Positions 1 through 30,173 of a stretch of 30,173 nucleotides of DNA are shown piece by piece. A model generated the notes under the pieces. That model was not told the origin of the DNA and did no database searches. It saw only the letters and a list, made by a program, of their open reading frames with translations. The stretch's first letter is position 1. Each line of letters begins with the position of its first letter. Made by a program: the position numbers and the translations under genes. This stretch comes from a virus. The stretch covers positions 1 through 30,173 of IMG/VR virus record IMGVR_UViG_3300035698_001360; one strand, 5' to 3'.

Positions 1-195
1 AACGTCACCGAGCGTTTATCGGAAGCTGGCATACCGCACCTACACTACGTGCCAGGACTCTATGACTCTCCCAGCTTCGGGGATGAGCGCCTGATGTCCG
101 TCGAGCAGTGGCAGGACATCTGCGAGCCAGACGACATCATCACATTCAACAATGGGCTGGACTACATCCTGTCCTTCTACGGAGACTCAACATGA
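1..195 (+). CDS. C-terminal part of an unrecognised protein (cut by window edge)
   Basis: The first frame is open from base 1 and ends in TGA at 193-195, giving 64 residues with no start inside the window. The fragment is acidic and hydrophilic, with no membrane segment. Its stop overlaps the ATG of the next gene (ATGA), the coupling seen throughout this genome, so the frame is very likely real. I do not recognise the family. On the circular map it would follow the tail and fibre genes that are missing from the window. Confidence 0.65.
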   Translation, partial: NVTERLSEAGIPHLHYVPGLYDSPSFGDERLMSVEQWQDICEPDDIITFNNGLDYILSFYGDST

Positions 196-362
196 AGTCA
201 GCACCCTGGATACTCATCATGCAGATCGTCCTGCTCGTCCTCTGGTTCACAGCTTACCCGGCGCTTCCGGCATGGCTCGTGTTCCTTCCGATCATCCTCT
301 GGGCAGTCGTCATGGCCTTGGTGGCTGGCTTCGTGGGCTGGTTGCTCTGGCGGGAAGGATAA
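192..362 (+). CDS. Small two-helix membrane protein, possible holin
   Basis: This encodes 56 residues. The ATG at 192 is chosen because it overlaps the upstream stop. Residues about 5-24 and 28-50 are strongly hydrophobic and separated by a short Pro-containing turn; the chain ends in WREG. The size, two membrane helices and position just upstream of the terminase match where T7 keeps its class II holin (gp17.5). No family signature was recognised, so holin is an inference from topology and place. A second holin candidate lies at 28444-29001. Confidence 0.6.
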   Translation: MKSAPWILIMQIVLLVLWFTAYPALPAWLVFLPIILWAVVMALVAGFVGWLLWREG

Positions 363-363
363 T

Positions 364-753
364 ATGAGGTTCCTCCAGAAGGCCCCAGATGGTGGGACTA
401 ACTCAGGGGTCACCGGCTACTTCCTCATCGAGATCAAGTGGCTGTTCACCATCGTCCTACTCCGCTTCAACAAGGGGAGCCGTGAGGCCTACCACGAGCA
501 CGCCTTCAATGCCTGGACGCTCTGGCTCAAAGGCCACGTCAAGGAACACCATCTGGACCGGCCCGACGATCCCCTGGAGTTCCGTGGTGGTCAGGTGAAG
601 TACACCCCGCGCACCTGCTTCCACAAGATCGAAGGCATCGAGACCACCTGGGCGTTGTCGTTCCGGGGTCCATGGCGCGACTTCTGGCGGGAGTGGCGGG
701 ACGGCAAGGTCGTGTGGCTGACTCATGGTCGGCTGGAAGTGGAGCAGTCATGA
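364..753 (+). CDS. Conserved hypothetical phage protein
   Basis: This encodes 129 residues. The start ATG follows the upstream stop by one base, and the stop overlaps the ligase ATG. The N-terminus (MRFLQKAPDGG, then a GYFLIEIKWLF stretch) and the HEHAFNAWTLWLKG segment resemble a short protein I have often seen near terminase or lysis genes of tailed phages, for which I know no function. It is rich in Trp, Arg and His and has one weakly hydrophobic stretch near residues 18-33. It probably belongs to the late operon with the ligase and terminase. Confidence 0.7.
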   Translation: MRFLQKAPDGGTNSGVTGYFLIEIKWLFTIVLLRFNKGSREAYHEHAFNAWTLWLKGHVKEHHLDRPDDPLEFRGGQVKYTPRTCFHKIEGIETTWALSFRGPWRDFWREWRDGKVVWLTHGRLEVEQS

Positions 754-1418
754 TTAAGGTCAGGCCGTGGAACGGCAAGGCACTCAAGGGAACCTGGAAA
801 GTCACCATCAAGATCGACGGTGTGCGGGCTCTATGGAAGGGTGACCACTGGGAGAGCAGGGCCACCAAGCCGCTCTACAACATCCCTACTCCCCCAGAGG
901 GCATCACGGACTGCGAGGTCTACCTGGGCTCCCTAAGGGACTCAGTACGAGCAGTACGGACGCAGCACCTCAAGCCCGATACGCCTAGGGTGGACATTAC
1001 GCACCTGCACAGCCTGGACCCACTGGACCCGCGACTAGCTTGCCGGGTGTACGAGGCCCCAACGCCCGAGGAGATCATCGAACTGATGGATCACGTCATC
1101 CTCCAAGGCTACGAGGGGCTGGTCCTGAGGCAGGGCGACAGGTGGCTCAAGGTGAAGCCCTCCGAGAACCTCGACGTGCTCGTCCTGGGGATGGTTGAGG
1201 GAACCGGAAAGCACGCTGGTCGCCTGGGCGCGGTGCAGACCATCAAGGGTGATGTCGGGACGGGCTTCACGGACCCAGAGCGCGAGTGGATGTGGAACGA
1301 CAAGGACGAGTGGATCGGCAGGACCATCGAGGTCGCCTGTATGCACCTCACGCCAGACGGCATGTTTCGCCACCCCAGGTACGTCCGCGAGCGTTTCGAC
1401 AAGATAGCCGAGGAGTAA
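750..1418 (+). CDS. ATP-dependent DNA ligase, minimal
   Basis: This 222-residue protein should seal nicks in duplex DNA through a ligase-AMP intermediate. Nucleotidyltransferase motif I is KIDGVR with the AMP-accepting Lys at residue 21. A DCE segment (E56) stands for the DGEL-type motif, motif IV is EGLVLR (122-127) and motif V is WLKVKP (132-137). The remaining ~85 residues would form the OB-fold domain. It is much shorter than T7 gp1.3 (359 residues) and has only 20 residues before the catalytic Lys. ATG 750 is preferred over a longer in-frame start at 672 because it overlaps the upstream stop (ATGA). Its place beside the terminase, not in the early region, is unusual for a T7-like phage. 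Confidence 0.9.
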   Translation: MIKVRPWNGKALKGTWKVTIKIDGVRALWKGDHWESRATKPLYNIPTPPEGITDCEVYLGSLRDSVRAVRTQHLKPDTPRVDITHLHSLDPLDPRLACRVYEAPTPEEIIELMDHVILQGYEGLVLRQGDRWLKVKPSENLDVLVLGMVEGTGKHAGRLGAVQTIKGDVGTGFTDPEREWMWNDKDEWIGRTIEVACMHLTPDGMFRHPRYVRERFDKIAEE

Positions 1419-1421
1419 CCC

Positions 1422-1628
1422 ATGAAGAACCACACGGTCACGCGCTGGGGCATCGCCTACAGCAACGAGGAGGGGTTCCCCGGAGATGAGACTCTGTACG
1501 CACACTCGTCCTCGTTCGCCATGCCAGCCCTTTACCAGACCGAGGCCAAGCAGTATTGCACCCACATGAACAGGTTCGGGTGGGACTACCGCGTCGTAAA
1601 GGTCCAACTCGCTTGGGAGGCCAAATGA
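1422..1628 (+). CDS. Small hypothetical protein between ligase and terminase
   Basis: This encodes 68 residues. A GGAG Shine-Dalgarno sits 6-7 bases before ATG 1422, and the stop overlaps the terminase ATG. The sequence is rich in Tyr, Trp and His with no membrane segment. It occupies a position where a small terminase subunit might be expected, but at 68 residues and without an obvious helix-turn-helix it is not convincing as one. Function unknown. Confidence 0.65.
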   Translation: MKNHTVTRWGIAYSNEEGFPGDETLYAHSSSFAMPALYQTEAKQYCTHMNRFGWDYRVVKVQLAWEAK

Positions 1629-3496
1629 CCCAGAAGGCCGTCCTCGTCGACCCCCTGAAGGACCCCATGCTGGACAGGGTGATCCAGGCGGAACTCGACA
1701 CTGCCTACCACGCCATGAAGCAGAAGCTGGTGGTCTTCGGGGACCCCATCAAGGACGACTTCAGGGTCTTCCTAACGGTCCTCTGGCGTCACCTGAAGCT
1801 GCCTGACCCGACACCACTACAGCTAGACATCGCGTGGCACCTCCAGCACAGCCAGGACTCCCGCAACGTCATCATGGCGTTCCGAGGAGCGGCCAAGTCG
1901 TGGATCACGGCGGCCTATGTCCTCTGGCTCCTCCTCAGGAACCCGCAGCACAAGGTCATGGTGGCCTCAGGGTCGGTTCGCCGGTCGGTAGCCTTCGTGA
2001 ACTTCTGCCTCAACCTGATAGGCGAGGTGCCGTGCCTGAAGGTCCTTAGGCCGAAGCCGAACCAGAGGCAGTCCAGTACGGCCTTCGACGTGGGGCCATC
2101 CCTCCCTGACCAGACTCCAAGCCTGTTCGCGGTAGGCATCACGGCCCAGATCGTCGGCTTTCGGGCGGACACGATTGTCGGTGATGACGTGGAGACGAAT
2201 ACCAACTCCATGACACCCCTGATGCGTGAGAAGCTCGCAGACAGCATCAAGGAGTTCGACGCCATCCTGAAGCCGGGTGGAGAGGTCTGGTTCCTGGGCA
2301 CGCCGCAAACCGAGAGTTCTATCTACAACGTCCTCCCGAAGCGTGGCTACGTGATCGCCATCTGGCCTGCAAGGTATCCTAAGGGCAAGCAGAGGAGGGT
2401 CTACGGCGACAAGCTGGCCCGCTTCATCTCCTTCGCCCTGGATAACAACCCGCGACTGGCTGGGCTGCCTACTGAGCCAACAAGGTTCTCCGATGAGGAC
2501 TTAGCGGCCCGTGAGTTGTCCTGGGGCATGGCAGGCTTCGCCCTCCAGTTCATGCTCGATACGACGCTTAGCGATGTCGACAAGTATCCCCTGAAGATCG
2601 GGGACCTGATGGTCATGTCGCTCGATATGCGTAATGGGCCTGACCTCGTTTCCTGGGGCTCTGGTGACCATCTGGTGCTCAAGGACGTGGACCCTATCAG
2701 CTTCGATGGGGACCGCGCCTACGCGCCTGCCAGCGTCTCTGAGACGTACTCCAAGTGGCAAGGCATCCAGGCCTTCATTGATCCATCTGGCAGAGGCAAG
2801 GATGAGACAACTTTGACCATCGGCGCGGTGCTTCACTCGACGGCCTACTGCCTGAAGCAGGGTGGGTGGCAGGATGGGTACTCGGAGACCACGCTCAGGG
2901 AGATAGCCAACCTGCTCGTCCAGTACAACGTCGCGTCGTGCAAGGTGGAGGAGGACTTCGGACAGGGCATGTTCGCCCAGCTTCTGCGACCCTACGTCAA
3001 GGCTGCCTGGGAGGAACTCAACAAGCGCGTCAAGGTGAAGACCAGGACGATGACCGAGATCGTCTCCGAGCGTGCCCAGAAGATGCAGAAGGAGCTACGC
3101 ATCCTGGAGGTCCTGGAGCCCCTATTCCAGAACCACCGGCTGGTCATGTCCAAGGAGGTGCTCCAAGACGACTACAGGGTCACTATGAACCGTGACGGTA
3201 CTGACATGAGGGATCGCTACTCCCTGATGTACCAGATCACCCGCCTCAGCCGCGAGAAGGATTGCCTGACGCACGATGACCGTGTTGAGGGACTCGCCGG
3301 GTGCATGGCGGTCTTCCAGGAACTGCTGGGACTAAGGCCCCAGGATCAAGCCGATGCCGCCGAGGAGAAGCGCATCGAGGAGTTCTGGGAGGAATACTTC
3401 AAGGAGACTGACAGGATAGGTGGCGTCCGGGGTCCGAACCCCCATAGGCTACGACGAGGACTACGTGTCGGTGAGCGCAAAGCTCGTCGACGTTAA
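1625..3496 (+). CDS. terL: Terminase large subunit (T7 gp19-like)
   Basis: This 623-residue packaging motor translocates DNA into the prohead and cuts the concatemer. The ATPase half has an adenine-binding region (PTPLQLDIAWHLQ, 63-75), a Walker A-like loop AFRGAAKSW (K91, S92) and Walker B TIVGDDVE (183-190). The nuclease half has the RNase H-fold motif FIDPSGRGKDET (384-395), an acidic EEDFGQGMF stretch and a DDRVEGLAG element near the C-terminus. T7 gp19 has 586 residues. ATG 1625 overlaps the preceding stop; a start 69 bases upstream is possible but would run inside the previous gene. The C-terminus is strongly basic. Confidence 0.95.
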   Translation: MTQKAVLVDPLKDPMLDRVIQAELDTAYHAMKQKLVVFGDPIKDDFRVFLTVLWRHLKLPDPTPLQLDIAWHLQHSQDSRNVIMAFRGAAKSWITAAYVLWLLLRNPQHKVMVASGSVRRSVAFVNFCLNLIGEVPCLKVLRPKPNQRQSSTAFDVGPSLPDQTPSLFAVGITAQIVGFRADTIVGDDVETNTNSMTPLMREKLADSIKEFDAILKPGGEVWFLGTPQTESSIYNVLPKRGYVIAIWPARYPKGKQRRVYGDKLARFISFALDNNPRLAGLPTEPTRFSDEDLAARELSWGMAGFALQFMLDTTLSDVDKYPLKIGDLMVMSLDMRNGPDLVSWGSGDHLVLKDVDPISFDGDRAYAPASVSETYSKWQGIQAFIDPSGRGKDETTLTIGAVLHSTAYCLKQGGWQDGYSETTLREIANLLVQYNVASCKVEEDFGQGMFAQLLRPYVKAAWEELNKRVKVKTRTMTEIVSERAQKMQKELRILEVLEPLFQNHRLVMSKEVLQDDYRVTMNRDGTDMRDRYSLMYQITRLSREKDCLTHDDRVEGLAGCMAVFQELLGLRPQDQADAAEEKRIEEFWEEYFKETDRIGGVRGPNPHRLRRGLRVGERKARRR

Positions 3497-3524
3497 GCGG
3501 TCATGAAGCTGTATTCGACCGCGA

Positions 3525-3621
3525 GAGCCACACAGAGCGGCCAGGAGCCCCTTAGCGCGATGCTGCGCTACGGATGAGCCCTGGTGCCGGGACAAGCCGT
3601 CCTGGGGCCTCTGTGTGGCTC
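3525..3621 (+). ncRNA. Long structured element directly after terminase
   Basis: A perfect 13-bp inverted repeat (3525-3537 with 3609-3621) encloses, after a 3x3 internal loop, a second 6-bp helix (3541-3546 with 3600-3605). Inside is a 6-bp hairpin TAGCGC/GCGCTA (3553-3558 with 3565-3570) and a small CCC/GGG hairpin (3579-3591). It starts 29 bases after the terminase stop, and I see no credible gene in it. It could be a processed RNA, a terminator or RNase III site, or a packaging signal near the genome end. No known RNA family was recognised. Confidence 0.5.
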
Positions 3622-3729
3622 GGATGAGAGATCGTCCCAGCAGAACTACATCCCCGATATACAATGTGGCAACAATAAGTCCAGTGGCGGAACTCTGCGG
3701 TTTCTAGGCCTATTTAGTCGTCCTCTTAG

Positions 3730-3763
3730 AGCCCAACTCATAGAGGGCTTAGGGTATAGACCC
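3730..3763 (+). terminator. Tandem hairpins, possible late-operon terminator
   Basis: Two adjacent stem-loops follow the structured element: AGCCC/GGGCT (3730-3734 with 3745-3749) and GGGT/ACCC (3752-3755 with 3760-3763). No long T-run follows, so this is not a classical Rho-independent terminator. Just before them lies TAGTCGTCCTCTT (3715-3727), repeated exactly at 14893-14905 after a candidate phage promoter. Confidence 0.3.
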
Positions 3764-3872
3764 CAAGGTATAGGCGTCTCCCGACACCTCCCCATCTCCT
3801 AGTGGTGCTCTCTGTCTCTTGTCTTAGTGCTCAAAGTGACTGACATGATGCCCGCTCCTGGTCCTCGTAGTA

Positions 3873-3900
3873 GGTGGGGAGGGGTGATAGACCACCCACC
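3873..3900 (+). promoter_or_regulatory. Leader hairpin before a 31-residue membrane ORF
   Basis: GGTGGG (3873-3878) pairs with CCCACC (3895-3900). A nested GGT/ACC hairpin (3883-3885 with 3891-3893) lies inside it. It ends just before the AAGGAG Shine-Dalgarno (3905-3910) of the ORF at 3916 and could be a transcript-stabilising or regulatory hairpin. Confidence 0.35.
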
Positions 3901-3915
3901 CTCCAAGGAGACTCC

Positions 3916-4011
3916 ATGTTCCAGGTAGACACCCTCTCGGCACTCCTCGCAGTGTACGCCACGTTCGTCATCCTGTACGTACTCCTTGCCAAAGCACTGA
4001 AAGGGTACTGA
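3916..4011 (+). CDS. 31-residue single-helix membrane protein
   Basis: A strong AAGGAG lies 5 bases before ATG 3916. The product is one hydrophobic helix (about residues 6-25) with a short KALKGY tail. It is the only credible gene between the terminase and the early region. In T7 the small gene 19.5 lies in the same place, between terminase and the terminal repeat, so this may be its positional counterpart; I see no sequence similarity. Function unknown. Confidence 0.6.
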   Translation: MFQVDTLSALLAVYATFVILYVLLAKALKGY

Positions 4012-4310
4012 GGGTCAGCATCGCGAGCGGTCCAATTTACGTGGCAACACGCAGACTTCCCCCAGGTGGGCCGCCCAGGGCGTCATCGCGGCGTCTTTCG
4101 GCCTGCTGGGCGGGATTTCATGCACCTACGTGGCGTGCCAGCCCCATCGACACGTCGAGAACGGCAGGGATCAGCCATTGTGGAGGAGATTGCCAGTCTC
4201 CCATCACGCCACAACGCGCCACCCACACGGCCACAGCGCACGCCCTCGCTCATGAGATCGGATCAGTGTTGCATTCCAATCACCTTGAGCACAGACGCAG
4301 GCCAGCCACA

Positions 4311-4360
4311 CCACGCCACCACGAGCCAGCGCCACGCCACCACGAGCCAGCGCCACGCCA
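4311..4360 (+). repeat. 21-bp direct repeat, two copies plus a partial
   Basis: The 21-bp unit at 4311-4331 (CCACGCCACC then ACGAGCCAGCG) is repeated exactly at 4332-4352, and a third partial copy begins at 4353. It lies just upstream of the 12-bp array in the same gene-free interval. Confidence 0.8.
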
Positions 4361-4405
4361 GCACCAAGCGTGTCGAGGGTCTCAGCCATAGCGCGGCATC
4401 AGGTG

Positions 4406-4529
4406 GGCATCGAGTACGGCATCGAGTACGGCATCGAGTACGGCATCGAGGGGGCATCGAGTACGGCATCGAGTGGGCATCGAGTACGGCATCGAGTACG
4501 GCATCGAGTGGGCATCGAGTACGGCATGG
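4406..4529 (+). repeat. 12-bp tandem array, GGCATCGAGTAC
   Basis: About ten units of GGCATCGAGTAC or an 11-base variant GGCATCGAGTG run head to tail, with one GGG-interrupted unit near 4450. Unit starts include 4406, 4418, 4430, 4442, 4453, 4465, 4476, 4488, 4500 and 4511, and a degenerate end follows at 4523. Mixed 11- and 12-base units break any single frame, which argues against coding. It could be a replication, packaging or protein-binding array. Confidence 0.85.
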
Positions 4530-4577
4530 TGGATGGTCGCCGGTCTTCCTTATAGGGGTGGCGTGGCGAAACACATC

Positions 4578-4605
4578 GGGCTCGCTCGCTTCGCTCGCTC
4601 GCAGG
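4578..4605 (+). repeat. GCTCGCTCGCTTCGCTCGC-type dispersed repeat, copy 1
   Basis: A GGGCTCGCTCG CTTCGCTCGCTCGCAGG element. Related copies occur at 4691-4735 and 5702-5750, the latter two followed by an AAGGAA...GACAGGAAGG tract. Confidence 0.75.
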
Positions 4606-4630
4606 GTGGGCACAAGGTGAGGAGAGGAGA

Positions 4631-4783
4631 GGAAGGACAGCAAGGAAGCATTGAGGAGCGTGCGAAGCACGCACTTCAAGCCATGCTTGCGGCTCGCTCG
4701 CTTCGCTCACTCGCAAGGAAGGACAGGAAGGAAGCGTTAAGGAGCGTGCTACGCACGCGCATCAAGATGATGCTTAAAGCTCG
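4631..4783 (+). repeat. ~65-bp imperfect direct repeat with identical hairpins
   Basis: Bases 4631-4696 recur at 4717-4783 with an offset of 86-87 bases. Both copies share GGAAGGACAG, AAGGAAGC, AGGAGCGTGC, TCAAG, ATGCTT and GCTCG blocks. Each carries a 6-bp hairpin GCGTGC-N3-GCACGC (4658-4672 and 4744-4758); the stem is identical while the loop differs (GAA and TAC), suggesting the hairpin is selected. Confidence 0.7.
4691..4735 (+). repeat. GCTCGCTCGC dispersed repeat, copy 2
   Basis: Same element as 4578-4605, with one G-to-A change (CTCACTCGC), followed by AAGGAAGGACAGGAAGGAAG. Confidence 0.75.
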
Positions 4784-4834
4784 CGGTGCTCGCTGGATGG
4801 GATTGCTCGGCGCTCGGCCCTCGACAGCCTGAGG

Positions 4835-5016
4835 CAATCTGTCCGCTTGACTTAGGGCGGCACCTATGGACGGCGGCTCGGCAAGACGTGCGACAAGTTG
4901 ACACGTTGCCAAGGTGCGGGAAGTCTGAAGGCGGCAGGCGAGAAGGTGCGACATTGTGCGCACTGGACGGATGGCAAATAGTGTGAACGCGAGGTGCGAC
5001 AATCTGTCCGCTTGAC
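4835..5016 (+). repeat. Paired 17-bp repeat with promoter-like TTGAC...TATGG
   Basis: CAATCTGTCCGCTTGAC occurs exactly at 4835-4851 and 5000-5016. In both copies a GGGCGGC block follows, and TATGG lies at the same distance (12 bases after the hexamer beginning TTGAC) although the intervening bases differ. The 12-base spacing is too short for a standard sigma-70 promoter. The octamer GTGCGACA also recurs here (4888, 4946, 4994). These may be binding sites or early control elements. Confidence 0.55.
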
Positions 5017-5062
5017 GGGCGGCGATAAGTATGGGCGCGAACATGGCCTAGCATGAGTCAGC

Positions 5063-5091
5063 TTGTCACACCATGAAGGCCATTTAATACG
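5063..5091 (+). promoter_or_regulatory. Candidate host sigma-70 promoter for early genes
   Basis: TTGTCA (5063-5068) is followed after 17 bases by TAATAC (5086-5091). It lies in the most AT-rich part of the interval and upstream of the ribozyme and the first early gene, as the host-read early promoters do in T7. The -10 match is imperfect. Confidence 0.35.
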
Positions 5092-5111
5092 CCCTAACAC
5101 ACACTTTAGTG

Positions 5112-5140
5112 TAGACATACTGAGTGTATTCGCGTAAGGT
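5112..5140 (+). promoter_or_regulatory. Second candidate host promoter
   Basis: TAGACA (5112-5117), a 17-base spacer and TAAGGT (5135-5140) point toward the early genes. The -10 is weak. An ACACT/AGTGT inverted repeat (5101-5112 area) precedes it and could be an operator. Confidence 0.25.
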
Positions 5141-5146
5141 ACATAA

Positions 5147-5197
5147 ATGGACAGCAGCAAGGCAGTCCATACGGGATCGGAAGCCCCCCAAGAATAA
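5147..5197 (+). CDS. Possible 16-residue leader peptide
   Basis: An ATG at 5147 with a weak AAGG seven bases upstream opens a 16-codon frame ending in TAA at 5195-5197. The frame runs into a hairpin (5181-5203). Too short to judge by composition; it may be an attenuator-type leader or nothing. Confidence 0.15.
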   Translation: MDSSKAVHTGSEAPQE

Positions 5198-5269
5198 GGG
5201 CTTGACCGCACCGCGAAGAATAGCGGTTGAACTCATGGTTTGGCGTGGGTGGACGGTCCAACGATCCAC
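5181..5269 (+). promoter_or_regulatory. Series of leader hairpins upstream of the ribozyme
   Basis: Three stem-loops lie in a row: AAGCCC/GGGCTT (5181-5186 with 5198-5203), ACCGC/GCGGT (5210-5214 with 5223-5227) and GTGGA/TCCAC (5249-5253 with 5265-5269). With the hammerhead at 5296-5352 they make a highly structured 5' leader for the first early gene. Confidence 0.4.
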
Positions 5270-5295
5270 TTTGCGAGAGTGACGCCATGGGGAGA

Positions 5296-5352
5296 GGAGG
5301 TCGCGGACTGAATGGTCCGCCTGATGAGGAGGGCGCTACCCTCGAAACCTTC
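5296..5352 (+). ncRNA. Type III hammerhead self-cleaving ribozyme
   Basis: Every core element of a type III hammerhead is present in order. Stem III is GGAGGU (5296-5301) with ACCUUC (5347-5352), including the required A15.1-U16.1 pair and one G-U. The cleavage triplet GUC is 5300-5302, with predicted scission between 5302 and 5303. Stem I is GCGGAC/GTCCGC (5303-5308 with 5315-5320) with a TGAATG loop. The core CUGAUGA is 5321-5327. Stem II is GAGGG/CCCTC (5329-5333 with 5339-5343), or a G-C closing pair with a bulge, and its loop is CGCTA. GAAA follows at 5344-5347. Cleavage would leave a 3' product starting 70 bases before the ATG at 5373. Confidence 0.88.
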
Positions 5353-5372
5353 ACACCTTGCGAGGCTACACC

Positions 5373-5648
5373 ATGATGGATCGCGACTGGTACAATGGCG
5401 ATGAGGTAAGGCGCGGCGCACATCTCGGCAGGCGCACCACACGATACGCGAACCACGATCACACTGAGACTTGCATCATGGATGGCAGCTACGACAAACA
5501 AGACAATGGGCAGCCATTCGGAAGCCAGACGGATCACCTGCCGCGCAAGGGTTGGAGCAAGTCCAAGAGGATCGCGGCAGGGAAGGCGAACGGCGGCAAG
5601 TCCAAGCCATACGATCACGACGCTTGGCGGCGCGAGATGGACAGCTAG
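5373..5648 (+). CDS. First early gene, unrecognised 91-residue protein
   Basis: ATG 5373 (a second ATG follows immediately) has GAGG about nine bases upstream and lies 21 bases after the hammerhead ribozyme; an in-frame TTG at 5358 is an alternative. The product is polar and charged. A histidine-rich middle (YANHDHTETC) is followed by a basic Gly/Lys-rich segment (SKSKRIAAGKANGGKSK), which could contact nucleic acid. It is the first gene after the presumed early promoters, the place where T7 encodes its anti-restriction protein Ocr, but it is basic and not Ocr-like. Function unknown. Confidence 0.55.
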   Translation: MMDRDWYNGDEVRRGAHLGRRTTRYANHDHTETCIMDGSYDKQDNGQPFGSQTDHLPRKGWSKSKRIAAGKANGGKSKPYDHDAWRREMDS

Positions 5649-5756
5649 TCGCCGGAGCGCACCGGATGCGACATTTATGCAACATGCCCTCGATGGGCTG
5701 CGGGCTCGCTCGCTTCGCTCGCTCGCAAGGAAGAAAGACAGGAAGGCAGCAAGAAG
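5649..5756 (+). repeat. GCTCGCTCGC dispersed repeat, copy 3, in intergenic gap
   Basis: The repeat proper is 5702-5750: GGGCTCGCTCGC, TTCGCTCGCTCGC, then an AAGGAAGAAAGACAGGAAGG tract. It matches the copies at 4578 and 4691 and separates the first two early genes. Confidence 0.7.
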
Positions 5757-5954
5757 ATGATAGAGGAGAAACAGGTGTACGTCACTATGGGCAAGACGTT
5801 CGACAGCCTGGAGAAGGCCAAAGCGCACCGCTACGATCTAGTGGGCCAGTTCATCGACCCAGCCATGGAAGCCTGGACCCAAGGAGACAAGATAAAGCTC
5901 GTCGACTACATCACCACCAATCGCATCCGGCTGCGCGACCTACTTACATACTGA
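5757..5954 (+). CDS. Small early protein, unrecognised
   Basis: This encodes 65 residues. The start is uncertain: ATG 5757 has only an AAGAAG-like Shine-Dalgarno, and ATG 5787 begins a conserved-looking segment (MGKTFDSLEKAKAHRYDLV). The chain is amphipathic and probably helical, with no membrane segment or Cys. It ends just before the promoter-like motif at 5966. Function unknown. Confidence 0.5.
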   Translation: MIEEKQVYVTMGKTFDSLEKAKAHRYDLVGQFIDPAMEAWTQGDKIKLVDYITTNRIRLRDLLTY

Positions 5955-5965
5955 GCACCGGACGA

Positions 5966-5983
5966 CCTTACGTCACAACACAC
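5966..5983 (+). promoter_or_regulatory. Candidate phage promoter motif (copy D)
   Basis: CCTTACGTCACAACACAC matches the motif seen in other gaps (6782, 12001, 14873, 22567, 29002). It lies 16 bases before the ATG at 5999. Confidence 0.45.
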
Positions 5984-5998
5984 GAAGGAGACGCCCTC

Positions 5999-6256
5999 AT
6001 GACCACTTACCGCCTCGGCTCATCGGCCATGGTTCACACTCCAGGCATCGTCGCGTGGGGCATCAACGGCTACCACTTCGAGGACGACCGCGAGTCCATC
6101 CTCAACGTCTTCACCAGCGGCTGGCCTACGGTGCCTAAGGAGGCCTTTGAGTTCCTCCTGTCAGGTGACGGAGACCACTACACCCTCAGTGCGGATGGCG
6201 CGACGGTCATCTTCGAGTACGACTCTACGTCTCAGAACAAGGAGACACCATCATGA
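5999..6256 (+). CDS. Early protein, full-length member of a duplicated pair
   Basis: This encodes 85 residues. AAGGAG lies about nine bases before ATG 5999, and the stop overlaps the next ATG. Its N-terminal 30 residues (MTTYRL, HTPGIVAWG, NGYHFEDD) recur in the 40-residue protein at 6812-6934, and both genes follow the same CCTTACGTCACAACAC motif. The rest is acidic, with a possible beta-rich C-terminus (DGATVIFEYD). No family recognised. Confidence 0.65.
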   Translation: MTTYRLGSSAMVHTPGIVAWGINGYHFEDDRESILNVFTSGWPTVPKEAFEFLLSGDGDHYTLSADGATVIFEYDSTSQNKETPS

Positions 6257-6492
6257 CCTACGCAGCAGGATGGAACATGCCGGGCTATATGCCCGAGATG
6301 GAGCCCGCCGAGTTCGACACACCGGAGGAGGCGAGGGACTTCATCTGCTGGGAGCTTGCATACATGAGGGACCAACAGTGGTCAGAAGAAACCGCCGAGG
6401 ACTACCAGAGGGCGATGGACCTCGTGGACACGGGCACCACCAGCGTCTACGTCGGCAACCTCGTCTACTGGGTGGAGCCAGCCTATGGATAA
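6253..6492 (+). CDS. Small acidic conserved phage protein
   Basis: This encodes 79 residues. The ATG overlaps the upstream stop. The start MTYAAGWNMPGYMPEMEPAE is a pattern I associate with short acidic proteins common in T7-like and other tailed phages, with no function known to me. The middle looks helical and acidic (DTPEEARDFICWEL) and the end is beta-like (SVYVGNLVYWVEP). No membrane segment. Confidence 0.7.
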   Translation: MTYAAGWNMPGYMPEMEPAEFDTPEEARDFICWELAYMRDQQWSEETAEDYQRAMDLVDTGTTSVYVGNLVYWVEPAYG

Positions 6493-6580
6493 GCTCCTCG
6501 CCAACAGCTTCCTCTACCTCACCATGCTGGTCTACTTCGGGATCAGCTTCATCATCACACTCGCATACATCACGGAGTAG
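6485..6580 (+). CDS. 31-residue single-helix membrane protein
   Basis: ATG 6485 lies inside the last codons of the preceding gene (8-base overlap). After MDKLLANS the chain is one hydrophobic helix (about residues 9-28) ending in ITE. Such tiny membrane proteins recur in this genome (3916, 15862, 15957, 16539). Function unknown. Confidence 0.5.
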   Translation: MDKLLANSFLYLTMLVYFGISFIITLAYITE

Positions 6581-6585
6581 GCACC

Positions 6586-6780
6586 ATGGACCAGAACGAG
6601 ATCACACTGTTCCTCACCATGACACGGGCAGCTCAAGCGGCCTACGGGGTCGATGGGATGGTTGAGGGCCGCATCACATACCGGATCACTGCCGGATACT
6701 TGAAGTGCGACGACGGGACGGTCGATAGGGGCTTCAAGGTACAGATAATCGAGGACGACGACAGGCGCTACTTCCTGTAG
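6586..6780 (+). CDS. Small early protein, unrecognised
   Basis: This encodes 64 residues. ATG 6586 follows GGAGTAGGCACC, with a usable GGAG. An N-terminal helix (NEITLFLTMTRAAQAAYG) is followed by a beta-rich part with alternating hydrophobic and charged residues (RITYRITAGYL, FKVQIIEDDDRRYFL), which looks like a small compact fold. The stop is directly followed by the promoter-like motif at 6782. Function unknown. Confidence 0.55.
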   Translation: MDQNEITLFLTMTRAAQAAYGVDGMVEGRITYRITAGYLKCDDGTVDRGFKVQIIEDDDRRYFL

Positions 6781-6781
6781 A

Positions 6782-6799
6782 CCTTACGTCACAACACAA
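6782..6799 (+). promoter_or_regulatory. Candidate phage promoter motif (copy E)
   Basis: CCTTACGTCACAACACAA is identical to the copy at 5966 over 17 bases. The following gene is a partial paralogue of the one after that copy, so motif and gene start were duplicated together. Confidence 0.45.
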
Positions 6800-6811
6800 G
6801 GACCATACACC

Positions 6812-6934
6812 ATGACCACATATCGCCTTGCATACAGCGGCTTCGTCTACACCCCAGGCTTCGTCGCGTGGGGCCAGAACGGATACCACTTCGAGGACGA
6901 CGTTGTGGTCTTCAAGCACGAGGAGACAGTCTGA
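6812..6934 (+). CDS. Short paralogue of the 5999 gene (40 residues)
   Basis: ATG 6812 to TGA 6934. MTTYRL, FVYTPGFVAWG and NGYHFEDD align with the first 30 residues of the protein at 5999, then a short unrelated tail (VVVFKHEETV) ends the chain. It appears to be a duplicated and truncated copy that kept its upstream motif. Its stop overlaps the next ATG (TGATG arrangement), so it may still be translated. Confidence 0.55.
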   Translation: MTTYRLAYSGFVYTPGFVAWGQNGYHFEDDVVVFKHEETV

Positions 6935-7932
6935 TGGCTACACACATGGAAGTCACACACGCATGGGCCAACCAGACCGGAAAGAGCCGGAAGGGCTTCA
7001 ATATGTTCTATGAGGGAGACACCATCTACTCGTATGGATACCACTTCCCCATAGCGCGCATTGTCGAAGGCAACGACCGCAAGGTGGTCTTGTTCACCAA
7101 CAAGAACCGCAGCGTCTCTACGAGCAAGCACAAGTCGTATACCTACCGCGCCGTCAACCACATGACGATCTACTCCGTGGACTTCATGCTCGACCGTCAC
7201 GGTCTCTTATCCATAGAGGAGCAGCACGCAGCTAACATCGAGGCCCGGGTCAAGGCATACAAGGAGGCGCTAAAGGCGGCACCGCGAAAGCTCGATGACT
7301 GGTCGGTGCACAACCAGCTACGCTTCGCCAACCGCGCCCAGTCCACCATCGAGGCCTACGTCCTGGAGTTCGGACTAGCCAACGTCCCGGAGGTGCAGAA
7401 GGTACTGCCGACCGATGACTGGTTCCATGACCTGAAGTGGGACTGCATGGCTGCCTTGAAGGCCAAGCAGGAACGAGCCGCCGACCCAAAGCACCAAGCG
7501 AAGCTCGAAGCCGCACGCTTGGCACGAGAGAACCGCAAGGCCCGAGAGGAGGAAGCACGGCGCAAGGGCAGGGAGGTCTACTACAGGGAGATCGTCAGGC
7601 CGAAGCAGAAGGCATGGCTACGAGGCGAGCAAGTCGCACTAGCTCAACACACAGCCCGACCACTGCCTCGCATCAAGGGCGACATCATCCAGACATCATG
7701 GGGCGCGTCAGTGCCACTCAGCATCGGCATCCGCCTCTACCAGAAGGCAGTCGAGTGCCGAAGAGAGCACAAGGAGTACGAGCCTCCCTTGGGCATTGAG
7801 GTCGGTGACTTCAGGCTCCAACGCATAAAGGCCAACGGGGACTTGGTGGTGAACTGCCACGACATACCGTTCTGGTACATGCACTACGCAGCAGCCCTCA
7901 ACGGCATCGAGACACCTAGAAGGAGCGTGTGA
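6934..7932 (+). CDS. 332-residue conserved phage protein, function unknown
   Basis: ATG 6934 overlaps the preceding stop; longer in-frame starts would run through the upstream gene. The N-terminal ~90 residues (FNMFYEGDTIYSYGYHFPIAR, then VVLFTNKNRSVSTSKHKSY) form a beta-rich segment that I recall from other phage proteins without a known role. Residues ~110-230 are helical and charged, with a Lys/Arg/Glu-rich coiled-coil-like part (ARLARENRKAREEEARRKGREV). The C-terminus is again globular. It is the largest early gene before int, probably cytoplasmic. No catalytic motif recognised. Confidence 0.75.
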   Translation: MATHMEVTHAWANQTGKSRKGFNMFYEGDTIYSYGYHFPIARIVEGNDRKVVLFTNKNRSVSTSKHKSYTYRAVNHMTIYSVDFMLDRHGLLSIEEQHAANIEARVKAYKEALKAAPRKLDDWSVHNQLRFANRAQSTIEAYVLEFGLANVPEVQKVLPTDDWFHDLKWDCMAALKAKQERAADPKHQAKLEAARLARENRKAREEEARRKGREVYYREIVRPKQKAWLRGEQVALAQHTARPLPRIKGDIIQTSWGASVPLSIGIRLYQKAVECRREHKEYEPPLGIEVGDFRLQRIKANGDLVVNCHDIPFWYMHYAAALNGIETPRRSV

Positions 7933-8228
7933 TGACCAAGATAAGCACACTCGAAGACTTCATCCGTGCCCTCAGATACGGACCCTACGCTTGGCCTGGA
8001 GGATACCCGCTGTACTGGATCACAGCAGACGGCGAGCCCTACGAGTACCGGACAGTCGCTGAGACACTTCTCGGTGACATCCTCAATAACATGATGAAGC
8101 CTGAGGAGGATCGTGACGGATACCTCACGCCTGTAGCTCTCGATGCCAACTGGGAGGACCCAGCACTTTACTGTGCTCACAGCGGCAACCGCATCGAGAG
8201 CGCATACGCAGAGGACGAAGCAGGATGA
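7932..8228 (+). CDS. Small conserved phage protein with YWITADGEP motif
   Basis: This encodes 98 residues. ATG 7932 overlaps the upstream stop (TGATG) and has AAGGAG eight bases before it. The segment FIRALRYGPYAWPGGYPLYWITADGE resembles a short protein common in tailed phages of proteobacteria that I know only as hypothetical. The rest (LLGDILNNM... YLTPVALDANWEDP.LYCAHSGNRIESAY) fits that family, whose C-terminus suggests a small metal- or nucleic-acid-binding fold, though this is not shown. Its stop overlaps the next ATG. Confidence 0.7.
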   Translation: MTKISTLEDFIRALRYGPYAWPGGYPLYWITADGEPYEYRTVAETLLGDILNNMMKPEEDRDGYLTPVALDANWEDPALYCAHSGNRIESAYAEDEAG

Positions 8229-8320
8229 TCCGCCAAGAACGTCGAGCCTTCCACGCATCAGAGTATCTGGACGGCACCCTTATGTTCCCCGGAACTACAT
8301 CTGCACCTACGCCCTACTAG
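8225..8320 (+). CDS. Small early ORF, possibly frameshifted to 8373
   Basis: ATG 8225 overlaps the upstream stop and encodes 31 residues (MIRQERRAFHASEYLDGTLMF, then PGTTSAPTPY). In the -1 frame the sequence continues as a hydrophobic helix (NYICTYALLAGSVWIMIG) and ends at TGA 8373, which overlaps the ATG of the next gene exactly as other pairs here do. A slip at CCCC (8287-8290) would join them into a ~49-residue membrane protein. Either an assembly or natural indel or a programmed frameshift could explain this; the short frame alone is also possible. Confidence 0.4.
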   Translation: MIRQERRAFHASEYLDGTLMFPGTTSAPTPY

Positions 8321-8369
8321 CAGGGTCGGTGTGGATCATGATCGGCATGGAGCCCTACGAGGAAGCAGC

Positions 8370-8597
8370 ATGACTATCACCATCGAGAAGTACATCCCCA
8401 TACCCGAGACCCCAACATCGCACACGGAGAGCGCCAAGGACAAACTGAACACCATGAAGATTGGAGACAGCTTCACGGTGCCAGACGTGCCCGCAGCGAA
8501 CTACCACTCCAAGCTCATGAGGCAGCTATTCGGTCAGTTCGCGCACATCAGGAGGGTACAGCCAGATGGCACCTACCGCATCTGGCGAACAGCATGA
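8370..8597 (+). CDS. Small early protein with GDSF...YRIWRT pattern
   Basis: This encodes 75 residues. ATG 8370 overlaps a TGA at 8371-8373. The pattern KIGDSFTVPD, a central helix (NYHSKLMRQLFGQF), then HIRRVQPDGTYRIWRTA resembles a short, possibly DNA-binding phage domain. A similar order (F.KP..AGDSKTW...ISQSIKKY...RTFTCATI...VRVYRT) ends the protein at 9243-9707, so the two may share a fold. Function unknown. Confidence 0.65.
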   Translation: MTITIEKYIPIPETPTSHTESAKDKLNTMKIGDSFTVPDVPAANYHSKLMRQLFGQFAHIRRVQPDGTYRIWRTA

Positions 8598-8791
8598 GCG
8601 ACAAGCCACTCGTACAGCTTCACTCGACGCTCGCCCAGTTCGAGGACACCTACGCCCGCCTCGATAAGGTTCGGAGCACCAGCAAGACAGTCACCGTGGA
8701 CAAGGAGTCTCTCACGGCGATACTCATGGACCACACGCAACTCATAGGCGCTCTGCGAGATCACGGCAGGGTCGCCCCCGGAAAGGAGTAA
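8594..8791 (+). CDS. Small helical early protein
   Basis: This encodes 65 residues. ATGA overlap with the preceding gene. The chain is predicted mostly helical and polar, with heptad-like hydrophobics (LHSTLAQFEDTYARLDKV and LTAILMDHTQLIGALRDH). No recognised family. The stop is followed six bases later by the next ATG. Confidence 0.6.
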   Translation: MSDKPLVQLHSTLAQFEDTYARLDKVRSTSKTVTVDKESLTAILMDHTQLIGALRDHGRVAPGKE

Positions 8792-8796
8792 GGACG

Positions 8797-9009
8797 ATGA
8801 ACGCCAAAGAGGTGCGGACTTCCTGTCCAGTCCACTCAGTCCGAACCGGACGGGTGGTTGCCTGTATGATCGGGGATGACCGACTACAGCACGTCGACGA
8901 GGAAAGCATCCGCAACACCATCATCATCGAAGCACGAGCACGACAGGAGAGCCGCAATGCCGAAGAAAGCACCCCTGATGCCCCCACAGATCATCTTCAG
9001 GGGACGTAG
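8797..9009 (+). CDS. Small early protein, unrecognised
   Basis: This encodes 70 residues from ATG 8797, with AAGGA upstream. The N-terminal half (VRTSCPVHSVRTGRVVACMIGDD) is beta-like with two Cys; the C-terminal half is helical and acidic (EESIRNTIIIEARARQES). Its last 53 bases overlap the start of the next gene in another frame, so the true end of the coding signal is less certain than its start. Confidence 0.5.
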   Translation: MNAKEVRTSCPVHSVRTGRVVACMIGDDRLQHVDEESIRNTIIIEARARQESRNAEESTPDAPTDHLQGT

Positions 9010-9250
9010 GGTCACACTGGCCTACAACGACGACGGTAAGGTCATAGGACACATCGTCCAACTTGCCGACCGGACCTGCACCTGGACGTGCTACACCAAG
9101 CCGATCACAGTACAGGACCTCATGAAGCCGGGAGCCAACCCCATCACCCACTGGAGCCACAAGGTAGGCAACATGGGCCAAGCACGATGGGCCATCAAGC
9201 ACGCCGCAGAGTTCAACACACCCAACAAGGAGACTACAGACAATGGCTAA
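8957..9250 (+). CDS. Small early protein, unrecognised
   Basis: This encodes 97 residues. ATG 8957 is chosen because AGGAG lies 8-9 bases before it; an ATG at 8876 in the same frame would add an Ser/Thr-rich low-complexity stretch. The product is basic, with a beta-rich start (IIFRGRRVTLAYNDDGKVIGHIVQL) and a C-terminal helix (MGQARWAIKHAAEF). Its stop overlaps the following ATG by eight bases. Confidence 0.6.
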   Translation: MPKKAPLMPPQIIFRGRRVTLAYNDDGKVIGHIVQLADRTCTWTCYTKPITVQDLMKPGANPITHWSHKVGNMGQARWAIKHAAEFNTPNKETTDNG

Positions 9251-9707
9251 AGCACCCGCGAAGAAGATCGACGCCGACACGAAGCCCATCGACGAGACGA
9301 AGGAGAACAACGTGGTCGACATCACCAAGCCTGTGACCGAGCCCGTCGAGGAGACCCAGGAAGAACAAACCGACGAGTCAGTCGAGGGAGCGCCGGAAGC
9401 CCCAGCAGCAGCGTCACCAGCAGCCCAGGGAGCCTTCGCCTTCACGATGGAGTTCGGCATCGAGCCGCCAACCCGCAACCAGCATGGACGCAGCAAGTAC
9501 GACTGGGCATCATTCCCCAAGCCAGCAGATGCAGGAGACAGCAAGACGTGGCCGTCAGCCCTCATCCCAGGTGTTGGCTCCAAGACCATCTCGCAGTCCA
9601 TCAAGAAGTATCGCGACGGGCTGCACAAAGCTGGCGAGCCGGATCGGACGTTCACCTGTGCAACCATCAAGGAGCCCAAAGCCGTTCGCGTCTATCGTAC
9701 GTCTTGA
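9243..9707 (+). CDS. 154-residue protein with disordered acidic N-terminus
   Basis: Residues ~1-65 are low-complexity and acidic (Lys/Asp start, then Glu-, Thr-, Pro- and Ala-rich), probably disordered. Residues ~70-154 form a compact-looking domain with YDWASFPKP, GVGSKTISQSIKKYRDGL and a final RTFTCATIKEPKAVRVYRT, similar in order to the small protein at 8370. The second part may bind DNA, by analogy with such phage domains. The TGA stop is embedded in a TTGACA that may be the -35 of a promoter. Confidence 0.7.
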   Translation: MAKAPAKKIDADTKPIDETKENNVVDITKPVTEPVEETQEEQTDESVEGAPEAPAAASPAAQGAFAFTMEFGIEPPTRNQHGRSKYDWASFPKPADAGDSKTWPSALIPGVGSKTISQSIKKYRDGLHKAGEPDRTFTCATIKEPKAVRVYRTS

Positions 9708-9732
9708 CACACAGTAGGGCTTGCCCTAAGTA
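9704..9732 (+). promoter_or_regulatory. Candidate sigma-70 promoter between early blocks
   Basis: A perfect -35 TTGACA (9704-9709), a 17-base spacer and a weak -10 TAAGTA (9727-9732) lie upstream of the gene at 9847. AGGGC/GCCCT (9716-9726 area) forms a small inverted repeat in the spacer that could act as an operator. Confidence 0.4.
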
Positions 9733-9778
9733 CGCAACTACATACTGATTTGCCAGCACCGAACATCGCTGGTAACTA

Positions 9779-9815
9779 GGAGGGAGTCGGTAACTGGTCC
9801 TCACCTGCTCCCTCC
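9779..9815 (+). promoter_or_regulatory. 8-bp leader hairpin with GGTAACT repeats
   Basis: GGAGGGAG (9779-9786) pairs perfectly with CTCCCTCC (9808-9815) across a 21-base loop. GGTAACT occurs twice (9771 and 9789), once on each side of the left arm. It lies in the 139-base gap before the gene at 9847 and could be a leader structure or terminator without a T-run. Confidence 0.4.
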
Positions 9816-9846
9816 CACCCTCCATCATAGGACCTGGAGACTTACC

Positions 9847-10302
9847 ATGAGTGCAGACCGTATCGCAGTGACCAACGAGGGTCACGAAGGAGCCATCGAG
9901 ATCGACCGCCTGACCGGCCAGATCGTTACACCCGTCGACCAGCGCCCGGAGTGGGCTGAGGGCCACGCAGTCGCCCTTCTTGCCGAGCGTACCGGATACT
10001 ACGAGAAGCGCATCGGCACCCTCCCTGAGCACCTCAGCTCTCCCGACAACATGGTCTACCAGGACCTCGGGTGGCTCGGAGTGGACATCGAGGGTGACGA
10101 GGTGGAGATCGAGGCGAACGCTGACTACCGCATGAACCTCCTCGGTGAACTCCTTGGAGTGGACACCACGGACGCCGAGGCGACCATCCCCGGCCAGTCC
10201 ATCGAACTCGCCCATGAGCAGGCGGCCAACCCGTCCCATGAGCAGACGCTTCAGGAGGTCGAAGGGGTCGGCTTCGAGCAGAAGCAAGCAGTGAACGGCT
10301 AA
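9847..10302 (+). CDS. Acidic 151-residue protein before integrase
   Basis: ATG 9847 has GGAG nine bases upstream. The product is strongly acidic throughout, with a beta-like start (DRIAVTNEGHEGAIEIDRLTG) and a central DIEGDEVEIEANADYRMNLLGELLG segment. The Gln/Glu-rich C-terminus is probably flexible. High negative charge could suit a DNA mimic or an inhibitor of a host nucleic-acid enzyme, but no family was recognised. It has its own leader and a possible promoter, so it may be expressed separately from the small early genes. Confidence 0.65.
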   Translation: MSADRIAVTNEGHEGAIEIDRLTGQIVTPVDQRPEWAEGHAVALLAERTGYYEKRIGTLPEHLSSPDNMVYQDLGWLGVDIEGDEVEIEANADYRMNLLGELLGVDTTDAEATIPGQSIELAHEQAANPSHEQTLQEVEGVGFEQKQAVNG

Positions 10303-10339
10303 ACAAGACCTACACTGAGAGGACTACGCGGGGGCGGCG

Positions 10340-10364
10340 CAAGCTGCCCTCGTCGCCCAGCTTG
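10340..10364 (+). terminator. 7-bp hairpin in the gap before int
   Basis: CAAGCTG (10340-10346) pairs with CAGCTTG (10358-10364) around an 11-base loop. No T-run follows, so terminator is tentative; an integrase arm-binding or leader role is equally possible. Confidence 0.3.
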
Positions 10365-10388
10365 GATACATCATAGAGGGAGGCAAGC

Positions 10389-11633
10389 GTGCCGATAGTT
10401 GAGAGAGGTAGCACCTTCCAGGTCACCGTCCATCGAGCCGACGCGAAGCCTGGATACCGCAGGATACGCCGCCAACGTCACACCAGGGCAGACGCTGAGG
10501 CCTTGGAGCAGGAGATCGAGCGGAACATCACGACGCACGGCAAGTGGCCAATCGGGAGGTACGACAAGCCCCTCCCGGTGAGGCCCTTGATGGCACACAA
10601 GCAGGGCACCCTCAGGGTCGCCGCCGGCCACGCCAAGCGGTCGCACCAGGAGTGGGTAGGCACCGAGTATGGTGCGAAGGCCTCCCTGATGATCGCCGCC
10701 GTGGTCGACTTCATGGAGGCTCGTGGCCGCAAGAACCTGCACGACATCAACTCTGACGACCTCCTCGCCTACACCGAGTATCGACGGTCTCAGGGCAACA
10801 CCAACAGCACCATCAACAAGCACCTCTCGACCATCTCCGTGATCTTCGACGAGGCCGTGAACCGCACTCCTCCTCTCTGTGACGCCAAGCCAGCCATCAA
10901 GCGGTGCCCGGACGAATACCTGGAGAAGTGGTGGCTACGGCCAGAGGATCAGGTAGTGGTCCTAAAGCTCCTTCGGGACAACGACGACTTCCTGTTCGCG
11001 GACTTCCTAGAGCTTACCATCAGCCAGGGATGCCGGATAACCGAAACCCTCGGCCTCAGGCCTGGGGACTTCACCGGGATGGATACGGACAGGCCCCTCA
11101 TGAAGATCAGCGGTCGTGAGGACAAGCAGACACACGACAGGACCACAAAGACAAAGGGGTCCCAGGCCACCATCCCTGTGTTCGCTCCATCCATCCCCAT
11201 CGCCCTGAGGTGCATCGAGAGGGCAAGGAGCCACCACTGGACCCAACTGTTCCCCTTCGACTGGCAGCAGGCCGCAAGGCAGTGGAACAAGGTTCGGGCC
11301 ACGTTGGGTGCAAGCGGCGTACGAACAGCCACACTGAGGTCCCTGAGGCGCACCTTCGCATACCACGCCAACGCTAGTGGGATGCCGACAGCAACACTTC
11401 AGCGCGTACTACGTCACTCCACACTAGCCACCACGGGTAAGTATCTGGAACTCGTAGGAGGCACCAGTGCTGAGGATGCCAGGCCCTACTTCCAGACCGC
11501 GCCCGACACCAAGGAGCCAGCAGTCACCATCCAGGATGGCTTCGGGCAGGCCATTAGTGCATACAAGGCCACCGGAGCAACCCCAGAGGAGGTGGCGCGG
11601 TTCGCCAAGGCCATGATGGAGGGCACCAAGTGA
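10389..11633 (+). CDS. int: Tyrosine-family site-specific integrase
   Basis: This 414-residue tyrosine recombinase should recombine phage attP with a host attB. GTG 10389 follows a strong GAGGGAGG. Residues ~85-160 form the SAM-like core-binding domain. Catalytic residues visible are R216 (GCRITETLGLRPGDF), the beta-hairpin Lys near 254-256 (KTKGSQATIPV), R320 (SLRRTFAYHA), H343 (LRHSTLATTGKY) and nucleophile Y352. The first residue of the usual HxxR motif is Arg (R317) instead of His. A complete tRNA-Leu gene 280 bases downstream is the probable attP. GTGA overlap links it to the next gene. Integrase upstream of the polymerase gene is the order known in integrase-bearing T7-like cyanophages. 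Confidence 0.95.
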   Translation: MPIVERGSTFQVTVHRADAKPGYRRIRRQRHTRADAEALEQEIERNITTHGKWPIGRYDKPLPVRPLMAHKQGTLRVAAGHAKRSHQEWVGTEYGAKASLMIAAVVDFMEARGRKNLHDINSDDLLAYTEYRRSQGNTNSTINKHLSTISVIFDEAVNRTPPLCDAKPAIKRCPDEYLEKWWLRPEDQVVVLKLLRDNDDFLFADFLELTISQGCRITETLGLRPGDFTGMDTDRPLMKISGREDKQTHDRTTKTKGSQATIPVFAPSIPIALRCIERARSHHWTQLFPFDWQQAARQWNKVRATLGASGVRTATLRSLRRTFAYHANASGMPTATLQRVLRHSTLATTGKYLELVGGTSAEDARPYFQTAPDTKEPAVTIQDGFGQAISAYKATGATPEEVARFAKAMMEGTK

Positions 11634-11815
11634 GTATCTACAGCAAGCTACCGAAGCGATACTGGCCACAGGCGAGGAGGAGGCGTGAGCAGTTCCACGG
11701 CAGGGCCATCATAGAGGCCGCCAAGAGGGCCAAGCAGCCCGCCTGGAAGCGCATACAGTACGCTCTCCTCTACAGAGGGGACCTGTTCGCGATGACAAGG
11801 AGGAACCGTGCATGA
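11630..11815 (+). CDS. Small very basic protein after integrase
   Basis: This encodes 61 residues, with a GTG start at 11630 overlapping the int stop (GTGA). Its stop overlaps the next ATG. The product has a run of Arg and Lys (KRYWPQARRRREQFHGR, IIEAAKRAKQPAWKRI) and no membrane segment, so nucleic-acid binding is likely from charge alone. Tight coupling to int could fit a recombination directionality factor, which are often small and basic, but no signature was seen. Confidence 0.6.
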   Translation: MSIYSKLPKRYWPQARRRREQFHGRAIIEAAKRAKQPAWKRIQYALLYRGDLFAMTRRNRA

Positions 11816-12018
11816 GCCCAGGTAAAGTAGTCGACCAGTACCTCCAAGCCATCTTCGAGGCCATCTGGACCGTCCAGTTCAACCGAGCAGAGAAGAAGCG
11901 GTTGGCTGCATTGGTGCCCTCTCCCGGACTCGAACCGGGACCCCGTGAAGGACCGCATTTTGAGTGCGGCGCGTCTACCTATTCCGCCAAGAGGGCACGC
12001 CACGTCGTTACACAATGA
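11812..12018 (+). CDS. ORF whose 3' half runs antisense through the tRNA
   Basis: ATG 11812 overlaps the upstream stop and has a GGAGG about seven bases before it, so translation probably starts here. The first ~34 residues (to KKRLAAL) look like a normal helical peptide. From about residue 35 the frame reads antisense through the tRNA-Leu gene, giving PSPGLEPG..., a string typical of translated tRNA complements. If attP lies in the tRNA, integration would replace the 3' end of this gene with host sequence. Confidence 0.4.
   Translation: MSPGKVVDQYLQAIFEAIWTVQFNRAEKKRLAALVPSPGLEPGPREGPHFECGASTYSAKRARHVVTQ
11912..11996 (-). tRNA. tRNA-Leu (anticodon CAA), probable attP core
   Basis: The minus strand folds into a complete class II tRNA of 85 bases including an encoded CCA. 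The acceptor stem is GCCCUCU/AGAGGGC (7 bp), the D-arm carries GGUAGACGC, the anticodon stem CCGCA/UGCGG encloses loop CUCAAAA, there is a ~13-base variable arm, and the T-arm is CCCGG-UUCGAGU-CCGGG. It lies 280 bases after int. In related integrating T7-like phages, attP is a piece of a host tRNA-Leu gene, so this copy may both restore the disrupted host gene and serve as a functional phage tRNA for UUG codons. Confidence 0.93.
12001..12018 (+). promoter_or_regulatory. Candidate phage promoter motif (copy F)
   Basis: CACGTCGTTACACAATGA resembles copy C at 14873 (ACGTCGTT then ACAC). It lies right after the tRNA and before the polymerase block; the 116 bases from here to 12134 carry no gene. 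Confidence 0.3.
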
Positions 12019-12134
12019 CCGCTAAGTGACTGTAAAGACAGCAGCACGCCACGTCAGCAAGGAGCCTCAAAAGCTACCAGCGTTACTACGCACAAACCAT
12101 CAGACATCCCCCTAACCCAAGGAGGGCCTATACT

Positions 12135-12374
12135 ATGAAGAAGGGCGAAGCTCCGTTGTTTCCAGCAGTGGTGGCGTTTCTGTCCTCGACGCGGCAGCGC
12201 GCGCCACAACGCAAACAGCCAGCCAACTACAAAACACTGGACGAGAACTTCCAGACCATGACCATCACCAAGACCGTCAGGAAGTGCGATGCGGACGGTA
12301 AGTGGTGGCGCATCCAGACACGAGTGTGCCCTCACACAGGGGTCACCATCAGAGAGATAAAGAGGATTGCCTAA
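12135..12374 (+). CDS. Small basic protein just before RNA polymerase
   Basis: This encodes 79 residues. AAGGAGG (12119-12125) positions ATG 12135; an internal ATG at 12258 would give a 38-residue core (MTITKTVRKCDADGKWWRI...). The C-terminal part holds two Cys (RKCDAD and TRVCPHTG) with a GKWWRIQT strand between them and could be a small beta fold. The N-terminal part is basic and poorly structured. The stop overlaps the polymerase ATG by one base. Function unknown. Confidence 0.6.
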   Translation: MKKGEAPLFPAVVAFLSSTRQRAPQRKQPANYKTLDENFQTMTITKTVRKCDADGKWWRIQTRVCPHTGVTIREIKRIA

Positions 12375-14872
12375 TGCACACCCTGGATGCCCCCTACCTG
12401 CACCCCAAGTGGGACGAACAAGTTGCCATCGAACAGGAGATGCTAGCCATCGGTGCCTCCCGCACCAGGGACCGCATCAACAAGGCCAAGGACAAGAAGT
12501 CCATGACGAACCTCCGGTCCCACCGCTCGCTCATCCATGAGTGGGTCGTCCCGGTATCTGAAGGGATAACTGCCTGGGTCGACAAGGTAGGCAACAAGCA
12601 GCGTGGCCCCAAGCCATACGCCTTGCGCTGCCTCCGTCTTGTAGACCACGACACGGCATCCATGGTTGCCCTCAAATCCATCCTAAGGATGCTTGGTGTC
12701 GAGACCCGAGGCGTGACCTCCATCGCCACTGAGATCGGAACATGGTGTGAGCATGAGGCCAGAGCAGCAGCCTGGATGAGGGATGAGCCCGACGACTGGA
12801 AGCTCACCTCGGCGCAGTACCGGAAGCGACACAGCACAGCAGCCCACCAGAAGCGATCCCGCATCGCCCTGTTCAACAAGTATGTTCATGAGAAGATCGA
12901 CTGGACACCCTGGACGGACGAGGAGCGGCTGCGGGTGGGACTTCAACTCATCTCCATCGTCTCGGAGGTAACAGGGCGCTTCTCCATCATGCCGGACCCC
13001 CAGTACGTGCCCAAGAGGTCACGAGGTGGTCAGGTCATGTCCCGACCCATCATCGTAAAGCCCGACGACGGCCTCATACAGTGGCTGGAGGATGCGATGG
13101 ACGACGAGTTAGTTCACGCAGCCGCCTTCCTGCCCTGCGTCATGCCGCCGAAGCCGTGGGAGGGTCCCAGAGACGGTGGCTACTGGACACCTTACGTCAA
13201 GACACCCTTTCTCATACAGTTTCGGGCCAGCCACCAGGAGGAGAAGCAGCGGGCCATCGACGAGTACGAACGCATCGCCATGCCGACCGTCTACGACGCG
13301 CTAAACCATGTGCAGGCAACCGCATGGAAGATCAATCGGCGCATCTATGAGGTGGCCTCACGTGCCTGGAAGCAGGACCTAGCCGTGGCCGGTATGCCGA
13401 GGCTAGAGGCTGAGACAATACCCTCAATGCCGGACGCCCCGCACGACACAGAGGAGTACAAGGCGTGGACCAGGAAGGCCAGCGAGGCCCACGCTAGGAA
13501 CAACACGCGGTTCAGCAAGTTCATATCCGTCAGACGGGCACTACAGGTGGCTGAGAGGTTCCTGGACGAACCTGCAATCTACTTCCCGCACAAGCTGGAC
13601 TTCCGAGGGAGGATGTATCCAATCCCCTCCGACCTATCACCTCAGGGCTTCGACCTACATCGTGGACTTCTCACCTTCGCCACTGGTAAGCCGATAACCT
13701 TCGAGAGTTCCGGGTGGCTCGCCATCCAGGTAGCCAATACCCACGGCAAGGACAAGGTTTCCTTCCAGGACCGGATCGACTGGGTGGAAGCAAACGAGGA
13801 ACGCTGGAGGTCTATCGCTGAGGACCCACTGGTCGACCGAAGGTGGGAGGATGCCGACGAGAAGAACCGCTGGCAGGCTCTTGCAGCTATCCTTGAGTGG
13901 GTCCGTTGGTTGGACGAGGGGGAGGGAATGGTGTCCTCCCTTCCTATCCGCATAGACGGGACCTGCAACGGCATCCAGCACCTATCGGCCATGGTGCGAG
14001 ACCGTGAGGGGGGCGAGAGCGTCAACCTAGTCAACTCCGAGAAGCCGCGAGACATCTACCAGGAGGTCGCTGATGTCCTACGGGTCACCCTCAAAGAAAA
14101 GGCGGGCGAGGAGCACGCTGACTACTGGCTTCGTCTGATGCCGGACGGGATACCGAGGAGCCTCACCAAGAGACCCGTCATGATCCTGCCCTACGGAGGC
14201 ACCAGGGACGCCTACTACACCTACACGATGGAGTGGCTGCGCAAGCAGGACCCCCATGGCATCACGATACCAAAGGACATCCGCTCCAAGGCTTGCTCCT
14301 TCATGGTCCCCATCCTCTGGGAGGCAGTCAACGCGGTCGTCACCAAGCCCAAGGAGGTCATGGAGTGGATACAGAAGTGCGCCGCCGCAGCCACCACTGA
14401 TGGGCTTCCGCTACACTGGACGACGCCCTCAGGCTTCACCGTGAGGCACTTCTATGGGACGAGGAAAAAGCGCCAGATACGCACCCTCATCGACGGTCAG
14501 AGGCTCGATGTCGTCTACTGGGAGGAGACCCCTAAACTCGACCTCAGGCGGCAGGCTAAGGGCATAGCCCCGAACTTCGTTCACTCCATGGACGCCTCTG
14601 CCCTCATGGACTGCGTGGAGACCGCCGCGCACAACGGGGTGGAGAGTATCACTACCATCCATGACGCCTTCGGGACCGTAGCTGCCGACATGCACACCCT
14701 CGAAGCCTGCTTACGGGATGCCTTCATACGGACCTACGAGACGGATGTCCTCCTGGACTTCCTTACGTCCTGCAAGGATGTCGCAACGCCTGAAGCCATC
14801 TGGCCAGAGCCCATCGCTTTCGGTGACCTGGACCTCGGTGAAATCCGCAGTTCTGCTTACTTCTTCGCATAA
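12374..14872 (+). CDS. T7-type single-subunit DNA-directed RNA polymerase
   Basis: This 832-residue enzyme transcribes phage middle and late genes (T7 gp1 has 883). Motifs in order: KLDFRGRMYP (407-415), motif A RIDGTCNGIQHLSAM with metal ligand D528, motif B TKRPVMILPYGG with K599 and the nucleotide-selecting Y607, APNFVHSMDASAL (732-744) and motif C TTIHDAFGT with D764. The region between residues ~685 and 730, equivalent to the T7 specificity loop, is Arg/Lys-rich (RHFYGTRKKRQIRT) and differs strongly from T7, fitting a different promoter. ATG 12374 overlaps the preceding stop. The candidate cognate promoters are the TACGTC motifs listed in the gaps. Confidence 0.97.
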   Translation: MHTLDAPYLHPKWDEQVAIEQEMLAIGASRTRDRINKAKDKKSMTNLRSHRSLIHEWVVPVSEGITAWVDKVGNKQRGPKPYALRCLRLVDHDTASMVALKSILRMLGVETRGVTSIATEIGTWCEHEARAAAWMRDEPDDWKLTSAQYRKRHSTAAHQKRSRIALFNKYVHEKIDWTPWTDEERLRVGLQLISIVSEVTGRFSIMPDPQYVPKRSRGGQVMSRPIIVKPDDGLIQWLEDAMDDELVHAAAFLPCVMPPKPWEGPRDGGYWTPYVKTPFLIQFRASHQEEKQRAIDEYERIAMPTVYDALNHVQATAWKINRRIYEVASRAWKQDLAVAGMPRLEAETIPSMPDAPHDTEEYKAWTRKASEAHARNNTRFSKFISVRRALQVAERFLDEPAIYFPHKLDFRGRMYPIPSDLSPQGFDLHRGLLTFATGKPITFESSGWLAIQVANTHGKDKVSFQDRIDWVEANEERWRSIAEDPLVDRRWEDADEKNRWQALAAILEWVRWLDEGEGMVSSLPIRIDGTCNGIQHLSAMVRDREGGESVNLVNSEKPRDIYQEVADVLRVTLKEKAGEEHADYWLRLMPDGIPRSLTKRPVMILPYGGTRDAYYTYTMEWLRKQDPHGITIPKDIRSKACSFMVPILWEAVNAVVTKPKEVMEWIQKCAAAATTDGLPLHWTTPSGFTVRHFYGTRKKRQIRTLIDGQRLDVVYWEETPKLDLRRQAKGIAPNFVHSMDASALMDCVETAAHNGVESITTIHDAFGTVAADMHTLEACLRDAFIRTYETDVLLDFLTSCKDVATPEAIWPEPIAFGDLDLGEIRSSAYFFA

Positions 14873-14896
14873 CACTACGTCGTTCACACTAATAGT
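14873..14896 (+). promoter_or_regulatory. Candidate phage promoter motif (copy C)
   Basis: CACTACGTCGTTCACACTAATAGT begins at the polymerase stop. ACGTC (14877-14881) and ATAG (14892-14895) have exactly the same spacing as in the copy before the capsid gene at 29002. It would drive the DNA-metabolism block, as the class II promoters do after T7 gene 1. Confidence 0.55.
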
Positions 14897-14924
14897 CGTC
14901 CTCTTGATAACGGAGATTGCCCGC

Positions 14925-15227
14925 ATGAGCCATTCCACACAGATCGACCGTCAACAGCTAGGCATGGTGAGCCGTGACAAGGCCGTCACCCTCGCTCACG
15001 CCCTACTCGCTGGGGCCAACAAGGAACGAGGAGAAGACATCGCCGCAGGTGTCGCCATCCTGTTCGCCGTCTTGGCCGAACGCACCAACATGGACCCGCA
15101 GGAACTCTACTCACTGGGTCGCCGTCTCCTCACCACTCACGACCAGCACCACGTCAAGTCCAACCGGGCGCTCGATGCCCTCCTGGACTTCGCCGGTCTC
15201 CGCGTCACAACCAACCCATCCATATAA
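14925..15227 (+). CDS. 100-residue helical protein upstream of SSB
   Basis: ATG 14925 has GGAG about ten bases upstream; an ORF opening earlier in this frame lies inside the polymerase gene and is a shadow. The product is helical, with AVTLAHALLAGANKERGEDIAAGVAILFAVLAERT and LDALLDFAG segments that look like soluble amphipathic helices. No recognised motif. As the first gene after a candidate phage promoter it should be an abundant middle-class product. Confidence 0.65.
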   Translation: MSHSTQIDRQQLGMVSRDKAVTLAHALLAGANKERGEDIAAGVAILFAVLAERTNMDPQELYSLGRRLLTTHDQHHVKSNRALDALLDFAGLRVTTNPSI

Positions 15228-15238
15228 GGAGCCAGACC

Positions 15239-15862
15239 TTGGCCAAGTTCTTCATCACTCCCTCAGGCGAACTCGTTCACCCCTGGATTAACAAGGCGGA
15301 CACCAAGTTCGCATCCGACGAGTTCGACGGCCTGTATCACACCAAGCTGGCCCTCGACGCATCACCCGAAACGACCGACCTCATCAACAAGGTTCGGGGC
15401 GCCTCCCTCCAGGCTCTTGCGGAGATCACCGCCGACATGAAGCCCGGCGAGGCCAAGAAGTGGTCCGTCTATGAGCCCTTCGCGGACGAGGAAGACGAGG
15501 ACGGCGTGGCAACCGGGCGCATCCTGTTCAACTTCAAGCAGAACCAGTTCATCCCCCTGAAGGACCCGGTTGGTCACAAGGAGGTCCATATCGAACTCCG
15601 CGACTCCCAGGATCAGGTCGTCACCGTCAACGTATGGGGCGGCACCATCGCCCGCGTCATGTTCTCCATGCGGACCATCAAGCTCGCCAAGGACAAACAG
15701 GCCGGGGTCCGTCTCGACTTCGCCAAGGTGCAGATCATCAAGCTGGCTGAAAGCTCGGGCGGCGGACAAGGCTTCGGTGCCGTCGATGGTGGCTTCGAGG
15801 GCTCCCAGGAAAGCCAGGGCTTCGGGCAGACTCAGGGTGACTCCAGCGGAGGTGACTACTGA
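15239..15862 (+). CDS. ssb: Single-stranded DNA-binding protein (T7 gp2.5-like)
   Basis: This 207-residue protein should coat single strands at the replication fork and contact the polymerase and primase-helicase. It starts at TTG 15239, with GGAG nine bases before it; no ATG is available near the conserved start AKFFITPSGELVHPWINKAD. The OB-like body (RILFNFKQNQFIPLKDPVG...VNVWGG) resembles SSBs of T7-like phages. The end is Gly/Gln-rich and acidic, finishing GDSSGGDY; an acidic tail with a terminal aromatic residue is the T7 gp2.5 arrangement for partner binding. Confidence 0.88.
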   Translation: MAKFFITPSGELVHPWINKADTKFASDEFDGLYHTKLALDASPETTDLINKVRGASLQALAEITADMKPGEAKKWSVYEPFADEEDEDGVATGRILFNFKQNQFIPLKDPVGHKEVHIELRDSQDQVVTVNVWGGTIARVMFSMRTIKLAKDKQAGVRLDFAKVQIIKLAESSGGGQGFGAVDGGFEGSQESQGFGQTQGDSSGGDY

Positions 15863-15960
15863 TGCTTGAGACCCTCGCCATCACGTTATTCGGGCTCGTC
15901 GCCGCTGCGTTCCTCCTGGTCCTCCTCTGGATGGTGCTGATTGGCAAGGCAATGCGATGA
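15862..15960 (+). CDS. 32-residue single-helix membrane protein
   Basis: ATG 15862 overlaps the SSB stop, and the TGA overlaps the next ATG. Residues ~4-26 are hydrophobic (LAITLFGLVAAAFLLVLLWMV), ending in a basic tail GKAMR. Coupled translation on both sides supports a real gene. Function unknown. Confidence 0.55.
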   Translation: MLETLAITLFGLVAAAFLLVLLWMVLIGKAMR

Positions 15961-16082
15961 ACCCGGCCTCCATCATGGATGACATCGCCAGGGTCTACCT
16001 GGTGTTGCTCATCGCGGCCTTCGGCATCGTAAGCACGATGTCGTTGTTGTCCGTCATCAAGTGGGCCTTCGGGTGGGCGTAG
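15957..16082 (+). CDS. 41-residue single-helix membrane protein
   Basis: ATGA overlap with the preceding small membrane gene. It has a short polar start (MNPASIMDDIAR) then a hydrophobic helix (VYLVLLIAAFGIVSTMSLLSVI) and KWAFGWA. The 3' end overlaps the endonuclease gene. Two adjacent tiny membrane ORFs may act as a pair. Confidence 0.5.
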   Translation: MNPASIMDDIARVYLVLLIAAFGIVSTMSLLSVIKWAFGWA

Positions 16083-16558
16083 CCCGCAGCGGGAACTACC
16101 TCTCCAAGCGCAAACGCTTCGCTCCTAAGACGCAGGAAGCAGTTGGCCTCAAGTACGGCTTCAGGTCGGGACTTGAGGCCACCAACGCGAAGTGGCTGGA
16201 GAGCAAGGGGGAGAAGGTGCAGTTCGAGAGCTTCATCATCCCTTACACGGTCCCCGAAACGAGCCGTAAGTATCACCCCGACTTCCTCCTCCAGAACGGC
16301 ATCGTCGTGGAGACCAAGGGGAAGCTGGAGCCCAAGGACAGGGCCAAGCACCTGTTCATCAAGATGCAACACCCCGAACTCGACATCCGCTTCGTCTTCC
16401 AGAGGCCCTTCGACAAGATCGTCAAGGGGTCCAAGACGACCTACGCCATGTGGTGCGACAAGCACGGCTTTACGTGGGCCTCCAAGATCGTACCGGAGGG
16501 CTGGTTGCACGAGGACGGGCCGGAAAGGAAACCGTTCGATGTCCTCGGCATTGCGTAA
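16061..16558 (+). CDS. Endonuclease I, Holliday junction resolvase (T7 gp3-like)
   Basis: This 165-residue enzyme resolves branched DNA and degrades host DNA in T7. The catalytic set is complete and spaced as in T7 gp3: E39 (FRSGLE), D74 (YHPDFLL), E84 and K86 (VVETKG); T7 has E20, D55, E65 and K67. Further T7-like segments are KHLFIKMQHPELDIRFVF and KGSKTTYAMWCDKHGF. The start is uncertain: GTG 16061 and GTG 16073 are both in frame, neither with a strong Shine-Dalgarno. Either way it overlaps the upstream membrane ORF. Confidence 0.93.
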   Translation: MGLRVGVARSGNYLSKRKRFAPKTQEAVGLKYGFRSGLEATNAKWLESKGEKVQFESFIIPYTVPETSRKYHPDFLLQNGIVVETKGKLEPKDRAKHLFIKMQHPELDIRFVFQRPFDKIVKGSKTTYAMWCDKHGFTWASKIVPEGWLHEDGPERKPFDVLGIA

Positions 16559-16628
16559 GACCATCGGCTACGTGGCGCTCACAGCGTCCCTTCTGCTCAT
16601 CGCCTACCTCATTGCAGGTGCCGTATGA
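16539..16628 (+). CDS. 29-residue single-helix membrane protein
   Basis: ATG 16539 lies inside the end of the endonuclease gene, with GGAAAGGA upstream. The product is MSSALRKTIG followed by one hydrophobic helix to the C-terminus. Its TGA overlaps the amidase ATG (ATGA), so it could couple translation into the amidase. Next to a lysozyme-like gene, a small membrane protein may have a lysis role, but that is speculation. Confidence 0.45.
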   Translation: MSSALRKTIGYVALTASLLLIAYLIAGAV

Positions 16629-17170
16629 GCGCACCCGGTAGGATCGTCTACAAGGACCGTAAGGAGACCAAGCTCCTCATCCTTCACGACAGCCACACCC
16701 CGCCAGACCACACGGCCATCGAGGACGTTCCAAGGTGGGAGACACTGGCTGAGGCCGGCAGTAAGCGTATGGGCCTCCTCTCCATCGGATACCACTACAT
16801 CATCGAGCGAGACGGTGAGGTGGTCCAATGCCAGAACCGTGAGAAGATCGGCGCTCACACCCCAGGACGCAACATGGACTCCATCGGCATCTGCCTAGTA
16901 GGCGGACGCTCAGAGGTCCCCATCGGACCCTTCGAGGACTTCCAACACGTCCATCACGCCTACTACCCTGACGACAACTTCACGCCCGAGCAGCGCCTAG
17001 CACTCCTGGGTCTCCTCAACGAGCTTCTCGTCGCCTACCCGCAGGCCCTCGTCAAGGGGCACTCCGAGGTACAGCACTACCGCAACCGCAAGCTCCCGAA
17101 GTGTCCCTTCCTGGACATGGACCTCCTCCGTGAGGACGTGGAGCTATACGCACAGGGAATAGTCCTATGA
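16625..17170 (+). CDS. N-acetylmuramoyl-L-alanine amidase (T7 lysozyme-like)
   Basis: This 181-residue zinc amidase cuts the amide bond between MurNAc and L-Ala; in T7 (gp3.5) the same protein also inhibits the phage RNA polymerase. Zinc ligands fit H21 (ILHDSHT), H146 (KGHSEV) and C160 (KCPFLD). The catalytic Tyr is probably Y56 (GYHYIIERDG) and the Lys K159. There is no signal peptide, so release needs a holin. ATGA overlap on both sides. Its early or middle position, away from other lysis genes, is the T7 arrangement and suits a dual role. Confidence 0.93.
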   Translation: MSAPGRIVYKDRKETKLLILHDSHTPPDHTAIEDVPRWETLAEAGSKRMGLLSIGYHYIIERDGEVVQCQNREKIGAHTPGRNMDSIGICLVGGRSEVPIGPFEDFQHVHHAYYPDDNFTPEQRLALLGLLNELLVAYPQALVKGHSEVQHYRNRKLPKCPFLDMDLLREDVELYAQGIVL

Positions 17171-17385
17171 GTCAGATAGCAGGATACAGGAAGCTCACAC
17201 CGGAGACTATCGAACTGGTGAGCAACCTCAAGCGAAGTGAGGAGACGATACTCCAGGCAATGGACATCCTGGGAGGAGATGGTGCCACGGACCAACGTTG
17301 GCTTGCCCTAGGAAGAACCCACCTTGAGCAGGCCTTCATGGCTACTATTCGCGCAGTCCTCAGACCGGAGCGGGTGGACCTATGA
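17167..17385 (+). CDS. Probable Acb2/Tad1-type cyclic-nucleotide sponge (anti-CBASS)
   Basis: The 72-residue helical protein has the pattern of the Acb2/Tad1 hairpin domain: IAGYRKLTPETIELVSNLK at the start and DQRWLALGRTHLEQAFMATIR near the end, finishing in RP. As I recall, Acb2 binds cyclic dinucleotides with a Tyr and a Lys 15 residues apart (Y11, K26); here Y7 (GYR) and K22 (NLK) have the same spacing. Such proteins form oligomers that sequester CBASS or Thoeris signals. The linker between helices is shorter than in Acb2 (~94 residues). It is coupled by ATGA to the amidase and to an HTH protein. The assignment rests on remembered family patterns. Confidence 0.72.
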   Translation: MSQIAGYRKLTPETIELVSNLKRSEETILQAMDILGGDGATDQRWLALGRTHLEQAFMATIRAVLRPERVDL

Positions 17386-17636
17386 GCCGAAAGTCCAACG
17401 AGCTTCCCCTCGCACACGTCATCGGCCTGGGTGCCCAGCAGCGCAAGGTCTACGAGTTCCTCCGCACCGGGCGCACCCTGACGCGGCTCATCGCCATGAC
17501 CGAGTTGGGCATCCAGATGGTTACCACTCCGGTCTACGCTCTGCGGGCCAAGGGTCTCGACATCATCACTACCATCAAGAAGGACCACTCTGGTCGCCGC
17601 TACGGCTCCTACAGCCTCCAGCAGGGAGAGGCGTGA
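17382..17636 (+). CDS. Small helix-turn-helix DNA-binding protein
   Basis: This encodes 84 residues. ATGA overlap with the preceding gene. The segment VYEFLRTGRTLTRLIAMTELGIQMVTTPVYALRAKGLDI reads as a winged helix-turn-helix, followed by a wing (IITTIKKDHSGRRYGSYSL). Similar small HTH proteins are common in tailed phages. It could be a regulator or a replication accessory; the target is unknown. Its stop overlaps the next start (TGATG). Confidence 0.75.
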   Translation: MSRKSNELPLAHVIGLGAQQRKVYEFLRTGRTLTRLIAMTELGIQMVTTPVYALRAKGLDIITTIKKDHSGRRYGSYSLQQGEA

Positions 17637-17743
17637 TGTGTCCGCTTCCAGACTACATGATCGTGAAGATGCGACAGGAGTACGAACGCCTCTTGGCCGA
17701 CGAAGCAGCACGCAAGGCCGTAGATGGGGAGGATAGGGGATGA
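17636..17743 (+). CDS. 35-residue charged peptide
   Basis: ATG 17636 overlaps the HTH stop, and its TGA overlaps the next ATG. The sequence is MCPLPDYMIVKMRQEYERLL then an acidic tail, probably a single amphipathic helix. GGGGAGGATAGGGG at its 3' end supplies the Shine-Dalgarno of the next gene. Real by coupling, function unknown. Confidence 0.45.
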   Translation: MCPLPDYMIVKMRQEYERLLADEAARKAVDGEDRG

Positions 17744-17931
17744 ACACGGCAGTCATACTCGTCACCTACTTCATCACCGCATGGGGCACCGTGGAGCTTG
17801 GTGAGAACATCATGGTTCCGGGCCGAGAACAGTGTGAGGCGGCAGCAAGTCTACTGAGCGCCAAAGTACCATCTTCACACTTCGTCTGCATCGACACCGG
17901 GGTTGAACTCAGAGAGGAACGTGGATCATGA
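17740..17931 (+). CDS. Small secreted or membrane-anchored two-Cys protein (copy 1)
   Basis: This encodes 63 residues. ATGA overlap upstream, and an overlapping ATG downstream. A hydrophobic N-terminus (MNTAVILVTYFITAWGTVELG) could be a signal peptide or anchor. The mature part has EQCEAAASLL and HFVCIDTG, two Cys that could form a disulfide in the periplasm. The next gene has the same plan, so the pair looks like an old tandem duplication. Possible roles in envelope modification or superinfection exclusion are speculative. Confidence 0.55.
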   Translation: MNTAVILVTYFITAWGTVELGENIMVPGREQCEAAASLLSAKVPSSHFVCIDTGVELREERGS

Positions 17932-18137
17932 CACTCCCAATCATCGCACTACTCACAGTGTTCCTTGCCTACTCGGATGGCACCGAGGAACAGGTAATAC
18001 GCTATGTCGAGACCATCGAGCAGTGTCAGTCAGCCGCCGAGAAGCTGATGGACCCCAAGGTCTCCGAGTTGGGAACCTGGAGCAGCATCGAGGTCACATG
18101 CACCAAGGTCCAGGCCCCGCTTAACTGGGAGCACTAG
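17928..18137 (+). CDS. Small secreted or membrane-anchored two-Cys protein (copy 2)
   Basis: This encodes 69 residues. ATGA overlap. It begins MTLPIIALLTVFLAYSDGTEE, a short signal-like helix, then EQCQSAAEKL and IEVTCTKV, matching the Cys spacing and EQC.xAA pattern of the preceding protein. Its TAG is immediately followed by the primase GTG. A periplasmic disulfide protein is a fair guess; no known family assigned. Confidence 0.55.
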   Translation: MTLPIIALLTVFLAYSDGTEEQVIRYVETIEQCQSAAEKLMDPKVSELGTWSSIEVTCTKVQAPLNWEH

Positions 18138-19802
18138 GTGGACGAGTCCGGTACGGTTCTCTCCAAGGGTCCCTGTCCAGACTGCGGCTCCAAGGACAAC
18201 CTAGCCCTCTACTCCGATGGGCACTCCTATTGTTACACCCCAGGCTGCGGCCTCAAGAACGGTAAGCGAGACATGGACGACATACCCGAGAGGACCCAGG
18301 CGGCCCTCAGTAAGGAGTTCGTACCGTTCTCATCCGGCACCGGCCTCAAGACCCGCAGGCTCAAGCAGGACACCCTGACACGCTTCGGATACTTCGTGCA
18401 TGACAAGGGTGGTGAGTCCTTCCATATCGCTCCCTACTACAACCAGAAGGGCGAGTTGGCTCACCAGAAGTATCGGAACAAGGACAAGGAGTTCTTCTTC
18501 CAGCCCGTCATCGACAACGCGCCAAGGCCTAAGCAGTGCCAGATGTTCGGGCAGCAAGTCTGGGGCAACAAGAACGACAGGAAGGTGGTCATCACCGAGG
18601 GCGAGTTGGACATGCTCTCCGTCGCCCAGGCCACCCAGTTCAAGATACCCGTCGTCTCCATACCGAATGGCACGGGGTCGGCACTGGACGCCATCAAGGC
18701 AAACTACAGGTGGCTCGACAGGTTCCAGGAGGTGATCCTCTGGATGGACAACGACGAGCCGGGACAGTCAGTAATCGCAGAGTGCGCCAACCTGTTCGAG
18801 CCCGGTAAGGTCAAGGTCATCCGCGTCCCAGGCTTCAAGGACGCCTCCGAGATGCTCCAAGCGGGCAAGGATGGGGACGTTTACGGAGCAGTATGGGGAG
18901 CTACCGTATGGGCACCCCAAGGCATCATCAACGCCGCCCTATGCGCTGCCGACCTGGACCAAGAGGAAGGCGAGGTGGTGGGGACATACCCATGGCCGCT
19001 CGTCCAAGAGCACACTCTAGGCATCAGGACTGGCGAGGTGGTCTATCACGTAGCTGGAACCGGCATCGGCAAGACCACGATGATCGTCGAGATGCAGCAC
19101 TCCCTCCTGGAGCAAGGCGTCAAGTTCGGCGTCATACGCTTCGAGGACAGCCGCAGGAAGTCTCAGCTAGACCTCATGTCCATCAGGGCAGGCCGCAGGC
19201 TTCACCTCAACCCGCTCCCTAAGGATGAGCAGACAGCCCTTCACTCTCAGGTCTTCGACGGTGGGCTCGTTGAGCTATTCGACCCGGAGAACGCTCTCTG
19301 GGACTTCGACTCCATCCTCGGCTACATCCGCTACATGGCCAAGGCGCTCGGCTGCAAGGTCATCTTCATCGACCCCTTGACGTTCCTGGTGGCCTCCATA
19401 CAGGCGCTGGACGAGCGACGAGCCCTCGACAAGATTGCCTACGACTTCGCCAGGACGGTGAAGCAGATGGGCGTCAACCTTCAGGTCACCCACCATCTCA
19501 CCCGGCCTCAAACTGGCAGGGCACACGAGGAGGGCGGGGAGATCAGTATCAACCAGATACGAGGGTCAGGCGGCATCGCCAACTTCTCTATGACCATCAT
19601 CGGCTACGAGCGCGACCAGCAGGGACCACGACCGGACCTCACGCGGGCACGCCTAGTCAAGAACCGCTTTGTTGGCTGGACCGGCATTGCAGACGTGCTC
19701 CAGTGGGTCGAGGCAACCGGACGACAGGTTCCCACCTCTGAGGAGTACCCAACAAGAGACAAGGATGGTGCGCCGTCCTTTGGACCAGCAGAGGACTACT
19801 AA
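18138..19802 (+). CDS. Bifunctional primase-helicase (T7 gp4-like)
   Basis: This 554-residue replicative protein (T7 gp4 has 566) primes lagging-strand synthesis and unwinds DNA as a hexamer. The N-terminal zinc ribbon has C13, C16, C32 and C37 (CPDC...YCYTPGC). The TOPRIM domain shows EGELD (154-158, E155) and WMDNDEPG (D204, D206). The helicase domain has Walker A GTGIGKTT (307-314), a KVIFIDPL Walker B, and QVTHHL and NQIRGSGGI elements typical of the DnaB/gp4 group. GTG 18138 follows GGGAG and abuts the upstream stop. The C-terminus is acidic and aromatic (FGPAEDY), as expected for polymerase contact. Confidence 0.95.
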   Translation: MDESGTVLSKGPCPDCGSKDNLALYSDGHSYCYTPGCGLKNGKRDMDDIPERTQAALSKEFVPFSSGTGLKTRRLKQDTLTRFGYFVHDKGGESFHIAPYYNQKGELAHQKYRNKDKEFFFQPVIDNAPRPKQCQMFGQQVWGNKNDRKVVITEGELDMLSVAQATQFKIPVVSIPNGTGSALDAIKANYRWLDRFQEVILWMDNDEPGQSVIAECANLFEPGKVKVIRVPGFKDASEMLQAGKDGDVYGAVWGATVWAPQGIINAALCAADLDQEEGEVVGTYPWPLVQEHTLGIRTGEVVYHVAGTGIGKTTMIVEMQHSLLEQGVKFGVIRFEDSRRKSQLDLMSIRAGRRLHLNPLPKDEQTALHSQVFDGGLVELFDPENALWDFDSILGYIRYMAKALGCKVIFIDPLTFLVASIQALDERRALDKIAYDFARTVKQMGVNLQVTHHLTRPQTGRAHEEGGEISINQIRGSGGIANFSMTIIGYERDQQGPRPDLTRARLVKNRFVGWTGIADVLQWVEATGRQVPTSEEYPTRDKDGAPSFGPAEDY

Positions 19803-20117
19803 GTGACGCAAAGGCTCGCTGACGAGGTTGCCAAGCTCCGACAGGACATTGAGGTCATCGGCATCCGGCTCACACTGGCTCAGGCCTGGGTGGGTTTCCT
19901 CAACTTCGCACACGACACCCTGGTGGCTCACGGCATCAACTTCAAGACCCTCAACGAGTACAAGGACTCAACGGTCCTAGACGAGGCCGCGAAGATGCCA
20001 CTCACCAAGGCCAGGGACAAGATCACCACATGGATCGAGAAGCTCCATAGCGGCCTGCACGCTGCCGTCAGACGGAAGGGCTTCAAGGTTCACGACAACG
20101 GGGAGACACTCCATTGA
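19803..20117 (+). CDS. 104-residue helical protein between primase and polymerase
   Basis: GTG 19803 directly follows the primase stop, and the end overlaps the next start. It opens with a coiled-coil-like helix (LADEVAKLRQDIEVIGIRLTLAQ) and continues helical to a basic end (LHAAVRRKGFKVHD). No recognised family. The position inside the replication block suggests a DNA-metabolism accessory, which is inference from neighbours only. Confidence 0.6.
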   Translation: MTQRLADEVAKLRQDIEVIGIRLTLAQAWVGFLNFAHDTLVAHGINFKTLNEYKDSTVLDEAAKMPLTKARDKITTWIEKLHSGLHAAVRRKGFKVHDNGETLH

Positions 20118-20317
20118 GACAGTACAAGATCGACAGGTCGACCAGCGACTTCTGGATATACGGCGTCTTCATCAAGAAGTCCTTCCTTGGGTTTGAGTGG
20201 TGGTCCGAGGCTAAGCACTTCGATGAACTTGAGAGAGCCCGACTATACATCAAGGAGCTTCAGGCCCTCCCCTTCTACTTCTACTCGCCGTCTCACCAGA
20301 CACCGAGCGAAGTGTGA
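20114..20317 (+). CDS. Small aromatic-rich protein
   Basis: This encodes 67 residues. TTG 20114 overlaps the preceding stop (TTGA), and the end overlaps the polymerase GTG; no ATG is available near the N-terminus. The product is rich in Phe, Trp and Tyr (DFWIYGVFIKKSFLGFEWWSE) with an amphipathic helix (LERARLYIKELQAL). Soluble by composition. Function unknown. Confidence 0.5.
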   Translation: MRQYKIDRSTSDFWIYGVFIKKSFLGFEWWSEAKHFDELERARLYIKELQALPFYFYSPSHQTPSEV

Positions 20318-22566
20318 GCCGCGTAGGCTTCGACATCGAGACCAACGGGCTCATGCCTGAGGTGGACACGCTGCACTGCTTTGTGGCGAAGGACATCGAC
20401 ACGGGTGAGAGGGTCTCTGGTGGAAGCAACAACCCGCCCTCCCTGAAGCAGGCCCAGGAGATGTGCAACGACGCCGACCTCATCTTCGGCCACAACGTCT
20501 TATCCTACGACCTCCCAGTGCTCGCCCACCTCGGCTACCCAATCAAGCCCGAAGTGGAAGTGCTGGACACCCTCATCCTCAGCAAGATGATCTGGCCTAC
20601 GGACGCCCTGAAGCAACTCGACTTCCCTCGGTGGCGATCCGGCAAGCTCCCAGGGCAACTCATCGGAGCACAGAAGCTGGAGGCCTGGGGCTACCGCCTC
20701 GGTCGGATGAAGGGTGAATACTCTGCCGATGTCAAGAAGTGGTCGAAGGTCTACCAGAAGGAAAGTATCCATGCCGTACCCATCGAGTTCCATTGCCTGC
20801 GGGACCTGGACAAGAAGGGTATGCCGATACTCAACCCCTGGAAGTCCTGGAACCAGCCCATGCAGGACTACTGCGACCAGGACGTGGAAGTCAGCGAGGA
20901 ACTGTTCCTCCTGGAACTCTCCCACCTCGACGGAACCGCAAAGGCCGCAAAGGGCGTAGGCTGGTCCAAGGAGTGCGTCGAGCTTGAGCACTATATGTGG
21001 AAACGCATGGAGCAACTCAAGGAGCACGGCTACGGCTTCAACGTCGAGCAGGCCGTCAAGCTCATCTCGACCCTGAAGACCCGCGAAGGCGAGCTTGGGG
21101 ACACGCTGGTCGAGGCGTTCGGCTCCTGGTGGGAAGCTCTGGACGACAAGGAGAAGGGCAAGTCCGCCGCAGTTACGCATGAGGAGAAGCTGAAGCAGTT
21201 CAAGGACGTTGAGCGGCCACGCATCTCGGAGAAGACCGGCAAGCCCCTGAAGCCCTACATCGGGCCTCCCATCTGCCAATACTGGGACGACGCGCCCTTC
21301 GTTCGCATCAAGCGCACGACGTTTAACGCGAAGTCCAGGCAGCACCTCGGGCAGCGGCTCCAGGAAGTCTACGGATGGGTCCCCATCGAATGGGGTGGCA
21401 AGGAGAAGGACCAAGCCAAGGTCGACGAAGGCACCATCAAAGCCATCTCGACGGACATCATTCCAGCCGACCTCAAGCAGACCATCCTTGAGTATCTCAT
21501 CATCTTCAAGACCCTCGGACAGGCAGCCAACGGCAAGAAGGCCTGGATCGAACTGGTGGATGACAACAAGGTCCTGCATTGTCGGATAGACCCTCTCGGC
21601 ACCGTCTCCCATCGCGGCGCTCACATGAACCCGAACCTGGGGAACGTGCCTGCCGTATCCGTTGAGGAGCATAAGAACAGCCTCGGGGAAGTGATACGTA
21701 AGGAGTTCATCAAGGGCTGGCACGGTGGCTTCGGCTTCGAGTGTCGCTCACTGTTCGGTCCTACACACCAAGGATGGAAGCAGACAGGCGTGGACGCACA
21801 GGGACTGGAGTTCCGGCTCCTCGCCCATGAGCTTGCACCTTACGATGGTGGAGCACTGGCAGATAAGCTGAGGGACGCATCCTTCGACATCCATGCCCAT
21901 AACGCCAGACTCACCGGCCTCAGCCGTGGAGCCGCCAAGACGTTCATCTACGCCTTCCTCTACGGGGCAGGTAAGGAGCTTCTCGGTATGCAGCTTGGGG
22001 TCGATGACGGTGAGATCGAAGAACTCTCGACCTCCCAGACAGCGGTAGGCTACGTCAAGTGGCTCAAGCGGACCATGCTGCAACAGCGGAAGCCCCTCAT
22101 CATGCCGAACAAGCAGATGCTGGCGTGGCGGACCAGAGGCAGCGAGATCAGCAAGGTCTTCATGGACAGCATCACGGGCCTGAAGGAGTTCCAGAAGGTT
22201 ACCCAGGATGAGGCCAAGGCGCGGGGCTTCGTGATCGCCATCGACGGCAGGAAGCTGCACGTCAAGGGGAGCCATGTGGCCGTCAACCAGAAGCTCCAGG
22301 GCGGCGGCGCTATCGTCTGCAAGAAGTGGCTGAGGCGGACGGATGAACTTCTCATCAACGACTACGGGCTCAAACAGGACGACGACTTCGCCCTCATGGC
22401 CTGGGTGCATGATGAGAACCAGTATGAGCACAGAGAGGAGGCCTTCCATGCGGCCATCGCAGAGGCTTCCGAAAGGGCAATCCAGGAAGTCGCCGTCGAG
22501 CTTAACTTCAGGGGCCAACTCGCAACCGAAGCGAAGCTCGGGGACAACTGGAAAGACTGTCACTGA
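20314..22566 (+). CDS. DNA polymerase, family A (T7 gp5-like)
   Basis: This 750-residue replicase has 3'-5' proofreading (T7 gp5 has 704 residues). Exo I is FDIETNG (D7, E9), Exo II is FGHNVLSYDLP (D66) and Exo III is YCDQDVEVSEEL near residue 190. Polymerase motif A is GVDAQGLEFRLLAHEL, motif B is RGAAKTFIYAFLYGAG and motif C is WVHDENQYEH (H699, D700, E701), at the same distance from the C-terminus as in T7. GTG 20314 overlaps the preceding stop (GTGA) and yields the conserved start. The ~45 extra residues lie mostly between the exonuclease and polymerase domains. A TACGTC motif begins at its stop. Confidence 0.97.
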   Translation: MSRVGFDIETNGLMPEVDTLHCFVAKDIDTGERVSGGSNNPPSLKQAQEMCNDADLIFGHNVLSYDLPVLAHLGYPIKPEVEVLDTLILSKMIWPTDALKQLDFPRWRSGKLPGQLIGAQKLEAWGYRLGRMKGEYSADVKKWSKVYQKESIHAVPIEFHCLRDLDKKGMPILNPWKSWNQPMQDYCDQDVEVSEELFLLELSHLDGTAKAAKGVGWSKECVELEHYMWKRMEQLKEHGYGFNVEQAVKLISTLKTREGELGDTLVEAFGSWWEALDDKEKGKSAAVTHEEKLKQFKDVERPRISEKTGKPLKPYIGPPICQYWDDAPFVRIKRTTFNAKSRQHLGQRLQEVYGWVPIEWGGKEKDQAKVDEGTIKAISTDIIPADLKQTILEYLIIFKTLGQAANGKKAWIELVDDNKVLHCRIDPLGTVSHRGAHMNPNLGNVPAVSVEEHKNSLGEVIRKEFIKGWHGGFGFECRSLFGPTHQGWKQTGVDAQGLEFRLLAHELAPYDGGALADKLRDASFDIHAHNARLTGLSRGAAKTFIYAFLYGAGKELLGMQLGVDDGEIEELSTSQTAVGYVKWLKRTMLQQRKPLIMPNKQMLAWRTRGSEISKVFMDSITGLKEFQKVTQDEAKARGFVIAIDGRKLHVKGSHVAVNQKLQGGGAIVCKKWLRRTDELLINDYGLKQDDDFALMAWVHDENQYEHREEAFHAAIAEASERAIQEVAVELNFRGQLATEAKLGDNWKDCH

Positions 22567-22585
22567 CACTACGTCAGGGAACAAG
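22567..22585 (+). promoter_or_regulatory. Candidate phage promoter motif (copy B)
   Basis: CACTACGTCAGGGAACAAG starts at the polymerase stop. It shares CACTACGTCA with the copy before the capsid gene but diverges after it, so it may be a weaker site or only a ribosome-binding region (AGGGA). Confidence 0.3.
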
Positions 22586-22861
22586 GTGGGTCGCGACAGG
22601 GCGTCTACATCGGGTGGCTACTTCGGGCCTGTCACCGCGGAGGTCTGGAAGGTCCTATCCCGAGCGTGGGACGAGCCCTTCTACCTGTCCTCCAACTACG
22701 CCCGAGAGCACGCCATCGCCACGGCACTCGCAGCATCCATCGGGTGGATCACAAACGTCACACCGGATGGACTCAACTACACGCGGACGTGGCACGTCAC
22801 CCTGGAGGGCCTCAACGCTCTCCGTAACCGCAGCAACCTCACACCAAAGGGGACACCCTAA
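22586..22861 (+). CDS. 91-residue protein after DNA polymerase
   Basis: GTG 22586 has AGGGA a few bases upstream; the same frame is open further upstream, but inside the polymerase gene. The product contains VTAEVWKVLSRAWDEPFYLSSNYAREHAIATALAASIGWITN and LTLEGLNALR-like segments, a pattern suggesting a winged-helix fold with helices then a short hairpin (TRTWHVTLEGLNAL). DNA binding is plausible. The stop overlaps the next ATG (TAATG). Confidence 0.6.
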   Translation: MGRDRASTSGGYFGPVTAEVWKVLSRAWDEPFYLSSNYAREHAIATALAASIGWITNVTPDGLNYTRTWHVTLEGLNALRNRSNLTPKGTP

Positions 22862-23139
22862 TGTTCTACTTCACCATCATCATGTTCGCCTCTCTCGCCG
22901 CTTTCATGGGCATCATCTGGCTGGACTACATCGACCTGTTCTACAATGTGCCGAAGGTCATCATCAGGCTCCTCACGGTGGTCGCCCTCCCAGTGCTCAC
23001 CGTCGTGATCCTGTTCATCGCCTCCTCGGAAGCCTTTATGCGGGTGGCCATGGGACACACTATTTGGAGTTCCATCAAGACTTGGTGGGATGACATCCTG
23101 GGTGTCCCAGCGGAGCTTTGGAAAGCCCTCCATGAGTAA
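22861..23139 (+). CDS. 92-residue membrane protein
   Basis: ATG 22861 overlaps the upstream stop, and its 3' end overlaps the exonuclease by eight bases. Hydrophobic helices span about residues 2-22 and 33-58, with an amphipathic C-terminal part (TIWSSIKTWWDDILGVPAELWKAL). Topology would fit a small inner-membrane protein; no family recognised. Its place between replication genes argues against a lysis role but does not exclude it. Confidence 0.6.
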   Translation: MFYFTIIMFASLAAFMGIIWLDYIDLFYNVPKVIIRLLTVVALPVLTVVILFIASSEAFMRVAMGHTIWSSIKTWWDDILGVPAELWKALHE

Positions 23140-23989
23140 GAAGCGCACCCTCCTGATGGACGGTGACACCCTGGCGTTCCGAGCAGCAAGCGCCGTCCAG
23201 CATACCATCGAGCACCCCTCGGGATACATCGAGCCCTTCGCACGCAGACCCGAGGGTGAAGCCGTCCTCGACAACATGATTAGCCGCCTCAAGGGGCAGC
23301 TTGGTGGAACCGACATCCTGATGTTCCTGTCATGCCCCTCCGAGGAGAACTGGCGGTATCAGGTTGCCGACACCTACAAGTCGAACCGGGTGGGCTCCTT
23401 CCGGCCATACCTCCTGGAGCCCCTGAAGCAATACCTCCGGCTCAAGTACGATGCGTTCCATCTGGCGTTCCTGGAGGCGGATGATGCGCTCGGCATCTAC
23501 TGCACCGCACCGGACCTCGTGGAAGGCGACAAGATCGTCGTGGGCTGTGACAAGGACTTCAAGACCATCCCAGGCAAGCACTACCAGCTAGGTGATAACG
23601 AGGAAGGCAAGCCTGTCATCCGCACCTACAACGCCCTGGAGGCTGCCGAGGCTCACTACGTCCAGGCCCTCTCTGGTGACGCCGTTGACGGCTACGCTGG
23701 ATGCCCTGGAGTAGGCAAGACGAGGGCCGAGAAGATCGTCGCCAACCCCGTCAAGCTCTACAAGAAGTCCGGCACGATCACCCGAGGCAAGAACAAGGGC
23801 ATGGCGACCGTCAAGTGGCACGAGGGAGACCCCTGTTCCATCTGGGAGGCCGTCGTCGCCAACTACGAGAAGGCCGGTCTGACTGAAGGTCACGCGCTGA
23901 CAACTGCACGCCTCGCCAAGATACTCCTTCACGGAGACTACGACATGGAGACTCATGAGGTTCGCCTCTGGGTCCCAGGCGATGAGTAA
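23132..23989 (+). CDS. 5'-3' exonuclease (T7 gp6-like, FEN family)
   Basis: This 285-residue exonuclease should remove RNA primers and process recombination intermediates (T7 gp6 has 300). Metal-binding acidic motifs are visible: LLMDGDTLAF (D10, D12), EADDALGIY, GCDKDFKTIPG and LSGDAVDGYAGCPGVGKTRAEKIV, the last being the helix-hairpin-helix typical of the flap-endonuclease family. ATG 23132 lies within the end of the preceding gene. The 3' end overlaps the next small gene by eight bases. Confidence 0.93.
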   Translation: MSKKRTLLMDGDTLAFRAASAVQHTIEHPSGYIEPFARRPEGEAVLDNMISRLKGQLGGTDILMFLSCPSEENWRYQVADTYKSNRVGSFRPYLLEPLKQYLRLKYDAFHLAFLEADDALGIYCTAPDLVEGDKIVVGCDKDFKTIPGKHYQLGDNEEGKPVIRTYNALEAAEAHYVQALSGDAVDGYAGCPGVGKTRAEKIVANPVKLYKKSGTITRGKNKGMATVKWHEGDPCSIWEAVVANYEKAGLTEGHALTTARLAKILLHGDYDMETHEVRLWVPGDE

Positions 23990-24173
23990 ATCGGAGCGGA
24001 CAGCCTGGAGCCTCGGTGAGGACATCAAGCATCTCCGCGACCGCATCGAGAAGCTCCTGCAAGGGAAGACCCGCAGGGTAGACATACGCACACAGATGGC
24101 ACTGGATGCAATGAGGCATCTCGCCAAGGCTCAGGCACTGATCCTGACCGCCATCGTAACCTCAGAGGACTAG
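23982..24173 (+). CDS. 63-residue helical protein
   Basis: ATG 23982 overlaps the exonuclease end. The chain reads as two or three amphipathic helices (WSLGEDIKHLRDRIEKLLQG and RTQMALDAMRHLAKAQALILTAI), basic in the middle. No membrane segment or known motif. Small helical proteins of this sort are common in phage middle operons; function unknown. Confidence 0.55.
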   Translation: MSKSERTAWSLGEDIKHLRDRIEKLLQGKTRRVDIRTQMALDAMRHLAKAQALILTAIVTSED

Positions 24174-24176
24174 GCC

Positions 24177-24392
24177 ATGACAGCCACAAGCGAAGCACTA
24201 GCAGACATCTACGATGCCGAGGCAGAGTTCCTCATCGCCATCGACAAGATTGTAGACGAGATGGACGTAGGTGGGGAGGGTCATGACCGCCTCACCAAGC
24301 TACTCGTCAACACGTTCATAGAGATGAATGGCATCTTGTCGATGGCTGCTCTCGACGAAGCTGCATCGCGTGTGCTCGATGAGGGTCATTGA
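24177..24392 (+). CDS. 71-residue acidic helical protein
   Basis: ATG 24177 lies three bases after the previous stop. The product is acidic and helical (ALADIYDAEAEFLIAIDKIVDEMDV, then LTKLLVNTFIEMNGILSMAALDEAASRVL). Its last 14 bases overlap the next gene. The pattern does not match any family I know. Confidence 0.55.
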   Translation: MTATSEALADIYDAEAEFLIAIDKIVDEMDVGGEGHDRLTKLLVNTFIEMNGILSMAALDEAASRVLDEGH

Positions 24393-24909
24393 ACTTTACG
24401 CCGGACCTGGAGCCGGTAAGAGCACAACGGCAGCCGGACTGTTCAACGCGATGAAGCTGATGGGTCTCAAGGTCGAGCTTGTAACGGAGTTCGCCGAGGA
24501 CCTGACATACGGACAGCGCCTGCACGAACTCGGGAACCAACTCTACGTCCTCGCACACCAAGAGGCACGGCAGGCACGGCTCCAGGGGCAGGTGGACTGG
24601 GTGATAACAGACTCACCTCTGCTCCTCAGCAACGTCTACGTCCTGCACTCCAGGTTCGACAGTGAGGCCTTCCGGGAGACCGTCCGGGAGGCATCGAGGC
24701 AGTACGACCGGGTGCCGTTCTTCATGAACCGCTCAGCCGACTACCAGACCTACGGCAGTGGACAGACCCGAGAGGAGGCGATGGGCCTGGACGAGGAGAT
24801 ATTCGAGGTGGCGTGGAACGAGTTCGACATGGACCTCACCTCAGTGACCAGGAGCGTCAACGCGCCCAGTACCATCATCGCTCACCTGTTTGCAAGAGGG
24901 CTCCTATGA
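24379..24909 (+). CDS. P-loop ATPase or nucleotide kinase-like protein
   Basis: This 176-residue protein opens with VIELYAGPGAGKSTTAAGLF, a P-loop at residues 9-16 (K14, S15). VDWVITDSPLLLS fits a Walker B followed by a kinase-like segment, and FFMNRSADYQTYGSGQTREEA may be the lid. This AAA/NadR-like kinase form is frequent in tailed phages, where it is usually labelled ATPase. Its neighbour at 24906 is a DUF3310-type protein, so a role in nucleotide metabolism is reasonable. ATG 24379 is inside the end of the preceding gene; ATG 24906 of the next overlaps its stop. Confidence 0.8.
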   Translation: MRVIELYAGPGAGKSTTAAGLFNAMKLMGLKVELVTEFAEDLTYGQRLHELGNQLYVLAHQEARQARLQGQVDWVITDSPLLLSNVYVLHSRFDSEAFRETVREASRQYDRVPFFMNRSADYQTYGSGQTREEAMGLDEEIFEVAWNEFDMDLTSVTRSVNAPSTIIAHLFARGLL

Positions 24910-25328
24910 ACCAATACCAACTGCTGCTCAGCTTGTTCCTCCATGTGAACAGGGAGCTTACGACCTTCCAGCGGAAGACCATCAAGCTAGTCATGGAGGA
25001 CTACAAGGACGCCGCCAAGCTCAACACGGCCATCGTCTCGATGACCAACCACACGACCCTCCTCATGCAGTCAGACTGGGTGCCCAAGCAGGCTGGCTCC
25101 GAGGCGGTTCAACGTCCGGACCACTACGGTAGGTATCCCATCGAGCCGACCTACTTCATCATGGAGTGCGAGAAGGCCGGGTATCCCATCCCGTGGCCCG
25201 TCGCGAACTTCCTGAAGTACATCTGCCGGTTCCCCTTCAAGAACGGCATCGAGGACATCAGGAAGTCCTGCCGCTACCTGACGATCTACATGGGGTATCT
25301 CGATGGACAAGAGGACTACTCGCTATGA
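24906..25328 (+). CDS. DUF3310-type protein, T7 gp1.7 nucleotide kinase-like
   Basis: This encodes 140 residues. ATGA overlap on both sides. Residues ~68-130 (VQRPDHYGRYPIEPTYFI...PVANFLKYICRFPFKNGIEDIRKSCRYLTIYM) match the compact helical domain I know as DUF3310, found in T7 gp1.7, which phosphorylates dTMP and dGMP. The N-terminal ~60 residues are helical and variable. Whether it is catalytically active cannot be told from the sequence. Confidence 0.75.
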   Translation: MNQYQLLLSLFLHVNRELTTFQRKTIKLVMEDYKDAAKLNTAIVSMTNHTTLLMQSDWVPKQAGSEAVQRPDHYGRYPIEPTYFIMECEKAGYPIPWPVANFLKYICRFPFKNGIEDIRKSCRYLTIYMGYLDGQEDYSL

Positions 25329-25534
25329 GGTCGACGGAAGCACCACACGTCTCGGAGGAACTCGTCGAGTGGCTGGAGAAGCACTACTCGCCTCGCAGCA
25401 TCGGCAAGGATGAGGCCCCTGAGGATGCCAGATGGCACGCCGCCAAGGTGGAACTCGCTCAGACCCTCATCCGGTTCGGCAAGCGCCAGGAAGATGACCG
25501 CGATGCCAACACCCAGAGCTACGAAGGAGACTGA
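25325..25534 (+). CDS. 69-residue polar protein at the end of the middle block
   Basis: ATG 25325 overlaps the preceding stop (ATGA). The chain is charged and probably helical (SEELVEWLEKHYSPRS, then WHAAKVELAQTLIRFGKRQEDD) with a disordered end. Some phages carry small proteins with similar starts near dNTP genes, but I assign no function. AAGGAG at its 3' end is the Shine-Dalgarno of the next gene. Confidence 0.6.
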   Translation: MRSTEAPHVSEELVEWLEKHYSPRSIGKDEAPEDARWHAAKVELAQTLIRFGKRQEDDRDANTQSYEGD

Positions 25535-25536
25535 CA

Positions 25537-25728
25537 ATGTGTTTCGGAGGAGGTGGCGCAGAAGTCGACACCAAGACCCCGGACTACGCCCCAGAGGACT
25601 CATATACGGCCTTCCACTCAACGAAGACCACTGAGTCCGGCGAGGAGACGATCCTACGCCAGGGTGACCACGAAGCTATTCCCAAGGGCTCAGTGTCGAG
25701 CCCCAAACAGCAACAGATAAGGATGTAA
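25537..25728 (+). CDS. MCFGGG protein 1 (small virion or assembly-type)
   Basis: This encodes 63 residues. AAGGAG lies eight bases before ATG 25537. It begins MCFGGGGAEV and continues polar and Thr/Ser-rich to PKQQQIRM. The following gene also begins MCFGGG, and the two share the DNA start ATGTGTTTCGGAGG. Glycine after a leading Met-Cys is typical of small proteins upstream of portal genes in podophages. A structural or assembly role is likely from position. Confidence 0.6.
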   Translation: MCFGGGGAEVDTKTPDYAPEDSYTAFHSTKTTESGEETILRQGDHEAIPKGSVSSPKQQQIRM

Positions 25729-25730
25729 CC

Positions 25731-25937
25731 ATGTGTTTCGGAGGTGGAGACAACAACGAGGCCCCAGTGCCTGCACCAGCCCCAGCGCCGCCCATTGAGG
25801 CTCCAGACGTTCCGGCCATTGGTGCTTCGCGCCGTGAGGAAAGCCGAGCAGCCTTTGGTGCCGACGCGCCAACCTACCGGGTGAACCGCTCGGCCAAGAA
25901 GAAGACCATCAACCCCGACAGCCCAATCCAAATGTGA
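25731..25937 (+). CDS. MCFGGG protein 2, T7 gp7.3-position tail assembly candidate
   Basis: This encodes 68 residues. It starts two bases after the preceding stop. MCFGGG is followed by a Pro/Ala-rich stretch and a basic end (RREESRAAFGADAP...RSAKKKTINPDSPIQM). T7 gp7.3, a small tail assembly or host-range protein, sits in the same place before the portal and also has a Lys/Arg- and Ser-rich end. The similarity is positional and compositional only. Confidence 0.55.
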   Translation: MCFGGGDNNEAPVPAPAPAPPIEAPDVPAIGASRREESRAAFGADAPTYRVNRSAKKKTINPDSPIQM

Positions 25938-25947
25938 GACCAGCCTT

Positions 25948-27582
25948 ATGGATACCCTAAGTGATACCTCCCTGGGCGTCACCGCCGAGGAGTTCTACGA
26001 TGGCCGGCGAGCAGGACGCACTGCGGCGGTAACACGGGGTCGGCGTCTTGCTGACATCTCGATACCATCCGTCTTCCCTCCAGAGGACTGGGACTCAGGG
26101 CAGACCATCGCCATACCCAACCAGTCCATCAACTCACACGGCATCAACACCCTCGCCTCCAAGCTGATGCTGGCAGCGTTCCCTCCTGGCCTGCCCATGG
26201 CCAAGCTAGGCGTCATCGAGCACAAGCTGGAGGACGACATCGCGTCGGACCCCGAGCTTTACTCCGAGATCACCTACGCCCTGTCACGCCGGGAGCAGAC
26301 GCACCGGGAGCGCATGGAGTCAACCTTGTGCCGGTCAGCCTACGTGTCCCTTGCAAGGCTGCTCCTGGTCACCGGCAACGGCCTCTTTGTCTGGAAGAAG
26401 ATCGACACCCCAGTCATTCACAGTATGCACCATTACGTGGTGAAGCGTGAGGCTGGTGGCACTGCCATAGTCGTCGTCCTGGAGGAGTCCATCAGTCGGA
26501 TGACCGCCGACGAGGACGTGGTGGCTGCTGCGGATCGCAACAAGCAAGGCGCTCCGGAAGCTGAGGGTGGTGACCCTTGGGATGAGGAGATCAAGGTCTA
26601 CTCGTGCCAGAAGGTCCTTTACGACGAGGACGGCACCAAGGAGTGGGTCTACTGGCAGGAAGTCGAAGGCGGCGAAGTGATCGCTGATAGCGTCGCCTAC
26701 AGGCCCTACGACACGCCCATCATGTATGCCGCCTGGATGATCCCTGACTACGAGGGTGACTGGGGACTGCCCTACGCCCAGGACTACGAGGGTGACATGC
26801 AGGCCGTCGAGACGTTCTGTGCGGCCCTACAAGATGGTGCGGCGGCGGACAGCCGTTACATCACCACAGTGGACCCTGCTGGCACCACGGACATCCGCGA
26901 CGTTCGGGACGCAGACAACCTCGATGTCATCCCAGGACGGGAAGCCGACGTAGGGGTCCTGAGGTCTGGCAAAGGTGGTGACCTACAGACAGCCGACAAT
27001 CAACTCGGAGCAGCGGCTCGTCGCTTAGGTCAAGCCTTCCTTATGTTCTCCTCCATCCAGAGGCAGGGCGAGAGGGTGACCGCCGAGGAGTGGCGCATCA
27101 TGGCCCAGGAACTCGATGAGGCTATGGGTGGGCTCTACTCACAGATCGCACAGACAACCCAGCGGCACGTAGTCCTCCGGTTCATCTCCCTTCACGAGGA
27201 GGAGGAGAAAGACCTGAAGCCTCTGCCTAAGGACCTCGTTCGTACCTCCATCGTCACCGGGCTCGACAGCCTGGGGCAGTCCTCCGAGGGCACCCGTCTC
27301 AGGGAGTTCGCAGTGGAGGGCAAGGAGACTCTCGGGGAGCAGGTTATGGCCCAACATATCAACCCGTCCGACTACCTCAGAAGGCTTGCTGCCACCAAGA
27401 GCATCAAGAGCGAGGGACTGGTCAAGGACGAGAAGACTATGCAGGCCGACCAACAGAAACAGCAACAAGCCCAGCAGCAGGGAACCATGCTGGATAAGGC
27501 CACAGGGCCACTCGCGAAGGGTGGTGCTGAGATGGTCGGCAAGATGATCGAACAGCAGTCTCAAGGAGCACAGAATGGCTAA
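25948..27582 (+). CDS. Portal (head-tail connector) protein, T7 gp8-like
   Basis: This 544-residue protein should form the dodecameric ring at the unique vertex through which DNA enters and leaves (T7 gp8 has 536). An N-terminal FYDGRRAGRTAAVTRGRRLADISIPSVFPPEDW and SINSHGINTLASKLMLAAFPP are typical of podophage connectors, as is SRRLGQAFLM-like sequence near 365 and VTAEEWRIMAQELDEAMGGLYSQIA near 385. The C-terminus is Gln-rich (QADQQKQQQAQQQG). ATG 25948 has a poor Shine-Dalgarno, which is odd for a structural gene. The 3' end overlaps the scaffold gene by eight bases. Confidence 0.93.
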   Translation: MDTLSDTSLGVTAEEFYDGRRAGRTAAVTRGRRLADISIPSVFPPEDWDSGQTIAIPNQSINSHGINTLASKLMLAAFPPGLPMAKLGVIEHKLEDDIASDPELYSEITYALSRREQTHRERMESTLCRSAYVSLARLLLVTGNGLFVWKKIDTPVIHSMHHYVVKREAGGTAIVVVLEESISRMTADEDVVAAADRNKQGAPEAEGGDPWDEEIKVYSCQKVLYDEDGTKEWVYWQEVEGGEVIADSVAYRPYDTPIMYAAWMIPDYEGDWGLPYAQDYEGDMQAVETFCAALQDGAAADSRYITTVDPAGTTDIRDVRDADNLDVIPGREADVGVLRSGKGGDLQTADNQLGAAARRLGQAFLMFSSIQRQGERVTAEEWRIMAQELDEAMGGLYSQIAQTTQRHVVLRFISLHEEEEKDLKPLPKDLVRTSIVTGLDSLGQSSEGTRLREFAVEGKETLGEQVMAQHINPSDYLRRLAATKSIKSEGLVKDEKTMQADQQKQQQAQQQGTMLDKATGPLAKGGAEMVGKMIEQQSQGAQNG

Positions 27583-28441
27583 GGAACTCGAAACCTCACT
27601 TGGAGCGCCAGACCAGGGCCTCTCGATCCAGATGGGAGAAGACGGTGGTGACACTAGCTTCAAGACGAACGACGACAGCAGTGCTATCGACACTTCGGAG
27701 CTTCCTGGGGACGGCGATGCGGGAGGCTCTGAGCATCCAGATGAGCAGGGTGACCCCGCAGATGCACCTGACCCTGATGAACCTGAGGAGGGTGATGAGG
27801 GTGAGGACGATGGTTCTGGCCCGGTAGACCTCGGAGACTTCGACCCGGACAGCGAGGAGTCGGTCGCAGCGTATGACACCGAGTTCCTCAAGGAGGACGG
27901 CCTCCTGGACCTCGAAGGTGCCGTGGCGGATCGCTACAACGCCAACATCGCGGCGGGCAAGGATGGGGTCGACGAGGGCACCTACAAGTATCTGGAGAGC
28001 AAAGGCATCTCACGAGAGACCGTCAAGCAGGTCGAAGCGATGCGGGCCAACCAGGACAAGCAGTCCGGCAACTCGGAGGACTTCAAGCTCATGGAGGCTG
28101 CTGGTGGACCTGATGTCCTCGGTGCCGCCCTGGCGTGGGGCAAGGAGGCCGGATACTCGAAGGCCGAACAGAAGCGGTTCAACGACATCTCCAAGGGCAA
28201 GGACTTCGAGGCCAAGCGCGATGCCGTCGATGCACTCGTCGCCCGATACAACAAGGCCAACCCCAAGGCCGGTCGCCCGACGACACCCAGGCGGGATGCC
28301 ACCCAGGGCCAAGGCGTCCGCAAGCCAGCCCTCAAGAAGTTCGCCAACCGTGAGGAGTACCGCAAGGCCCTCAAAGCGGCGGACGGTAACCAGCGCCAGA
28401 CCCGTGAGATCACCCGGCGTCGGCAAGTGTCGGACTTCTAG
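27575..28441 (+). CDS. Capsid assembly scaffold (T7 gp9-like)
   Basis: This 288-residue protein (T7 gp9 has 307) guides prohead formation and leaves before maturation. The first ~100 residues are acidic, with long Asp/Glu/Gly/Pro runs (DEPEEGDEGEDDGSG), and the second half is helical and basic, ending RQTREITRRRQVSDF, the capsid-binding end expected of scaffolds. Position between portal and capsid supports it. AAGGAG lies nine bases before ATG 27575. Confidence 0.88.
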   Translation: MAKELETSLGAPDQGLSIQMGEDGGDTSFKTNDDSSAIDTSELPGDGDAGGSEHPDEQGDPADAPDPDEPEEGDEGEDDGSGPVDLGDFDPDSEESVAAYDTEFLKEDGLLDLEGAVADRYNANIAAGKDGVDEGTYKYLESKGISRETVKQVEAMRANQDKQSGNSEDFKLMEAAGGPDVLGAALAWGKEAGYSKAEQKRFNDISKGKDFEAKRDAVDALVARYNKANPKAGRPTTPRRDATQGQGVRKPALKKFANREEYRKALKAADGNQRQTREITRRRQVSDF

Positions 28442-28443
28442 CC

Positions 28444-29001
28444 ATGTGGCAAACGGCAAAGGCCTTCGTCAAGTTCCTGCTCTCCCCAGGCACCGGCCTC
28501 GTGACCTTCGCGGCTGGCACCTTCAGCAACTGGGCGACCAACCGGGCCAAGATCAAAGTGGCTGAGACCGACACGCGGGTAGCCCTGCTCCAAGCCCAGG
28601 CCGAGGTGGCAGCCTACAAGGTCAAAGCGGACATCGAGTGGGACTTGAAGTGGGCCGACCAAGCCTCCTCAAGCTGGAAGGATGAGTTCTTACTCCTCCT
28701 CTGGTCGTTCCCTCTCATCGGCATCTTCATACCCTACACGCGGCCCTTCGTCATGGAGGGCTTCGAGTTCCTGAAGGCGTTCAACCCGGACGCTGCCTAC
28801 TGGTATATGGCGGGGTGGTCGATCATCTTCGCCGCTACCTTCGGCGTCAGGCAGGCTGCCTCTCTGATGCTTCCTGGTAGCGTAGCCAAGATGGCAGGGG
28901 CACTGGGGGAACTCCCTGACGACATACCAGAGGCGGTAGTTGTCAAGGCTCAGGCCTCCGTAGACGCGGCTCTGAAGAAAGGCCGTGAACTCTTACGGTG
29001 A
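28444..29001 (+). CDS. Candidate holin, GTA_holin_3TM-like, between scaffold and capsid
   Basis: This encodes 185 residues. ATG 28444 follows the scaffold stop by two bases. It has an N-terminal amphipathic region, then ALLQAQAEVAAYKVKADIEWDL, SWKDEFLLLLWSFPLIGIF (membrane helix ~78-95), a second hydrophobic stretch (WYMAGWSIIFAATFGVRQAASLML, ~120-143) and a charged, helical tail. WKDE followed by helix and a Gly-Arg turn is how I remember the three-helix holins of gene transfer agents. Lysis genes are not usually found here in T7-like phages, so the placement is unusual; an internal or tail role remains possible. Confidence 0.65.
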   Translation: MWQTAKAFVKFLLSPGTGLVTFAAGTFSNWATNRAKIKVAETDTRVALLQAQAEVAAYKVKADIEWDLKWADQASSSWKDEFLLLLWSFPLIGIFIPYTRPFVMEGFEFLKAFNPDAAYWYMAGWSIIFAATFGVRQAASLMLPGSVAKMAGALGELPDDIPEAVVVKAQASVDAALKKGRELLR

Positions 29002-29025
29002 CACTACGTCACGACACAGTATAGG
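29002..29025 (+). promoter_or_regulatory. Candidate phage late promoter (copy A) before capsid
   Basis: CACTACGTCACGACACAGTATAGG has ACGTC (29006-29010) and ATAG (29021-29024) spaced exactly as in copy C at 14873. It ends in TATAGG, like initiation sites of T7-family promoters. A hairpin CCCTC/GAGGG (29026-29030 with 29040-29044) follows, giving a stable leader start. T7 places its strongest promoter (phi10) before the capsid too. Confidence 0.6.
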
Positions 29026-29068
29026 CCCTCGGGATCACTGAGGGTCACTAACAGCAGAAGGAACTGCA

Positions 29069-30016
29069 ATGAGCATATACTCTGAATCCCGCTCCCCGGT
29101 CGGCACCAAGGGTGCTGCTGGTACGGACGAACGGGCACTATTCCTCACGAACTTCGGTGAGCTTGTCATCCTGTCCTGGGACGAAACCTTCGACTTCGGT
29201 GGCCTGACCTTCGTGCGGAACATCACCAGCGGCAAGTCCGACACCTTCCCGATCATCGGGCGGAAGCGGGATGCCGTCGAGCATACTCCGGGTGAGATCA
29301 TCCTGGGTGGCGGCGTCGAGCATAACGAGGTGGAGATCGCGGTTGACGGCATGATCGTCGAGTCGGCCTTCATCGCGGATATCGACGAACTGCTCAACCA
29401 CTATGCCCTCTCGGAGCCCTACGCCCGCCAGATTGGTGAGTCCATGGCGAGTATCTCCAACACCCGCATTGGTGCCTGCTTGGTGCGTGCGTCTCGTGTC
29501 ACTACGGCTCCCTACACGGGTGGCCCTGTGCCGAGCTACAACTACCATGCCGACATGCTCACCGATGCCTCCAAGCTGGAAGATGCGGCGTTCGCTGGCG
29601 TCCAATACATCAAGGAGAACGACGTGGGTGGCGGTGAGCCGACCTACTTCCTGCCGTGGCAGCAGCAGCTTCTCCTGGCTCGCTACACCGGGATCGACAC
29701 CAACGAGACCTCAGGTTCGGGTAACCGCGCCGCTGGCACCGTGGGTCCGATTGCGGGTATCGGCATCAAGGGGACGAACAGCATCCCCAACACCAACATC
29801 ACGACTGGTCGCACCAAGTACCAGGGCAACTTCACGACAACGGTCGGCGTAATCGCTAACCGGATGGCCGTGGGCACCCTGCGTCGTCGCGGCATGAAGG
29901 TGACGATGGATCACAAGAACGACCGTCTCGGCACCCTGATGATTGGCTCGAAGCTGGAGGGGCACGACTTGCTCCGCCCTGAGTGCTCCTTCGAGGTGGC
30001 CAACGCCTCCCGATAA
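29069..30016 (+). CDS. Major capsid protein (T7 gp10-like)
   Basis: This encodes 315 residues. AGAAGGA lies upstream of ATG 29069. The order after portal and scaffold, the preceding strong promoter and the following terminator are those of T7 gene 10. The sequence has an N-terminal arm (MSIYSESRSPVGTKGAAGTDERALFLTNFG), a beta-rich middle with TFVRNITSGKSDTFPIIGRKRDAVEHTPGE, and a C-terminal SKLEGHDLLRPECSFEVANA. No second, frameshifted product (as T7 10B) is apparent at the end. Confidence 0.92.
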   Translation: MSIYSESRSPVGTKGAAGTDERALFLTNFGELVILSWDETFDFGGLTFVRNITSGKSDTFPIIGRKRDAVEHTPGEIILGGGVEHNEVEIAVDGMIVESAFIADIDELLNHYALSEPYARQIGESMASISNTRIGACLVRASRVTTAPYTGGPVPSYNYHADMLTDASKLEDAAFAGVQYIKENDVGGGEPTYFLPWQQQLLLARYTGIDTNETSGSGNRAAGTVGPIAGIGIKGTNSIPNTNITTGRTKYQGNFTTTVGVIANRMAVGTLRRRGMKVTMDHKNDRLGTLMIGSKLEGHDLLRPECSFEVANASR

Positions 30017-30051
30017 GCCTCAGTGATCGACTACAAGACTACCTGACTACT

Positions 30052-30078
30052 GGGGGGCGCTTAGGCGCTCCCCTTCTT
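30052..30078 (+). terminator. Rho-independent-type terminator after capsid
   Basis: GGGGGGCGC (30052-30060) pairs with GCGCTCCCC (30065-30073) with one G-T pair and a TTAG loop, then TTCTT. It corresponds in place to T7 T-phi, which reduces read-through into the tail genes. Confidence 0.88.
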
Positions 30079-30093
30079 ACAGTTTGGAGGAAC

Positions 30094-30173
30094 ATGGTGA
30101 CCTCCGAAGACCCGCAAGGGACAGCGGTTATGACGACGGCAGGGGCACTCAAGGGCGACACCATGCGCCGCCC
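30094..30173 (+). CDS. Start of the next virion gene (cut by window edge)
   Basis: A strong GGAGG is placed four bases before ATG 30094, and the frame stays open to the end, giving 26 residues beginning MVTSEDPQGTAVMTTAGALKGD. In T7 order the next gene would be a tail tubular protein, but this fragment is too short to assign. Confidence 0.6.
   Translation, partial: MVTSEDPQGTAVMTTAGALKGDTMRR

What the first reader, a model, noticed from the sequence alone, without database searches (positions are those of the whole stretch)
5296..5352. Hammerhead ribozyme in the leader of the first early phage gene
All conserved core nucleotides of a type III hammerhead are present: CUGAUGA (5321-5327), GAAA (5344-5347) and cleavage triplet GUC (5300-5302), with a 6-bp stem I closed exactly on both core sides, a 5-bp stem II and a 6-bp stem III containing A15.1-U16.1. 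Chance occurrence of core plus three correct stems in order is very unlikely. It lies downstream of candidate host promoters and several hairpins, and 21 bases before the ATG of the first early gene. Cleavage would give early mRNAs a defined 5'-OH end and detach the upstream repeat-rich leader, which might affect stability or translation.
Basis: partly seen in the sequence, partly recalled or inferred. Interest (0 to 1): 0.95.

Follow-up and report, generated by a model that had tools for sequence, protein, structure and literature searches.

The report
Self-cutting RNA in phage early leader
The leader of the first early gene of a T7-like phage encodes a hammerhead ribozyme, an RNA that cuts itself, and related phages keep one at the same spot and often more between their early genes, which suggests that these phages trim their early messages with RNA instead of an enzyme.

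Summary
Window 5296-5352 (+) folds as a type III hammerhead with a complete core and GUC cleavage triplet. A model built from 50 other phage hammerheads scores it 42.7 bits (E 8e-12); the next window match scores 10.2. Rfam RF00008 gives only 26.3 bits, below its cutoff of 48.5. Shuffles never reproduce it.

The window is a temperate T7-like phage. Its two closest syntenic relatives, prophages of Nitratireductor and another Rhizobiaceae, have a type III hammerhead at the same place, with different but still paired stems.

Hammerheads flanking prophage genes are known (Perreault 2011), so this is a new member of a known kind. What I did not find described is an order rule: in arrays mixing type III with other types, type III comes first in 17 of 18 independent lineages (p about 5e-6). 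Type I and II sit behind a gene; the leading type III does not. Type III leaves its hairpins on the downstream mRNA, type I on the upstream mRNA, so the rule suggests RNA-only processing of early mRNA, comparable to T7's RNase III sites. Cleavage itself was not tested.

The parts
5296..5301 (+). Stem III, 5' strand (GGAGGU), ends with U16.1
   Evidence: sequence; R1 alignment
5302..5302 (+). C17; predicted cleavage between 5302 and 5303
   Evidence: position in the hammerhead consensus; cleavage not tested
5303..5320 (+). Stem I GCGGAC/GUCCGC with loop UGAAUG (5309-5314)
5321..5327 (+). Catalytic core CUGAUGA (C3-A9)
5328..5328 (+). Extra G between A9 and stem II (alternative: G10.1 of a mismatched stem II)
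   Evidence: the same kind of insertion in L138, L258, L353, L443, L452, L496, L510
5329..5343 (+). Stem II GAGGG/CCCUC with loop CGCUA (5334-5338)
5344..5352 (+). GAAA (G12-A15.1) and stem III 3' strand
5362..5365 (+). Shine-Dalgarno-like GAGG, 7 nt before the ATG
   Evidence: read from sequence
5373..5648 (+). First early ORF, 91 aa, no family match
1625..3496 (+). Terminase large subunit, the syntenic marker upstream
   Evidence: phrog_38 E 7e-89
10389..11633 (+). Tyrosine integrase
   Evidence: phrog_1 E 2e-30
12302..14872 (+). Single-subunit (T7-type) RNA polymerase
   Evidence: phrog_414 E 3e-230

Best explanation
This is a type III hammerhead ribozyme encoded in the leader of the first early transcript of a temperate T7-like phage. 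The nascent transcript, probably made by host RNA polymerase, cuts itself between C5302 and G5303. The upstream repeat-rich leader is released with a 2',3'-cyclic phosphate, and the early mRNA starts with a 5'-OH at the foot of the stem I hairpin, with stems I and II kept as a structured 5' cap before the ribosome site. It would do by RNA alone what RNase III does at the leader site of the T7 early transcript. Type III is the topology that leaves the ribozyme on the downstream mRNA, which fits a site with no gene upstream. Shown here: sequence, fold, position, conservation and covariation. Inferred: transcription through the site, cleavage, and the benefit to the mRNA.
For: Complete core and stems; no comparable hit in 14,234 shuffles; R1, built without the window, scores 42.7 bits against 10.2 for the next match. 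In syntenic prophages, L442 has a type III hammerhead ending about 15-18 nt before the first ATG, and L443 has one about 1.77 kb past terL; both were absent from R1 and score 48.9 and 31.8 bits. On 23 aligned matches (22 leader sites plus a second match in L094), 93.9% of stem cells pair and 14 of 17 pairs change on both sides; partners slid by one column give 40-46% (the alignment was fitted to the structure, which favours it). In the two terL-selected sets, chosen without regard to ribozymes, all 33 hammerhead hits lie on the coding strand. In mixed arrays type III leads in 17 of 18 lineages. Leading type III sites in mixed arrays rarely have a gene just upstream: 12%, against 77% (type I), 72% (type II) and a 7% antisense background. 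Prophage hammerheads have been shown to cleave in vitro and in E. coli (PMC3088659), and in haloviruses HF1/HF2 the mapped 5' end lies within 3 nt of the cleavage site of a variant hammerhead 13 nt upstream of an early gene.
Against: Cleavage was not tested. The extra base after A9 departs from the consensus. No loop I-loop II base pairing is visible here, against 3-4 bp in many relatives, so cleavage may be slow. The Rfam score is below its cutoff. No promoter was identified. Among relatives, L131 (terL 62%) and L444 (50%) show no type III hammerhead downstream, and in the viral terL set only 4 of 80 loci (many of them truncated) had any hammerhead downstream of terL, so the element is dispensable.
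Confidence: 0.68

Rival explanations
1. A real but decayed or very slow hammerhead: descended from an active leader ribozyme, now impaired by the extra G and lacking loop-loop contacts, kept only as hairpins.
For: Extra G5328; no Watson-Crick helix possible between loops I and II while many relatives offer 3-4 bp; among the lower CM scores of the leader set; four of 18 consensus hammerheads tested in PMC3088659 were inactive.
Against: All core bases and all three stems are intact although the sequence differs widely from relatives, which drift would not preserve. Extra bases at this place recur in seven other type III loci and a natural viroid hammerhead carries an extra core base (CChMVd, cited in PMC3705267 and PMC6155905).
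Confidence: 0.18
2. A regulated ribozyme: cleavage is conditional and switches the first early gene on or off, or the released 5' leader is itself a functional small RNA.
For: Position 20 nt before the ATG; the repeat-rich leader upstream; PMC3088659 speculates about regulated cleavage in phages.
Against: The first genes of relatives show no similarity to the window's first gene while the ribozyme stays, which argues for a generic role; no ligand-like domain is attached to the loops.
Confidence: 0.1
3. Hairpins with another role (RNase III site, terminator, protein binding) that resemble a hammerhead.
For: Stems I and II are strong hairpins by themselves.
Against: Would not explain CUGANGA, GAAA and the U16.1-A15.1 pair at the same site in syntenic relatives found through their terminase.
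Confidence: 0.03
4. Chance match.
For: First-stage reading covers many windows, and the motif is short.
Against: Shuffle result, E 8e-12 with an independent model, same site in syntenic relatives.
Confidence: 0.01

Closest known systems
Hammerhead ribozyme, type III (Rfam RF00008)
   Same: Core, triplet, three stems and stem III open
   Different: One extra base after A9; 26.3 bits against a gathering score of 48.5; weak loop contacts
Clustered hammerheads in prophages (Perreault et al. 2011, PMC3088659), e.g. Agrobacterium tumefaciens ardA/marR/integrase cluster
   Same: Coding strand, upstream of early accessory genes near an integrase; proposed to process long phage transcripts
   Different: The window has a single copy before the first gene; the text of that paper does not state the type-by-position rule or the T7-like early-region setting (its figures and supplements were not readable here)
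HHphage variant of haloviruses HF1/HF2 (PMC3088659)
   Same: 13 nt upstream of the start codon of an early-region gene; mapped 5' end near the cleavage site
   Different: Archaeal viruses and a variant core
CChMVd plus-strand hammerhead (De la Pena and Flores 2001, cited in PMC6155905 and PMC3705267)
   Same: An extra base in the core, placed after A9 (exact place from my own knowledge of the original paper)
   Different: Viroid; the extra base is A rather than G
RNase III sites of the T7 early transcript (from own knowledge)
   Same: A cut in the leader before the first gene and cuts between early genes, leaving hairpins on mRNA ends
   Different: Protein enzyme and hairpin substrate instead of a ribozyme

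Membership tests
Hammerhead ribozyme type III | CUGANGA core and GAAA | tested here: met
   5321-5327 and 5344-5347
Hammerhead ribozyme type III | NUH cleavage triplet next to stem III with A15.1-U16.1 | tested here: met
   GUC 5300-5302, A5347-U5301
Hammerhead ribozyme type III | Three stems in order, stem III open | tested here: met
   stem II requires G5328 to be an insertion
Hammerhead ribozyme type III | No insertion in the core | tested here: inconclusive
   One extra G after A9 or one A-C mismatch in stem II; an extra core base exists in a natural viroid hammerhead
Hammerhead ribozyme type III | Stem I-stem II loop contact | tested here: inconclusive
   No Watson-Crick helix between the loops in the window; non-canonical contacts cannot be judged
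Hammerhead ribozyme type III | Self-cleavage in Mg2+ | not testable with these tools
   Needs transcription in vitro
Rfam RF00008 as curated | Score at or above the gathering cutoff of 48.5 bits | tested here: not met
   26.3 bits; the syntenic hammerheads of L442 and L443 do not reach it either
Prophage hammerhead clusters (Perreault 2011) | Coding-strand hammerheads flanking phage genes near an integrase | tested here: met
   single copy in the window, arrays in relatives
T7-like phage (Autographiviridae-like) | Own single-subunit RNAP, T7-like terminase, primase-helicase, portal and capsid | tested here: met

The most novel reading that the evidence does not exclude
T7-like phages, mainly of alphaproteobacteria, and some other phages process early mRNA with hammerheads chosen by topology. 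A type III ribozyme in the leader stays on the 5' end of the first mRNA. Type I or II ribozymes between genes leave a hairpin on the 3' end of the upstream mRNA (type II also caps the next 5' end). The array would be an RNA-encoded replacement of the T7 RNase III sites, and ribozyme type would be predictable from position.
Probability: 0.45. Interest if true: 0.75.

Novelty: new member of a known kind. Interest (0 to 1): 0.55.

Why it matters
What prokaryotic and phage hammerheads do is stated to be an open question (PMC6155905). The type-by-position rule ties a chemical property (which product keeps the ribozyme) to operon architecture, and makes testable predictions with short transcripts and 5'/3' end mapping. 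The sites are in sequenced phages (Caulobacter phage S2B, Rhizobium phages RHEph01 and RHEph21) whose records carry no ribozyme annotation. It also shows that Rfam's type III cutoff misses real phage hammerheads.

Tried and rejected
Exact DNA pattern of the window's stem I plus core in IMG/VR: none. RNAP and early-gene protein queries in IMG/VR found only an identical fragment or nothing. blastn of the early region against phage records: none. No further hammerhead was found in the window's other early intergenic gaps with Rfam or R1. Sigma-70-like promoters upstream: no more than chance. A Watson-Crick loop I-loop II pseudoknot in the window: rejected (that script's loop II includes the stem II letters for the window, and by eye UGAAUG against CGCUA also gives no helix). 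One call failed because my structure string had the wrong length; a model-fitted alignment was used instead.

Full report
The element. The described motif is at the stated place. GUC 5300-5302, stem I 5303-5308/5315-5320, CUGAUGA 5321-5327, GAAA 5344-5347 and stem III 5296-5301/5347-5352 are all there. One point was overlooked: the 5-bp stem II (5329-5333/5339-5343) forms only if G5328 is an additional base between A9 and stem II. ViennaRNA finds this fold as both MFE and centroid for 5294-5352. In 859 Mb of shuffled sequence no hit had all stems of 5 bp or more, and 4 had all of 4 bp or more.

Detection. The whole-window Rfam scan missed it, and a focused scan gives RF00008 26.3 bits against a cutoff of 48.5. 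A model built from 50 other phage type III hammerheads (R1) scores it 42.7 bits, E 7.7e-12, with the next window match at 10.2 bits. Those 50 were selected by a stem-requiring descriptor, so covariation counted on them is partly by construction; the window was not among them.

Setting. The window carries a T7-like terminase (1625-3496), a tyrosine integrase (10389-11633), a tRNA gene on the - strand (11915-11996), a T7-type RNA polymerase (12302-14872), primase-helicase, DNA polymerase, portal and gp10A-like capsid genes. The hammerhead lies between terminase and the first early ORF (5373-5648), 20 nt before its ATG with a GAGG in between. T7-like genomes have their physical ends in this interval, so this is the leader of the first early transcript (established knowledge of T7-like phages; no promoter was detected here).

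Relatives. A terminase alignment was used to collect loci without regard to ribozymes. The two closest, prophages of Nitratireductor sp. B36 (L442, terL 73%) and a Rhizobiaceae MAG (L443, 66%), share the integrase followed by a tRNA on the - strand; L442 also shares several early genes with the window. Both have a type III hammerhead between terminase and the first gene, L443 again with an extra base after A9. Their stem I sequences differ (window GCGGAC/GUCCGC, L442 UAGGGCU/AGCCCUA, L443 GCCACU/AGUGGC) and all pair. Neither was in R1 and both score well with it (48.9 and 31.8 bits). Across 23 model matches (22 leader sites plus a second match in L094), 14 of 17 pairs vary on both sides and 93.9% of cells pair; slid controls pair 34-46% (the alignment is model-fitted, which favours it). 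L131 and L444 lack a detectable type III hammerhead, so it can be lost.

Arrays and the order rule. Many phages carry several hammerheads on the coding strand. Published but not annotated as ribozymes: Caulobacter phage S2B (643-700 type III; 2550-2616 and 3136-3196 type I, L006) and Rhizobium phage RHEph01 (662-712 type III; a weaker type I candidate at 2572, L004). Where type III occurs together with other types, it is first in 17 of 18 lineages after nucleotide clustering (permutation p 5e-6). Departures are L100 (II-III, not type III first) and L364 (III-III-I-II-III, type III first but also last). The terL-selected prophages alone give six of six (L464, L496, L502, L506, L510, L511). A gene with a Shine-Dalgarno start ends just upstream of 77% of type I and 72% of type II sites, but of only 12% of leading type III sites in mixed arrays; the antisense background is 7%. 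After removing related contexts the contrast of leading or single type III (21/53) with type I/II (173/236) stays significant (p 7e-6).

Mechanism. From established hammerhead chemistry, type III leaves nearly the whole ribozyme on the 3' product, type I leaves it on the 5' product, and type II splits it so that each product end carries one hairpin. The observed placement matches what would protect the coding RNA at each site: only the downstream RNA matters in a leader, while the upstream mRNA 3' end matters between genes. T7 itself cuts its early transcript with RNase III in the leader and between genes (own knowledge). The proposal is that these phages do the same without the host enzyme. 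A purely historical reading (an ancestral leader type III, later types multiplied within lineages) is not excluded, although the pattern spans distant lineages from AT-rich (L081, L502) to GC-rich phages.

What is known. Clusters of hammerheads around prophage genes near integrases, cleaving in vitro and in E. coli, and the idea that they process long phage transcripts, are from Perreault et al. 2011 (PMC3088659); that paper's text, as far as read, does not state a position rule. A core with one extra base exists in CChMVd. Searches of the paper library for hammerheads with Autographiviridae, and with terminase plus prophage, returned nothing, and a broader one with RNase III and T7-like listed no paper on phage hammerheads; the library is open-access only.

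Verdict. Real hammerhead, about 0.95. Active in vivo, about 0.75. Leader removal and 5' capping of early mRNA as its main role, about 0.55.

Noticed in passing
L353, L443, L452, L496, L510, L138, L258, L006: An extra base after A9, usually T, recurs in phage hammerheads (27 of about 490 distinct hits, 24 of them T). It may be a tolerated core variant that Rfam scores poorly.
   Followed up: partly
window 4406-4527: Near-tandem 11-12-nt repeats (GGCATCGAGTAC) in the non-coding stretch between terminase and the hammerhead; function unknown.
   Followed up: no
window 4579-4609, 4691-4721, 5703-5733: Three copies of the palindrome-rich GGCTCGCTCGCTTCGCTCGCTCGCAAGGAAG on both sides of the hammerhead and first gene.
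   Followed up: no
window 5964-5995 and 6780-6811: A repeated leader motif GACCTTACGTCACAACACA precedes two duplicated early genes (77% identical 90-nt starts at 5998 and 6811). L131 has a different repeated leader, ATTCCACA, before several early genes.
   Followed up: no
window 11915-11996 (-), L442 19682-19763 (-), L443 21583-21664 (-): tRNA gene on the - strand next to the integrase, conserved in relatives (annotated tRNA-Leu in related phages); likely the attachment site.
   Followed up: no
L007 9397-10050 and L009 13906-14523: Related phages are annotated with a putative RtcB (Mesorhizobium phage Lo5R7ANS) and an RNA ligase 2 (RHEph21), enzymes that handle RNA ends such as those left by ribozymes or RNases.
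   Followed up: no
L350, L353, L357, L430: Arrays made only of type III hammerheads (3-4 copies), exceptions to the type I/II-between-genes pattern.
   Followed up: partly
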